A DNA stretch of 55,430 nucleotides, taken from positions 1-55,430 of the forward strand of contig JABFRT010000021.1 of assembly GCA_013141015.1 (NCBI GenBank). The letters run 5' to 3'. How positions within the stretch are numbered: position 1 is the stretch's first letter; each line of letters opens with the position of its first letter. Position numbers and translations under genes: made by a program. Of the stretch, positions 1 through 55,430 are shown piece by piece. Source of the DNA: Hyphomicrobium sp. Its GTDB lineage: Bacteria; Pseudomonadota; Alphaproteobacteria; Rhizobiales; Hyphomicrobiaceae. The notes beneath the pieces were generated by a model, which had not been told where the DNA came from, did no database searches, and saw only the letters and a program-made list of their open reading frames with translations.

Positions 1-702
1 GAATTTGGCCGGAATGCTCCAAACGGCGACGGTATTGGGCTTGGAAAGAGAGGGGGGAGGGCGCGGCTGACACTGGCCTTGCTCGATCGCGCGAGCGAGG
101 GGCGGACGCAGCACGAACAGCTCGCGCTGTGGTACATGATCGACATCGTGCGGACGTTCGCGGGGCGGGACTGGACGCCAGAATTGGTGGCGACGACTTC
201 GGAGCGCGGGGCTTCACGGGCGCGGCTTGAGCAGATTTACGGGGCCAATGTCGCGATGGGGCAGCGGGTCGCGGCGATTGCGTTCGATGAGCGGTTGTTG
301 ACGCTTGCTTCGACGGGCGGCGGGCGATCCGGCGAACGGGCCGCGCATCGTTGCGAACCCGGCGTTCCAGATGAGCATGATTTTTGCGGGACGGTTTATG
401 CGGTGACGGCGCTGGCGCTGCATGAGGGACTTCCGCGCCTGGATTGGGTGGCGGGCAAGCTCGGCCTGACGCGGCGGACGTTGCAGCGGAGGTTGGCCGA
501 GTGCGGGGTTACGTTTGCGCGGGTCGTGGAGGCGGCCATGTTTGCGCGGGCGCAGGGGATGCTGGCGGATGAGGGGCTGGCGGTGACGGAGGTTGCGATG
601 CGGCTCGGGTATCAGGACGCCGCGCATTTCTCGCGGGCGTTCAAGCGCTGGAGCGGGGTGGTGCCGAGCGGGTATCGGGCTGAGCCAGCCTCACGAAGCT
701 GA
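1..702 (+). CDS. AraC-family transcriptional regulator (5' end outside window)
   Basis: This is a DNA-binding regulator of the AraC/XylS family. The frame is open from base 1, so the start lies upstream; a TTG at 79 is only an internal candidate. The C-terminal part has the two helix-turn-helix units: LDWVAGKLGLTRRTLQRRL, then the second unit around LAVTEVAMRLGYQDAAHFSRAF followed by the usual W-P-x-x-YR ending. The upstream part looks like the sensor domain of the AraC type that begins with an arabinose_bd-like region, but no ligand can be read from it. It stands alone on the plus strand with no adjacent co-directional target gene in the window. Confidence 0.8.
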   Translation, partial: EFGRNAPNGDGIGLGKRGGRARLTLALLDRASEGRTQHEQLALWYMIDIVRTFAGRDWTPELVATTSERGASRARLEQIYGANVAMGQRVAAIAFDERLLTLASTGGGRSGERAAHRCEPGVPDEHDFCGTVYAVTALALHEGLPRLDWVAGKLGLTRRTLQRRLAECGVTFARVVEAAMFARAQGMLADEGLAVTEVAMRLGYQDAAHFSRAFKRWSGVVPSGYRAEPASRS

Positions 703-730
703 GGGACTGATCGCCCCTCAGACACCCCAA

Positions 731-749
731 CCAGGGACTGCGTCCCTGG
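731..749. terminator. Short perfect hairpin downstream of the araC-type gene
   Basis: The arms CCAGGGAC and GTCCCTGG are separated by three bases and lie 29 bases after the stop of the AraC-type gene. There is no T tract directly after it, only an A7 run further on. It may help terminate transcription or may be a dispersed intergenic repeat; the sequence does not decide. Confidence 0.3.
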
Positions 750-817
750 ACCCCGGCTTCAAAAAAAGCCATAATCTACGGGTTGCAGGGGTTTGAATCG
801 CTTGAACGACCGGGTTG

Positions 818-854
818 ATACCTGACACTTTAAACCGGCAGCATACCTGACACT
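818..854. repeat. 12-bp direct repeat (atacctgacact)
   Basis: The same 12 bases occur at 818-829 and 843-854, 25 bp apart, at the broken 3' end of the acetyltransferase fragment. Such a pair beside a truncated gene may mark an old insertion or deletion junction. No transposase or inverted terminal repeat is visible. Confidence 0.4.
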
Positions 855-1075
855 GTTTCCGTTTGACCGTAGCACGTTCCACCGTTGAGCGCATCCGCTA
901 CGACGGTGATGAAATGCGGCTTGCCCAGAAGCGCTTTCAAATAAGCGTCGGACGGCGGCCGTTGCTGATAGCTGACGGGGTCTTCGAAGGTCTCGGCGTA
1001 GACCGCGAGGAGTTGGCGCATGGCCGGTACTTCGGATGGTGCTAGGCGGCGGAACGCATAGGCAAGGCTTGTCAT
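830..1075 (-). pseudogene. AAC(3)-I-like GNAT acetyltransferase, N-terminal fragment
   Basis: Starting at the ATG at 1075 the protein reads like the first ~65 residues of AAC(3)-I type aminoglycoside N3-acetyltransferases: an RRLAPSEVPAMRQLL segment, then FEDPVSYQQRPPSDAYL and KPHFITVVADALNGG. At this point the family normally continues with a V-G-(G/A)-L-A-A-Y strand and the acetyl-CoA loop. Here it breaks into unrelated residues and stops at 830, so the CoA-binding motif A is missing. About half of the gene is lost and activity is not expected. The 12-bp direct repeats at the breakpoint suggest loss by recombination or insertion. Confidence 0.6.
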
Positions 1076-1161
1076 GTTTCGCCCAATCGCCTTGCCGCAC
1101 CGGATGAATCGCCATTCCATTGCATATGACCGACACGCAAGATGTATCGCCTCGCTATTGT

Positions 1162-1545
1162 TTATCCAACCCGCGTTGCGATCCACCAGGTGGTGCCACC
1201 AGGATCGCGAACGCCGCCCCGCTTGTCCTCATCGCCTTTCTTGGTCGGAATTTGGACAGACGACGCCCCTGCCTGCAACGCACGGACGTAGGTCAGATCG
1301 ACGTCCAAAACGTAGACATGCACATGGGTGGGAACGGCGGGCCATTCCGGCGCGGAATCGGCAATCATCACGACAGAATCGTCGATGCGGACTTCCGAAT
1401 GCATCAGACGGCCTGACGCGTCAGGGAACTCGCGCAGGCTCACTGCGTCGAACACATCGCGCAGGAACGCAATCGTGCGACGCGCGTCGTCGACAATGAG
1501 ATACGGTGACACTGCGGTATAGCCGTCTAGTTTATAGCTGTGCAT
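1162..1545 (-). CDS. VOC-family (glyoxalase/bleomycin-resistance-like) protein
   Basis: A 127-residue protein of the vicinal-oxygen-chelate superfamily, resembling the PhnB/YdcR-type subgroup. It shows the typical opening YTAVSPYLIVDDARRTIAFL, the middle GRLMHSEVRIDDSVVMIAD and a C-terminal GGVRDPGGTTWWIAT motif. The start is set at the ATG at 1545 because AAGG lies 8 bases upstream and the family begins about there. Members bind a divalent metal or act as antibiotic-binding proteins, and the substrate cannot be read from the sequence. It is a single gene between the AAC(3)-like fragment and a GNAT gene on the same strand. Confidence 0.75.
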   Translation of the reverse strand: MHSYKLDGYTAVSPYLIVDDARRTIAFLRDVFDAVSLREFPDASGRLMHSEVRIDDSVVMIADSAPEWPAVPTHVHVYVLDVDLTYVRALQAGASSVQIPTKKGDEDKRGGVRDPGGTTWWIATRVG

Positions 1546-1682
1546 GGTCGTGCCTTTCGATAACCAGAAACGTTTTGGGGCTCTTGAACCCGTGGTTCCG
1601 AAGGCCGAAGCACGGATGGACCGAAGTGCCATTTAACTTGAATTGAGATCTTACGTGCCAGGACTGGGCCACAGAAGCGGCA

Positions 1683-2255
1683 TCACGCCTCGGTTTGCCC
1701 TAGCGTCAGACGCATGACATGACGGCGCTTGCCTTCACGCCCCACTTCGGTGAATCCGGCCTCCGTGAACACGGATGTGAAACCCATGAACCGATAACTC
1801 GGTGAGTCTGCATCTACAGGATAAGCTTCAACAACGGCTGCTCCGTGCGCCCGGGCGTGCCGCACAGCGGCGGCAAGGAGTTTCTTGGTGAACCCCAAGC
1901 CGCGGAGTCTTCGCACTATGAAGAAGCAGGCAATTGACCAGACGCCTTCACTAGAGGCCGTGTCACTGACGAGGCGCCGGTAGGTCGAGCGTGGAGCAAC
2001 GGAGCACCAGGCGACTGGTTCACCATCGGCATAGGCAAGCAGCCCGACCGGAGTGCCTGAACAAACGCGCTGCTTCATTGCCGCTTTGCGACTGGCTCCA
2101 TCTGTCTGCCTCGTTTCAGGTGCCGACGCCCGCCAGACCATGCACCAACACGATTTCGGCCCGCCCTTGGCTTCGAACAACAGCTCGAAATCCGTCCAAC
2201 GATTGGCGGTGACCTCGTGAAATTCAAGCGGTCCGTGTACGCATTGTCTAGTCAC
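1683..2255 (-). CDS. GNAT-family N-acetyltransferase
   Basis: A 190-residue GCN5-related acetyltransferase. The acetyl-CoA pyrophosphate loop is visible as RRLRGLGFTKKLL (an R/Q-x-x-G-x-G/A type motif), followed by the helix AVRHARAHGA and the strand VVEAYPVD. The N-terminus has the CWCM-W-R signature of a particular uncharacterised GNAT subgroup. The start is a GTG at 2255 with a weak ribosome-binding site. The substrate is unknown. It is co-directional with the VOC gene but separated by 137 bp. Confidence 0.75.
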   Translation of the reverse strand: MTRQCVHGPLEFHEVTANRWTDFELLFEAKGGPKSCWCMVWRASAPETRQTDGASRKAAMKQRVCSGTPVGLLAYADGEPVAWCSVAPRSTYRRLVSDTASSEGVWSIACFFIVRRLRGLGFTKKLLAAAVRHARAHGAAVVEAYPVDADSPSYRFMGFTSVFTEAGFTEVGREGKRRHVMRLTLGQTEA

Positions 2256-2444
2256 GTGACACCCACATTTGAGAAAAAACGACTGTTGAACACCCTTACC
2301 TTCCGGTCAACCACTGCCTCGCCACCACCACCGAAACGCACGTAGGGATCGATTGGCGCTCAGTGCAGTATAGCATCCGCGCCCATATCCGATAGGTGTT
2401 GATCCGTGATTGACGTGAGCTTCTCCGCTCCGTAAAATCTGACG

Positions 2445-2957
2445 ATGCCTACCTACATCGCCCTATTGCGCGCCGTGAATGTCGGAGGAACCGGCAAACT
2501 GGCCATGGCCGAGTTGAAGGCGATCTGCAAGGCCGCAGGGTTTGCTGACGTTCAAACATATATTGCCAGTGGGAACGTCGTCTTCGAGAGCATGTTGACA
2601 GCCACGCAGGTGAAGGCGGCATTGGAGCAATGGCTCCATGCCTATGCCGGGAAGCCGGTCGGAGTCATTGTGCGGTCGCATGCCGAAATGACAGCAGTTC
2701 TCAACGCCAGCCCGTTTGCGAAATCCGCTCCAAGCCGAACTGCCGCCATCTTCCTCGATAAACCGCCACCCGCCGATGCTCTCGAACATGTTGCCGGCAG
2801 GAAGAACGAAGACATACGTTTGGGATCACGCGAGATTTATGTTCACTATCCAGAGGGCATCGGGATGTCCAAGCTCAGAATCCCGGCGGCAACTTCTGGC
2901 ACGGCTCGCAATATGAACACCGTCGCCAAGCTCGTCGAGATCGCCGCCAAACGGTGA
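2445..2957 (+). CDS. DUF1697 family protein
   Basis: A 170-residue cytoplasmic protein of the DUF1697 family. The hallmark N-terminus (YIALLRAVNVGGTGKLAMAEL) and the middle FADVQTYIASGNVVF are clear, and the C-terminal segment with KLRIPAATSGTARNMNTV fits the family. The length is normal. The family's function is not established. The ATG at 2445 agrees with the conserved start. It stands alone, with a 187-bp upstream gap in which no feature is seen. Confidence 0.85.
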   Translation: MPTYIALLRAVNVGGTGKLAMAELKAICKAAGFADVQTYIASGNVVFESMLTATQVKAALEQWLHAYAGKPVGVIVRSHAEMTAVLNASPFAKSAPSRTAAIFLDKPPPADALEHVAGRKNEDIRLGSREIYVHYPEGIGMSKLRIPAATSGTARNMNTVAKLVEIAAKR

Positions 2958-3036
2958 ACAGCACCGCGACCCGCCTAGGGTCAGGACCCATAAACTGAAC
3001 GAAAAACTCGGATGACGACTTCGAGCTGGACCTCAA

Positions 3037-3690
3037 TCAGCCAGTCGGTGGCTGGCCGGTATTGATCGCCAATTGCGCGGCAAAGGCACGCTTGTAGGCG
3101 GGCCGCGATTCGCCGCTGGCCACATAGGCGGCAAGGTTCGGATATTCGTCCAGAATGCCCGATAATTTCAACCTGAGCAGCACCGACACCATCATCAGGT
3201 CGCCCGCGCTAAACGGACCATCAAGCCAGTCGGCATCGCCAAGGCGATGGGAAAGTTGGCCCAGCCGGTTACGGACGCGATCCTCGACGAGAGGCATGCG
3301 CTCAGCGGACCAGGGCTTGTCGCCCTCGATGAGTCTGGCGGTTCCAAGTTCAAGGATCGGCGGCTCCACCGTGCTGAGCGCGGCGAACATCCATGTGATC
3401 GCGCGCGCTCGGGCATTCGCATCGTCGGGCAGCAGGCCCGCATGGCGCTGCGCGATATGGAACACGATCGCACCCGTCTCGAACAAGCCGAGATCGCCTT
3501 CTTCGTAAGTCGGAATCTGCCCGAATGGATGAAGCGCCAGATGTGCGGGTTCCTTCATCGCCCCGAACGAAATAAGACGAACCTCATAAGGTTGGCCCAC
3601 TTCCTCCAGCGCCCAGCGAACGCGCGTATCACGCGCCAGTCCCTTGCCGCCATCGGGTGACCGTTCAAAGGCGGTAATGGTGATGGTCAT
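3037..3690 (-). CDS. Glutathione S-transferase family protein
   Basis: A 217-residue protein with a thioredoxin-fold N-terminal domain (ITITAFERSPDGG, then the cis-proline strand FGQIPTYEEGDLGLFETGAI) and an all-helical C-terminal domain. The E-T/S-x-A-I segment is the glutathione gamma-glutamyl contact of GSTs. The start at 3690 has a GAGGAG ribosome-binding site. The gene is downstream of an SRPBCC/ArsR pair on the same strand and may share their transcript, which suggests a detoxification role. The substrate is unknown. Confidence 0.8.
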   Translation of the reverse strand: MTITITAFERSPDGGKGLARDTRVRWALEEVGQPYEVRLISFGAMKEPAHLALHPFGQIPTYEEGDLGLFETGAIVFHIAQRHAGLLPDDANARARAITWMFAALSTVEPPILELGTARLIEGDKPWSAERMPLVEDRVRNRLGQLSHRLGDADWLDGPFSAGDLMMVSVLLRLKLSGILDEYPNLAAYVASGESRPAYKRAFAAQLAINTGQPPTG

Positions 3691-3740
3691 CGTGAAACTC
3701 CTCTTCGGCCAAAATCATCGGCTGATGGCTGCCGAATGTG

Positions 3741-4085
3741 TCATTCGTCGTCTTCCAAAAGCACTTCGCCAAGCTGATCGAGACTCCGCTCCCAAGTCGC
3801 TCGTTGGAAGTCGATCCAGTCCTGCAGCACGCTCAGTCCGCCGAAATTGAGCCTGCACGTTCTCACCCGGCCGAGCTTTTCTGAGTGTGCCAGACCGCAA
3901 GCTTCCAGAACGGCGATGTGTTGGCCCACGGCGGTTCGGGTAATGCCGAGCAAGCCCGCTAAGCTGGACACGGTCGCCGGACCTTGAGAAAGTCCGGCGA
4001 CCATGGTGCGCCGCGTCGGATCGCCCAGAGCGCTCAGCACACTCTCTGCGCTGATCAGTTTGGCGTCGATCGCCATGGAACTCAC
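3741..4085 (-). CDS. ArsR-family winged-helix regulator
   Basis: A 114-residue regulator. LSALGDPTRRTMVAGLSQGP opens the winged helix, the recognition helix is around LLGITRTAVGQHIAVLEACGL, and the wing follows (EKLGRVRTCRLN). The C-terminal W-x-D-F-x-R-A-T-W-E segment is typical of ArsR proteins paired with AHSA1/SRPBCC proteins. No metal-binding CxC motif is present, so it is not an arsenic sensor of the classical type. It overlaps the SRPBCC gene by four bases (ATGA), indicating translational coupling. Confidence 0.85.
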   Translation of the reverse strand: MSSMAIDAKLISAESVLSALGDPTRRTMVAGLSQGPATVSSLAGLLGITRTAVGQHIAVLEACGLAHSEKLGRVRTCRLNFGGLSVLQDWIDFQRATWERSLDQLGEVLLEDDE

Positions 4086-4537
4086 TCCAATGCGTGCTCG
4101 ATGCCATCAAGCAAGCCCCGCCAACCATTTTCACGCAACTCCGATCCGTCTGCGCCGTCAAAGTAAACGCCTTGATGCGTGAATGTCATCGAACAACCCG
4201 CCGCGTCTGGATTCAGAGCTATGCTGATGAGTGCGCATGAAATGCGCCGCTCGTCGAAGTCGACCGTTTGTGTGAACACGATCCGCTCGTCTTTGATGAT
4301 GTCTGCAAATGTCTGCGACCACTTCAACACGGCACCGGCAACCGGCGTTCCGGATTTCATCTGGCCGACCAGCACTTCATTGCCGCCGATGCGGAAATCG
4401 AGATCGTAGCTGAGGATGTCATGGCCGCGGCCATTGGCATACCAGCGCCTTTTCTTGTCGGGAACGCTGAACGCCGCGAACACGTTGCCTGCCGATTTCA
4501 GATAGACCCGCTCAAGGACAAAGGTGTTGTGGATCAC
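4082..4537 (-). CDS. SRPBCC (AHSA1-type) domain protein
   Basis: A START/AHSA1-fold protein of about 151 residues. The opening FVLERVYLKSAGNVFAAFSV, the K-R-R-W-Y segment and FRIGGNEVL are family features, and the C-terminal WRGLLDGIEHAL helix is present. I prefer the GTG start at 4537 because GAGG lies seven bases upstream; an ATG at 4552 adds five residues without a good site. The fold binds hydrophobic ligands, but the ligand is unknown. Together with the ArsR gene it forms a common two-gene module, with the GST gene following. Confidence 0.75.
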   Translation of the reverse strand: MIHNTFVLERVYLKSAGNVFAAFSVPDKKRRWYANGRGHDILSYDLDFRIGGNEVLVGQMKSGTPVAGAVLKWSQTFADIIKDERIVFTQTVDFDERRISCALISIALNPDAAGCSMTFTHQGVYFDGADGSELRENGWRGLLDGIEHALE

Positions 4538-4686
4538 AATTAATCCTCGCATTTTCGTTCTATTGATGAAGTCTTCACTTCACTAATCGCTTGCGATGGA
4601 AAAGTCAAGCGCGCACTTGACTATCATACTTCCAGCCACCAGTCTGACTCACCAGGAGCTGTAGACACTAACGGAGCCACGGGACG

Positions 4687-4848
4687 ATGGCGGCGGCCGG
4701 GCGGGCTCTCAATCCAATGCCGGGCAAGAAGAAGAGCGAGATGGAAATCCGGCCGTTCTACGAGGCGGCGGATCTGGCCGAGCTCATGACGCCCGAGGAA
4801 CGCGCAGCGCCCCGTGAAGGGGAACGCGGGAAGCTTGGCGTCGCCTGA
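4687..4848 (+). CDS. Possible small ORF, 53 residues, unrecognised
   Basis: The 4538-4987 gap holds only this short plus-strand frame. It is rich in charged residues (a PGKKKSEMEIRPFYEAADLAEL stretch in the middle, split by Met codons). I do not recognise a family, and the piece could be the remnant of a larger gene. It has a weak GGAG-like site upstream. No other signal was seen in this gap. Confidence 0.2.
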   Translation: MAAAGRALNPMPGKKKSEMEIRPFYEAADLAELMTPEERAAPREGERGKLGVA

Positions 4849-4987
4849 TGCCGTTGGAGGAGCCTAGCAAGTCTCAGAGACTAGCGGCGCATCTCAATGC
4901 GCTACGACCGCTGCGCCCACACCGTTTTCAGCGCCATCTTCTTCGCGGCAACTGATATCTTTTGGGTTCGATTACTGAGTCCCGACC

Positions 4988-5338
4988 CTAGCTTTCGACT
5001 TCGACGAAATCTTTCAATCGCAGCAACGTATGATCCCATTCTACGGAGACGACATCGAGGAACGCCCTAATGTCCTCGATCGGCTCTGGCTTGAACGCGA
5101 ACAGGCTCTCACGCCCGACACGAAGGGAATGCACGACACCCGCCACCTCCAGGACGCGCAGGTGCTTGGTCACAGCCTGGCGTGTGAGCTTCGTACCCTC
5201 GGTCAAGCGCGAGATCGAATGAGGCTCGCCCTTGCTGAGCTTCGCGAGCACGGTCAGGCGCGTCGCATCGCCAAGGGCCGCGAATACCGACGCGCGCGCG
5301 TCCAGCGCGACACGATCCTTACGACGCATGCTCGACAT
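4988..5338 (-). CDS. ArsR-family winged-helix regulator (second copy type)
   Basis: A 116-residue regulator with the same architecture as the one at 3741-4085 but clearly divergent: FAALGDATRLTVLAKLS, recognition helix LTRQAVTKHLRVLEVAGV, wing VGRESLFAFKPEPI and a W-D-x-T-L-x-R-L-K tail. The start is taken at the ATG at 5338; the next ATG, at 5329, is equally possible. It overlaps the 3' end of the SRPBCC gene by about 20 bp, so the two are probably translationally coupled. It most likely represses its own operon. Confidence 0.85.
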   Translation of the reverse strand: MSSMRRKDRVALDARASVFAALGDATRLTVLAKLSKGEPHSISRLTEGTKLTRQAVTKHLRVLEVAGVVHSLRVGRESLFAFKPEPIEDIRAFLDVVSVEWDHTLLRLKDFVEVES

Positions 5339-5771
5339 AACGCGCGATGTTCTCCATTTGAATGGTCCAGCCGCCTTCATTGTCACGAAAGACGACACGT
5401 CGGCGGTCGCTCGGGAATTTCTCGTAGCCCGTCTCGATCATGTGCAACCGCGTGCCGCCAGCACTGGCCTCCAGCGTAAACTCGACGGTCGTCGGAGGAT
5501 CGTTGAAACTATCGTCCTTGGGGTCGACCGCATAGGGCCCCCAGGTGAACGCGAACACGCGCTCTGGCTCGAGTTTCGTCACGACGATCTCGAACTGAAC
5601 GTGCTCGTAGCCGGGATAAGTGCATGGCCCTCTCGTGGACTTTCCGGTCTCGAACGGGCTGTCGAGCCGGGCTCTAAACCATGTGCCGAATTCGTTGTGA
5701 TCGGTCAGCGCACGCCAGACACGCGCAACCGGCGCTTTGAGTTCGATGTGCTTTTCGATGCGATCATCCAT
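5319..5771 (-). CDS. SRPBCC (AHSA1-type) domain protein
   Basis: A 150-residue AHSA1/START-fold protein. It begins MDDRIEKHIELKAPVARVW, followed by F-G-T-W-F and a TVEFTLEASAGGTRL strand; the end has GGWTIQMENIARYVEH, typical of the family. The ATG at 5771 is chosen because AGGAGG sits seven bases upstream; longer frames lack a site. It lies upstream of and overlaps its ArsR partner, repeating the module at 3741-4537. The ligand is unknown. Confidence 0.85.
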   Translation of the reverse strand: MDDRIEKHIELKAPVARVWRALTDHNEFGTWFRARLDSPFETGKSTRGPCTYPGYEHVQFEIVVTKLEPERVFAFTWGPYAVDPKDDSFNDPPTTVEFTLEASAGGTRLHMIETGYEKFPSDRRRVVFRDNEGGWTIQMENIARYVEHAS

Positions 5772-6050
5772 ATGCAACCTCCTGGCTGCACGTGAGTATG
5801 CCGTCATCTCGGCATTATGCAACCAATTTGTTGCGCGATATGGCATATCACGTTCGATCTTGGAGCCGGCACACCCTGTCAGAACACCGTGTGCAACGAT
5901 AGAGACCGTGGGAGCGACTTGCAGACCGTGAAGATTTCCTCAATTCAGACCATTTTCGGTTGGTCAGGCTCCCTCTACCCGACGCGCCGAGTTCATCTGT
6001 CAGCGAGCCATACGTGTGATTGATCGCCGCGTCTCTCCCGCGTGCGTTGT

Positions 6051-6536
6051 TCAGGCTTCATCGTCTCGTTCTCCGGCTTCAAGGTCATCCTCAAGTCGGT
6101 TCCTCAGGGCACCAACCAGCGCAGTGACGGCATGGATGTCATCGGCACGCAGCCCTTTCGACAGCGCGTTGACCCATGGGATCTGTGCCCGTTCGATAGC
6201 GGCATAGGCAGCCTTGCCCTTGCGCATGAGAACAACAAGTCGGGCGCGGCGGTGATGCGGGTTGGTGCGGAACTCCAATAGGCTTTCCGACGCGAGTTCG
6301 TTGACAATGCGCTGCACGCCCTGCCGGTTGAGCCCCATGCTGCGCGCAATCCAGGCCACGGACTGCGGACTCCCGGCCAGATGTATCGCGCCCAAGACCT
6401 GCCAGCGGGCGCTCGTGAGGCCGAGGCCCGCCGTTAGCCGGTCACCGGAGATCAGCAATCGGCCGTTGAGCCTGAACACCTCGATAATGAGATCGGTCAG
6501 CGCTTTGCCCGCCGCAGAGTGTCGTCCGTCAGTCAT
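6051..6536 (-). CDS. MarR-family transcriptional regulator
   Basis: A 161-residue winged-helix regulator. The scaffold is clear: LTSARWQVLGAIHLAGSP, recognition helix ARSMGLNRQGVQRIVNELAS, then the wing with FRTNPHHRRARLVVLMRKG (the D/N-x-R-x-K/R region of MarR wings). The start is the ATG at 6536; a longer frame to 6602 would run through the palindromic operator region and is unlikely. It is divergent from the monooxygenase gene at 6635, which it probably controls through the palindromes between them. Confidence 0.85.
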   Translation of the reverse strand: MTDGRHSAAGKALTDLIIEVFRLNGRLLISGDRLTAGLGLTSARWQVLGAIHLAGSPQSVAWIARSMGLNRQGVQRIVNELASESLLEFRTNPHHRRARLVVLMRKGKAAYAAIERAQIPWVNALSKGLRADDIHAVTALVGALRNRLEDDLEAGERDDEA

Positions 6537-6554
6537 TCGATTCCGAATCCAATT

Positions 6555-6568
6555 GACAATATGTTGTC
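6555..6568. promoter_or_regulatory. MarR operator candidate 1
   Basis: The arms GACAA and TTGTC are separated by four bases, in the gap between the divergent marR-type and monooxygenase genes. The arms match the inner arms of the perfect palindrome at 6593-6610, so both are likely to be sites for the same dimer. Confidence 0.55.
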
Positions 6569-6592
6569 TATCGTGGTCATCATAGCTGCGTG

Positions 6593-6610
6593 ATGACAAC
6601 ATGTTGTCAT
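6593..6610. promoter_or_regulatory. MarR operator candidate 2 (perfect 18-bp palindrome)
   Basis: atgacaacatgttgtcat is perfectly self-complementary over 18 bases and shares the GACAA/TTGTC arms with the site at 6555-6568. The centres are 40 bp apart. The position just ahead of the monooxygenase ribosome-binding site fits repression of that gene and autoregulation of the MarR gene. Confidence 0.65.
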
Positions 6611-6634
6611 GAAATTACCGAGGAGTCCAATGCC

Positions 6635-7003
6635 ATGCTGCAATTGAAATCATTCGACCCATCGCACCCGATCGATCAGCAGCTTGGGGTCGCGCAGTCA
6701 CCCGTCGTCCTGATCAATACGTTCGTGGTGGATGCGGCCGACGCCGAAGCACTGCTAAAGGCTTGGCAAACGGACGCCAACTGGATGAAACGGCAACCCG
6801 GATTCATCTCGACCCAACTTCACAAGGCAGTTGGCGGCAACGCCATGTTCCTCAACTACGCTGTCTGGGAATCGGTTGGGCATTTCCGCGAAGCGTTCAC
6901 ACATCCCGAGTTTCGCGCGAGCCTCGCCGCTTACCCAGACAGTGCCGTCGCGTCGCCGCACCTGTTCGAGCGACTGACGATGCCTAACCTCTGCGTGGCC
7001 TAG
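6635..7003 (+). CDS. Antibiotic biosynthesis monooxygenase (ABM) domain protein
   Basis: A 122-residue dimeric alpha+beta barrel protein. VVLINTFVVDAADAEALLKAW opens the ABM domain, followed by QPGFISTQLHKAVGGNAMFLNYAVWES and the helix with F-R-E-A-F. The ATG at 6635 follows GAGGAG with proper spacing. Family members are small heme- or quinol-modifying monooxygenases, and the actual substrate is not evident. It is divergent from the MarR gene, with two palindromes between them, so it is probably induced by a ligand of that regulator. Confidence 0.8.
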   Translation: MLQLKSFDPSHPIDQQLGVAQSPVVLINTFVVDAADAEALLKAWQTDANWMKRQPGFISTQLHKAVGGNAMFLNYAVWESVGHFREAFTHPEFRASLAAYPDSAVASPHLFERLTMPNLCVA

Positions 7004-7050
7004 GCAGAGTTTTATCGCTGAACCGGGAGGGCCACTTCAGCGAACTCTGC

Positions 7051-7290
7051 TCAGCCCGCGCCCAGGGTGACGAGAAGTTCGTCCAGTTGATTGAATGTCT
7101 CGTCCACACCACTCGTGCTCCCCGAGGCAATCGCTTCATCAAGCGCTTCCATCGAGGGATAGAGGTCGTGCATGACGAGCAACGTCTTCCCGCCCTTTTC
7201 CTCGAACGTGACCGTGCTGACCTGCCCGTTGCCGCCTGCTTCTTCATTGGTCCAGACGAGGCGCGAATGCGGTGTTACTTCGAGGTACCT
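7051..7290 (-). pseudogene. SRPBCC (AHSA1-type) gene, C-terminal fragment
   Basis: On the minus strand the frame reads RYLEVTPHSRLVWTNEE, then QVSTVTFEEKGGKTLLVMHD and FNQLDELLVTLG before a stop at 7051. This is the second half of an AHSA1-type protein. The family's N-terminal half is absent: the similarity ends at a palindromic aggtacct at about 7283-7290, where a different gene fragment starts on the other strand. No start codon is positioned to make a useful product. Confidence 0.7.
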
Positions 7291-7615
7291 GCCGTGGGAG
7301 GATTGGGCCGAGACGTGGGCGCACTATCTGCACATGGTGGACGCGGTTGATACGGCGAAAGCGGAAGGAATGGAGCCGCGCAAAAGCGGTTTTTCGTTCG
7401 GGGCGTTGTGGCCGTTCAAGGCGCGCGACGTGTACCGCGATCATACGTTCGCGACGCTGATCGGGCGCTGGGTGCCGCTGACGATTTCGCTCAATAGCTT
7501 GAGCCGCAGCATGGGGCATGACGATTTTTATCCGTTTGTGATCGCGGGGCCGGTCTATGACAAGCTGGCGTTCGTGCATGCGTTGATCCGCAGCCATGAA
7601 TCGGGGCAGCGATAG
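7280..7615 (+). pseudogene. Putative zinc-binding metallopeptidase (DUF2248-like), C-terminal fragment
   Basis: The plus-strand frame begins inside a conserved block (PWEDWAETWAHYLHMVDAV) and continues with WVPLTISLNSLSRSMGHDDF, YPFVIAGPVYDKLAFVHALI and a stop at 7613. This matches the C-terminal third of the putative zinc-binding peptidases that carry an N-terminal zinc ribbon. The N-terminal two thirds, including the ribbon and most of the metalloprotease domain, are missing. It starts exactly where the SRPBCC fragment ends, so a rearrangement joined two truncated genes. Confidence 0.7.
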
Positions 7616-8184
7616 TGCATTGATGTGATGGGGGGGCTCTTGGGGCTGATCACCTTTTGGTGATCTGGAGCGCTGAAACCGTTTGGCCGCCCGGACGTAT
7701 TCGTTGTCAGTTCCATAAGAGCTGGGTCGCGCGATGGGTTTCCCCCCGTTGTTTTCAGCGACCACACTCATCGGTTCGGGCAGACACCGTTTTCCCCCGG
7801 TGATGCTTGAAACTGGGACCGGGTTTGCAGCAGCCCCATGCCAAAACCCGGTCCCGGCGTTTTTTTGCGCTGATGCATTTCGTTGGGCCGTTGACTTTGG
7901 GGGCGACCGTCGATGATCCACTTGGCGTAGACTTTGAGTAAATTGCGGGCCCCGGACGCCTGCAACAAGCCGGATGGAAAGGTTTCACCCGTGTCATTGT
8001 CGTCGAGACTTAAATGATCGCGTGCCTGCTCGAAACGGTTCGTGCAGCTTAGGGCGTCGCCAGACTATCAGAGTTTTCTTGCGCAGCAGCATCAAGAGAG
8101 CGGCAGGACGCAATAAAGGAGCGGCCTATTTCATGCCTCCTGCCAAAAGCTTTCTGCTTTTTTCGAAGCCTCACGGTTTGTGTT
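7616..8184. other. Non-coding stretch with several hairpins
   Basis: No supported gene is seen here. The first half is rich in short inverted repeats: GATCACC-tttt-GGTGATC at 7648-7665, CACCG/CGGTG near 7785-7803, and the strong terminator at 7815-7866. The second half, 7870-8184, shows nothing recognisable apart from the start of the TetR operator at its right end. Confidence 0.5.
7815..7866 (+). terminator. Strong Rho-independent terminator
   Basis: The 12-bp perfect arms GGGACCGGGTTT (7815-7826) and AAACCCGGTCCC (7844-7855) are followed by GGCG and seven T residues. The orientation terminates plus-strand transcription. The only plus-strand gene upstream is the truncated peptidase, 200 bp away, so it may instead close a small RNA encoded in the stretch before it. 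Confidence 0.75.
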
Positions 8185-8196
8185 GAACGATCGTTC
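8185..8196. promoter_or_regulatory. TetR operator candidate upstream of the TetR gene
   Basis: GAACGATCGTTC is a perfect 12-bp palindrome 44 bases before the TetR-type start. Its GAACG/CGTTC arms are the same as in the palindrome at 8840-8857, which is expected for autoregulation by one repressor. Confidence 0.6.
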
Positions 8197-8239
8197 CAGT
8201 CATGATAGAGAGATGTGCAGGAGATGGAGACGGTCGCTG

Positions 8240-8818
8240 ATGCCCTGGGAAAAGCAATTCGACAAGCAAGTAGTGCTCGATAAAGCGCTTCAGGCGTTTT
8301 GGGCACGGGGCTTTGAGGCGACCTCCATGCAGGATCTGGTCGACTGCACGGGCGTCAATCGCGGCAGCTTGTATGCGACTTACGGTGATAAGCGCGCATT
8401 GTTCCTCGCGTCCCTTGCGCTCTATGACGGAAACCGCCGTGCCATGCTTGCTCGGTTTGAAGTGTTTCATCCACCTCGGGACGCAATTCGCCAGGTCTTC
8501 CTTGCGTTCACGAAAGATGTCTCGGAAGCGGGCGCTGGTCGCGGATGTTTTTTGACCAACACGGCACTGGAACTGGCAGGACACGATGATGAGATTCGGG
8601 CGGTCGTCGCGTCCGCCCAGGCTGATGTTGAGAACTTTTTTGCCCGCATGATCACGAAGGGAAAAGGTTCTGGGGTCATTGCCGAGCACGTTAAGGAAGC
8701 CGAGGCCGCGCGCGGACTTCTTGCCTCGCTGCTTGGCTTCGTGGTGCTGACTCGCAGCCGCCCAGAGCTGGTTCTTCTGAACGCAATCATTGATGACGCC
8801 CTGCGTAGGCTCGATTAG
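8240..8818 (+). CDS. TetR/AcrR-family transcriptional regulator
   Basis: A 192-residue repressor. The N-terminal DNA-binding domain is clear: VLDKALQAFWARGFEATSM, recognition helix VDCTGVNRGSLYATYGDKRALF. The C-terminal domain has GRGCFLTNTALELAGHDDE, a signature of the TetR subgroup that controls small stress or electrophile genes. The start is set at the ATG at 8240 after GGAGATGGAGA. Near-identical palindromes lie before this gene and before the next one, so it probably represses itself and the tautomerase/CMD genes downstream. Confidence 0.85.
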   Translation: MPWEKQFDKQVVLDKALQAFWARGFEATSMQDLVDCTGVNRGSLYATYGDKRALFLASLALYDGNRRAMLARFEVFHPPRDAIRQVFLAFTKDVSEAGAGRGCFLTNTALELAGHDDEIRAVVASAQADVENFFARMITKGKGSGVIAEHVKEAEAARGLLASLLGFVVLTRSRPELVLLNAIIDDALRRLD

Positions 8819-8839
8819 CTCACGTTTTTTTTGACCAAT

Positions 8840-8857
8840 TTGGAACGTTCGTTCCAA
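8840..8857. promoter_or_regulatory. TetR operator candidate before the 4-OT/CMD genes
   Basis: TTGGAACG-tt-CGTTCCAA is an 18-bp perfect inverted repeat located between the TetR gene and the broken tautomerase gene. It shares its arms with the site at 8185-8196. The position indicates control of the downstream pair from a separate promoter. Confidence 0.65.
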
Positions 8858-8887
8858 TTTCCGCAGATCTCAAAGAAGGAGAGACGC

Positions 8888-9103
8888 ATGCCGCTCGTAT
8901 AAATCAAAGGAATCGCAGGGTACCTTACCCTCGAACAGAAGAAGGACCTCATCGCCAAGGTGACGGACGCGGTGCTGTCAGTCGAGGGCGAAGGTCTTCC
9001 CGGCGTGACTTGGGTCACAATAGAAGATGTTCAGCCCGGTGCCTGGGGTGTTGGCGGCAAGGCTGTGACCGATGACGACCTGCGCCGAATGGCTGGACGA
9101 TAA
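8888..9103 (+). pseudogene. 4-oxalocrotonate tautomerase family protein, stop at codon 5
   Basis: Reading through one TAA (8900-8902) gives a complete small tautomerase of about 72 codons: MPLV-stop-IKGIAGYLTLEQKKDL, then VTDAVLSVEGEGLPGVTWV and PGAWGVGGKAVTDDDL. This family uses the N-terminal Pro2 (Pro1 after Met removal) as catalytic base, and it is present just before the stop. Any re-initiation downstream would lose that proline. The rest of the frame is intact, so the mutation is either recent or a base-call error. An AAGGAGAG site precedes the ATG. Confidence 0.7.
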
Positions 9104-9128
9104 AAGCAACCAATTTGGAGAAACGACA

Positions 9129-9707
9129 ATGGTCTATAAGATCAAGGATCTCGCTCTACTTACGATTGAGACCACGACGGGCAAAGCAAAGGCTCTCCTC
9201 GAAAACGCCAAACAGAAATTTGGTTTCGTGCCGAACATGTATGGCGCAATGGCCCATGAACCGGCACTGTTTGAGGCCTACGCCAATGGCTATATTGCAT
9301 TCCGGGCGGAATGCGGCTTCACGCCGTCCGAGCAGGAAGTAATCTTCCTTGCCATCAGCCGTTACAACGGGTGCGACTACTGCATGGCGGCACACAGCTT
9401 CATTGCCGACATGATGTCAAAAGTACCCGTGGACGTCACGGACGCTATTCGTGATGGCCGGCCGATTGACGATGCAAGGCTCGCGGCGCTGGCACAGTTC
9501 ACATCCAAAATGGTCGACTCGCGAGGCCGCCCTGAAGAAACCGACGTCGCAGCTTTCAAGGCCGCCGGCTTCACAGAGAAAAATATCCTCGGAGTGATTC
9601 TCGCAATCAGCGTTAAAACACTGAGCAACTACACCAACCATGTGTTCGATACGCCCCTAGACGCCACGTTCTCGAGCCGGGCCTGGAAGGCGGCTGCGCG
9701 AGGCTGA
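9129..9707 (+). CDS. Carboxymuconolactone decarboxylase (AhpD-like) family protein
   Basis: A 192-residue protein of the CMD/AhpD fold. The redox motif is visible as ISRYNGCDYCMAAHSF, i.e. C-x-x-C with a following His, about 85 residues from the start. Proteins with this motif act as alkylhydroperoxidase-like reductants. KFGFVPNMYGAMAHEPALF is the usual N-terminal helix of the peroxidase-related CMD subgroup. The ATG at 9129 follows GGAGAAA. It lies just downstream of the broken tautomerase gene, and the pair is probably under the TetR operator at 8840. Confidence 0.85.
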   Translation: MVYKIKDLALLTIETTTGKAKALLENAKQKFGFVPNMYGAMAHEPALFEAYANGYIAFRAECGFTPSEQEVIFLAISRYNGCDYCMAAHSFIADMMSKVPVDVTDAIRDGRPIDDARLAALAQFTSKMVDSRGRPEETDVAAFKAAGFTEKNILGVILAISVKTLSNYTNHVFDTPLDATFSSRAWKAAARG

Positions 9708-9712
9708 TCACA

Positions 9713-9742
9713 CTGCACTCCGCCAATTTGGGCGGAGTGCAG
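9713..9742 (+). terminator. Hairpin after the CMD gene
   Basis: Twelve-bp perfect arms CTGCACTCCGCC and GGCGGAGTGCAG enclose six bases, starting six bases after the stop codon. There is no T run directly after it, so it may act as a Rho-independent terminator only weakly or protect the mRNA end. Confidence 0.55.
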
Positions 9743-9886
9743 CTCATCGCTTAATAATAAGTTACGGCCGCGATGAAGGCGCTTCTCTCAGCACACACCT
9801 TAGCATTGTCCGTCCGAGCCAAGGTTGGCGGGAGCGGATTGACAAGTGCCGAACCTATTCATCTGCGCCGAAACGCATAGTCAACT

Positions 9887-10130
9887 TCACGGGATTGGCC
9901 TGCGTGGAATCAGGGCCTCAAGTCGGGTGCCCCATAGGTTGAGGGCGTCGCGCTTTTCGTCGTCGTAGGTGTAGCGGTTGTAAATGCCGGTGACGTTCGA
10001 GCGCGCCTTTTTTGGGGTGTGGTCGAGGATGCGTTCGATGACGCCCTCAGGCACTTTCATCGAAGCCATGTGTGAGGCCGTCGTGCGGCGAAGATCGTGC
10101 GTTGTGAAGTGGTTGATAATGTCGAATTTT
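9887..10130 (-). pseudogene. Tyrosine recombinase/phage integrase, C-terminal fragment
   Basis: The minus frame reads FTTHDLRRTTASHMASMK, then VIERILDHTPKKARSNVTGIYNRYTYDDEKRDALNLW, the end of a P4/DUF4102-type integrase. It contains the H-x-L-R-R box and the C-terminal region with the catalytic tyrosine (in NRYTYDD). An in-frame stop just upstream of F and the lack of all N-terminal and core domains show it is a remnant. It marks a lost integrated element at the left edge of the phn locus. Confidence 0.75.
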
Positions 10131-10220
10131 TACTGCAGGCACCTGGAGCCCGATTGCGATGGCGTCCAATCCTTTGCTGTCATCAAGGTGTAACACGCGC
10201 GCCCTAGGAGATGCCTAGTC

Positions 10221-10232
10221 GTCTAGACATCT
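10221..10232. promoter_or_regulatory. PhnF operator candidate upstream of phnD
   Basis: gtctagacatct contains the perfect palindrome GTCTAGAC and occurs 130 bases before the phnD start. The identical 12 bases recur at 14040-14051 ahead of phnG. Both phn transcripts therefore carry the same site, which fits the GntR-type regulator encoded between them. Confidence 0.55.
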
Positions 10233-10361
10233 GGACCATTTTGTATGGAGCGCCCGACGGCAATCGTGGGGCTGGTCCATGCAGGTGGCACTGTCTCGCG
10301 ACCGGCGGAGGCGACCCGATGGTCGCGGGTCCCGCGTGTAGCAATCTTTGAGGGAAGCGTC

Positions 10362-11291
10362 ATGAAAGCTCTGAAACTCCTGGCAACGGCCGTTGCCGCG
10401 GCCGGTCTGTTCGCCGGAACCGCCGTTGCGCAGCTGGCCGACGGCAGCGCAGCGAAACCCTTCCGGGTCATGCTGGTGCCGGCCGATGGCGGCACCGAGG
10501 ACGGCACCAAGGCCGACTTCAAGCCGGTCTTCGATGCCGTCACCAAGTCGACGGGGCTGCACTTCGACATCAAGGTTGGCCAGACCTACGGCGCCGTGAT
10601 CGAGGCCCACTGCTCGGGCGTGATCGAGATCGCCTGGTACGGTGCGGCCTCCTACCTGCCGGCCAAGGAGAAGGGCTGCGCCGAACTGCTCGCGCTCGAC
10701 GTGAACCACGGCAGCTCGACCTATTTCTCCGGCATCTTCGTCAAGGCTGGCTCGCCCGTTAAAGCGCTGGCCGACCTCAAGGGCAAGGCCATGGCCTTCG
10801 GCGATCCGAACTCGACGTCGAGCTTCGTCTATCCGGTTGCCATGCTGCTCGCCGCCGGACTCGATCCCGCGAAGGACCTGACGTCCGTGCGCATGACCGG
10901 TAGCCATGCCAACAGCCTGAAGGCGCTCTCCGAGGGCCTGGTGGATTCAGCTGCCGCCTCGTTCGACTCGCTTGAGAAGGCGGTCAACCAGGGCTCGATC
11001 AAGGCGGGCGAACTCGTCGTGCTCGCGAAGTCCGACCCGATCCCCAATCCGCCGATCGCCATGGCGACCAAGCTGCCCGCCGATGTGAAGCAGAAGCTGC
11101 GTGACGCATTCAACAACATTCACAAGACCGAAGGCGTCAAGCCCGAGATGATCCGTGGCTACGGCGGCAAGAAGGTTGATCGCTACGACGCGTCGATCAA
11201 GGAAGAAGTGATGGCGCCGGCCCTCGTCACGCTGTCGAAGGTCTCCAAGGACCTGCGCCAGGCGATGATTGCCAAGGCCGGCCAGAAATGA
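10362..11291 (+). CDS. phnD: Phosphonate ABC transporter, periplasmic binding protein
   Basis: A 309-residue solute-binding protein. Residues 1-24 form a Sec signal peptide (basic start, hydrophobic core, AVAQ cleavage region). The mature part has PFRVMLVPADGG, the phosphonate-binding family opening, and later AFGDPNSTSSFVYP, the D-x-x-S-x-S-x-x-x-P loop that binds the phosphonate group in PhnD. The ATG at 10362 follows AGGGAAG; a longer frame upstream is not needed. The stop overlaps the phnC start (ATGA). It captures phosphonates in the periplasm for PhnCE. Confidence 0.92.
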   Translation: MKALKLLATAVAAAGLFAGTAVAQLADGSAAKPFRVMLVPADGGTEDGTKADFKPVFDAVTKSTGLHFDIKVGQTYGAVIEAHCSGVIEIAWYGAASYLPAKEKGCAELLALDVNHGSSTYFSGIFVKAGSPVKALADLKGKAMAFGDPNSTSSFVYPVAMLLAAGLDPAKDLTSVRMTGSHANSLKALSEGLVDSAAASFDSLEKAVNQGSIKAGELVVLAKSDPIPNPPIAMATKLPADVKQKLRDAFNNIHKTEGVKPEMIRGYGGKKVDRYDASIKEEVMAPALVTLSKVSKDLRQAMIAKAGQK

Positions 11292-12091
11292 ACGCTCCCC
11301 AATCCATGGGCGCGGAGGGACAGCATCGTACGATGCTGTCCTTCAACGGCGTGTCGAAGCAGTTCGCCGATGGCGTCAAGGCGCTCGACGGGGTGACCTT
11401 CGATGTCCCGCGCGGAGAGTTCTGCGTCATCCTTGGCCCCTCGGGCTCGGGCAAGTCGACACTGCTGCGAACGCTCAACGGGCTGACGCCGCTCACCTCC
11501 GGTCGTATCGCGGTCGACGGCGTTGAGCTAAAGCCGAAATCGTTGCGATCCATGCAACGGCGCGTCGCGATGGTGCATCAGCAGTTCAATCTGGTCGAGC
11601 GGCTCGACGTTGCCCAGAACGTCATGTCCGGCGCCGTTGCCGACGCGGCATTCTGGCGGGTTCTGCTCAAGTGGTACCCGAAATCCTTGCGGCAGCGGGC
11701 TTGCGACCTCATTGCCAGGGTCGGGCTCGATGAGCTTCACCTGACCCGCCGCATGGGCGAGCTTTCGGGCGGACAGCAACAGCGGGTCGGCATCGCGCGC
11801 GCCTTCCTGCTCAACCCCGATGTCATTCTTGCCGACGAGCCGGTCGCCAGCCTTGATCCGGCCACTAGCCGCGATGTGCTGACGCTGCTGCGCGACGCCG
11901 CCCGCGAACGCGGGACGACCGTGCTGTGCAGCCTCCATCAACTCGATCTCGCGGTCGACTTCGCCGATCGGATCATTGCCATGCGCCATGGCTCGATCAT
12001 CTTCGATGGCCGGCCCGACACACTTGATCGAGCCACCATCGCCAACATCTACGAAGGGAGCGGGCTCGAGCAGAGCCGCGTCGCCGCCTGA
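11288..12091 (+). CDS. phnC: Phosphonate ABC transporter ATP-binding protein
   Basis: A 267-residue ABC ATPase. Walker A is GPSGSGKST, the Q-loop lies in MVHQQFNLVERL (a PhnC hallmark), the signature motif is LSGGQQQR, and Walker B is VILADEPVASLD. The length matches PhnC of known transporters. It overlaps phnD by four bases and phnE by one, so the three are translationally coupled. It energises phosphonate import on the cytoplasmic face of PhnE. Confidence 0.93.
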   Translation: MNAPQSMGAEGQHRTMLSFNGVSKQFADGVKALDGVTFDVPRGEFCVILGPSGSGKSTLLRTLNGLTPLTSGRIAVDGVELKPKSLRSMQRRVAMVHQQFNLVERLDVAQNVMSGAVADAAFWRVLLKWYPKSLRQRACDLIARVGLDELHLTRRMGELSGGQQQRVGIARAFLLNPDVILADEPVASLDPATSRDVLTLLRDAARERGTTVLCSLHQLDLAVDFADRIIAMRHGSIIFDGRPDTLDRATIANIYEGSGLEQSRVAA

Positions 12092-13125
12092 TGGATATGT
12101 CAAACCCGCCACAGCCAAGCCTCGAACGGCGCAGAGAGATCAACTGGCATCTGCCGGCGCCATATACCTGGCGCACGCTGGTCCTGCTCATCGCCGTGGC
12201 AGGGTTGCTGTTCGTTTCGGCGCGGCGCGTCGACATCGACAAGTTTCTCGTGCTTTCGGGGGAAGCGATCTCAGCCCAACTCGGACTGAGGGAAAGCTCA
12301 CAGGTCGGGCGTGGGCTGGCGCGGATCGGCAAGGACCTGTTCCCGATCACCTTGTCCTATCGCACCGATGTCAACCGGATCGCGGATTTCGACGAGGGCA
12401 GGCTTCCCTGGCTGGCCTACGTCGAGACCGTTGATCACCGCGAGTACCGGATGAACCCGGACACCACGAAGCTCGAAGCGACCATCACCCGCAAGAAGGT
12501 GATGGTGGAGCCCTTCGGCTATCTGACGCTCACCGTGAGCAAGATGATCGAGACCATCGAGATTGCCATCTGGGCGACCATCCTCTCCGTCCTGCTCAGC
12601 ATGCCGCTCGCCTATCTGGGTGCGGCGAATTACACACCAAACCGGGTCATCTATGCGATCGCGCGCGGCACGGTCAGCCTGCTGCGCGCCATCCCCGAGT
12701 TGATCAGCGCGCTGTTCCTGGTGCTCGCGTTCGGCTTTGGACCCGTCGCCGGGTTTCTCGCGCTCGGGCTCCATGGTGCTGGGTTTCTCGGCAAGTTCTA
12801 CGCGGAGGACATTGAGGCCGCCGACAAGAAGCCGCAGGATGCGCTGCGCGCGCTCGGCGCGTCGAAGATCCGGGTGCTGCGTCTGTCTGTGCTGCCGCAG
12901 GTGCTGCCAAGTTACATCGCCTATACGCTCTATATCCTCGACCGCAACGTCCGCATGGCGACCGTCATCGGTCTCGTTGGCGCGGGCGGTATCGGCCAGG
13001 AGCTCAAGGGCCGCTACGATCTCTTTGAGTACGGCAACGTCGGCACCATCCTGGTCGTCATCTTCGTGACGGTGTTCGTGCTCGACCAGATCTCGGCGCG
13101 GCTGCGGGCAAGGCTGATCGCATGA
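12091..13125 (+). CDS. phnE: Phosphonate ABC transporter permease
   Basis: A 344-residue inner-membrane permease with several hydrophobic segments: one near residues 27-45, then a long periplasmic stretch, then a cluster from about 148 to the end. The EAA-type coupling loop is visible as ALRALGASKIRVLRLSVLPQ. It is slightly longer than single-domain PhnE proteins because of the N-terminal extension of about 100 residues before the core. It follows phnC with a one-base overlap and forms the channel for phosphonate uptake. Confidence 0.92.
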   Translation: MDMSNPPQPSLERRREINWHLPAPYTWRTLVLLIAVAGLLFVSARRVDIDKFLVLSGEAISAQLGLRESSQVGRGLARIGKDLFPITLSYRTDVNRIADFDEGRLPWLAYVETVDHREYRMNPDTTKLEATITRKKVMVEPFGYLTLTVSKMIETIEIAIWATILSVLLSMPLAYLGAANYTPNRVIYAIARGTVSLLRAIPELISALFLVLAFGFGPVAGFLALGLHGAGFLGKFYAEDIEAADKKPQDALRALGASKIRVLRLSVLPQVLPSYIAYTLYILDRNVRMATVIGLVGAGGIGQELKGRYDLFEYGNVGTILVVIFVTVFVLDQISARLRARLIA

Positions 13126-13985
13126 AAGAGGATGATTTTATCGACGGTCTTGCCGAGCAGGGCCAAGGTATTGGAGACTGCGTCGATGAACGCCCGCAGA
13201 CCGCGGCGGCGCGCACCTTTCCGGCCAGGACCTCTGCTCGAATGTCACCTCCATTGTCACAAAGAACCCTGCTGCCGAACCTTGGTGTCGCCCGCTATCG
13301 CCAGATTGCCGATGCGCTCGAGCACGAGATCCGGAACGGTTACGACGTCGGCCAGCGCCTGCCCGGCGAGCACGAACTGGCCGAGCGCTTTGGCGTCAAC
13401 CGGCATACCGTCCGCCACGCGATCGATATGCTGATCGACGCCGGGCTGGTGGCGCGGCGTCACGGTGCCGGTACTTATGTCGCGGGCAAGCCACTCGCCT
13501 ATGCGGTCGGCTCCGGCTCGCGCTTCACCGAGAGCCTGGCGAAGGGTGGCCATAGCACCGAAAGCGTGCTGATCCGCAAGCAAGTCATCGAGGCGCGCGG
13601 CGGCGTGGCCCAGCGGTTGAAGCTCATAGACGGCGCTACCGTCTTCGCCATCGAGACCCTGCGCTCCGTCGACGGCGGCCCGTTCTGCGTGATCTCGCAT
13701 TTTCTCCCTGCGAGCTTGGGCGAGGCGGTGTTCGACGCCTACAAGGGCGGCTCGTTGCACGCACTCATTGCGCGCAAGACCGGCATCCGGCCGGAGCGCG
13801 TCAAGAGCCTCGTGACGACGGTGCCGGTTGAGCCAGAGGACGCAGCACTGCTGGCCATTGCCCCAACGCAGTGGGTCTTGCGGGTGAAGAGCGTCAACGT
13901 CGATGCGGCGACGCGCAAGCCCATCGAATACGCGGTGACGCGGTTCCGGGCCGACCGTGTCGAACTCGCGGTCGACATCGCGTGA
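13122..13985 (+). CDS. phnF: GntR/HutC-family regulator of phosphonate genes
   Basis: The N-terminal winged helix is RYRQIADALEHEIRNGYDV, then HELAERFGVNRHTVRHAIDML, and AGLVARRHGAGTYV. The C-terminal UTRA effector domain has the typical FAIETLRSVDGGPFCVISHFLP. The frame starts at 13122 with an ATGA overlap on phnE (287 residues). PhnF proteins usually have about 240, so the ATG at 13242 (247 residues) may be the true start; no strong ribosome-binding site favours it. It is expected to repress the phn operons through the paired sites at 10221 and 14039. Confidence 0.85.
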   Translation: MKEDDFIDGLAEQGQGIGDCVDERPQTAAARTFPARTSARMSPPLSQRTLLPNLGVARYRQIADALEHEIRNGYDVGQRLPGEHELAERFGVNRHTVRHAIDMLIDAGLVARRHGAGTYVAGKPLAYAVGSGSRFTESLAKGGHSTESVLIRKQVIEARGGVAQRLKLIDGATVFAIETLRSVDGGPFCVISHFLPASLGEAVFDAYKGGSLHALIARKTGIRPERVKSLVTTVPVEPEDAALLAIAPTQWVLRVKSVNVDAATRKPIEYAVTRFRADRVELAVDIA

Positions 13986-14038
13986 TCCCGGAATTGGCCA
14001 GAATTGAACAAATATGAGCTGGATTGTGACAGGCAACA

Positions 14039-14051
14039 TGTCTAGACATCT
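14039..14051. promoter_or_regulatory. PhnF operator candidate upstream of phnG
   Basis: TGTCTAGACA (14039-14048) is a perfect palindrome, extended to the same 12 bases found before phnD. It lies in the 117-bp gap between phnF and phnG, the only gap in this locus, so a second promoter for phnG-phnP probably starts here. Confidence 0.6.
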
Positions 14052-14102
14052 ATTCAAGAATATCACCCGCGCTTTGGCGCGACACGAGCAGGCGCGCAAC
14101 GC

Positions 14103-14576
14103 ATGACAACCCCGATACCGCCACGATCCCTATGGATGCGGGCCTTCGCCGCCGCCGAGTCGGACCGCGTGCTGGCGCTGGCCGGCCGCCTTGCCATAGA
14201 GCACGGTGCCACGCACCGTTCCGCGCCCCGCGCCGGGTTGGCGCTGCTGCGCCTGCGCGAAAGCGTGATGCTCGACACCTTCTATCTGGGTGAGATCCCG
14301 GTCACGACGGCGCGGGTTGCACTGCTCGGACGTGACGGTCTGCACGTCGAGGGGGGAGCGGTCGTGATGGATGACGACGTTGAGTTTGCGGCAGCGCTTG
14401 CCGTTCTCGACGGCGTTCTGGCGCACGGTCTGGCAGGTGCCGCCGAGGCTCGGGAGCTTCTCGACGAGGGGCTAGCCCAGATCGAGCGCGTGGCAAACGT
14501 TCGCGCCGCCATGCTGTCGCGGACGAAGGTCGATTTCTCCTTGATGGCGGAGGCCGGCGATGACAACCGCGCTTGA
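14103..14576 (+). CDS. phnG: C-P lyase complex subunit PhnG
   Basis: A 157-residue subunit of the C-P lyase core complex (PhnGHIJ). The family features are R-x-x-W-M-R-A-F-A near the start, a GLALLRLRESVMLDTFYLGEIPVT segment, and the helix near ARELLDEGLAQIERV at the end. In the complex it contacts PhnI and helps form the alpha-D-ribose 1-methylphosphonate 5-triphosphate. It is the first gene of the second phn transcript and overlaps phnH by 17 bases. Confidence 0.9.
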   Translation: MTTPIPPRSLWMRAFAAAESDRVLALAGRLAIEHGATHRSAPRAGLALLRLRESVMLDTFYLGEIPVTTARVALLGRDGLHVEGGAVVMDDDVEFAAALAVLDGVLAHGLAGAAEARELLDEGLAQIERVANVRAAMLSRTKVDFSLMAEAGDDNRA

Positions 14577-15141
14577 CGTCCCCGCCATCTATCGGCCCAA
14601 GCATCAGCAGCGGCTGTTCCGGCAACTCCTCGATTGCATGGCCCGGCCGGGGTCCGTTGCCGATCTGGCAGCTTGGACCGGCGGCGCGCCAGCGGCACTC
14701 GCCGTGCTGGCGGCCCTGTGCGACAGCGAGGTTTCGCTCGCCGATCCGCAACGACTGTTGACCGGCGGCGATTGGGATTTCCTGGAATGCCGGCAGAGTC
14801 CGGTGGCGCAGGCTCGCTTCATCTTCGTCGATGGCACCACAGCGCCGGCCGCCGATCTCGAGCCTGCCCTCGGCGCGCTGACCACTCCGGAGCAAGGAGC
14901 AACGATCGTGATCCGCGTCAGTGGTCTTGGCACGACAGGTCAGAAGGTCCGTCTCTCCGGCCCCGGCATCGCGGCTCAGTGCGAACTCGGGCTTGGCACA
15001 TTGCATCCCGGCTGGCTCGATCAGCGGGCAGTCTGGTGCCGGTTCTTCCCGCTCGGCGTCGATCTCGTTGTCTGCGACGAGAGCCGCGTCGCGGCGCTGC
15101 CGCGCACCACGCGCGTCACTCAAATGGGGATGCACCGATGA
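14560..15141 (+). CDS. phnH: C-P lyase complex subunit PhnH
   Basis: A 193-residue subunit of the PhnGHIJ core. The recognisable parts are FRQLLDCMARPGSVADL (the family's F-R-x-L-M/L-x-A-M-A-R-P-G motif), LLTGGDWDFLECRQ, and a C-terminal end with F-P-L-G-V-D-L-V. PhnH has a PLP-transferase-like fold but no known catalysis. The start overlaps phnG and the stop overlaps phnI by four bases (ATGA). Confidence 0.9.
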   Translation: MTTALDVPAIYRPKHQQRLFRQLLDCMARPGSVADLAAWTGGAPAALAVLAALCDSEVSLADPQRLLTGGDWDFLECRQSPVAQARFIFVDGTTAPAADLEPALGALTTPEQGATIVIRVSGLGTTGQKVRLSGPGIAAQCELGLGTLHPGWLDQRAVWCRFFPLGVDLVVCDESRVAALPRTTRVTQMGMHR

Positions 15142-16256
15142 GCTATGTCGCAGTCCGAGGCGGGGCGGAAGCCATCGCCCAATCGAACCGTCTACTCGAT
15201 GCCTTGCGCGCACTCGGCGGCGATAGCGCGGCAATCGAGATCGACGTGATCGAGCGCCAGATGCCCATTCTGCATGGGCGCGTGCTGTCCGAGGGCGGCC
15301 TCTATCATCCAACGCTCGCCGCGCTGGCCTTAAAGCAGAGCCTCGGCGATCCGCTGGAGGCGGCGTTCATGTTGCGCGCCTATCGCTCGACTCAGCCGCG
15401 GCTTGCGACGACGCCGACCCACGAGACCAATGGCATGCGCCTGATCCGGCGCATCTCGGCAGCCTTCAAGGACATTCCCGGCGGGCAGATGCTCGGGCCG
15501 ACGCCCGACTACCTGCAGCGGTTGTTCCGCTTCGACTTGATCGAGGAGGAGCCGCAGACCTTTCGCGACATCGCGCGCGGCTGGCTCGGCAATCTCCCCG
15601 ACGCGGCGTTGCCGACCAGCTTCCCGAAGGTCGTCGACGCCTTGCGCGGCGAGGGGCTGCTGCCGCAAGCCGAGCCGTGCGACGGCGAGCCTTTCGATAT
15701 CACCCGCGCGCCGCTGGTGTTTCCGGTGCCGCGCTCCGCGTCTCTCGCCACCATGGCACGCGGCGAGACCGGGGGCCTGCTGGCGCTCGCCTACTCGAAC
15801 ATGCGCGGCTACGGCGACGTCCATCCGACCGTCGGCGAACTGCGCGTCGGCTACCTGCCGATCAAGCTACCGCATCCGGTGACCGGAGAGCTGATCGAAG
15901 CCGGCGAGGTGCTGATGACGGAGTGCGAGATCATCGCCATGTACGAGGACACCGGCACCAGCGACAAGCCGGTGTTCACCCTCGGCTACGGCGCATGCTT
16001 TGGCCACAACGAAGTCAAGGCCATCGCCATGGCGATCCTCGACCGCTCGATGCAGGCAGGACTTACCCACGGGCCACGCAATCCTTCTGAGGATCCAGAG
16101 TTCGTTCTCCTCCACGTCGACGGCATCGAATCGATGGGGTTCTGCACCCACTACAAGATGCCGCACTACATCACGTTCCAGTCCGACCTCGACCGGCTTC
16201 GCACCACGCAGTCGAAGCATCAGGCTCGCGAAAAGGAGACAACCGATGCGCGCTAG
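15138..16256 (+). CDS. phnI: C-P lyase complex subunit PhnI (nucleosidase subunit)
   Basis: A 372-residue protein. The start MSYVAVRGGAEAIAQSN and the blocks LYHPTLAALALKQ, GDVHPTVGELRVGYLPI and FTLGYGACFGHNEVKAIAMAILD are characteristic of PhnI. It displaces the nucleobase of a nucleoside triphosphate with methylphosphonate, giving alpha-D-ribose 1-methylphosphonate 5-triphosphate. The C-terminal His-rich segment (FCTHYKMPHYITF) is in place. It overlaps phnH by four bases and phnJ by eleven. Confidence 0.93.
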   Translation: MSYVAVRGGAEAIAQSNRLLDALRALGGDSAAIEIDVIERQMPILHGRVLSEGGLYHPTLAALALKQSLGDPLEAAFMLRAYRSTQPRLATTPTHETNGMRLIRRISAAFKDIPGGQMLGPTPDYLQRLFRFDLIEEEPQTFRDIARGWLGNLPDAALPTSFPKVVDALRGEGLLPQAEPCDGEPFDITRAPLVFPVPRSASLATMARGETGGLLALAYSNMRGYGDVHPTVGELRVGYLPIKLPHPVTGELIEAGEVLMTECEIIAMYEDTGTSDKPVFTLGYGACFGHNEVKAIAMAILDRSMQAGLTHGPRNPSEDPEFVLLHVDGIESMGFCTHYKMPHYITFQSDLDRLRTTQSKHQAREKETTDAR

Positions 16257-17148
16257 ACGCCGCCGCAAACCCGCGTCCTACGGTTTCGGGTTTCTCGATG
16301 AAAACGCCAAGAAGGAGCTGCGCCGGGCGCTGCTGAAGGCGGTCGCCATCCCCGGGCACCAGGTGCCCTATGCCTCGCGCGAAATGCCGATCGCGCGCGG
16401 GTTCGGAACCGGCGGGCTGCAGGTCACGCTGGCGCTGCTCGGCGACGACGACACGGTCAAGGTGATCGACCAGGGCAGTGACGTGTCGGTGAACGCCGCC
16501 AACTTGCGCAAGTTCTTCGCCCTCGTCTGTCCCGGCGTGCAGGAGACGACGCGAACCACGGAGGCCACTGTCATCCAGACGCGCCACCGCATCCCGGAGC
16601 AGCGGTTGCGCGACGACCAGATCCTTGTCTTCCAGGTTCCCTATCCCGATGCCCTTGTCGTCGTCGAGCCCAATGCTGCGAAGCGCCGCGAGATGCACGG
16701 CGCGGCCAACTACGCCCGTCTGTGGACCAAGCTCTACGAAGACATGGTGGCGTTCGACGAGATCACGATCTCCCACCGCTACCCGACGCGCATCGCGCGC
16801 CACTACGTCATCGATCCCTCGCCCATTCCCCGCTGGGACGTCCCCAAGCTGCACATGGCCGATTGCCTCTACCTGTTCGGCGCCGGTCGCGAGAAGCGGA
16901 TCTACGCCGTCCCCCCGCACACGCCAGCCGAGCCGCTGTCGTTCTCCGACGTGCCGTTTCGCGTCGAGGATTTCAACGACGAGCACGGACATCGGCGGGC
17001 CTGCGCGCACTGCGGCGCCACGGACACCTTCCTCGACGAACTGCTCGGGGCCGATGGCACCAAGGCGTACCAATGCTCCGATATCGACCACTGCACACAG
17101 ACCGCGAAAGCCGAGCCATGCGAGCGATCCTCGAAGTCAGCGGCCTGA
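16246..17148 (+). CDS. phnJ: C-P lyase radical SAM subunit PhnJ
   Basis: A 300-residue enzyme that cleaves the C-P bond with a [4Fe-4S] cluster and SAM. The four cluster-region cysteines are Cys253, Cys256, Cys277 and Cys283 (CAHC, then C-SDIDH-C), and the glycyl-radical site corresponds to Gly37 in AIPGHQVPY. The EMPIARGFGTGGLQVT segment is well conserved. The ATG at 16246 follows AAAGGAG. The overlap with phnK is 31 bases, longer than elsewhere in the operon. Confidence 0.94.
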   Translation: MRARRRRKPASYGFGFLDENAKKELRRALLKAVAIPGHQVPYASREMPIARGFGTGGLQVTLALLGDDDTVKVIDQGSDVSVNAANLRKFFALVCPGVQETTRTTEATVIQTRHRIPEQRLRDDQILVFQVPYPDALVVVEPNAAKRREMHGAANYARLWTKLYEDMVAFDEITISHRYPTRIARHYVIDPSPIPRWDVPKLHMADCLYLFGAGREKRIYAVPPHTPAEPLSFSDVPFRVEDFNDEHGHRRACAHCGATDTFLDELLGADGTKAYQCSDIDHCTQTAKAEPCERSSKSAA

Positions 17149-17948
17149 GCCGCATCTACGGCCCGGGCTGCCCGCGCTGCATCGACGACACCGGCCCCGA
17201 GGCTGGCCGCAACGTCTGTCCCCATTGCGGCAGCGTGGTTGCGGTGCATGGCGTCGATCTCAAGCTTATGCCGGGCGAGATTCTCGGCATCATGGGCGAG
17301 AGCGGGTCGGGCAAATCGACCGTCGTGAAGCTCCTCAATTTCGACGAGGCACCGACCTCGGGACACGCCGAGGTCTTCGATGGCGAGCGGGCATGGGACC
17401 TGTTTGCGCTCAACGCCGCGGAAAAGCGCTGGCTGCGCGACAACCGCATGGGCACCGTCTACCAGAACCCGCACCTCGGCTTGAACCTCGATATCTCCGC
17501 CGGCGGCAACATCGCCGAGCGGCTGTTGATGAGTGAGGTCTTGAGTTACGCGGAAATCCGTGAGCGGGCACGCGGTCTGTTGGCGCGGACCCAGGTTCCG
17601 GCGATGCGTATGGACGAGCGCCCGCGCCGGTTCTCGGGCGGCATGCAGCAGCGCGTGCAGATCGCGCGTGCGCTGGCCACCGATCCGCCGCTGCTCTTTC
17701 TCGACGAGGTCACCACCGGGCTCGATCTCTCCGTGCAGGCCCGCATCCTCGACCTGATCCTGGATCTGCAGGAGCGGCTCGCCATCGCCATGATCGCGGT
17801 CACCCACGATCTCGGCGTGATCCGCCTGCTCGCAACCCGCACCATCGTCATGCGCCACGGCCGTATCGTCGAGGCCGGACTAACCGATCAAATTCTCGAG
17901 GACCCGCAGAATGCCTATACCCAGGAACTCGTTGCCGCCGCACTCTGA
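17118..17948 (+). CDS. phnK: C-P lyase associated ABC-type ATPase PhnK with a four-cysteine insertion
   Basis: A 276-residue ABC ATPase that binds the C-P lyase core. Walker A is GESGSGKST, the Q-loop is in YQNPHLGL, the signature is FSGGMQQR, and Walker B is LLFLDEVTTGLD. Between the first strand and Walker A there is an insertion, roughly residues 15-45, with Cys18-x-x-Cys21 and Cys34-x-x-Cys37. E. coli PhnK lacks it. This looks like a zinc-knuckle or iron-sulfur ligand set. The start at 17118 lies inside phnJ. Confidence 0.92.
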   Translation: MRAILEVSGLSRIYGPGCPRCIDDTGPEAGRNVCPHCGSVVAVHGVDLKLMPGEILGIMGESGSGKSTVVKLLNFDEAPTSGHAEVFDGERAWDLFALNAAEKRWLRDNRMGTVYQNPHLGLNLDISAGGNIAERLLMSEVLSYAEIRERARGLLARTQVPAMRMDERPRRFSGGMQQRVQIARALATDPPLLFLDEVTTGLDLSVQARILDLILDLQERLAIAMIAVTHDLGVIRLLATRTIVMRHGRIVEAGLTDQILEDPQNAYTQELVAAAL

Positions 17949-18672
17949 GGCGGGACGCGATGTCGTGCTGAGGCTTAAAGACCTCGGCAAGACCTTCGTA
18001 CTCCACGAGCAGCGCAAGACGGTGCCCTCCGCCAGCGGCATCTCGCTCATGGTCGAGGCCGGCGCGCTGGTCGCGCTCGTCGGGCCGAGTGGTGCTGGAA
18101 AATCGAGCATCCTGAAGAGCGTCTATCGGACCTATCTGCCGACATGCGGGCGCATTGAGTTTGTGTGCGCCGACGGCCGCATCGTCGATCTCGCCACCGC
18201 GCCCGAAAGCGAGATCATCGCGCTGCGCGAGCGCGAGATCGGCTTCGTCACCCAGTTCCTGCACTGTCTTCCCCGCCAGTCCACGCTCGATGTCGTGGCC
18301 CGACCGCTGGTCCGGCTGGGTGTGTCGTTGGCACAGGCGCGGGACAAGGCGCGCGGGCTACTCGACCGCCTCGGCGTACCCGAGCGCCTCCACGACATCG
18401 GCCCCGCTACCTTTTCAGGCGGCGAGCGTCAGCGGGTCAATATCGCGCGCGGGCTCATCGTGCGCCGCCGGCTGCTGTTGCTCGACGAGCCGACGGCAAG
18501 CCTCGATGCGGCAACCCGCGATAAGGTCATCGCACTCGTCGCCGAGGAGAAGGCGGCCGGTGTCGCGATCCTGGCCATCTTTCATGACGCGGCACTGGTC
18601 GCGGCCCTCGCCGACCGGACGTGCGAGATCTCCCCGCCGGCAGCGGCTTCCCCTGTGCGGGAGGTTGCCTGA
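17911..18672 (+). CDS. phnL: C-P lyase associated ABC-type ATPase PhnL
   Basis: A 253-residue ABC ATPase. Walker A is GPSGAGKSS, the signature FSGGERQR, Walker B LLLLDEPTASLD, and the H-loop FHDAALVA. KTFVLHEQRKTVPSASGISL is the PhnL-type N-terminus. It can pair with PhnK on the core complex. It overlaps phnK by 38 bases, and its stop shares one base with the phnM start. Confidence 0.92.
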   Translation: MPIPRNSLPPHSEAGRDVVLRLKDLGKTFVLHEQRKTVPSASGISLMVEAGALVALVGPSGAGKSSILKSVYRTYLPTCGRIEFVCADGRIVDLATAPESEIIALREREIGFVTQFLHCLPRQSTLDVVARPLVRLGVSLAQARDKARGLLDRLGVPERLHDIGPATFSGGERQRVNIARGLIVRRRLLLLDEPTASLDAATRDKVIALVAEEKAAGVAILAIFHDAALVAALADRTCEISPPAAASPVREVA

Positions 18673-19835
18673 TGCGCATCCGGTTCTTCCGCGGCCCTAT
18701 CGTCCTTCCCGACGCTGTCTTCGAGGACGGCTCGGTCTCGGTCGAGGATGGCCGGATCATCGCGGTCGGCGCTGCGGCCCGGCCGGGCGACATCGAGGTC
18801 GATCTTGACGGTCGCACCCTGATCCCCGGTCTCGTTGACCTGCATGGCGATGCGATCGAGAAGGAAGTCGAGCCGCGACCCAACGCATTCTTCCCGTTAC
18901 CCGTCGCGTTCAGCTCCATCGACCGGCGCTGCGCGGCGGCCGGCATCACCACGGTGTTCCACGGCATCTCGTTCGCCGAAGGCGAGCTTGGCGTCAGGGA
19001 TACCCGTGTCGCCGAGCGCGTGGCCCGCGAGCTTCGTGCCTTCGCGCCGCTCGCGCTGGTCGACCACCGCGTGCATGTCCGCTACGAGATCACCGATCCC
19101 GTCAGCGAAGGTCTCGTCACGCGGCTGATCGAGGACGGCATCGCCTCCCTGCTGAGCTTCATGGATCACACGCCAGGGCAGGGCCAGTTCAAGGATGTGG
19201 CGGCCTACAAGGCCTATTTCGGCAAGGTCTATCGCACCAGCGAGGGCGACATCGATTCCTTGATCGACCGCAAGCAGGGCGAGGCGGGCAACTCGCTTGA
19301 TCGCATGCAGCGGCTGGCGAAGCTCGCGCTCCGGCACGGCGTCGCCCTGGCCGGGCACGACGACCAAGGCCGTGACCGGGTCGAGTTGATGCGCGCCCTT
19401 GGTGCGGCCGTCAGCGAGTTCCCCTGTGATCTGGCGACGGCGCGAGCCGCGCACGAGGCCGGGCTCGCCACCCTGTTCGGCGCGCCTAATGTCGTGCGGG
19501 GCAAGAGCTTGAGCGGCGCATTGAGCGCCCGTGACGCCATCGCCGCCGGTGTGGCGTCCTGCCTCTGCTCGGACTACGCGCCGCAAGCCTTGCTCCCAGC
19601 CATCGGCACGCTCGTCGGTGAGCTCGGGTTGTCTTGGCCCGAAGCCATCCGTCTCGTTGCCTCGACCCCCTGCAAAGCAGCCGGGCTCGATGACCGGGGC
19701 GAAATCGCGGTCGGACAATCGGCGGATCTGCTCGTGGTATCCAAGGCGCAGGGGGTTCTGGTTGCGGAGTCCGTCTGGCGGCAAGGCCACAACATCCTCA
19801 CTGCACGGGCGCGGTCGCAGTGTGGTGCGCAATGA
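18672..19835 (+). CDS. phnM: Alpha-D-ribose 1-methylphosphonate 5-triphosphate diphosphatase
   Basis: A 387-residue amidohydrolase-superfamily enzyme that removes pyrophosphate from the PhnI product. The metal-binding H-x-D/H motif appears as GLVDLHGDAIEKEVEPRP, and further metal ligands are in DHRVHVRYE, GHDDQ and CSDYAPQ. MRIRFFRGPIVLPDAVFEDGS is the expected start. It is translationally coupled to phnL (TGATG) and to phnN (ATGA). Confidence 0.93.
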   Translation: MRIRFFRGPIVLPDAVFEDGSVSVEDGRIIAVGAAARPGDIEVDLDGRTLIPGLVDLHGDAIEKEVEPRPNAFFPLPVAFSSIDRRCAAAGITTVFHGISFAEGELGVRDTRVAERVARELRAFAPLALVDHRVHVRYEITDPVSEGLVTRLIEDGIASLLSFMDHTPGQGQFKDVAAYKAYFGKVYRTSEGDIDSLIDRKQGEAGNSLDRMQRLAKLALRHGVALAGHDDQGRDRVELMRALGAAVSEFPCDLATARAAHEAGLATLFGAPNVVRGKSLSGALSARDAIAAGVASCLCSDYAPQALLPAIGTLVGELGLSWPEAIRLVASTPCKAAGLDDRGEIAVGQSADLLVVSKAQGVLVAESVWRQGHNILTARARSQCGAQ

Positions 19836-20440
19836 CCGGCAGCGCCGCGAAGCAAGACCGCAGCAATGATCGGCCACGTCCCGGTCGTCTGGTCTACGTG
19901 ATCGGGCCGTCGGGGGCCGGCAAGGATACCATTCTGCGGCACGTCGAGACCCAGTTGCCGCTCGACGCCGGCATCGTCATCGCGCGCCGCTATATCACAC
20001 GCCCGTCTGATCGCGACGGCGAGCATCACATTCCCGTCTCGCGTGCCGCCTTCGACGACATCCGTCGTTTGGATGGCTTCTCCATGAGCTGGGAGAGTCA
20101 CGGCCTCGGTTATGGCATCGGTCGCGACATCCTCGGCTGCCTCGGCTCCGGATTGACGGTCGTGGTCAACGGATCACGCGAGCACCTGCCTGTCGTGCAG
20201 CGAGACTTTGGCGAGCGGCTGCTGACCGTGCTCGTGACCGCTTCCCGCGAGACGCTTGCCGCGCGCCTCAGTCAGCGCAACCGTGAGACGGAGCGCGAGA
20301 TCGCTGCGCGCCTCGAACGCGCCGAACTCCTCCAGCGTGACCTCGTCACCGACGTGGTCATCCGCAATGACGGCGAACTCTCGACCGCCGTCGAGGCGTT
20401 CATGCATATGTTGGCTGAGAAAGTGCAGCCATGCGCCTGA
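19832..20440 (+). CDS. phnN: Ribose 1,5-bisphosphokinase
   Basis: A 202-residue kinase of the guanylate-kinase-like fold that makes PRPP from ribose 1,5-bisphosphate. The P-loop is VIGPSGAGKDT, followed by ARRYITRPSDRDGEHH, the family's R-Y-I-T-R-P motif, and SWESHGLGYGIGRDI. I use the ATG at 19832, which overlaps the phnM stop, instead of an upstream frame start at 19820. It overlaps phnP by ten bases. Confidence 0.92.
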   Translation: MTGSAAKQDRSNDRPRPGRLVYVIGPSGAGKDTILRHVETQLPLDAGIVIARRYITRPSDRDGEHHIPVSRAAFDDIRRLDGFSMSWESHGLGYGIGRDILGCLGSGLTVVVNGSREHLPVVQRDFGERLLTVLVTASRETLAARLSQRNRETEREIAARLERAELLQRDLVTDVVIRNDGELSTAVEAFMHMLAEKVQPCA

Positions 20441-21219
20441 CCTTCCTCGGAACGGGCGGTGTATGGGCAGCGCCCGTTCATGGTTGTGCGTGCGTGGCCT
20501 GCACACGCGCGTGCGCCGATGATTCGCTTCGCCGCCGCCCGGCATCGGCACTGGTCGAGTGCGACGGCTTCAGGCTGCTCATCGATGGCGGGCGCGAGGA
20601 TCTCCCCGAGTTGTTCCCGCCCGGCACGCTCGATGCGATGCTCCTGACCCACTTCCATCCCGACCATGTGCTCGGGCTGTTCCGGCTGCGCTGGAGCAAG
20701 GCCGAACGGCTCACGGTCTTCTGCCCGCCGGATGCCGTTGGATGCGACGACTTGAGGCGTCATCCCGGCCGGCTCGCATTCCGTGATGTCGAGCCGTTCA
20801 TTGCTTTCGAGGTGGGGCCACTCACCGTGACCGCCGTGCCGCTCATCCACTCGCGGCTTACCTTCGGATGGCTCGTCGAGCATCGCGGCAAGCACATCGC
20901 CTACCTATCCGATACGATCGGCCTGCCTGAGGCAACGATCTCATTTCTTGCGCCTCTCGCGGTCGATACCCTCGTTCTCGATTGCGCCTATCCACCCAAT
21001 GGTGGTCCCGGCCGCAACCACAACGATATCGACGAAGCCATCGCCACGATCAAGTTGCTTGCGCCCAGACGGGCCTTCCTCACGCACGTCAATCACGAGC
21101 TGGACTGCTGGCTGATCGACCGCAGCTTGCCCGGCGGCATTGTGGTCGGTCGGGACGCCCAGCGGGTGATCTTGGTTGACACTTCCGTCGAGCCGCCGAC
21201 ACCGCGCACTTCCGATTGA
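20431..21219 (+). CDS. phnP: Phosphoribosyl 1,2-cyclic phosphate phosphodiesterase
   Basis: A 262-residue metallo-beta-lactamase-fold enzyme that opens the cyclic product of PhnJ. MRLTFLGTGG starts the fold, T-H-F-H-P-D-H is the metal motif, and SDTIGLP and LTHVNHELD supply further ligands. The N-terminal HGCACVACTRACAD cysteines form the structural zinc site typical of PhnP. It is the last gene of the phn transcript. A GGCAAA-ca-TTTGCC hairpin at 21228-21241 follows without a T run. Confidence 0.92.
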   Translation: MRLTFLGTGGVWAAPVHGCACVACTRACADDSLRRRPASALVECDGFRLLIDGGREDLPELFPPGTLDAMLLTHFHPDHVLGLFRLRWSKAERLTVFCPPDAVGCDDLRRHPGRLAFRDVEPFIAFEVGPLTVTAVPLIHSRLTFGWLVEHRGKHIAYLSDTIGLPEATISFLAPLAVDTLVLDCAYPPNGGPGRNHNDIDEAIATIKLLAPRRAFLTHVNHELDCWLIDRSLPGGIVVGRDAQRVILVDTSVEPPTPRTSD

Positions 21220-21502
21220 CGACGAGGGGCAAACATTTGCCAGTTTCTCCATTCGGCACGAACGACACCACTGCTATCTTCGAACCTGCAGCCTCCAAAG
21301 GTCCCCGGATGGCTTGGACCGAGACCGCTTCCTGCTCGACGCAGATGGCTTCGCCACGAGATCGGGACGTTTGCGGGCCGGTATCAGTTCGGTTGGCCTT
21401 TCAATCACCGTGTTGTTCGCCGGAATGGCCCTGGACCGGTCCGTTGCGGCTTGAAATCGCGCCCTTCGAGTCGCTTGCCAATGAGTTCCCGCGATCTCGC
21501 AT
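21220..21502. other. Intergenic stretch between convergent phnP and the TSUP permease gene
   Basis: Apart from the small 6-2-6 hairpin at 21228-21241, I see no supported gene or site. Open frames exist on both strands but none resembles a known family, and they look like compositional shadows of high-GC DNA. Confidence 0.5.
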
Positions 21503-22282
21503 TCAGTCATGCTGCCACACTTTCCACGCAGAGATGACCAGAATCGCGGCGAGCACTGAAAGCAGTACGTGATCTTGCGCAAAGCCAAGGAATCGCCCGC
21601 CGATGAACGTTCCGACCATTGATCCGGTGGCCATGGTAATCACGAATGTCCTATTGGCGCTGAGTACAGCAAAACTATCGTCGCGGCTGTAGCGCGCAAA
21701 CCCAACGATCATGGTCGGCAAGCTAATGGCCAGCGACAGGGAGCCGGCGAGTTTGACGTCCGTCCCGAAAACCAGTGCAAGCGTGGGAATGAGAAGCTCG
21801 CCACCGGCAACGCCCATGATGGAAGCGACCACGCCGATCACGAAGCCTGAAGCAACCCCAAAGGCGATCTGGGCGTCTCCTGTAAACAATGCGGTCGATG
21901 CGTGGACCCCATGCCCAAACAGTAACGCAGCAGCAATAAGAAGCAATAATATCGCGATCACGCGATAGTGACTTCGGGAGCCGAGCTGCGTCGCCCATCC
22001 AGCTCCCAACCACGCACCAATGAGGCTGCCTGCAAGCACATTGAGGATGATCGGCCAACTTGCTGCCACAGTGCTCAGCGGCACAGTTGCGGCACGAAAC
22101 GGAAGTGCCGTCACGACGACAATCAGGCTCATCGTCTTGTTCAGGATGACCGCTTCCAGAGCGCGGAACTTGAACACTCCAAGCAAGACAGGCAACCGGA
22201 ACTCGGCGCCACCAAGCCCAATCAGGCCGCCGAATACGCCGATGATAGCGCCAGTTCCAAACACTAAAAAGTTGGTTCTCAT
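21503..22282 (-). CDS. TSUP-family (TauE/SafE) membrane transporter
   Basis: A 259-residue permease with about eight hydrophobic segments. The family repeat motif is seen twice: GTGAIIGVFGGLIGLGGAEFRLP near the start and SGFVIGVVASIMGVAGGELLIP in the second half. Proteins of this family export or import sulfur oxyanions or organosulfonates. The start at 22282 overlaps the modC stop by four bases (ATGA), so it belongs to the mod operon. That suggests a role with molybdate, tungstate or sulfate, although the substrate cannot be read from sequence. Confidence 0.8.
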   Translation of the reverse strand: MRTNFLVFGTGAIIGVFGGLIGLGGAEFRLPVLLGVFKFRALEAVILNKTMSLIVVVTALPFRAATVPLSTVAASWPIILNVLAGSLIGAWLGAGWATQLGSRSHYRVIAILLLLIAAALLFGHGVHASTALFTGDAQIAFGVASGFVIGVVASIMGVAGGELLIPTLALVFGTDVKLAGSLSLAISLPTMIVGFARYSRDDSFAVLSANRTFVITMATGSMVGTFIGGRFLGFAQDHVLLSVLAAILVISAWKVWQHD

Positions 22283-23400
22283 TGGCGTCGATCCGTTAGC
22301 AGTGGTGCCGGCATCACATGAATAGCCTCGGCGATCAGCGAAAGACCGATGTGCTCGCCGGACGCGAGGCGATTGCGCTCCGCTGCATGTCGAGGCAAGT
22401 GAACGGTCAGCAGCCTTGTTTCCTCGCCGTCGAGACGCACGGTTGCGATGACGATATCGCCAAGGGCGATCTGGTTCTCGATAGTGCCGGTGACCGGATT
22501 CTCGGCATCGCCGCGCGACGCCCGGCCCCGCCTGTGGAGGACGGCCTTTCCGGGTGGGATCAGCCAAGAGACGTCCGTGCCGATCGGCCATTGCGGCAAA
22601 TGAGGCGTTTCAAGGCGACGCCCGCGCCAGTCGATGATGGTGCGTGCGGGATCGCCGGCATGTGCCTCGATCCGTCCCGGAAAGATATTGCGCTGGCCCA
22701 CGAGCCGCGCCGCCTCTACGCTCGCCGGTCGCCTCATGATTTCGTCCGGCCTTCCAGCCTGTAGGATTTTACCGCGCTGCACGAGACACATTCGGTCCGC
22801 AAGCATTATGGCTTCATCGAGGTCGTGCGTGACCATCACGATAGGCATATCGAGCTGCCGCCGCATGCATGCCAGCTCGCGATAGAGCCGGCCGCGTGTC
22901 ACCTTGTCGACGGCGGAGAACGGTTCATCGAGCAGCAGTACCTTGGGATCGCGCGCCAACGCGCGGGCCACCGCGACGCGCTGTTGCTGACCGCCGGAAA
23001 GCTCAGCGGGCTTGCGGTGCTCCAAGCCCTTCAGGTTGACGAGCGCTAACAGCTCAACCGCACGCCTGCCACGCTTCGTCGGCTCCAGGTGGGACATCGC
23101 AGCCTCGACGTTCCCGGCCGCCGTCAGATGCGGGAACAGGCCATAACTCTGGAACACCATGCCGACAGGCCGACGCCAGGCCGGTACGGTGATCCCAGCG
23201 GCGGTGCTCGTCCAGACCTTTCCATTGACGGTGACCTCGGCTTCCTGCGGACTGTACAGCCCAGCGATGCTGCGCAGGATTGTGGATTTCCCGCTACCTG
23301 ATGGACCAACGAGCGCCAGCAACTCACCCGGCGCACATTCGAGAATGGTATCTAGCGGGATTGGCCCGTCCTGGCGCAATATGGCTTTAAGGCCCTCCAT
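22279..23400 (-). CDS. modC: Molybdate ABC transporter ATP-binding protein
   Basis: A 373-residue ABC ATPase. Walker A is GPSGSGKST, the signature LSGGQQQR, and Walker B VLLLDEPFSAVD, all within the first 170 residues. A C-terminal region with NIFPGRIEAH and ENQIALGDIVIATVRLDGEETRL resembles the TOBE/MOP molybdate-binding domain of ModC. The EAIHVMP end is typical. The neighbour modB ends three bases upstream. It energises molybdate import. Confidence 0.9.
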   Translation of the reverse strand: MEGLKAILRQDGPIPLDTILECAPGELLALVGPSGSGKSTILRSIAGLYSPQEAEVTVNGKVWTSTAAGITVPAWRRPVGMVFQSYGLFPHLTAAGNVEAAMSHLEPTKRGRRAVELLALVNLKGLEHRKPAELSGGQQQRVAVARALARDPKVLLLDEPFSAVDKVTRGRLYRELACMRRQLDMPIVMVTHDLDEAIMLADRMCLVQRGKILQAGRPDEIMRRPASVEAARLVGQRNIFPGRIEAHAGDPARTIIDWRGRRLETPHLPQWPIGTDVSWLIPPGKAVLHRRGRASRGDAENPVTGTIENQIALGDIVIATVRLDGEETRLLTVHLPRHAAERNRLASGEHIGLSLIAEAIHVMPAPLLTDRRQ

Positions 23401-23403
23401 CGA

Positions 23404-24072
23404 TCAGCCCAACCTCCGGCCGATGCGGCGCGAAAAATAAAAAGTCGCCGTGATCGCGATGAGGGAGACCGCCAGCAGCAGCGCCGACATTTTGGCGGCC
23501 GAAGCATCATCAAACGCCTGCACGCGGTCGTAGATTGCAATGGCTATCGTCTTCGTCTCGCCGGGGATGCTGCCCCCGACCATGAGCACGATGCCGAATT
23601 CACCGAGGGTGTGGGCAAAGCACAAAACGAGGGCAGTCAGGATGCCTGGCCACGCGAGTGGCAACTCAACGCGCAACAATGCCTGCCACGGTGACAGACC
23701 GCAACATTGCGCCGCCTCGCGCACGTCATCCGGAATGGCCTCGAATGCCCGCTGCATGGGTTGGATCGCGAACGGCAGATTGAAGATGATCGAGGCGACA
23801 AGCAGGCCTTCGAACGTGAAGGCGAGCTGGTGTCCGAACACGTTCTGCCAGAGCTGGCCGACCGGGGACGTTGCGCCGAATGAGACGAGAAGATAGTAAC
23901 CGAACACTGTGGGTGGGAGCACCAGCGGAAGGGCCACGAGGCCTTCGACGATTTCCTTGCCCCTGAACTCGCGGTAAGCGAGCAGGCGACCGAGCCAAAC
24001 GCCAATCGGCAGTAGTATCGCGACAGTCAGAACGCCCAGCCGCATCGATAGCCAGAATGCTGCCCAATCCAT
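23404..24072 (-). CDS. modB: Molybdate ABC transporter permease
   Basis: A 222-residue inner-membrane permease with about five to six hydrophobic segments. LALPLVLPPTVFGYYLL-like residues (ALPLVLPPTVFGYYLLV) are the ModB hallmark, and the EAA loop is REAAQCCGLSPWQALLRVEL. It sits between modA and modC, 32 and 3 bases away. It forms the channel for molybdate delivered by ModA. Confidence 0.92.
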   Translation of the reverse strand: MDWAAFWLSMRLGVLTVAILLPIGVWLGRLLAYREFRGKEIVEGLVALPLVLPPTVFGYYLLVSFGATSPVGQLWQNVFGHQLAFTFEGLLVASIIFNLPFAIQPMQRAFEAIPDDVREAAQCCGLSPWQALLRVELPLAWPGILTALVLCFAHTLGEFGIVLMVGGSIPGETKTIAIAIYDRVQAFDDASAAKMSALLLAVSLIAITATFYFSRRIGRRLG

Positions 24073-24104
24073 CCCGTCCTACCCGCTCGATTGATGCCGC
24101 CGTC

Positions 24105-24917
24105 TTAGAGTGCTTCACCCGGCAGCACGAATCCGTACTTGCGCAAGGTGGCGCGCGCCTCGGGCAACTTGGCGAAATTGTAGAACGCTGCGGCGATCGG
24201 GCCGGCGCTCTTGGTCAAGCCCATTCCCTGACGCAGTGGCTTGTGCATATCGGCGGGAATCAACTCGTAGGTCCCGAGTGCCGAAACTTGCGGCGAGAGT
24301 GCAAGCGAATAAGCGATGATGCCGCCCTGTGCGTTCCCGGAAGTCGCAAACTGTGCGGCCTGTGAGACGTTCTCACCGAGCACGAGCTTGTCCTTGATCG
24401 CATCCCAGATGCCAGCGTGCTTCAGAGCTTCCTCAGCTCTCGCGCCATAGGGTGCGTGCTCAGGATTAGCAATCGCGAACCTCTTGAGCCGGGCGTCCGA
24501 CAATGCGGCCTTGAGGTCCAAAAGCTTTCCGTCGGCTTTGAGCGGCGAGCCCTTCGGTACAATCAGCACGATGCGGCCGACAGCGTACAACTCACCGGAA
24601 TCCCGCATAAAACCGTCCCTTGCGAGGTCTTTGACAAAATCCTCGTTGGCAGAGAAGAAGACCTGGAACGGGGCATTCTGCCGGATCTGCCGCGCGAAAT
24701 TTCCAGACGAGCCGAAGGTCAGCTTTACGACCTTGCCGGTTGCCATTTTGAAAGCCTCGGCCACTTCGACGAGCGCAAATTGCAGGTCGGCTGCCGCTGC
24801 TACGACCGGCTCGGGTTCAGACTGAGCAGCAGCCGGGAAATTGACCGATGCCAAGCTTAGAATGCACATTAACGCCGTCAGCATGTGACGGACTCTGGAC
24901 GTCTCAAAGCCGATCAT
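24105..24917 (-). CDS. modA: Molybdate ABC transporter substrate-binding protein
   Basis: A 270-residue periplasmic binding protein. A Sec signal peptide ends near PAAAQS, and the mature part starts with PVVAAAADLQFALVEVAEAF. The KLTFGSSGNFARQI segment holds the two serines that bind the oxyanion in ModA. ATSGNAQGGIIAYSLA near residue 200 is also conserved. The start may be the ATG at 24917 or the one at 24884. It is the first structural gene after modE. Confidence 0.9.
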   Translation of the reverse strand: MIGFETSRVRHMLTALMCILSLASVNFPAAAQSEPEPVVAAAADLQFALVEVAEAFKMATGKVVKLTFGSSGNFARQIRQNAPFQVFFSANEDFVKDLARDGFMRDSGELYAVGRIVLIVPKGSPLKADGKLLDLKAALSDARLKRFAIANPEHAPYGARAEEALKHAGIWDAIKDKLVLGENVSQAAQFATSGNAQGGIIAYSLALSPQVSALGTYELIPADMHKPLRQGMGLTKSAGPIAAAFYNFAKLPEARATLRKYGFVLPGEAL

Positions 24918-24940
24918 TTGCGTCCGCCCTCGCTATAGCC

Positions 24941-25006
24941 ATCTTGGGATATCGATTGGCAGCGAAATCGAAGACTGTCGAGCGATATTGTCAGTCTGGG
25001 ATATCG
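24941..25006 (-). promoter_or_regulatory. ModE-box-like inverted repeat before modA
   Basis: CGATAT (24983-24988) and ATATCG (25001-25006) form an inverted repeat with 12 bases between, and a further GGGATATCGAT lies at 24947-24957. ModE sites are AT-rich inverted repeats of this kind. The repeat spans the last codons of modE and the modA leader, where it could control modABC. Confidence 0.45.
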
Positions 25007-25356
25007 TTTGCGACATTCCGCCGCAAGCGGAGCAGCGCCGGAGCAATGGCTTTGTCGGCTGCCACTTCCATCTCGCGGAAGGCGGCCAGCACATCCTCGC
25101 CAAGCTGCGTCAGCTTGGCGCCTCCGCCCGATTTGCCGCCCTTGCTCGCCTCCACCAGCGGGCGGTCGAAGTGATGGTTCATCGCTTCGACGAGGTACCA
25201 AGCGCGCTTGTAGCTCATACCAATATGGCGACCGGCAGCAGCAATCGAGCCGGTCATTTTGATCCCCTCCAGAAGGTGGACCTTGCCCGGGCCAAACCGC
25301 ACGCCCGGTTCGACAACGACTTGCAATTTAGCGCCGACCTTCTCGTTGCCAGCCAT
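24991..25356 (-). CDS. ModE-type LysR-like winged-helix regulator (single domain)
   Basis: A 121-residue protein that consists only of the ModE N-terminal DNA-binding domain: VHLLEGIKMTGSIAAAGRHIGMSYKRAWYLVEAMN, then GGGAKLTQLGEDVLAAFREME. The C-terminal molybdate-binding MOP repeats of E. coli ModE are absent, so metal sensing would have to come from another protein or be lost. The ATG at 25356 has GGAG eight bases upstream. It precedes modABC on the same strand and is the likely regulator of the operon. Confidence 0.85.
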   Translation of the reverse strand: MAGNEKVGAKLQVVVEPGVRFGPGKVHLLEGIKMTGSIAAAGRHIGMSYKRAWYLVEAMNHHFDRPLVEASKGGKSGGGAKLTQLGEDVLAAFREMEVAADKAIAPALLRLRRNVANDIPD

Positions 25357-25986
25357 AGTCACTCCGTCTGCCTCGCGCGACCTGGATAGCAAAATATGGC
25401 ACTCTGGTCATCCGCCATTGGCCCCGACCCGTTGCTCGTCTACACCGCCACCAACTTCCACTAGTCGTTACGTCAGGATACGCCTCGACCGTCAAGTGGC
25501 GGGCGCGTGCGGAAAGAGCAGTGGGGTGGCAGCCAACCTGGATCGCCACGCAAGCTGTATATCTCGAGACAATCGGAACAAGAGCAACTCAAAGTACATG
25601 CACACTCGAAGTCCTCACAATCCTGGACCTTTCCGCAAACATGACCAGGATCATGCTCGAAAATGCTTTCGAGGTCATGACTGCAATAGTTGTTGCGGGC
25701 ATGCCTACGCGTTTGGTTTCCGCCAACCTAACGAATCCACTTGAGGACCAATAAGTTACGGTGCCCAGCGGGCTGGAGGAATCGAGGGCTTAGACCGCCC
25801 TGATCTCGTTCGGATTCTAGTCTCACGCCGGAGTTAAGCGCATAAGCCCGAACAGCAACCAGTAGACGACAAGTTCAATGTGCGGATCGGCGAACGCCCT
25901 TGTCATAAAATTGAGAAATGGCGTCATGGACCGTCTCAAAATTCAACGGCGAGAATCCTGCCTCGCACCAAACGGGGGGAAGCACG
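25357..25986. other. Intergenic stretch between modE and cobT
   Basis: No convincing gene is present in these 630 bases. A plus-strand frame at about 25521-25754 has no recognisable family. A 34-residue minus-strand frame is listed separately. No terminator with a T run was found for cobT. Confidence 0.45.
25823..25927 (-). CDS. Possible 34-residue peptide downstream of cobT
   Basis: The frame begins MTPFLNFMTRAFADPH and ends with a hydrophobic half (IELVVYWLLFGLMRL) that could span the membrane. GAGACGG precedes the ATG weakly. It lies just downstream of the cobT stop on the same strand. No family is recognised, and it could be chance. Confidence 0.2.
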   Translation of the reverse strand: MTPFLNFMTRAFADPHIELVVYWLLFGLMRLTPA

Positions 25987-27057
25987 TCATAGAGCCCGAT
26001 CGGGAACAGCGGCTTCTGCGAAGGTCGCCATACCGTTGTGCAGGGCGCACGCGAGGCGCAAGATCGGCAGTGCCAGGGCCGCGCCCGATCCTTCCCCGAG
26101 CCTCAGATCAAGATCGAGTAAGGGCCGCGCCACAAGTGCATCCAGTACGCGCCGATGGCCGTCTTCGGCGGAACGGTGGGAGAACAGCAGATAGGGGCGG
26201 CACGATGGATTCAGCTTCGTCGCAGCAAGGGCCGCCACCGACACGATGAAGCCATCGACCAGGACCGGCAGACCGGCTTGGCCTGCCACGATGATGGCTC
26301 CGGACAAAGCGGCGATCTCTAAACCACCGACCGCCGCAAGGACCTTTTCTGCGGGAGGGTCTGAGTTTCGCAAGCCATAATCTGAGAGCGCCTTGTCGAT
26401 GACGGCGACCTTGCGGGCGCGGCCGGCCGCATCGAGCCCCGTGCCATTGCCCGCGACCATGGCCGCCTCGACGCCAAGCAAGGCGGCGGCAATGGCAGAC
26501 GCCGATGTCGTATTGCCGATGCCCATTTCGCCCAGGATCACGAGGTCGGGCACACCTTCCATGGCTCGTTGGATCGCGCGCTTGCCGCATTCAAAAGCAA
26601 AGGCGACGTCTTGGGGATCAAGAGCCGCATATTGGCTGAAGTCGCGACTACCGCAGCGGGGTTTGTCGCTGACGGTGCCTGTGATCGGACTTGCTGCGCG
26701 GGAACCGGCATCGACCACCTCCAGCCTTGATCCGAGTTCCCGGGCAAGGACAGAGATTGCGGCACCGCCCGCGGCAAAGTTCGCCATCATGGCAACTGTC
26801 ACATCTTGCGGATAGGCAGATACCCCATGCACTGCGACGCCGTGATCGCCAGCGAACACGATGATAGGGGCAAGCCGTGCGCGTGGGCAATCGGTCGCCT
26901 GCAATCCAGCAAGATCGATCGCCAGGGCTTCGAGGCGGCCAAGGGCGCCGGTTGGCTTGGTCAGTGCGTTTTGCCGGTCTAAGGCGCGCTGACGATGGGG
27001 CTGGGAGGGGTCAGCGCAATCACGATAGACCCATTCTGGAAGCCTACCGACTTGCAT
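25987..27057 (-). CDS. cobT: Nicotinate-nucleotide--dimethylbenzimidazole phosphoribosyltransferase
   Basis: A 356-residue enzyme (CobU in Pseudomonas nomenclature) that makes alpha-ribazole phosphate for the lower loop of B12. Family blocks are LTKPTGALGRLEALA, IIVFAGDHGVAVHGVSAYP, LGEMGIGNTTSA and the catalytic-Glu segment LRLGEGSGAALALP near the end. The start at 27057 overlaps cobF by 14 bases. It is the last gene of the transcript that begins with the riboswitch at 28600. Confidence 0.93.
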   Translation of the reverse strand: MQVGRLPEWVYRDCADPSQPHRQRALDRQNALTKPTGALGRLEALAIDLAGLQATDCPRARLAPIIVFAGDHGVAVHGVSAYPQDVTVAMMANFAAGGAAISVLARELGSRLEVVDAGSRAASPITGTVSDKPRCGSRDFSQYAALDPQDVAFAFECGKRAIQRAMEGVPDLVILGEMGIGNTTSASAIAAALLGVEAAMVAGNGTGLDAAGRARKVAVIDKALSDYGLRNSDPPAEKVLAAVGGLEIAALSGAIIVAGQAGLPVLVDGFIVSVAALAATKLNPSCRPYLLFSHRSAEDGHRRVLDALVARPLLDLDLRLGEGSGAALALPILRLACALHNGMATFAEAAVPDRAL

Positions 27058-27856
27058 TCGTGATCGCTTTTCCGGTTGAACGCTTCAGGATGTAGGTGTC
27101 CATGATCCAGCCGTGTTTGGTCCGAGCTTGCTGTCGAGCGGCCACGATCCTGGGCGCCGCCTCTAAAAGTGGGCCCGAAACGATCGTCTCGAAGTCCATC
27201 CCGAGATAGGCTCCCCACCAGATGTGGAGGTCCGTGGGATCCAGCGTTTCGAACGCGGTGCCGCCGTCGAGCATGACGACGACCGTATCGGTGTTTGGCG
27301 GCCAGCCTTGCTCGCGCAGTTTGCGGCCGGTCGTAACGAAAAACGGTTCGCCGATGTCGTTGAGGGGAATCGCGTGCGCCGCGCACAGCGCCTGAACGGC
27401 CGTAATTCCGGGGATCACTTCGATGATTGGCTGAGGATCGAGACGGCGGGCAATTCGCAGACTGCTATCGAACAGGGACGGATCGCCCCAAATGAGGAGG
27501 GCCACCCGGCCGGTCTCGCCCAGATGGCCCCGGATCTGCTCTGACCAATCCGCCGCGATGGCATCGTGCCAGTCGTCGACGCCGCCAGCGTAGTCCTCGC
27601 GCGTGGCATCGCGCTGTGGCAGGTCGAACTCCACGATGCGGGTCGATGGGTTCGTTAAAACGCGCGCGCAAATCTCGCGGCGCAACCCCGCCAGGTCCGA
27701 CTTCTGCGGGCCTTTGAGCGGTATCAGTATGAGATCTGCGGCATTGAGCGCGCGAATGGCCGCGAGCGTGATCTGCTCGGGGTTGCCGTTGCCAATGCCG
27801 ATTAACGAGAACGAAATCACATCAGGTCTCAGTAGAAGACGGCGACCCACGGACAT
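27044..27856 (-). CDS. cobF: Precorrin-6A synthase (deacetylating)
   Basis: A tetrapyrrole methylase of up to 270 residues that methylates C1 and releases acetate in the aerobic pathway. SLIGIGNGNPEQITLAAIRALN is the SAM-binding opening; IWGDPSLFDSSLRIARRL and EVIPGITAVQALCAAHAIPL are the following family motifs. The ATG at 27856 gives 12 residues more than usual, and a GTG at 27820 may be the real start. Its presence shows the oxygen-dependent route. Confidence 0.92.
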   Translation of the reverse strand: MSVGRRLLLRPDVISFSLIGIGNGNPEQITLAAIRALNAADLILIPLKGPQKSDLAGLRREICARVLTNPSTRIVEFDLPQRDATREDYAGGVDDWHDAIAADWSEQIRGHLGETGRVALLIWGDPSLFDSSLRIARRLDPQPIIEVIPGITAVQALCAAHAIPLNDIGEPFFVTTGRKLREQGWPPNTDTVVVMLDGGTAFETLDPTDLHIWWGAYLGMDFETIVSGPLLEAAPRIVAARQQARTKHGWIMDTYILKRSTGKAITNASR

Positions 27857-27883
27857 CCCCAGGGTCGCCGCCCGATCACATTG

Positions 27884-28561
27884 TTATGCGGCATGATAGA
27901 GACGCGGCGTCACGAAGCCGGTTCCAGCAAGCGCGTGCAAGGCTTTGGCGCCGGCCAGAACGGCGAGATCGACAACCGGCTCAACGACGATCACCAGCAT
28001 GTACGCGGTCCCGAATGTTGCAATCGAGGTGACATTCTCGGCACCAAGACCGGCACCGTAGATGGCCCAGAACGCTACCCAGGAGACGGTACCGGCCTGA
28101 TAGACGGTCGAGAGCGCGAGCGTTTGCTTATACGTCAAGTCGACGTAGGCGGTGTCCTTGGCGATGATGCGCTCAGCCATGGCTTGGATCGCGAAAAGGG
28201 GAACGAGCAACGTCGTCACGTTCATCGCATACTGGGGCAGATCTTGAGGTGCGAACGTGAGGCCCTGCAAGATCAGCCCGCCAGCCAGTCCGAAAGCAGC
28301 CGGTGCTGCGCCAAAAATCAGGAACAGTGTCGTCCCCAGAATAAAGTGGACCTCCGACACGCCGACCGGGTAATGCGGCAGGACCTCAAAAAAAGCAAAT
28401 ACCAGCGCTGCCGTTGCGAGCGAGCGCGCAGCAAGCGACACAACGCCCTTTTCACGAACGGCGTCTACGGCAAGCTTGACTGAGTAGAGGCCGGCGGCGG
28501 CGGCCGTGGCGTAGCTGAGAACGATCTTGGTCGCGTCGACGAGACCGGGTTCGATATGCAT
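27884..28561 (-). CDS. cbiM: CbiM-type ECF cobalt transporter permease
   Basis: A 225-residue membrane protein with about six hydrophobic segments. MHIEPGLVDATKIVLSYATA is the CbiM N-terminus, in which Met1, His2 and a further His form the metal site of CbiM; LPHYPVGVSEVHFILGTTLF supplies the other conserved histidines. No cbiN, cbiQ or cbiO gene is adjacent, so it is an orphan core permease. The riboswitch ends about 55 bases upstream of the ATG. It probably brings cobalt into the cell. Confidence 0.88.
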   Translation of the reverse strand: MHIEPGLVDATKIVLSYATAAAAGLYSVKLAVDAVREKGVVSLAARSLATAALVFAFFEVLPHYPVGVSEVHFILGTTLFLIFGAAPAAFGLAGGLILQGLTFAPQDLPQYAMNVTTLLVPLFAIQAMAERIIAKDTAYVDLTYKQTLALSTVYQAGTVSWVAFWAIYGAGLGAENVTSIATFGTAYMLVIVVEPVVDLAVLAGAKALHALAGTGFVTPRLYHAA

Positions 28562-28599
28562 TAGGTTATCCTCGTTACCGTCTCACCCGACGGCGTGTT

Positions 28600-28805
28600 G
28601 GTGGGTCAGTCTGCACGGCCGGTCTCCTGGCTCGCGGGTCGATGCGAAACTTCGGCCTTCCCAGGCAGCACTGCCCAGTGACTTGAGTGAAGCTACGCTT
28701 ACCGCTTACAGTCGCGGGGGCGGCTGAGGCTTCGGGCGCCGCGATTTGGTCCGCCCTTCCCCATTCCCAATCATGTTCCAGCGCTCAGCGCCGATACGAA
28801 CACCA
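28600..28805 (-). ncRNA. Cobalamin riboswitch upstream of cbiM
   Basis: On the minus strand the B12 box AGCCAGGAGACCGGCC lies at 28617-28632. Other core elements are present in order upstream: GGGAATGGGGAAG, the GCCGCCCCCGCGACTGTAAG block, and CACTGGG followed by GGGAAGGC. The 5' limit near 28805 is estimated. The element should switch off cbiM-cobF-cobT when adenosylcobalamin is plentiful. Confidence 0.92.
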
Positions 28806-28862
28806 TGCCGATCCTTTGTGTACGAGACCGCTAGGGGGGTCAAGGCCAGTTCACTGGTAAAC

Positions 28863-29582
28863 TCATTCCTCGGCCAAAGGTCCATAAAGGATGACAGCGG
28901 CCCCCATGCCAGGATCGGCTTGGAGCAGTCCGGCGAGGCCTGATACCGACGTGCGGACCAGGCGTTGCGTCGAATGTCCAACTGATTCGGCCAGCAGTGC
29001 CGGGGTCTGTGGCGGCAGGCCGCGATCTATCAGCCTTCGGGCCAGCTCGGGGAAGTTGCGCTTGCCCATGTACACGGCGGTCGTAGCGTATGGATCGGCC
29101 AGTGCGCTCCAATTGAGGTCTTCGGGAAGGTCGCCGGTGACATCGGAGCCGGTCACAAACTGGACCCGCCGCGCCGTGTGCCTCCGGGTGAGTGGGATAG
29201 CGGCCGCTGCAGCGGCAGCGCTTGCCGACGACACGCCAGGAATGATCTCAAATCCAATCCCAGCCGCACGCAGTGCACTGGTTTCTTCTTCGAGTCTGCC
29301 AAAGACGCCCGAGTCTCCCGACTTGAGCCGGACAACGCGAACGCCGGTCTTCGCGTGCTCGACAAGCAGGTGATTGACATAGTCCTGCTTCGCAGACGGA
29401 CGGCCAGCACGCTTGCCCACATTGACGAGATGGGCGTCCTTGCGTGCCTTATCCAGGATACCTCCTGAAGCGAGATCATCGTAGAGCACGACGTCGGCGG
29501 CCTGGAGCCGGGCGGCGCCCTTGAGCGTTATGAGATCGGGATCGCCGGGCCCGGCCGAAACGAAGGATACGAAGCCGCTCAT
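28863..29582 (-). CDS. cobA: Uroporphyrinogen-III C-methyltransferase
   Basis: A 239-residue SAM methyltransferase that turns uroporphyrinogen III into precorrin-2. VSFVSAGPGDPDLITLKGA starts the domain, followed by VNVGKRAGRPSAKQ, VVRLKSGDSGVFGRLEEE, and IIPGVSSASAAAAAAAIPLTRR. It has no CysG-type siroheme domains, so it is the dedicated CobA. The ATG at 29582 overlaps the cobB stop (ATGA). It is the last gene of the cobL-M-B-A run. Confidence 0.92.
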   Translation of the reverse strand: MSGFVSFVSAGPGDPDLITLKGAARLQAADVVLYDDLASGGILDKARKDAHLVNVGKRAGRPSAKQDYVNHLLVEHAKTGVRVVRLKSGDSGVFGRLEEETSALRAAGIGFEIIPGVSSASAAAAAAAIPLTRRHTARRVQFVTGSDVTGDLPEDLNWSALADPYATTAVYMGKRNFPELARRLIDRGLPPQTPALLAESVGHSTQRLVRTSVSGLAGLLQADPGMGAAVILYGPLAEE

Positions 29583-30890
29583 TTGTCCTCTGCGATCATG
29601 TGAAAGAACGATCCGGTCGCATGACCACGGCGGGACCCGGTTTCGGGCACCGTGGCGCCGTTGGCGTCCGACACGGCGGCCAGCGGATCATCGGGTTGCT
29701 CCAGGATGCTGGCATAGTGAAATTCATGACCTCGCAGGCGCATGCCCGAGGGGCAACCGGGAAGAGGCGCGATCAAGCGCGCCATGCGATAACCCAAGTG
29801 CATCTTCCGCTTTGCAAAGCTCGTCTCCAGGCCGAGCAAGCCGGTCATTTCATGCCGCAGTCCTTGGGCATCGACGAGCCCGCGGCCCATGACCATGTAC
29901 CCGCCGCACTCGCCATGGACCGGTCGCGTCGCCGCAAATGACGCCAACCCGCTGCGAAACCGGTTCGCCCCGGCAAGACGGCCCGCATGAAGTTCAGGGT
30001 ATCCGCCCGGCAACCAACAGGCGTCCGCCGCGACGTCCGGCGCCTCGTCGGCCAGGGGCGAAAACGGCACAATTTCAGCTCCTGCCTTGCGCCACCCTTC
30101 GAGCAGGTGGGGATAAAGAAACGAGAACGCGGCGTCGTTGGCGAGCGCAATGCGCTGCCCCGGTGGATGCAGCAGCCCTAACGTTGCGGTTTGCGCTGGA
30201 AGCATGGTCAGACCGGCGACCTGCAGCACCGCATCGAGATCGACACACATAGCCACCTGCTGGGCGACAGCATCGATCAGGCCCGACAGGTGGGATAATT
30301 CCTGCGCTTGAACCAGCCCCAGGTGCCGCTCAGGCAGCGTGATCGGGCTTTGCCGCTGCAAGACACCAAGGACCGGTATGCCAATCCTCCATGCCCGCAC
30401 GCACCAGGGCCTCGTGCCTTGGACTTGCGACCCGGTTCAAGATCACTCCGGCAATCCGCACTCCGGGGCGGAATAGGCTCAGCCCTTTCGCGACGGCCGC
30501 CGCAGTCTGGGCCTGACCGGCGGGGTCGATCACCAGCACTACCGGCCAGCCCATCAGTTCCGCGATATCGGCACTTGCCCCGATGCCGCATGCCCCTTTG
30601 CGAGCGACACCGTCGAACAGCCCCATGGACCCTTCGGCAATGACGAGATCGCAATCGTTGCCATGGGCTGCCAAATCCTCGATCATCTCGCGGCTCATGG
30701 CCCAACTGTCGAGATTGAACGAGGTCCGGCCCGATGCTGCTGCGTGGAACGCGGGATCGATGTAGTCGGGTCCGCACTTGAAGCACTGCACGCGCAGACC
30801 CTTCTGCGCAAAGGCCCGCGCAAGCCCCAGCGTCACCGTCGTCTTGCCGGTTCCGGATGCGGGCGCGGAGACTACGATTCCTGGCACCAT
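29579..30890 (-). pseudogene. cobB: Hydrogenobyrinic acid a,c-diamide synthase, split by a +1 frameshift
   Basis: Two overlapping frames together make one CobB. The 5' part (30890 to about 30385) has the P-loop PASGTGKTT, FKCGPDYIDPAFH and VAEGSMGLFDG-type motifs (AEGSMGLFDG). The 3' part (to 29579) begins at IGIPVLGVLQRQSPITLPE and carries the GATase domain with the nucleophile Cys in VHGECGGYMVMG and the final EFHYAS His. Removing one G in the GAGGATT at about 30385 restores a single frame. The gene is essential in this pathway, so a sequencing error, a recent mutation or programmed slippage are all open. Confidence 0.85.
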
Positions 30891-31672
30891 CAACCGGTCT
30901 CCGGAAAGCGGGGCGAGGTTCCCACGGGACGATAGCGGCGATCGTAGTCGCCGGCATAAAGGCGGCTTTCGTCGAAGTGCGTTGCATCGAGCGTCTTGCC
31001 GACCACGATGAGCGCCGTCCGCTCCAGCTCGGGCCCGAGCAAACCGCAGATCGTGGCCAGCGTCGCGCGCACGATCCGTTGCTCAGGCCAACTCGCGCGC
31101 CAGACGATAGCGACCGGGCAATCCGCGCCGTAATACGGCGTCAGTTCGGCCACGACCTTGTCCAGCACATGGACCGAGAGGTGAATCGCGAGTACGGCCC
31201 CGGTCGCGGCGAAAGCTGCGAGCGTCTCGGGTTGCGGCATGGCGCTGGCGCGTCCCGGCGTGCGCGTGAGGATGACCGATTGTGCCACGCCCGGCAGTGT
31301 CAATTCGCACTCGAGTGCGGCCGCCGCCGCCGAGAAGGCCGGCACCCCTGGAGTCACGGTAAAGGGAATGCCGAGGGCCCGCAGCCGCCGTAACTGTTCG
31401 CCCATCGCCGACCAGATCGACAAATCACCCGAATGCAGTCGCGCCACATCCTGTCCCGCGTCATGGGCCGCCTTGAATTCGGCGGCGATCTCGTCGAGCG
31501 ACAGCGACGCCGTGTTGACGATCCGGGCACCCTGCGGACAGTGTGCAAGCAGCGCCTCCGGAATGAGCGACCCCGCATAGAGGCACACGGGAGACGCCGC
31601 GATAAGGTCGCGACCGCGCAGCGTGATGAGATCGGCGGCCCCGGGTCCGGCTCCGATGAAATGCACGGTCAT
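30890..31672 (-). CDS. cobM: Precorrin-4 C11-methyltransferase
   Basis: A 260-residue tetrapyrrole methylase. [20 protein letters not shown] is the SAM-binding start, and [32 protein letters not shown] and [23 protein letters not shown] are CobM/CbiF signatures. I use the ATG at 31672, since the upstream in-frame residues do not resemble the family. It adds the C11 methyl to precorrin-4. Its stop shares one base with the cobB start (TGATG). Confidence 0.93.
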
Positions 31673-31697
31673 GGCGCGTGTCCTTTGAGAATTGCCG

Positions 31698-32891
31698 TCA
31701 TTTGCGCGCGCTCCATTGCACAATCGGCCGCGCCGCTTGCCACGAGCGCATGCGGCCGAGCGGTTGCGCGTGGCTGATGTCAAACCGGTGCAGGTCGCCG
31801 GCATAGCGGCCATGCAGGTCCGTCAATAGGCCCTGAGTTTCGAGGGAGACCGCGTGGGCGACAAACCGCGTTCCAGCCGGCAGTCGCGACCAGATTGTCT
31901 CGAAGCTGCGAGCCGTCAATCCGCCCCCGACGAATACAGCATCGGGAACGTCGAGAATGGCGAGCGCCTCGGGTACTATTCCTTCTACGATGGTGATCTT
32001 GTGCGCCAGGCCGAATGCCTTGGCGTTGGCGCGAATGTTCGCCGCCCGCGCCGCGTGCTGTTCGATCGCCGTGGCCACACCGCCTGCCAGCGCCCACTCA
32101 ACCGAAATGGTGCCTGAGCCAGCACCAACATCCCATAGCCGTTCGCCGGGCCGTGGTTCGAGCGCCGATAACGCCAGCGCCCGGACCGGCTGTTTGGTGA
32201 TCTGGCCGTCGTGAATAAATGCGCCGTCGGGCAACCCCGATGACCGGGGAATGCCTTGACGGCCTTCTGGTTCGAGCCCGACGATGAAGAGCGCGCCTGT
32301 CGTGTCACGAACACCTTGCGAGGCAGTGGCCCGTTCAAGAGCCTCGTTCGGTCCGCCGAGCGAGGAGAGGGCTATGATGGCCGTCTTGCCCCAACCTTGG
32401 GCCGTCAACCAGGAGCACAAGGCTGCAGCGGCATCGCCATCGCGGACAAGGCAGAGGACTTTTGCGCCGCGTGACAAAACCGGCACGAGGCGTTCGAAGG
32501 GAGCGGCGTGCAGCCCGCAGCAATGGGTTTCTTCAAGCCGCCACCCCAGTCGCGCCGCCGCGTGCGAAAACGTGGACGGAGCCGGATAGGCCGTCCATTC
32601 ACCCGCCGGCAGGTGGCCGACGATGCTACCGCCGGCGCCAAACCAGAATGGGTCGCCGGACGCCAGTACTGCGACCGCGCGCCCGCGTTCCGCCATGACG
32701 GGGGTTACGTCGAACGGCACCGGCCATGACCGGCCGCGTGCGCCTACAGCGGCGAGCGCCAGATGGCGTGGTCCCCCAAACACGATTTCGGCCGCATCGA
32801 GCGCCTTGCGGCTTGCCAACGAAAGTCCGGCAAGGCCATCTTCGCCGATACCGATGATCGATAGCCAGCACGGACCGGGAGACCTATTCAT
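31698..32891 (-). CDS. cobL: Precorrin-6B C5,C15-methyltransferase / decarboxylase
   Basis: A two-domain enzyme of about 397 residues. The N-terminal CbiE-type methylase begins [20 protein letters not shown] and has [16 protein letters not shown]. The C-terminal CbiT-type domain has [18 protein letters not shown] and AVFVGGGLT. It methylates C5 and C15 and decarboxylates the C12 acetate. The ATG at 32891 shares two bases with the cobK start on the other strand; a second ATG at 32906 would overlap cobK even more. Confidence 0.92.
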
Positions 32892-33639
32892 GACGCGCCT
32901 GCTCATCTTGGGCGGAACCAGCGAAGCCAACGTGCTGGCCGCCGCCGTGGCGCGCGCCGGCATCGAGGCCACGTACTCGTACGCTGGCCGCACCCAGGTT
33001 CCCGTCAATCAGCCATTGCCGGTTCGAACTGGAGGTTTTGGCGGTCCCGATGGACTGGCCGACTACATTCGCGACGAAGCGATCACCCATGTCATCGATG
33101 CAACGCATCCGTTCGCCGATACCATGAGCCGCAACGCTATCGATGCCTGCGCTGCTACTGCAACGCCGCTGATCGCCCTCGTGCGCCCGCCCTGGACGCA
33201 ATGCTTCGGCGACGATTGGGTTGCGGTTAGCGATTTGGCGCAGGCGGCAGACCTTTTGCCGGAGGGGCCTGCGTGCGTGTTTCTCGCCATCGGGCGTCAA
33301 CATTTGCAACCCTTCGCCGCCAAACCGCAGCACCACTATGTGCTGCGGTTCGTCGATACTCCGGACGGCCCGCTGCCGTTGCCCTCTACGACGGTCATCG
33401 TCGCACGGGGCCCCTTCACACTCGATGGCGACCTTGAACTCATGCGCCAACACGGCGTGTCGTGGCTGGTGACGCGCAACTCCGGTGGCACCGGGGCCCG
33501 CGCCAAGATCGACGCCGCTCGCGCGCTTGGCCTGCCCGTCATTATGATCGAGCGGCCCCAGATGCCGGAGCGCCGCACCGCCGCAACGATCAACGCCGTA
33601 ATGACGTGGCTCACTCATGAGACGCGCCTTGGTGCATAG
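32890..33639 (+). CDS. cobK: Precorrin-6A reductase
   Basis: A 249-residue NADPH-dependent reductase of precorrin-6[21 protein letters not shown] is the dinucleotide-binding start, ITHVIDATHPFADTMSRNAI is the family signature, and TRNSGGTGARAKIDAARAL is the conserved C-terminal block. GGGAG lies eight bases before the ATG. It is the only gene on the plus strand inside the cobJ-to-cobL series: its start overlaps the cobL start and its end overlaps cobJ by 25 bases. Confidence 0.93.
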   Translation: MTRLLILGGTSEANVLAAAVARAGIEATYSYAGRTQVPVNQPLPVRTGGFGGPDGLADYIRDEAITHVIDATHPFADTMSRNAIDACAATATPLIALVRPPWTQCFGDDWVAVSDLAQAADLLPEGPACVFLAIGRQHLQPFAAKPQHHYVLRFVDTPDGPLPLPSTTVIVARGPFTLDGDLELMRQHGVSWLVTRNSGGTGARAKIDAARALGLPVIMIERPQMPERRTAATINAVMTWLTHETRLGA

Positions 33640-34349
33640 AGCCAGCGCCCAGCCCGGCGCGTCGCTGAGTTGCAAACGATGACCAGCGTGCGCATGTCGA
33701 CCCGCTCAGCCGGAGCATCGCCGACCCGGTAGACCTCGATCCGCTCTTGCGGCGACGAGACGGCGCGCGCGAAAACAATGAGCCTGTCGCCGGTACCCGC
33801 CTCCTTGAGCACGTCGAGCGCGCGGGCGAAACCGTCCGGGCGGCTTGCGGATCGCGGGTTATAGAGAGCGATGGCGAAATCGGCTTCGGCGGCAAGTTTC
33901 AGCCGTTTCTCGATCAGCGCCCAGGGCTTGAGATTATCCGACAGATTGATGGCGCAAAAATCGTGTCCCAGCGGCGCTCCGATCCGTGCGGCAGCGGCGA
34001 GCATCGCGGTGATGCCAGGCAGCACGCGGATGTCGAGATCATGCCACTGCGGCTCGCCTTCGACGGCCTCGAATACGGCAGAGGCCATCGCGAACACGCC
34101 CGGATCGCCCGAAGACACGATCACGGCACGCCCACCGCGCGCGGCAATCTCAAGCCCCGCCTTCGCCCGCGCAAGCTCCTCGCGGTTGTCCGACGCATGC
34201 AGCGTGAGACCTGCGCGCGGTGCGATCCGCGCGACATAAGGCGTGTAACCGAGAATGTCGGTCGCATCATCGAGCGCTTTTGAAACCTGCGGCGTGACGA
34301 GGGCCTCGTCACCCGGCCCCAATCCCACGATACGAAGCGACCCTGTCAT
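33615..34349 (-). CDS. cobJ: Precorrin-3B C17-methyltransferase
   Basis: A 244-residue tetrapyrrole methylase that contracts the ring of precorrin-3B to precorrin-4. LRIVGLGPGDEALVTPQ and LGYTPYVARIAPRAGLTLHASDN are family openings, and AVIVSSGDPGVFAMASAVFE and DLDIRVLPGITAMLAAAARIGAPL follow. It overlaps cobI by four bases. The 3' end runs 25 bases into convergent cobK. Confidence 0.93.
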   Translation of the reverse strand: MTGSLRIVGLGPGDEALVTPQVSKALDDATDILGYTPYVARIAPRAGLTLHASDNREELARAKAGLEIAARGGRAVIVSSGDPGVFAMASAVFEAVEGEPQWHDLDIRVLPGITAMLAAAARIGAPLGHDFCAINLSDNLKPWALIEKRLKLAAEADFAIALYNPRSASRPDGFARALDVLKEAGTGDRLIVFARAVSSPQERIEVYRVGDAPAERVDMRTLVIVCNSATRRAGRWLYAPRRVS

Positions 34350-35077
34350 TCGCCCATCCCCGGCCGACGGCCGTGACCATGAACCAGCACGATTGCGAAA
34401 TACGGGCTAACCGCGTCGGCCACTTCGGCGAGCCGGGCCACCCGTTGATCCGGCATGGTCCCGCGTTCGACAAGCCAAGCCTGATCGAGACGACCGGCAC
34501 TGGCAAGCGCGCGACGGATCTTTGCAAGATTGCGTCCCGTCTTCATGATGACCAGCGCGTCCGATGTGCTCATGTGCCGGGCGAGATCGTCTTCGCCCAG
34601 CGTCCCCATCAGCACCGTCATGACGTCGTCGCCCCACGTCATCGGTACGCCGGTCGCGTTCCAGCAGCCCGACATGCCGGTGATTCCGGGGATCACGTCC
34701 ATGTCCGCCCGGCCCTGGAGCCGCACAAAAAGATGCATGAACGAGCCGTAGAAGAACGGATCGCCTTCGCACAGCACGACGATGTCTTGGGTCTGGACGG
34801 CATCGGTCAGCCGCGCCGCCCAATCGTCGTAAAACGCCGCCAGCATCTCATTGTATTCGGGACTGTTGAAGGGTAGCTCCGTCGTGACCGGATATTCCAT
34901 GGCATACTCACGTACGCCCGGCGCGAGCATGCCTTCGACGATCCGTCGCGCTTGACCGGGCCGGCCCTTCTTGCGGAAATAGGCGATGCGACTGGCACCC
35001 CGGATCAGCCGGTCGGCGCGTACGCTCATCAATTCGGGATCGCCAGGTCCCAGACCGCAGCAAATGATACGGCCCAT
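34346..35077 (-). CDS. cobI: Precorrin-2 C20-methyltransferase
   Basis: A 243-residue tetrapyrrole methylase. MGRIICCGLGPGDPELMSVRA is the start, and FYDDWAARL, VLCEGDPFFYGSFMHLFVRL and VIPGITGMSGCWNATGVPMTWGDD are CobI motifs. I use the ATG at 35077. It makes precorrin-3A from precorrin-2. The cobH stop lies two bases upstream. Confidence 0.93.
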   Translation of the reverse strand: MGRIICCGLGPGDPELMSVRADRLIRGASRIAYFRKKGRPGQARRIVEGMLAPGVREYAMEYPVTTELPFNSPEYNEMLAAFYDDWAARLTDAVQTQDIVVLCEGDPFFYGSFMHLFVRLQGRADMDVIPGITGMSGCWNATGVPMTWGDDVMTVLMGTLGEDDLARHMSTSDALVIMKTGRNLAKIRRALASAGRLDQAWLVERGTMPDQRVARLAEVADAVSPYFAIVLVHGHGRRPGMGE

Positions 35078-35079
35078 GA

Positions 35080-35709
35080 TTATTCGCTCCGGCTTGCCAA
35101 GGCATTGATCGCCGCAACGGTGATGGCCGACCCGCCGAGCCGGCCCATTACGGCAAGCGCTGGCACCGGGGGAGCCTCCATCAAAGCCGCCTTGGATTCG
35201 GCTGCTCCAACGAATCCGACTGGACAGCCGATGATGGCCGCAGGCCGCGGGCACGCTGGATCTTCCAGCATGTTCAGCAGATGAAACAAGGCGGTCGGGG
35301 CGTTCCCGATCGCAACGAGGGCACCGCCCAGATGCGGCCGCCACAGCTCTAGAGCGGCAGCCGAACGCGTGTTGCCCATCGTCGCGGCCAGTCCCGGCAC
35401 AGTTGAATCATTGAGCGTGCAGATGACCGCATTGTTGGCTGGAAGCCGGTGTCGGGTAATGCCCTCGGAGACCATGCGCGCATCGCACAGGACCGGCGCA
35501 CCTGCCTCCAGAGCCGCGCGGGCGGCAACCGTCATCCCGGGCGTAAACCGGATATAAGCCTCGAGCCCCACCATCCCCGCCGCATGGATCATGCGGACAG
35601 CGACCGGTTCCTCGTCCACCGCGAAGCGCGCAAGATCGGCTTCCGCCCGGATCGTGGCGAACGATTGCCGGTAGATCGCGGCACCGTCGGTTTCATACGT
35701 ATGAGCCAT
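35080..35709 (-). CDS. cobH: Precorrin-8X methylmutase
   Basis: A 209-residue enzyme that moves the C11 methyl to C12, giving hydrogenobyrinate. The signature VRMIHAAGMVGLEAYIRF contains the catalytic His, and CDARMVSEGITRHRLPANN and IGNAPTALFHLLNML follow. IIGCPVGFVGAAESKAAL is the C-terminal block. The ATG at 35709 shares one base with the cobG stop. Confidence 0.94.
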   Translation of the reverse strand: MAHTYETDGAAIYRQSFATIRAEADLARFAVDEEPVAVRMIHAAGMVGLEAYIRFTPGMTVAARAALEAGAPVLCDARMVSEGITRHRLPANNAVICTLNDSTVPGLAATMGNTRSAAALELWRPHLGGALVAIGNAPTALFHLLNMLEDPACPRPAAIIGCPVGFVGAAESKAALMEAPPVPALAVMGRLGGSAITVAAINALASRSE

Positions 35710-36920
35710 CACAGCCCTCCCAAATAGCGTGCTGGCTGTGATAGGATTTCATCGGCGCTCAAGGCATGAACGACAGGCGTGGCAGAAGCCGTGCCATTGC
35801 AAACGAGATCATAACCCTGGCTCGTTGCGACCAGCGTAAGCGCCACGGGACGCGCGCATGCGCAGCCCTTGGCGCAGCCCGAGACGTGCAGAGTCTTGCC
35901 AAGCGGAACGTGAGACGCAAGTTCGCGCGCGAGCAGGCGCGTTTCAGCCCGCGCCTGCGGGCACCACGGCGCGCCAGGGCAAGATTCGACGCGCAATAGT
36001 GGATCGTTAGCTTGTGAAATGATGCCCAGCCCGGTGGGCATCAGGTCAGAACCGGGTAAGAAAACCATCCGCCACGGTGTAACCCGCAATTCCGCCGCCG
36101 CGCTCGCCAGCTTCTCCAACGAATCTGCAGTCATCGAACCGAATGCCATGGCCACCAGCGCACCGCCCGCCACAAGCCCCGTTGTGGCGGGCGCGGCTTG
36201 CGCCGCAGGCAACTCCGTCCCGGCCAAATGAGCAGGGAGCACAGCTCCCTTGCGGATGTGAGCCGCCATGCGGCCGCGTCCCTCGCTGATGCCGCCCGAC
36301 GCGATAAACCACCGCGCCAATGCCAGCGCTACAACGGCAGCCTGCTCAAACGCAATGGGGAGTCCAAATTGCGCCCCGTCCGCCCTGACGATCAGCTTTC
36401 CGCGGTCGCTGCGTTCGATGCGGATATCCGCTGGCGTTGCGTTCAACACTCGCCTCGGCCCGCAGTCGACGGCAAATCCGAATTTCCCCGGCAGCGCAAG
36501 ATCGCTCGCAGCAAGACCGGCTTCGAGCGCCGGCGCCAGAGCGGGTTCAACGCCGGATTTGCTCCAGAACGGCGTGACCACGATATTGCGCCGCGCTTCG
36601 GTCGCGGGGTCGTCATCCAACAGGCCGAGGGCATCCAAGGCCTTCAAAAGTGCCCCGTGGGTCTCGGCGCGGACGCCGCGCAGCTGCAGGTTAGCCCGCG
36701 ATGACAGGTCGATAACCCCGTTACCGTACTCTCGCGCTGCTTGCGCAATGCCGTGCGCCTGGGCCGCCGTGACCTGTCCGGCGCGCGGGCGAATGCGCAC
36801 AACCAGTCCGTCGCCCGACATCATGGGAGCGAGCGCGCCCGGGCACCGGCCCTTGACTTCGAAATTCCGTATCAAGCGTCCCCCAGTGATGCGGCGATGG
36901 AATTGCTCCGCGTCTTCCAC
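35709..36920 (-). CDS. cobG: Precorrin-3B synthase
   Basis: A monooxygenase of up to 403 residues with the sulfite/nitrite reductase fold that hydroxylates precorrin-3A using oxygen. GRCPGALAPMMSGDGLVVRIRP is the start of the family, DLSSRANLQLRGVR the core, and CPGAPWCPQ with SGCAKGCACA hold the four cluster cysteines. The frame begins at an ATG inside cobN (49-base overlap). A TTG at 36875 giving a four-base overlap fits the shorter family start better. It marks the aerobic pathway. Confidence 0.92.
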   Translation of the reverse strand: MEDAEQFHRRITGGRLIRNFEVKGRCPGALAPMMSGDGLVVRIRPRAGQVTAAQAHGIAQAAREYGNGVIDLSSRANLQLRGVRAETHGALLKALDALGLLDDDPATEARRNIVVTPFWSKSGVEPALAPALEAGLAASDLALPGKFGFAVDCGPRRVLNATPADIRIERSDRGKLIVRADGAQFGLPIAFEQAAVVALALARWFIASGGISEGRGRMAAHIRKGAVLPAHLAGTELPAAQAAPATTGLVAGGALVAMAFGSMTADSLEKLASAAAELRVTPWRMVFLPGSDLMPTGLGIISQANDPLLRVESCPGAPWCPQARAETRLLARELASHVPLGKTLHVSGCAKGCACARPVALTLVATSQGYDLVCNGTASATPVVHALSADEILSQPARYLGGL

Positions 36921-39900
36921 AGCGCCGAAGCGTTCAGCCGTTCAAAACACGACTGCATGGCGGCGAGCGCGGCGGGATTTTCCCGTTGCAGGAACGCGCA
37001 AACGTCGTCGCAGGCCAGCGTAGCGTCATAGTACAGATCGAACAGGTGCGCGGGTACGGACTTCGAGAGCAGCGCGAACGCCGCCATGTGCTCGAGCGTA
37101 GCGGCAATCTCGGCCCCACCGCGAAACCCATGTTCCATCATACCGGCGATCCACTTGGGATTTGCCGCCCGGGCGCGAACGACGCGCGCGATCTCTTCAG
37201 GCAACGTCCGCGCTTGCGGCGATCCGGGCCGCGTTGCGTCGAGGTGATAAAGCGCGGGAGGTGCTGCTCCGGTCAGGACCGACGCGGCGGCAAACCCGCC
37301 CTCGTGTACGGCATAGTCTGCGGCCAGCAGAAGATCGGTTTCGGGTAAGTCCTGCATGTGAACGAAGGCGTCGGCGCTCCTCACCCGCTGCTCGATGGCC
37401 GAGCGGTCGAGGCAGCTAGCCCCATCGGCCCCGATCGCCCAAGACGACGTTGAAAGCCATGCCTCGCCCGCCGCCGCCACGGCCTCCGGCGTGAACACAT
37501 CGAGCAACCCTGTCATCCCCGCCCCGTACTGCCCTGGACGTGGCCCAAATACGCGAGCGATCCGATGCCGGTAAGGATTTTCCGCGCCTTCTAGGTGCCG
37601 CTTTGCGAGCAGCGACGCCCCGGCCTCAAACAGCTGCGCCAGGCTTGGAAACACGTCGCGAAACAGCCCGGATACGCGCAGCGTCACGTCGATGCGCGGC
37701 CGTTGGAGCAATTCGAGCGGCACGACCTCGACGCCGCAGACACGCTCGCTCCCTTCATCCCACTGCGGCGCGAGCCCCGCCAAATGCAGCGCCATGGCGA
37801 AATCTTCGCCCCCGGTGCGCATACTTGCCGATCCCCACAGATCGATAACCAGTCCCTTGGGCCAGTCGCCATGATCTTGCAGGTGCCGCCGCAACAGCTC
37901 CTCGGCCAGTTTAATACCCTGCGCATGCGCCGCGCGCGATGGGACCGCGCGCGGATCGACGGCATAAAGGTTGCGTCCAGTCGGCAGCACGTCGGGCCGG
38001 CCGCGATAGGGCGAACCGGCAGGGCCAGGTGCCACACGGTTTCCCCGCAGTGCGGCCAACACCGCGTCGCGCTCATGGTGGCCACACGCGCCCCTGCCGA
38101 AGACGTGCAGACCTTCGCCGTATTGGCTTTCCTTCAGATCGCAGACGAAGCGGTCGATTCGCGGAATCGCCTCGGCAGGCGTTGCTGAAGCCGGCAGCCC
38201 AAGGTCTTCTTCCACGCCCGCAACCTGCGCCTCAGCGCGGATGGCAGCTATCAACCGCTGCCGGCGTGCTGGATCGAGCCCGTCCGCGGTCGAATACTCG
38301 TCGAGCAACCGCTCCAGGCGAACCAGTCCGTCTGGCAAAGCAGCTTTCGCCAGCGGCGGCGGCAGATGGCCGATCGTCATCGCGCCAATCCGCCGCTTGG
38401 CCTGCGCCGCCTCGCCAGGATCGTTGACGATAAATGGATAGATCACCGGCACGCGGCCAATCAGAGCCTCGGGCCAGCATTCGTCCGACAGCGCAACCGA
38501 TTTGCCCGGCAGCCATTCAAGGGTGCCGTGCGCGCCCATGTGGATCAGAGCCTCTAGGTTAATCGATTGGAGCCACAGGTAAAACGCGACATACCCATGA
38601 CGCGGCGTGCGCGACAGGTCATGATATTCGTCGTCGCGTGTCCCGATATCGCCCCGGTCGGGCTGAACGGCGATCAGACATTGATCGCGGCGGACGGCTG
38701 CAAAGTGGAACGCGCCATCACGGCACGACGGGTCGTTCTCGGGCTCGCCCCAGGCTGCTGCCAATGCCGTTCGAAGCACCAAGGGCAGCGCCGCCAGCCG
38801 CTCCTGGTAGTCAACCAACGGCCATGACAGACTCTCATGGCCCAACGCTAATCCCAGGCCGCTGTTCGCATTGACCGAATATCCCGCGTCTGCAAGATCG
38901 GCCAGCATCGCCTCGGCCGACGCCAGCGCATCGAGTCCCACCGCATGGGCGATCTGGTGCGGCCGCCCCGGATAACTCGAAAGCACCAGAGCGAGACGCT
39001 TGTCTGCCGCCGGCACGCGAGCTAGCCGGTGCCATGCCGCCATGCGCCGCGCAGCAGCGGCAACCCGGTCCTCATCTGGCCGATGTGCAAAGTGCGAAAA
39101 CTGCAAATCGGGATCGCGCCGGGCTGGCGACTTGAAGCTGACGACCCCGGCAAATAAACGGCCATCGACTTCGGGTAGCACGACGTGCATTGCAAGATCG
39201 GCTGGCGACAAACCGCGCGTGGATTGCGCCCAGTCAAGCCGCCGCGCCGTGGACAGCGCCACCTGAAACACCGGGCATTCGGCTCCATCTAACGGGGTCT
39301 TCCCGTGTTCATCCTTGGCCGAAAACGCTGTCGCGTTGACGATGATCGCAGGTGGAAGCGCTTCCAAGTGCGCGCCGAGCCAGTTGCTGACGCCGGGTGC
39401 CTTCAACGATGGCGTGTACGCGCCATAAGCGTCAAACCCCTCCCGGTCTAAAGCCGCAATCAGCGCATCGACCGGACCGGTATCGGAAGCCGTCAGATAC
39501 GAGCGATAGAATACCACCAGCGCCCTGGGCCGAGCGCCGGTCGCAGGCGGCCCGGATTGTGGGCCCTGTTGGGGCTGGTAAAACCCGAAGTCAGCAATGG
39601 CCGTTTCACCGGCAAATTCACCCGGATCAAGTCCGGCGGCGGTCGCCAATAGCGCCAGCGCAGCATGGGCTGCGACCGCACCGCCGGTATCGCAAAGCGA
39701 CTTCAGGCGGCGTAGCTCAGGGACGGGCAAATTCGACAAGCCATCAAGCCGATCGTCGTTGCGTCCATCCGCTGGCAAAACGGCGAGCGCGATCGAGCGG
39801 GATTGAGCCAATTCACTCAACGCCGCCAGGCCATAAGCCCAGTAGGACTCTCCACCGATCACGCGGACCAAAATCCCGCGTGCGCCAGTCAGCGTCCGCT

Positions 39901-40117
39901 CGATGTAGGTATCAACCGACAACGGATGACGCAGCGCGATCAGGTTCGCCAGCCTCAGGCTCGGAAGGCTCTCGCGTCCCCGTCGCCACCCGGCGGCGAA
40001 CGCGCCAAGATCGCTATCGGAAAAAGACAGCACAACGAGTTCCGCAGGGTCTTGCCCGAGATCCATCGGGATCCCGGCTTCCTCCAGACCACGGCTCTCG
40101 CGGTAGACGACATGCAT
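36872..40117 (-). CDS. cobN: Aerobic cobaltochelatase subunit CobN
   Basis: A 1081-residue large subunit that inserts cobalt into hydrogenobyrinate a,c-diamide with CobS and CobT. The blocks ANSGLGLALGHESLSWPLVDY-like (NANSGLGLALGHESL), EALIHMGAHGTLEWLPGKSVAL, and VFGRGACGHHERDAV are CobN/BchH signatures. YGAGMTGLLDVF and AFVHMQDLPETDLLLAADYAVHEGGFAA occur near the C-terminus. It is slightly shorter than many CobN proteins. The ATG at 40117 shares a base with the cobW stop. CobS and CobT chelatase genes are not in this window. Confidence 0.93.
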   Translation of the reverse strand: MHVVYRESRGLEEAGIPMDLGQDPAELVVLSFSDSDLGAFAAGWRRGRESLPSLRLANLIALRHPLSVDTYIERTLTGARGILVRVIGGESYWAYGLAALSELAQSRSIALAVLPADGRNDDRLDGLSNLPVPELRRLKSLCDTGGAVAAHAALALLATAAGLDPGEFAGETAIADFGFYQPQQGPQSGPPATGARPRALVVFYRSYLTASDTGPVDALIAALDREGFDAYGAYTPSLKAPGVSNWLGAHLEALPPAIIVNATAFSAKDEHGKTPLDGAECPVFQVALSTARRLDWAQSTRGLSPADLAMHVVLPEVDGRLFAGVVSFKSPARRDPDLQFSHFAHRPDEDRVAAAARRMAAWHRLARVPAADKRLALVLSSYPGRPHQIAHAVGLDALASAEAMLADLADAGYSVNANSGLGLALGHESLSWPLVDYQERLAALPLVLRTALAAAWGEPENDPSCRDGAFHFAAVRRDQCLIAVQPDRGDIGTRDDEYHDLSRTPRHGYVAFYLWLQSINLEALIHMGAHGTLEWLPGKSVALSDECWPEALIGRVPVIYPFIVNDPGEAAQAKRRIGAMTIGHLPPPLAKAALPDGLVRLERLLDEYSTADGLDPARRQRLIAAIRAEAQVAGVEEDLGLPASATPAEAIPRIDRFVCDLKESQYGEGLHVFGRGACGHHERDAVLAALRGNRVAPGPAGSPYRGRPDVLPTGRNLYAVDPRAVPSRAAHAQGIKLAEELLRRHLQDHGDWPKGLVIDLWGSASMRTGGEDFAMALHLAGLAPQWDEGSERVCGVEVVPLELLQRPRIDVTLRVSGLFRDVFPSLAQLFEAGASLLAKRHLEGAENPYRHRIARVFGPRPGQYGAGMTGLLDVFTPEAVAAAGEAWLSTSSWAIGADGASCLDRSAIEQRVRSADAFVHMQDLPETDLLLAADYAVHEGGFAAASVLTGAAPPALYHLDATRPGSPQARTLPEEIARVVRARAANPKWIAGMMEHGFRGGAEIAATLEHMAAFALLSKSVPAHLFDLYYDATLACDDVCAFLQRENPAALAAMQSCFERLNASALWKTRSNSIAASLGDA

Positions 40118-41151
40118 CAGACGCCAAGTCCCGCGCGGATCGCCGCTTCATCGATATCGCCGCGTTCGCCGATCACCACCAACTGAGAGCGGCGCGGCGC
40201 ATCGCCCCACGCCCGGTCGTACTGGAAGCGGACCCGTTCGCCGGCCGCCTGGATCAGCAACCGCATGGGCTTTGCGGCGACTGCGATGAACCCCTTGGCG
40301 CGCAGCACATTTTGTTCGCGGGCTAACCGCTGGATCGCTTCTGCAAGCGCTTCGGGATCGGCAATGTCGCCAAACTCGATCACCACCGAGGCAAAATCGT
40401 CGTGCTCGTGGCCGTCCTCGCCGTCATGGTGGGAGGGACGCGCGGCCAGATCATCCTCCGCCGCAGCCTGGATGCCGAGGATGACCATCGGATCGATCAC
40501 GCCGTCGGTGACGGCAAGCATCGGCACGGCGCGCGGCGCTTCGGCACGTATGGCGGCACGGGCGGTGGCCAGTCCGGCCTCGCCCGCCAGATCGGCCTTC
40601 GTCAGCAGAACAATGTCCGCGCACGCGATCTGATCCTCAAACACCTCGCCCAGCGGCGTATCATGATCGAGGTTTTGATCGCTCGCCCGTTGTGCCGCCA
40701 CAGCGGACGGATCGGGCGCAAACCGCCCGGCGGCCACAGCCTCCGCGTCGGCCAGCGCAATCACGCCGTCGACCGTGATGCGCGAGCGGATCGCGGGCCA
40801 GTCGAAGGCCTTGAGCAACGGCTTGGGCAGCGCGAGACCTGACGTTTCGATCAGAATGTGGTCGGGACGGACCGGTCGCGCCAGCAGCGCTTCCATGGTC
40901 GGAATGAAGTCATCGGCAACGGTACAGCAGATGCAGCCGTTGGCGAGTTCGACAATGTTTTCTTCAGGACAATTGGCATCGGCACACGATTTCAAGATAT
41001 CGCCATCGACGCCGGCTGTGCCGAACTCGTTGACGAGCACGGCGAGCCGCTTCCCGTTCGGATTGGCCATGAGATGCCGGATGAGCGTGGTTTTCCCAGA
41101 GCCGAGAAAGCCGGTGATGATCGTGACTGGAATTTTGGCGAGATTGGTCAC
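40117..41151 (-). CDS. cobW: CobW-type GTPase (COG0523)
   Basis: A 344-residue P-loop GTPase thought to deliver cobalt to CobN. The P-loop is ITGFLGSGKTTLIRH, the metal-binding motif is NGCICCTV, and a His/Asp-rich SHHDGEDGHEHDD segment near residues 238-251 may hold metal. TKADLA is the NKxD-like base-specificity motif. The start is a GTG at 41151 that overlaps the DUF1636 stop. Its place between DUF1636 and cobN is typical. Confidence 0.92.
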   Translation of the reverse strand: MTNLAKIPVTIITGFLGSGKTTLIRHLMANPNGKRLAVLVNEFGTAGVDGDILKSCADANCPEENIVELANGCICCTVADDFIPTMEALLARPVRPDHILIETSGLALPKPLLKAFDWPAIRSRITVDGVIALADAEAVAAGRFAPDPSAVAAQRASDQNLDHDTPLGEVFEDQIACADIVLLTKADLAGEAGLATARAAIRAEAPRAVPMLAVTDGVIDPMVILGIQAAAEDDLAARPSHHDGEDGHEHDDFASVVIEFGDIADPEALAEAIQRLAREQNVLRAKGFIAVAAKPMRLLIQAAGERVRFQYDRAWGDAPRRSQLVVIGERGDIDEAAIRAGLGV

Positions 41152-41537
41152 TCGGCGGCTTCCTTGCTGTCGATTTTGGCGGTGGCAGTCATAGGCGGAA
41201 GCCGGGCAAGGGATTGCTTGCGAAAGATTTCGGGACGCTCACGCCAGGGAACCAGACCATCTGGCGTCGCCGCATATGAAGCCGCACCAGTGAGGATGAG
41301 CGGGGCATCCGCTTCCGATAACCGCCCGTATACGTAGGACCAACGGCCCTTCGACGACAGCGAAACTGCGCACCCTTGGTTGCAGGCCGAGAGACACTCG
41401 ACGGGGACGATCTCGACGCCTGCGGGCGCGCCCAGCCCGAGCATCGCAGCATGAAGTCGCGCGCCAGGGGTCGCCTCGCCATCCGCCACCGGACGATTGG
41501 CGCGGCAGGTAACGCACACATGAAGCTTTACGGACAA
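41148..41537 (-). CDS. DUF1636 (CobW-associated metal-binding) protein
   Basis: A 129-residue protein with a thioredoxin-like ferredoxin-type arrangement: VCVTCR near the start and VECLSACNQGCAVSLS in the middle provide four to five cysteines. YVYGRL and W-R-E-R-P-E are family features. The family is almost always next to cobW in aerobic cobalamin clusters, and its biochemical role is not established. It is the first gene after the riboswitch and is coupled to cobW by a GTGA overlap. Confidence 0.88.
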   Translation of the reverse strand: MSVKLHVCVTCRANRPVADGEATPGARLHAAMLGLGAPAGVEIVPVECLSACNQGCAVSLSSKGRWSYVYGRLSEADAPLILTGAASYAATPDGLVPWRERPEIFRKQSLARLPPMTATAKIDSKEAAE

Positions 41538-41629
41538 AGATCACCCTCGGAATCAAAAATCGGAGGGGCGAAGGCGAACGAGCGCCAAAAGACGCTCGCG
41601 TGCCGTCGCGGAAAACACCCCGTCCGCCG

Positions 41630-41840
41630 GTCTCAACATCTGCGCTGGCAGGTCTCCCGGCTTGCAGAGTGGGGTTGCCCCTTCGATCTCCGCCTTCCCG
41701 GCGTCGAAGCCAGTGGCAATGGAGATCTCTCCGTTCACGGTCGCGGGGGCGGCTGCGTTTCGGGTTGAAACCATCGGTCTCAAGCCCTATCGCATTCCCT
41801 CTTAGCCTGTCGTAGGACAGGAACCGGCGCGGTTGCACCT
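41630..41840 (-). ncRNA. Cobalamin riboswitch upstream of DUF1636-cobW-cobN
   Basis: On the minus strand the B12 box AGCCGGGAGACCTGCC lies at 41647-41662. The GCCGCCCCCGCGACCGTGAA block, GCCACTGGC and CGGGAAGGCGG are in the right order upstream, and AAGAGGGAATGCGATAGGGC is the 5' core. Ends are estimated. It should repress the long cobalamin operon at high adenosylcobalamin. cobO begins only about 45 bases beyond its 5' end on the other strand. Confidence 0.92.
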
Positions 41841-41883
41841 TTTGCCCTCGTCACAGACTTGTCAAGCGAAAGGACCACCCGGC

Positions 41884-42537
41884 ATGAGTTCGGATGAGGA
41901 CACCGAAACAGCGGCTATCGGCCTGCCTGTTGGCGCCGACGATGCCCGCCATGCCGTTAAGATGGCCAAGAAGAAAGCCGCGCGCGACAAGATGATGGCC
42001 GGCAAGAGCGGCGAAAAAGGCCTCATCATCGTCCACACCGGCGCGGGCAAAGGCAAGTCGTCGTCCGCGTTCGGGATGATCGTACGTTGCATCGCTCACG
42101 GTTTCCCATGTGCTGTCGTGCAATTCATCAAAGGGGCGTGGGACACCGGCGAGCGCCGCCTGCTGACCGGCCACTTCGGCGACCTTTGCCAATTCCATTC
42201 GATGGGCGAAGGCTTCACCTGGGAGACCCAGGATCGCGCCCGAGACGTTGCGGCCGCCGAGGCCGGCTGGGCAAAGGCCAAGGAACTGATCGGCGATCCG
42301 GCCATCCGCATGGTCGTCCTTGATGAAATCAATGTCGCGCTGCGCTACGATTATCTCGATATCGTCGAGGTTGTTCGCTTCCTGCAGGACGAGAAGCCGA
42401 CATTGACTCACGTCGTCCTGACCGGCCGGAACGCCAAGCAGGAACTGATCGACATCGCTGATCTCGTGACCGAGATGACGCTCGTCAAGCATCCCTTCCG
42501 CTCCGGCATCAAGGGCCAACCCGGCGTGGAGTTCTAG
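41884..42537 (+). CDS. cobO: Cob(I)yrinic acid a,c-diamide adenosyltransferase
   Basis: A 217-residue CobA/BtuR-type adenosyltransferase. The modified P-loop is [15 protein letters not shown], followed by [17 protein letters not shown] and [15 protein letters not shown]. It adds the upper adenosyl ligand. The ATG at 41884 is preferred to an upstream frame that would run into the riboswitch. It is transcribed away from the riboswitch operon and leads cobQ five bases further. Confidence 0.94.
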
Positions 42538-42542
42538 TCGGT

Positions 42543-43991
42543 ATGGCGCGGGCGTTGATGATCCAGGGTACCGGTTCCAACGTGGGCAAATCGCTGCTCG
42601 TCGCCGGCTTGGCGCGCGCAGCACTGCGCCGCGGAATTGCCGTGGCCCCGTTCAAGCCACAGAATATGTCCAACAATGCCGCCGTCACCGTCGACGGTGG
42701 CGAAATCGGTCGTGCCCAGGCGCTTCAAGCCCGCGCAGCAGGCATCGAGCCGCACACCGATATGAACCCGGTGTTGCTGAAACCTGAAACTGACTCCGGT
42801 TCGCAAGTCATCGTTCAAGGGCGGCGCGTCGCAACCGTCAAGGCACGCGACTATTCGGCCATGAAATCGACGCTGATGACGCCCGTGCTGGAAAGCTTCG
42901 AACGGCTGCGGGGGCGCTACGATTTGGTGCTGGTTGAAGGGGCTGGGAGCCCGGCTGAAGTCAATCTGCGGGCCCGCGATATCGCCAACATGGGGTTTGC
43001 CCGTGCCGCCGATGTTCCCGTGGTGCTCACCGGCGATATTGACCGTGGCGGCGTCATCGCACAGCTCGTTGGCACCAAAGCCGTGTTGGATCCTGACGAC
43101 GCCGCGATGATCGCCGGTTTCATCGTCAACAAGTTTCGCGGCGACCCAACGCTGTTTGACGATGGATACCACTTGATCGCCTCGCTGACCGGCTGGCGTG
43201 GATTTGGCGTCGTTCCCCACTACAATCGTGCTCGCGAACTCCCTGCCGAAGACGCGCTAGACCTCTCGGGCCTGCGTCGGGACGGGCGCACAAAAATCGC
43301 GTTCCTGGCGCTGTCGCGGATCGCGAACTTCGACGACCTCGATCCGCTGAAGCTTGAACCGAATGTCGACCTTGTGATGGTCCATCCGGGCGACGCCATT
43401 CCCGGTGATGCGGCCCTTGTGATCATTCCCGGCACGAAATCGACTCGTGGCGATCTCGACTTCCTGCGCCAGCAAGGCTGGGACATCGATCTTGCCGCCC
43501 ACTGCCGCCGAGGCGGTCACGTCCTCGGAATCTGCGGGGGCTATCAGATGCTGGGAACCTGGATCATGGATCCCCTCGGCGTCGAGGGCACCGCCGGCGA
43601 AACGCGGGGGCTGGGGTTGCTGGATGTGACGACCCAGATGACGACGGACAAGCGACTGTCCCGGGTGAGCGCGGTTCATGCCGCGACCGGCCTCGCGGTC
43701 GAGGGTTACGAGATCCACATCGGCCGTACCGAGGGCGCTTGCTGCGGACGCCCGTTCGCCACCATCGGTCAAACGCCCGAAGGTGCCCGTTCGGCGAACG
43801 GAAGGGTCATGGGCAGCTATCTCCACGGGTTATTCACGTCCGATGCGTTCCGCAGCGCTTTCCTTGCGAATCTCAATATTACGGTCTCAGGGCAGAGCTA
43901 CGACAGCAAAGTCGACGACGCCCTTGATGCCCTCGCAGACCACTGCGAACAGCATTTGGATGTCCCCGGACTGCTCGAAATTGCTCGCTAA
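42543..43991 (+). CDS. cobQ: Cobyric acid synthase
   Basis: A 482-residue glutamine-dependent amidotransferase. The N-terminal synthetase has [29 protein letters not shown] and [12 protein letters not shown]. The C-terminal GATase domain carries the Cys nucleophile in [11 protein letters not shown] and the His in GSYLHGLF. It amidates the side chains b, d, e and g of adenosylcobyrinate a,c-diamide. Its stop overlaps the convergent cobC stop by four bases. Confidence 0.94.
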
Positions 43992-44956
43992 CGGACCTGC
44001 AAGGCTGAGGAGAGCCGCTCCCATTCGGCCTCGCTGCCCGGCATCCCCAGTCTCAGCCACCCTTCCGACCAGGGGAACGCCCGCGTCCAGATGTGCGCCC
44101 GCGCCAACTGGTCTTGCGCTGCGCGCGCGTCGCCGGTTTCATATAGCCGGAACAGGTTCGTCCCGCCCGCAAGCGTCCAACCGGCATCCAAGGCCAAGGC
44201 GTCCAGGCGGCGCGCGTCGTCGTTGAGACGCAACGTGGTCTCGACCGCCCAATCCCGATCCAGCAACGCTGTACGCCCGATTTGGATCGCGGCACCGCTG
44301 ACCGGCCAGGGTCCAGATTGCACACGCAAAGCAGCAACGTCGTCCTCGCAGCCAAACACAAACCCGAGCCGCACGCCCGCCAAGCCGTAAAACTTGCCAA
44401 ACGAGCGCAGCACCAAAAGTCCAGGTTGCCCGGCAAATGCCGCAACCGACAGCTCGGGGTAGGGATCGGCAAAGCTTTCGTCGACGACCAGTCGTCCGAC
44501 TTTTGGGACGAGCGAAAGCAGAACCTCTGGGTCGTGCGGCTGCCCGTCCGGATTGTTCGGATTGACCACCACGGCAAGATCGGCTCCCGCCAGATCCGCC
44601 AGCGTGGCCACGTCCTCGACGGCCCATGCGCAGGCCCGTAGCGCTGCCGCGTGCTCATTGTACGTTGGGGACAGCACCCGCGCTCGCCCCGGCACCGATA
44701 GGCGCGGGATCATCTGAATGGCGGCCTGAGCGCCCGCAGTGGCGAGGATCGGTGCGCGCGAGTGATAGGCGGTTCGCGCTGCTTCGCAGAGTGTTTCAAG
44801 TACCGCCCTTGTCGGAAGGGCACGCCAATGATCTGCTTCAAGCGGCGGCACCGGATACGGGCAGCGGTTGATCCCCGTCGAAAGGTCGATCCAATCCTGC
44901 GTCCGCCCGCCGAAGCGTTGGATCGCCCAGTCGATGTTTCCCCCGTGATCGCGCAT
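43988..44956 (-). CDS. cobC: Threonine-phosphate decarboxylase-like PLP enzyme
   Basis: A PLP fold-type I enzyme of about 322 residues giving the aminopropanol arm of cobinamide. [17 protein letters not shown] is the family start, [14 protein letters not shown] and NPNNPDGQ are substrate-site motifs, and [18 protein letters not shown] carries the PLP lysine. I take the ATG at 44956; a TTG at 44971 would overlap cobD by four bases. It converges on cobQ. Confidence 0.9.
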
Positions 44957-44967
44957 GTCTCGATGTC

Positions 44968-45918
44968 TCAAATAAGCGCCACAGCGGCGAACAGGGCTCC
45001 CATAGCGGCAAGCGCCGTCATTGCGAACAGGTATATGCGCAAACCGTTTCGAATATCGGCTGCTGTCGCGTCACGCCCAGATGGGTTCAACCACGGCTCA
45101 TGGGCGATGCGGTCATGATAGACGCGAGGACCCGAAAGGCGCACGCCAAGGCCACCGGCCATGGCTGCTTCGGGCCAGCCAGCATTCGGGGAGCGATGCT
45201 GCCCGGCATCCTTTAGGGTGCATGCGAGCGCACGAACGGGGTGCCCGGACGTCAGCGCAAACAGCAACGCAGTCAGGCGCGCAGGTACGAGGTTTGCTAT
45301 ATCGTCTACCCGCGCCGAGGCCCAACCGAACGCCTCATGCCGGGGTGTCCGGTGGCCTATCATGGAGTCGAGCGTGTTAATCGCTTTATAGCCCGCAATG
45401 CCCGGCAGCCCGAAAATTGCGCCCCAAAAAATGGGGGCAACGATCCCGTCGGAAGCGTTCTCGGCAAGGCTCTCGATCGCCGCGCGTGAAATTCCCGCTT
45501 CGTCGAGCCGCTCCGTGTCCCGCCCCACGATCTTGGAAACCGCATACCGCGCCGCGGGTAAATCATTACGTTCAAGCGGCTCAACAACCGCGAGCACATG
45601 ATCATACAATGACCGCACCGCCACGAGTGGCCAGGCGAGCAACCCAACCAAAACGAGTCCGATCCACCCGGTTGGAAGCGCCGATTGGACGAGCAGCGCC
45701 GGCACCACAGCAAAAGCAACCACACCAAGACAGGTAGCGATGCCTTTGAGACGGCGCATATGCGAAGGCTCAGCCTCGCAATTCCAGCGGCCGTCGGCTA
45801 TCCGGATCAGCCACCCGATCCACGTGACGGGATGGCCGATCCGGCGATACACTAAGGCGGGCCATCCCACGACAGCATCCGCCGCCAAGGCCACCAACAT
45901 CGCCCCTAGAAAGCTCAT
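44968..45918 (-). CDS. cobD: Adenosylcobinamide-phosphate synthase (CobD/CbiB)
   Basis: A 316-residue membrane protein with several hydrophobic segments. RIGHPVTWIGWLI, RDTERLDEAGISRAAIESLAEN-like residues (RLDEAGISRAAIESLAENA), DGIVAPIFWGAIFGLPG and KAINTLDSMIGHRTPRHEAFGWASAR are CbiB motifs. The ATG at 45918 fits the family start; a TTG at 45981 is also in frame. It attaches aminopropanol phosphate to cobyric acid. It is followed by cobC. Confidence 0.92.
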   Translation of the reverse strand: MSFLGAMLVALAADAVVGWPALVYRRIGHPVTWIGWLIRIADGRWNCEAEPSHMRRLKGIATCLGVVAFAVVPALLVQSALPTGWIGLVLVGLLAWPLVAVRSLYDHVLAVVEPLERNDLPAARYAVSKIVGRDTERLDEAGISRAAIESLAENASDGIVAPIFWGAIFGLPGIAGYKAINTLDSMIGHRTPRHEAFGWASARVDDIANLVPARLTALLFALTSGHPVRALACTLKDAGQHRSPNAGWPEAAMAGGLGVRLSGPRVYHDRIAHEPWLNPSGRDATAADIRNGLRIYLFAMTALAAMGALFAAVALI

Positions 45919-46052
45919 TCGACTTTGCTTGCCCCCAACTTGTCCATACGGGGTTGTTGCCGCTGGTGGCGCGATGGTCAATATTCCTTCGCATTCAAAC
46001 AGCGGCCGGGACGGGCATCGACTTGCAACCGGGCGAGAACGGACCCAGCCAA

Positions 46053-46556
46053 ATGACCATTATCCTCATCACCGGCGGCGCTCGCTCCGGCAAAAGCCGT
46101 CGAGCCGAGTTTCGAACGCTGACTTTTCGAGGGGCGCCGGTCTACATCGCCACAGCGCAAGCCTTCGATGGGGAAATGGAGGAGCGCATTCGTGTCCATC
46201 GCGATCGCCGGGGCCCTGAGTGGCAATTACGCGAAGCGCCGCTCGATTTGGTTGCCGCACTATCGGAAACGAACGGACTTGGTCCAAGACTGGTCGATTG
46301 CCTGACGCTGTGGTTATCGAACCTTATGCACGCCGGTCGCGATTGGAGCGAGGAGGCCGATAAGCTCGCGGATGAGCTTTCCCGGCAGCGGGCACCGGTC
46401 ATACTCGTCACGAATGAGGTGGGCCTCGGCATCGTACCCGACAATGCTTTGGCGCGCGCATTTCGCGACGCTTCGGGACTGCTCAATCAGCGCATCGCCA
46501 ACGCTGCAGATGAAGTCGAATTCGTCGTGTCCGGCCTGCCGTTGAGGGTCAAGTAG
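46053..46556 (+). CDS. cobU: Adenosylcobinamide kinase / adenosylcobinamide-phosphate guanylyltransferase
   Basis: A 167-residue bifunctional enzyme (CobP in Pseudomonas nomenclature) that phosphorylates and guanylylates adenosylcobinamide. The P-loop is ITGGARSGKSRRAEF, followed by PVYIATAQAFDGEMEERI with RVHRDRRGPEW (the GMP-accepting His region) and VTNEVGLGIVPDNALAR. The start is the ATG at 46053. It is divergent from cobD across 134 bases. cobS, which would act next, is not in the window. Confidence 0.92.
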   Translation: MTIILITGGARSGKSRRAEFRTLTFRGAPVYIATAQAFDGEMEERIRVHRDRRGPEWQLREAPLDLVAALSETNGLGPRLVDCLTLWLSNLMHAGRDWSEEADKLADELSRQRAPVILVTNEVGLGIVPDNALARAFRDASGLLNQRIANAADEVEFVVSGLPLRVK

Positions 46557-47244
46557 TTCGCTCCAGTTCGGGTTTGGACCGCAGAGCCAACAATCCAGCA
46601 ACAAGCCCATGTTGCCGAAAATTCGGTACAATTGGCAGTTGCACAATGGGCAAAAAGAGTGATCAACCACCGGCATAACGCCGGTCGGCGGTTTGTATCA
46701 ACTTCATCACGGCCCTGTATCGGGATACTCCCAAAGCAATACCCTGCAGCCAACGTCGTTCTGCTTGCCTCGAACGAAGGGACAAGAGGGCGGAATAGGA
46801 GCGGAAGCTATTCCCTTGCTAGACCCGGTCAAGCGTGCCCCAAGGGTTGGTGTAGGAAGACCCTGGAGTCATGGGACGTCTGACACACCGGGCAGCCACA
46901 CGCTGACGAGACCACTCCAAAACCCTATGCGCAAAGCATAAGGTACTTCGCTCGCTTTTTCAGCGACCTGTTAATATGTTCCCTTGGGATGAGCGAACCG
47001 ATCCAAGTATTTCGGCGCGAGGTAGTGTATTCCTAAGCATTCACTGTCATCGATACTAACCGGCTGTATCGCCCAATGCAGGCCCCCGCAACCAACCTTT
47101 TCAAGCACTTAGCTGAAATCACAAACGACTCAAAAAGTGCTCTGGGTAGCACATGGGTAGCAAAAAAACGGGCGTTGGCAGGTTCTCCGGCGCGATCCCA
47201 TGTGATGGTCGTGCGCGATAAAAATGTTTTGAGTCGGTCGGATC
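46557..47244. other. Non-coding stretch between cobU and hipA
   Basis: No supported gene is present in these 690 bases. A ccggc-ataac-gccgg hairpin lies near 46680, and a short direct repeat gggtagcacat/gggtagcaaaa lies near 47145-47165. Base composition is lower in GC than in the cob genes, consistent with a junction of transferred DNA ahead of the hip module, but no attachment site or integrase was identified. Confidence 0.45.
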
Positions 47245-48561
47245 TCAACCTGCGTTCGCCGCATCCTTGAGTGATGCAAGACGCGCGCTAAACCCGGCGA
47301 CGATGCTGTCAACCAAATCAGCTGCGCGGTCATCCGGCATCGCGGCTCGCGCCTCAGCAATGGCGTTCGGAGCAGCGTCGATCAACTCTTCAAAAATACC
47401 ATTCATCGAGCCATCTGGCAGACCTGCGGCGTCAGCATCCTGCAGGAAGTGCCGAGGCGAAATGCGATCGACGACGTAGTGCCGGTTTTCGCCGACCGAC
47501 ATGGCAAGCTTCAATCGGTTGCGCCTGATCTGCTGGGCGTCATGGGCAGGCTGTGCCGACATGATGTCGTAGAGCGGGGCTAAACGAAACCGACCGCCCG
47601 GTGCCAGCTGGATGCTAAAATTCTTGGCGTGGCCGTCTGTCGCCGCGAGCAGCCAAACCAGCACCTGTGCTTTGAAGAACATTTTCCGGTCTGCTTCGGG
47701 CTGATCACTGCCTTTGAGCAGCTCTGCAATGTCGGCGACGCTTGGTCCGCCATCTGTCTGGTATTTGCGGCTCGACGGCACTGAGAGCGCCTGACAGCAG
47801 TCTTCCTGAGGAATCCGCAAAAGCCGCTTGTCCCGCGTCCACAGCCGATCGAAGCGCTCGACCACCAACACGCGCTGATCGTCAAAATCGTTGATGGCCG
47901 TTTTCGCAGCAGGCATTCCAAGCGCGTTGGTCAAACTCAAGCAAAAATGCTCGTTCTCGACACTGCGGCTCATGTCGATGCCGTTCGGCAGTACGCCCAG
48001 CTGCGGCTTTAAGATATGCGTTGTAGGGGTGGTGCCGTGCGGAACCTGCCAGTGCTTCTTGAGATAGAGGAGACCTGTTTTTTCCTGAGCGCCTGCAATC
48101 GATATGCGGAAATCCTCGTCGTCGCCAAGCCCCAAGGGGCTGCGAGCGAGGTTGGCGATGATCGCGGCGATTTCTGCGTCACTGACTTTTCGTCCTTCGA
48201 TGGCCGCTTCAAGGACTGGTTGGCCGGCCGGCAGGAATTGCAGAGCGCCGACACAGTCCCTGCCGATGGCGGCGAGGTGACTATGCGCGTCGTTTCCGGC
48301 AGCACCCATCTTCTCGGCGACGCGGCGGCGGATGTCGGCATTGTCGGGCAGTAGGTTGTCAAAGACGGCGAACACGGGATCGCCGACGAAGCGGTCTTCG
48401 CGCAGAGGCAACGACAGCGAGACTGGAATGGCATTATCCCAGTCGAGCCATGTCTGATCGTATTTGAAGTCGACCGCACCTGTGGCTTCACGCCGGAATT
48501 GTCCAACGAGCCGACCATTGAGGTAGACATCAAGGGGCTGATGAGCAGGACGCCGCGCCAT
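47245..48561 (-). CDS. hipA: HipA-type serine/threonine kinase toxin
   Basis: A 438-residue kinase like E. coli HipA (440 residues). It has the N-terminal couple_hipA region (LDVYLNGRLVGQF, VFAVFDNLLPDN). The kinase has the SIAGAQEKT loop at 154-162 with the autophosphorylatable Ser, catalytic Asp309 in TDGHAKN and metal-binding Asp332 in LYDIMS. All key residues are present, so it should be active; E. coli HipA phosphorylates glutamyl-tRNA synthetase. It overlaps hipB by one base. Confidence 0.92.
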   Translation of the reverse strand: MARRPAHQPLDVYLNGRLVGQFRREATGAVDFKYDQTWLDWDNAIPVSLSLPLREDRFVGDPVFAVFDNLLPDNADIRRRVAEKMGAAGNDAHSHLAAIGRDCVGALQFLPAGQPVLEAAIEGRKVSDAEIAAIIANLARSPLGLGDDEDFRISIAGAQEKTGLLYLKKHWQVPHGTTPTTHILKPQLGVLPNGIDMSRSVENEHFCLSLTNALGMPAAKTAINDFDDQRVLVVERFDRLWTRDKRLLRIPQEDCCQALSVPSSRKYQTDGGPSVADIAELLKGSDQPEADRKMFFKAQVLVWLLAATDGHAKNFSIQLAPGGRFRLAPLYDIMSAQPAHDAQQIRRNRLKLAMSVGENRHYVVDRISPRHFLQDADAAGLPDGSMNGIFEELIDAAPNAIAEARAAMPDDRAADLVDSIVAGFSARLASLKDAANAG

Positions 48562-48812
48562 CAGAACAGATCCTCAATCTCGCTTGAGGTTCCTGACGAG
48601 CGCGGACGGATCACCAGCTCGAGATCCAGGGCAACCAGTGCGTCCATCAGAATGCGTAGCTGCGTCGCCGGTTCACCCGCTTCGAGCTTCGAGACCGTGG
48701 CCTGACGGACATTCAACTTCTCACCCAAGTCGCTTTGGGTGAGGGCGCGTGCCGCCTTATGCGCCGGAGGGCAGCGCCTGCTTTGCTTTGATGTGCGTAC
48801 GATCAGGTCCAT
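48561..48812 (-). CDS. hipB: HipB-type antitoxin / HTH repressor
   Basis: An 83-residue XRE-family repressor. The helix-turn-helix is LTQSDLGEKLNVRQATVSKLEAGEP in two pieces, and the tail LDLELVIRPR is the HipB dimer strand. Residues 11-20 (SRRCPPAHKA) do not resemble the family; reading the same bases in the +1 frame gives AGAALRRIRR, the normal helix 1. Two compensating indels at about 48780 and 48750 would explain this. It binds the operator array upstream and neutralises HipA. Confidence 0.88.
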   Translation of the reverse strand: MDLIVRTSKQSRRCPPAHKAARALTQSDLGEKLNVRQATVSKLEAGEPATQLRILMDALVALDLELVIRPRSSGTSSEIEDLF

Positions 48813-48821
48813 AACCCCATC

Positions 48822-48917
48822 ATACGCATTCGCGTATCAACTGTCAATATACGCGTTCGCGGCCAGCTACTTGAATACGCAAACCCGTATAAAACGAGAT
48901 AATGCGCGTTTGCGTAT
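48822..48917 (-). promoter_or_regulatory. HipB operator array, four inverted repeats
   Basis: The pattern ATACGC-N4-GCGTAT occurs at 48822-48837 (perfect), 48849-48864 (right arm degenerate), 48875-48890 (one mismatch) and 48902-48917 (one mismatch). The starts are 27, 26 and 27 bases apart, close to 2.5 helical turns. Inverted repeats of this kind are the known type of HipB site. The array lies directly upstream of hipB. Confidence 0.8.
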
Positions 48918-49218
48918 ACTCTTGGGCATCAGGCCCCCAATCATATCGCTCATTCAATGAAAAACGCCGAAATACCAATTTGATTGGGGGAGATCGAAGG
49001 CGCAGCAGAGGCCTCGCGGCTTGCGGCCAAGAGTTCCTGAATTTGAGAGAATGTGTACCACGGGTACACTTTTCCATCTCATCGCAAACCGCCCAGCCTA
49101 CCCTGATGTGCTCAGTGCGGTTCTGCACGGTCGACAGTGCAATCCTTAACGCCGCTTAACCGACAAGCTCGCGAAGCCCTCGCATATTCGGCGGCACTCA
49201 TCGATTCGTGAGGGCCCC

Positions 49219-50298
49219 ATGCGCTGCCATTATCTCAGTGACTTGCATCTGGAGAGTCAGGACTTCAGAGGCACGCTCCCGAAGGGCGATGTGCTGATCA
49301 TCGCCGGTGACCTCTGTCATGCGCGCTGCCTCGATCCTGCACGCACGGACAAATACAGCATCGATCAGCGTGCTCGCGTGCTGCGCTTCGTCGATAGCGC
49401 CGTGACTAACTTCGCGCATGTCCTGCTCATTGCCGGAAACCATGAACACTACGACGGCGTGTTCGACGATACGGCCGGGCTTATGAAACGCAACCTGCCG
49501 GGCGTGACGGTCCTCGACAACGAGCATGTGGAAATCGACGGCATCCGATTCTTCGGCGCGACGCTGTGGTCAAATTTCGAAGAGCGCAGCGAAACGTCCA
49601 TGAACGCTGTCCGGCGGCGCATGGGAGAGTTCTTCTTCGTCAAGACGCGAAGGGTCGATGCGGACGGTCGGGAGAACTTGGCGAAGTTCCGTCCCGAAGA
49701 CGCACTGGCGGCCTTTGATGCCTCGTGGCTTGTACTCAAGGATTTCGTCGCGGGACCGGGTAGCAAGTCCACCGTCATCATCTCCCACCACGCTCCGAGC
49801 CTGCAGGGGCTCAACCCGCGACATGCCGGCAATGGCATTGACGGTGCCTATGCGAGCAATCTCGACGAGAGGATTGCCGCGTTTTCAGCTGTCCCGGTCT
49901 GGGTCCACGGCCATACGCACATCAAACGCACCTACCGCATCGGCGACACGCTGGTTCACGCCAACTGCCGTGGCTTCGAGAACAAGGATGCGAGTGCACG
50001 GTCTTTTCACCGAACACGTTCTTTGATCTCTGACGTGTGCGAGATCCGCAACCAATCCAGAGAATGCCAGATGATGCCTAGACCTCGGTCTGTGATGTCG
50101 GCTAACAATGTCTTGCCGACAAAGCGAGACCGAGGCAGGGGCGAGATTGACCCATTGCAGCCGAAAGCGATGAGAAGATTAGTTGCTCCGGCCCGTCCGC
50201 TCTCAGCGAAAGGGGACAGTTTCAATCAACGTCCCAGATCTAAGTTCAAAAAATGTGAAGACACAAGTTTTAGCACTTTCGAAATCGAGCCCCGTTGA
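49219..50298 (+). CDS. Calcineurin-like metallophosphoesterase with frameshifted C-terminus
   Basis: A metallophosphatase. The metal motifs are visible: YLSDLHLE, IIAGDLCH, IAGNHEHYDG, IISHHAPS and VHGHTHIKRTY. The catalytic domain is complete up to NCRGFENKDASARSF at about residue 262. The family then ends within ten residues; in the next frame SPNTFFDL and a stop at 50031-50033 give that ending. One missing T in the TTTT near 50005 would explain the extra 88 residues, which are low-complexity and unrelated. The substrate is unknown. Confidence 0.85.
   Translation: MRCHYLSDLHLESQDFRGTLPKGDVLIIAGDLCHARCLDPARTDKYSIDQRARVLRFVDSAVTNFAHVLLIAGNHEHYDGVFDDTAGLMKRNLPGVTVLDNEHVEIDGIRFFGATLWSNFEERSETSMNAVRRRMGEFFFVKTRRVDADGRENLAKFRPEDALAAFDASWLVLKDFVAGPGSKSTVIISHHAPSLQGLNPRHAGNGIDGAYASNLDERIAAFSAVPVWVHGHTHIKRTYRIGDTLVHANCRGFENKDASARSFHRTRSLISDVCEIRNQSRECQMMPRPRSVMSANNVLPTKRDRGRGEIDPLQPKAMRRLVAPARPLSAKGDSFNQRPRSKFKKCEDTSFSTFEIEPR
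50083..50135. repeat. Two-stem inverted repeat
   Basis: The outer arms CCTCGGTCT (50083-50091) and AGACCGAGG (50127-50135) and inner arms GTCGGC (50097-50102) and GCCGAC (50115-50120) are nested, with a 12-base apical loop. It lies in the stretch downstream of the proposed true end of the metallophosphoesterase gene. It could be a structured RNA, a terminator without T tract, or a mobile-element end. Confidence 0.5.
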
Positions 50299-50927
50299 CG
50301 TCGCCAAGAGCCCGACGAATGCCAGAAAGTAGGGCAACAGTACTATCCAGCTGCCGGACAACACATCGTTGCACTGATCAGTCGCTTGATATTATCGCTT
50401 CGGCTTCTGGTCGAAGCATTGCATTTCCAGCATCAAAAAGTACGTCGAACGGCCGCGAAGGAAAACTTCTGCTGTCGTGCGGCGTTCGGCTCCTCTCTCA
50501 AAGTTTTTGGGCTCCATCGAAATTCTGTAAGACTCGGCGGGGCAGAAATCGCTTGCAGATGTCGCGGACAACTGTGACAGCCGTCCGTTTCGTCAACGCA
50601 GCTTTTTTTGCACGGATAATTGACTGCAAACTTTTGCCGAGGCAGCGACATGTTGAGGGGTGCGAAGGGCGCCCTGTATCAGCCAGGAATTCAAAGCCTT
50701 TCTTGTTAATCGCGGTGCCGTGCGCGGCCCTTCTAGAGATTTGTGACGTTGCAACTGAACCACTTTCACAAATTGAACGTGCGCTGAGAACTGGGGCTCG
50801 TATTGAAAGTGACGCACAGCGGGGCTAGCGTCCAAACATGTTAAACGACACGATCACACCGTACAGCGCCTTACAACAACGTATTTGCGAGACACGTATT
50901 CCGGCATTTTTTTTGCGGGAGTTTTGA
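50299..50927. other. Intergenic stretch before csgF
   Basis: No supported gene is found here. A plus-strand frame to 50828 has no recognisable family and looks like chance. A csgE gene, expected near csgF and csgG, is not here. The promoter of the curli operon should lie in this stretch, but I cannot place it. Confidence 0.45.
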
Positions 50928-51356
50928 ATGAAGCGAATTTTCAGGAACTGGGTTGCCTGTCTATGCTTGTTGATGGCGCCACAGAACGTATCGGCTGGCG
51001 ATCTCGTCTTTACGCCAACCAATCCGTCTTTCGGCGGTTCGCCCCTTAATTCCAGCCACTTGATGGGGCTTGCGAACACGCAAAACGAATTCAAGCCTGA
51101 ATCAGCTTCGCGCAAACCGCAAACACCGTCAGAGCGGTTTGCCCAGATGCTTCAATCGCGGCTCTATGCGGGGCTTGCCGATAAGGTCAGCACCGCGATT
51201 TTCGGTGAGGACGCCGAGGACAGCGGCACTTTCAAATTTGGTGATCAAGAAATTAGATTCAGTAACGACGGAACACAGGTTGATCTCGTTATCCGGAATT
51301 TGACGACCGGAGAGACCACTGAAATTTCGGTGCCGGTTGCCGTTTCAGGGCAATAG
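50928..51356 (+). CDS. csgF: Curli assembly protein CsgF
   Basis: A 142-residue secreted accessory protein. A Sec signal peptide runs to about residue 23 (NVSAGD). The mature start LVFTPTNPSFGGSPLNSSHLM with a following QNEF matches the CsgF opening that plugs the CsgG pore (N-P-x-F-G-G-x-P). The C-terminal half has FGDQEIRFSNDGTQVDLVI and TTGETTEI, as in CsgF. The start ATG follows GGGAG. It should couple curlin secretion to surface nucleation. Confidence 0.88.
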   Translation: MKRIFRNWVACLCLLMAPQNVSAGDLVFTPTNPSFGGSPLNSSHLMGLANTQNEFKPESASRKPQTPSERFAQMLQSRLYAGLADKVSTAIFGEDAEDSGTFKFGDQEIRFSNDGTQVDLVIRNLTTGETTEISVPVAVSGQ

Positions 51357-51408
51357 CCTTGGGGCTGACGGTTGCCATTGACAATGTTATTTTGCGAAGA
51401 GCGGGCGC

Positions 51409-52767
51409 GTGGGAATTTTGAAAAAAGTTATTTTGAGCATCGGCTTATTTGTGTGCGCTGCGTCCCTCGGTGGGTGCGCTGGCCATATGGCCGAATCGGC
51501 GGCGGCCCCTTCAGAGGGGCTGCTGCCGCCCGTTCTCAATCCCATCACAAAAATCAACAAGTCGCTGCGCGAGTTGCCGCCGCCGGTGCAAAAGGTTGCG
51601 ATCGCGGTTTACGGCTACACCGATCAAACTGGACAATTCAAACCCGTCGACAACGTGCAAACGCTTTCGCGCGCGGTAACGCAGGGCGCGACGTCGGTGC
51701 TGATCAAAGCGCTGCAGGATGCCGGCGAAGGCGCGTGGTTCACGGTTGTGGAACGCGAACGTCTCGATAACCTGATGAAGGAACGCAAGATTATCGCAGA
51801 TATGCGTGAGCGCTATTTGGGCGAGCGCGGCGTCAATCCCAAGGCCTTGCCGCCACTGCTTTTTGCCGGCGTTCTCTTGGAAGGCGGCATCGTCGGCTAC
51901 GATTCCAACACGCGCACGGGCGGCGCGGGGGCGCGCTATCTCGGCATCGGTGGCGATGTCAAATTCCGCGAGGATACCGTCACGGTCTATCTGCGCGCAA
52001 TTTCTACAAAGACCGGCGAGGTGCTGGTGTCGACGGTCGCGCACAAGACCGTCATTTCGGTCGGGATTTCGGGTGGTGCCTTCAAGTTCGTGGCGCTCGA
52101 CAGGATTCTCGAAGCCGAGGTGGGCATCACCAACAATGAGCCGGAGCAGATCGCTGTGCAGCAGGCCATTGAGAAAGCCACTCACGCCATGATCGTTGAA
52201 GGCGCGGCACGTAATCTCTGGGCCTTCTCTGACAAGGCATTTCAGTCGCACGCGATCGAGAAGTTCTATCAGGAACAGCAGACGCTCGGACCAGTTGCCG
52301 CGCGGCAAGGCACACCGGCCGGGGGCAAAGGCGCGACTGCTGTGGCGGCGGCAAGCAGCGGCGCGCAAAATCCAGCGCAGGCGAGCAGCACGCCGTGGCA
52401 GGCTTCGGCATCGACGGCAGCGGCGCCGACAACCAGCGGCGTTGCGCCTCCAGCATCTGCTCCAGAATCTCCGCCCGCTGCTGCTCCTGCCAACAATTCC
52501 GGTGCGGTGAAAGCCGCCGAGGTTCCGGCGGCAAGGCCGGTGGCCAAACCTGTGGCGAAGCGCACGCCCATTGCCGCGTCGAAGCCGCCTGTGAACCAGC
52601 CCGTCGCGATGCTCACCGAAGAGGATCGCCCAGGTATGTCTCCAGGCGCTGCTTCTAATGGTCCTGGGCGCGCGCGCCTTTTGGCGCCGTCGGCTGGTGC
52701 CGGCATCGAGCCCGACTTCCAGCCGAGCCCTGAAAAAATGGGCGCACCGCCTCCGGAGGCGCCATGA
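51409..52767 (+). CDS. csgG: Curli secretion channel CsgG with long C-terminal extension
   Basis: A 452-residue outer-membrane lipoprotein; E. coli CsgG has 277 residues. The start is a GTG. The lipobox LGGC puts the lipidated Cys at 23. The CsgG domain runs to about 280: KVAIAVYGYTDQTGQFKP, TVVERERLDNLMKERKII, GVLLEGGIVGYDSNTRTGG and KTGEVLVSTVAHKTVIS. After about residue 285 follows a 165-residue tail rich in Ala, Pro and Ser. The core looks functional as the nonameric curlin exporter. It lies 52 bases after csgF. Confidence 0.88.
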   Translation: MGILKKVILSIGLFVCAASLGGCAGHMAESAAAPSEGLLPPVLNPITKINKSLRELPPPVQKVAIAVYGYTDQTGQFKPVDNVQTLSRAVTQGATSVLIKALQDAGEGAWFTVVERERLDNLMKERKIIADMRERYLGERGVNPKALPPLLFAGVLLEGGIVGYDSNTRTGGAGARYLGIGGDVKFREDTVTVYLRAISTKTGEVLVSTVAHKTVISVGISGGAFKFVALDRILEAEVGITNNEPEQIAVQQAIEKATHAMIVEGAARNLWAFSDKAFQSHAIEKFYQEQQTLGPVAARQGTPAGGKGATAVAAASSGAQNPAQASSTPWQASASTAAAPTTSGVAPPASAPESPPAAAPANNSGAVKAAEVPAARPVAKPVAKRTPIAASKPPVNQPVAMLTEEDRPGMSPGAASNGPGRARLLAPSAGAGIEPDFQPSPEKMGAPPPEAP

Positions 52768-53056
52768 CCAGCGTGCGCCAACCGGTTTGTAGTTTTGAAA
52801 GATTTTCTGGTGTCAGCGGGCGGCGCGATTTCGCCAGCGCGCACCAGACAGGAATTCCGCTCAGCCGAGCGGATAGGAGCCAAAGCCCTCTGCCGAAGCG
52901 ATACCGGCCAGGAGTTCTTGGTTCTGCAACGCGGTTTCCATGGGAGGCAGGCACGCCCCCCATGGACACCATTCACGGCCGGATTGCCGACCGCGCATCG
53001 CTAACAAGGTGCATTCTCGCATATTCGGCTTATTTTTCAAACCAGGAGATAAGTCC
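52768..53056. other. Gap between csgG and the first curlin gene
   Basis: I see no supported gene in these 289 bases. Two short frames (one overlapping the csgG stop) have no family features. A ribosome-binding site GGAG at 53045-53048 precedes the curlin start. A separate curlin promoter may lie here. Confidence 0.45.
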
Positions 53057-53827
53057 ATGAAAAAGATGCTTTTTGCGACCGTTTCGGCGCTCACTCTGAT
53101 GACCGGTGCGGCGCTGGCTGCAGGCCCAACCCCCGGCCAGAACGACTCGTTCGTTGACCAGATCGGCGATGGCAACAATGCCACGGTCGGCCAGGGCGGC
53201 GGCAACAACTACTCGGACGTCAATCAGGGCAGCAGCAACGACGCAAACGTTAGCCAGACCGGCGCCGCGGGCACAGCTAACCTATCGACGATCGATCAAG
53301 GTTCGGGCAACGGCCCTCTGCCGGGTTCGGGGGCGACCGTTGTCCAGGGCGGTGCCGCCACGGGCAACACATCGAACATTGAGCAGACCGGGACTGGCGG
53401 CAACTTGGCCGATGTCAACCAGGGTGGTGGCGCTGGCACCATGAACGATTCGAGTGTGACGCAGTCCGGCGCTGGCAACAACGATGCGACGATTGATCAG
53501 GCCGGTACCGGCTCATCGAACACCTCTGATGTCAACCAGGCTGGCTTCGGCAACGCTGCCACGATCAACCAGGGCGGCGACGACAACGTAAACGGCTCTA
53601 TCGTTGGTCAGACGGTGACTGGAATACTGCGTCCGTTGAACAGGGTGGAACTGACAACACCAACACTTCAGGCATCACTCAGACCGGCAACTCGAACACT
53701 GCCAATGTTGATCAAGGATTGGCGGGATCCGGCATCACCAACAATTCGACGGTCACTCAAACCGGCAACACCAACACTGCCACCGTCACGCAGAACTAAA
53801 TCGCAGATTGTTGAGGCGGGCGCATGA
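53057..53827 (+). CDS. Curlin-repeat amyloid protein 1, frameshifted at about 53622
   Basis: A secreted protein with curlin repeats (csgA/csgB type). A Sec signal peptide ends at ALAAGP. Repeats of the form (I/V)-x-Q-x-G-x-x-N-x-A run from residue 30 on, e.g. DGNNATVGQGGGNN and SNDANVSQTG. After QTVTG at about residue 189 the frame changes to a low-quality tail. The next frame continues repeats (NTASVEQGGTDNTNT and more) to a stop at 53797-53799. One missing base after 53622 explains this. The full product would have about 247 residues. Confidence 0.82.
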   Translation: MKKMLFATVSALTLMTGAALAAGPTPGQNDSFVDQIGDGNNATVGQGGGNNYSDVNQGSSNDANVSQTGAAGTANLSTIDQGSGNGPLPGSGATVVQGGAATGNTSNIEQTGTGGNLADVNQGGGAGTMNDSSVTQSGAGNNDATIDQAGTGSSNTSDVNQAGFGNAATINQGGDDNVNGSIVGQTVTGILRPLNRVELTTPTLQASLRPATRTLPMLIKDWRDPASPTIRRSLKPATPTLPPSRRTKSQIVEAGA

Positions 53828-53848
53828 TGCGCCCGTCTCACAATCTTT
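53806..53848 (+). terminator. Hairpin terminator after curlin gene 1
   Basis: The arms gattgttgaggcgggcgca (53806-53824) and tgcgcccgtctcacaatc (53828-53845) pair along nearly their whole length with a three-base loop, then TTT. The hairpin starts seven bases after the native stop at 53799, as expected for the unshifted gene. Confidence 0.65.
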
Positions 53849-53902
53849 CATCCATCCCGAGGCTAGGTAACGCGTACCTCAGCCGGATTAGGAGTAGAAA
53901 CC

Positions 53903-54700
53903 ATGAAACGAATACTTTTGGGCTTGGGGCTTGTTTTAGCCATGTCGATGCCCGCAACAGCTCAGACGAACGATCAAACTGCGACGCAAACCGGGAATGG
54001 GAACGAGGCGACAGTTACGCAGCTGCAGCCAACCAACTCGAACGATAATGATTCCTTGATCGAGCAGGGAACATCTTTGGCGCCGAGCGATAACAACAAA
54101 GCCACCGTGTACCAGGGTGGGGCGAGTTGGGATCTGACTCCTCAAGACGCCAAGAACGATTCCAAAATTTGGCAGAAGCAGGATGGCAACGAGGCGATCG
54201 TCAAACAGACAGGCACCCTCGGTGTTACCAACACGTCGGAGATCGACACCGACGGAAACGATAGCTATGCCAGTGTCGATCAGCAGGGCCGGGGCACGGG
54301 GCCGAACTTTTCGCGCATCGACCAAGTGGGCGATGACAATCGCGCGACGGTCACGCAGCTTGATGTCTACAACGACAACAATTCCGATATCGATCAGAAT
54401 GGCAGCAATAATACGGCGAACGTCTATCAGGGCGAAGCTGCAAACTTCGCTGGCGGTCCTGGTGCTAACAAGTACAACCATTCCGAAGTTACTCAGACGG
54501 GGGATTGGAGCAGAGCCGAGATCGACCAGGAGGGAAACGAAAACGCCTCGGTCAACACTTCGCTTGTGACACAGAACGGAACCGGCGTTGGGGTCGGTCA
54601 GGAGAATCTCGTCTCTGTCCACCAGTACGGTTCCACGACCAATTTCTCATCTGCTAACCAAAACGGTAACTCCAACACCGCTACGGTCAACCAACACTGA
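53903..54700 (+). CDS. Curlin-repeat amyloid protein 2
   Basis: A 265-residue secreted protein. A signal peptide ends at PATAQT. Curlin-type repeats with regularly spaced Gln, Gly and Asn fill the mature part: NGNEATVTQLQ, DGNEAIVKQTG, NDSYASVDQQG, DNRATVTQLD and SNTATVNQ at the end. The frame is intact, unlike that of its neighbour. It is probably exported by CsgG as fibre subunit or nucleator. Which of the three proteins plays CsgA and which CsgB cannot be told. Confidence 0.85.
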   Translation: MKRILLGLGLVLAMSMPATAQTNDQTATQTGNGNEATVTQLQPTNSNDNDSLIEQGTSLAPSDNNKATVYQGGASWDLTPQDAKNDSKIWQKQDGNEAIVKQTGTLGVTNTSEIDTDGNDSYASVDQQGRGTGPNFSRIDQVGDDNRATVTQLDVYNDNNSDIDQNGSNNTANVYQGEAANFAGGPGANKYNHSEVTQTGDWSRAEIDQEGNENASVNTSLVTQNGTGVGVGQENLVSVHQYGSTTNFSSANQNGNSNTATVNQH

Positions 54701-54715
54701 CCTTCAAAATTACAG

Positions 54716-54745
54716 AGGCGGCGCTCAAATTTTGGCTCCGCCTTT
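54716..54745 (+). terminator. Weak hairpin after curlin gene 2
   Basis: AGGCGG (54716-54721) and CCGCCT (54738-54743) enclose 16 bases, followed by TTGG. The stem is short and the T run is brief, so the call is tentative. Confidence 0.35.
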
Positions 54746-54817
54746 GGACATGCTTCGCATATTTTAAATCAGCCGGCTTCCACGCCGCGTTATGTGAGTG
54801 TTGTTTGGAGACTGCGC

Positions 54818-55430
54818 ATGTTTCGCTATTTTCTCGCCGCTGTATTCTTAGTGGCCACGGTATGGCTCGCCAACTCGCCGGAAGCCTTCGCCAGCGACGA
54901 TGACCGCGGCGGCTACACGTCCGGTCACGGTTCAGGCACAGGTTCAGGCTCGGGCCACAGCGGCGGAGACGACGACAATGATCATGACGACAACGAACAC
55001 GGCACCGGTCACGACGATGATGATGACCATGATGATGATCATCACGGGGGCGGCGGAGCATTCATCCTCCGCAATGACAGCCAGATTACGCAAATCGGCT
55101 CGGGCAACACCGCAACTGTCAACCAAACAGCGGTCGCCATCAGCTCGGGCAGTCATCACGGCGGCGACGATGATCACGGTGGTTCTGGCGGCGTCATTGG
55201 CAACCGCGCTCGCATCGAACAGTACGGCTCCAGCAACGACGCTGTGATCTCGCAATACGGCACCGACAACGACGCCAAGATCAAACAAGACGGCAACGCC
55301 AATACCGCCGACATCGGCCAAACCGGCTCCGGACATGAAGCCGAAATCGAGCAGGACGGCAACGGCCACCTTGCGCGCATTACCCAATTTGGGGAAGGAC
55401 GCGAATTCCACATCGATCAGTCGGGCGGCC
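54818..55430 (+). CDS. Curlin-repeat protein 3 with Asp/His-rich domain (3' end outside window)
   Basis: The frame starts at the ATG at 54818 (GGAG upstream) and is open to the window end, at least 204 residues. Residues 1-25 are a signal peptide (SPEAFA). Residues 26-80 are almost only Gly, Ser, Asp and His, with runs such as HDDDDDHDDDHH at 65-76. From about 88 curlin repeats follow: SQITQIGSGNTATVNQ, ARIEQYGSSNDAVISQ, AKIKQDGNANTADIGQ, AEIEQDGNGHLARITQ. A second short His/Asp insert (HHGGDDDHGG) splits the repeats. The acidic/His part resembles metal-binding low-complexity regions. Confidence 0.85.
   Translation, partial: MFRYFLAAVFLVATVWLANSPEAFASDDDRGGYTSGHGSGTGSGSGHSGGDDDNDHDDNEHGTGHDDDDDHDDDHHGGGGAFILRNDSQITQIGSGNTATVNQTAVAISSGSHHGGDDDHGGSGGVIGNRARIEQYGSSNDAVISQYGTDNDAKIKQDGNANTADIGQTGSGHEAEIEQDGNGHLARITQFGEGREFHIDQSGG

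Follow-up and report, generated by a model that had tools for sequence, protein, structure and literature searches.

The third curlin-type gene of a curli cluster in Hyphomicrobium sp. (54818..55430, + strand, Pfam Curlin_rpt; 204 codons to the contig end) was found to encode a curlin bearing two Asp/His-containing tracts, one ahead of its first repeat and one following it. On the best reading, this Asp/His decoration is new and so far unique, whereas the kind of subunit that carries it is already known. The window, that is, the whole 55,430-nt stretch of DNA analyzed, corresponds to the full length of contig C16 (55430 bases), in an assembly of 69 contigs and 3.94 Mb.

The frame from the ATG at 54818 is open up to the last base of the contig, and a GGAG seven bases before this ATG (54807..54810, +) is, by direct reading, a likely ribosome-binding site. 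The opposite-strand frame across the gene is likewise open but unsupported, and the + frame was taken as coding because the curlin repeats are on it. Residues 1-25 (54818..54892, +), judged by eye, have the look of a Sec-type signal peptide (MFR, a hydrophobic run, and AFA/S). The Pfam family PF07012 matched four stretches of the product (E = 2.8e-35, 120.4 bits compared to a cut-off of 20.7). Repeat 1 (residues 86-103; 55073..55126, +) was placed by Pfam and by alignment with a relative, with AlphaFold2 strands at residues 85-93 and 98-104, and repeats 2-5 (55202..55429, +; the fifth incomplete) were placed by Pfam, alignment, and AlphaFold2 strands, which in this model, derived from a shallow alignment, lie over the curlin repeats. 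Foldseek, queried with the predicted model, matched no PDB entry at an E value of 0.001 or below. Since the contig stops at 55430, the C-terminus is absent; judged from a same-genus relative, G017, about 20 to 25 residues are presumably missing. In searches for the missing 3' end, the final 131 bases of the contig had no match elsewhere in the assembly, and no other contig of the assembly gave a Curlin_rpt match. A promoter and terminator scan yielded nothing exceeding shuffles.

Upstream and on the same strand lie csgF (50928..51356, +; PF10614, 6.5e-35), csgG, encoding the outer-membrane export pore (51409..52767, +; PF03783, 8.5e-58), and two further curlin genes, the first at 53057..53827 (+; Curlin_rpt, 7.1e-10) and the second, of 265 aa, at 53903..54700 (+; Curlin_rpt, 2.7e-21). 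From its repeats and gene context, the third-gene product is a curlin. The sequence-only reading had proposed a curlin-repeat protein with a signal peptide, acting as a secreted fibre subunit; the PF07012 match bears out the curlin repeats, and the likely signal peptide, the repeats, and the upstream csgF and csgG support a secreted fibre subunit well. Three-frame translation showed that the repeats of the first curlin change frame in the 3' part of the gene and continue in another frame as far as the stop, which reflects either a mutation or an assembly error. This frame change, the failure to find CsgH or CsgE in the genome, and the fact that, out of 22 genomes in the genus, just 3 (this one counted) have a Curlin_rpt match would fit a decaying cluster with the third curlin as a relic. 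We consider such decay highly improbable: no stop interrupts the available length of the second curlin, the third curlin, csgF, or csgG, and their family scores are good; the altered frame of the first curlin could be an artefact of assembly; and a CsgE search of three genomes in the genus, which did detect the E. coli control, gave nothing in G017 or G011 either. As for CsgH, its profile reached at best 11.9 bits in this genome compared to a cut-off of 35, which was exceeded in both relatives, and in G017 its gene lies downstream of the third-gene counterpart, a region that falls past the contig end here, where CsgH could also sit.

Elsewhere in the window, cobalamin-type genes (CobN, CobW, a CobQ-type amidotransferase, CobD/CbiB, and CobU) are found at 35712-46553, upstream of the curli cluster, and a HipA-like protein with a small helix-turn-helix partner is encoded at 47248-48809 (-). 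A tie between the Asp/His tracts and the cobalamin genes was not adopted; the CobW ORF is situated ~14 kb upstream, with other genes between.

The size of the third curlin, its place, and the ending of its relative point to a likely CsgB-type minor-subunit working, and it is the last curlin of the cluster on the contig, short and probably CsgB-like (minor or nucleator). With NCBIfam, the third curlin scored 61.5 bits with the CsgB equivalog NF007506 (cut-off 165) and 41.3 bits with the CsgA model (cut-off 160). All seven curlins scored, the major-looking ones included, favoured the CsgB over the CsgA model and none exceeded either cut-off, so NCBIfam cannot separate CsgB from CsgA here. The available text of PMC3521004 describes CsgA and CsgB homologues as separable only inside the Gammaproteobacteria. 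Because of these low and non-separating scores, the missing C-terminus, and the published limit, no CsgB membership is claimed.

The short curlin of G017 is syntenic with the third curlin and shares its repeat core, with 46% identity over residues 66-203 of the window protein. The gene order in G017 is csgF, csgG, one long curlin (compared to two in the window), the short curlin, a 139-aa ORF, and a CsgH-like gene. The relative is complete, ending in ...IAVRQY, and by eye its C-terminal end shows degenerate, CsgB-like repeats (...IRQYGNGTGPPIAVRQY). In the alignment, repeat 1 begins alike in both proteins and the later repeats are shared, but the relative lacks an Asp/His run at either site: its short DDLD leader comprises 20 residues, with 5 acidic, 3 basic, and no His past the rough cleavage point, and a short Ala-rich link replaces the second insert. 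By this alignment, the repeat core is inherited and the tracts are the special part of the third curlin; from one relative, gain and loss of the tracts cannot be told apart.

The N-terminal tract (residues 26-81; 54893..55060, +), which is rich in Gly, Asp, His, and Ser and was delimited by composition and AlphaFold2, contains 17 Asp, 8 His, and 16 Gly in the 55 residues from 27 to 81, Asp being about twice as frequent as His. The second Gly/Asp/His insert (residues 104-128; 55127..55201, +), delimited by alignment and composition, follows repeat 1 and is more modest, with 3 Asp, 3 His, and 8 Gly in 25 residues (6 of 25 Asp or His). It is located in arc 2 of repeat 1, a site of insertions reported by the accessible part of PMC10192328, whose arc naming we follow. 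Both features had been picked out from the letters, as a Gly/Ser/Asp/His stretch of about 55 residues behind the signal peptide and a second His/Asp insert between repeats, and both were recovered here. AlphaFold2 gave pLDDT values below 50 at residues 1-69, 74-80, and 111-122, covering most of both tracts, which are probably disordered arms, predicted with low confidence, beside a strand-rich core; low pLDDT could also stem from the shallow alignment. Searched by itself, the N-terminal tract exceeded the cut-off of no Pfam family and matched no PDB sequence, and its comparison with the rest of the genome returned one weak match (E 0.09) and no convincing Asp/His protein at the locus.

At the DNA level, we considered whether the tracts are neutral low-complexity expansions, tolerated since neither the leader nor arc 2 is part of the core. 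The repeat search found just a weak 12-base repeat, GACCATGATGAT, with 2.5 copies at 55013-55042, and a GAT run that overlaps it. Both would agree with an expansion, as would the variability of leaders and arcs across curlins. The DNA similarity between both tracts is weak and was equalled by 264 of 2000 codon shuffles, so that copying between the tracts is neither demonstrated nor excluded. However, the Asp and His codons of the whole protein are mixed (GAC 17/GAT 11 and CAC 9/CAT 5), and a recent pure triplet run would thus explain only part of the composition; moreover, the same three-residue composition occurs at two separate sites, and the G017 relative has neither tract. Neutral expansion is regarded as quite unlikely.

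To place this composition among curlins, an ORF was counted as curlin-type when each of two repeat patterns occurred in it twice or more, and 81 stretches were read (the window, L021, L022, L040, L041, 60 and 12 further loci, and four plasmid loci). From 80 of these, 160 curlin-type ORFs were obtained; L170 gave none. The maximum Asp plus His content in 40 residues was 22 in the third curlin, compared to 11 in the next genuine ORF and 10 in the following four. An ORF of L157 with 14 in 40, the second highest value, was rejected as a leader for its over-extended start, and some other surveyed ORFs likewise begin too early. The first survey gave a background of 6.9% Asp plus His over its 137 other curlin-type ORFs, against which 22 in 40 corresponds to a binomial P of ~1e-15, a value uncorrected for scanning and drawn from residues that are not independent. 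In a greedy selection of 60 non-overlapping ORFs from the window, the next-highest content in 40 residues was 12, in the CobW ORF.

When the window protein was searched against the genome contigs, no relative was confirmed; a two-row alignment found three, the G017 contig among them. The viral contigs gave no match in the search for Asp/His-rich curlins. Among plasmids, the G017 protein as query matched 7 records (2 covering 80% of the protein) and the window protein 53 (none covering 80%), and four plasmid loci were read. The separate searches whose listed places are covered by the surveyed stretches used E limits of 1e-3 to 1e-9, scored only some candidates per genome, and drew samples, so curlins may be missed. 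Titles and abstract openings in the open-licence literature yielded no paper on a natural Asp/His-rich curlin. The earlier statement that no curlin of this layout is known stands for the Asp-rich form, which is found in no other ORF of the sampled 160-ORF survey. However, the available text of PMC10192328 does describe N-terminal leaders that vary and insertions in arcs, and a CsgA-like ORF of L172 (5007 onward) has a His/Gly-rich leader, GWGHGHGHGG, ahead of its first repeat.

Leaders varied widely among the surveyed curlins. Twenty short, CsgB-like ORFs, selected by a rough C-terminal pattern, had a median of 26.5 residues and 3.5 acidic residues in the segment before the repeats, compared to 6 and 1 in the other 118; membership of L127, L128, L157, and others in the set of 20 is doubtful, and the cleavage rule errs on a few, e.g. 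L111. This variability puts the N-terminal tract at the extreme end of a leader region that differs from curlin to curlin. Gly-rich low-complexity stretches numbered 8 in 146 curlin ORFs: two in the third curlin, three in CsgA-type leaders (L121, L124, and L153), two in G1140 (L098), and one in a Sphingobium plasmid (L163). L116 (6646-7188) encodes a short curlin whose repeats are rich in Glu and His and whose leader is long and charged. The L098 (10319-11095) and L163 (3162-4289) proteins are Gly/Asn-rich curlins with GNPCG or GDPCG and two Cys, perhaps a disulfide or metal decoration.

For the third curlin, we infer export, a minor-subunit role, exposure, and metal binding together with its effect. 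The Sec signal peptide would direct the protein out, the subunit would stay unfolded in the periplasm, the neighbouring CsgG would export it, and the curlin repeats would place it on the cell-surface fibre. The Asp/His/Gly tract would replace the usual leader ahead of repeat 1, while the second such loop would bulge from arc 2 of that repeat, positions in which both arms would stay outside the amyloid core, flexible, strongly acidic, and His-containing. Most likely, these arms would loosely bind divalent cations, Ca/Mg via Asp and Zn/Cu/Ni where His is dense; that charge would delay self-assembly until the subunit has left the cell, or cations would cross-link fibres and matrix.

Metal binding by the tracts is plausible from their composition. 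According to the available text of PMC6821194, metal-binding proteins are enriched in low-complexity regions rich in His and Asp, and the N-terminal tract, in which 25 of 55 residues are His or Asp, has such a composition. The tracts are known from one genome, and no conserved His or Asp position is demonstrable. The roughly twofold excess of Asp over His means that polyanion effects or Ca/Mg fit at least as well as Zn/Cu/Ni. In E. coli biofilms, the accessible portion of PMC9910073 reports that only trivalent ions caused stiffening, which needed both curli and modified cellulose, and that bivalent Zn and Ca gave no matrix stiffening, which counts against a metal reading; it also suggests that His, Glu, and Asp on the CsgA surface might serve as metal ligands. 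The tract might instead be an electrostatic solubility or secretion leader with no specific metal role, an exaggerated CsgB-like leader whose acidic arm keeps the periplasmic subunit unfolded and meets positive partners. Such an arm would agree with the more acidic leaders of CsgB-like ORFs, with the predominance of Asp, with the slower nucleation at unaffected fibre stability caused by extra Asp gatekeepers (available text of PMC11414021), and with the positive surface through which CsgC and CsgH work (available text of PMC4838910). However, it leaves the 8 His of the tract and the 3 His of the second insert unexplained, whereas most curlin-type ORFs (106 of 138) nowhere carry more than two His in 40 residues, and CsgH was not found in the genome.

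The published comparisons, namely those with the E. coli N22 leader, Asp gatekeepers, positive surfaces, ions, and His/Asp tracts, led us to rank the readings. A flexible exposed arm that combines cation binding with charge control of assembly comes first, as a tentative preference; charge alone is a possible, though doubtful, second, ahead of neutral expansion and, last, decay. Engineered curli carrying metal-binding peptides exist. A natural counterpart, in which the Asp/His arms of a minor curlin set divalent-cation sites on the fibre base or surface and metal gates assembly or cross-links the biofilm, appears unlikely. If the arms do bind metal, a sequence built into the subunit, instead of a chaperone, would couple amyloid assembly in this bacterium to the supply of metal, and curli materials that capture metal would have a natural template. 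Even without metal, the protein would be an extreme case for the role of the variable curlin leader in CsgG export and in restraining aggregation.

Compared with known systems, the N-terminal tract resembles N22 of E. coli CsgA in being a Gly-rich low-complexity leader before repeat 1 with His within a Gly run (8enq alignment), but N22 is shorter and not acidic. N22 is bound by CsgG and is no part of the core, and its removal alters the pre-fibre ensemble; its CsgG-binding stretch (V, Q, and Y contacts), as given in the accessible part of PMC7217966, was not recognisable by eye in residues 26-81, and N22-like leaders are an outlier among curlins, not the rule, in the available text of PMC10192328. 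The Sediminicola and Roseovarius curlins of that source likewise have an insertion between or in solenoid strands, but its available part mentions no Asp/His composition for them. The tracts of cobalamin-biosynthesis proteins (53% His and 23% Asp in the available part of PMC6821194) are His-dominated, whereas that of the third curlin is Asp-dominated. The L163 and L098 curlins share a Gly-rich low-complexity decoration, but in them GNPCG or GDPCG with two Cys replaces Asp/His, and the L163 stretch is internal. With CsgB, the third curlin has in common its short length of about five repeats and, by eye, the degenerate last repeat of its G017 relative, but its leader is longer and rich in Asp and His.
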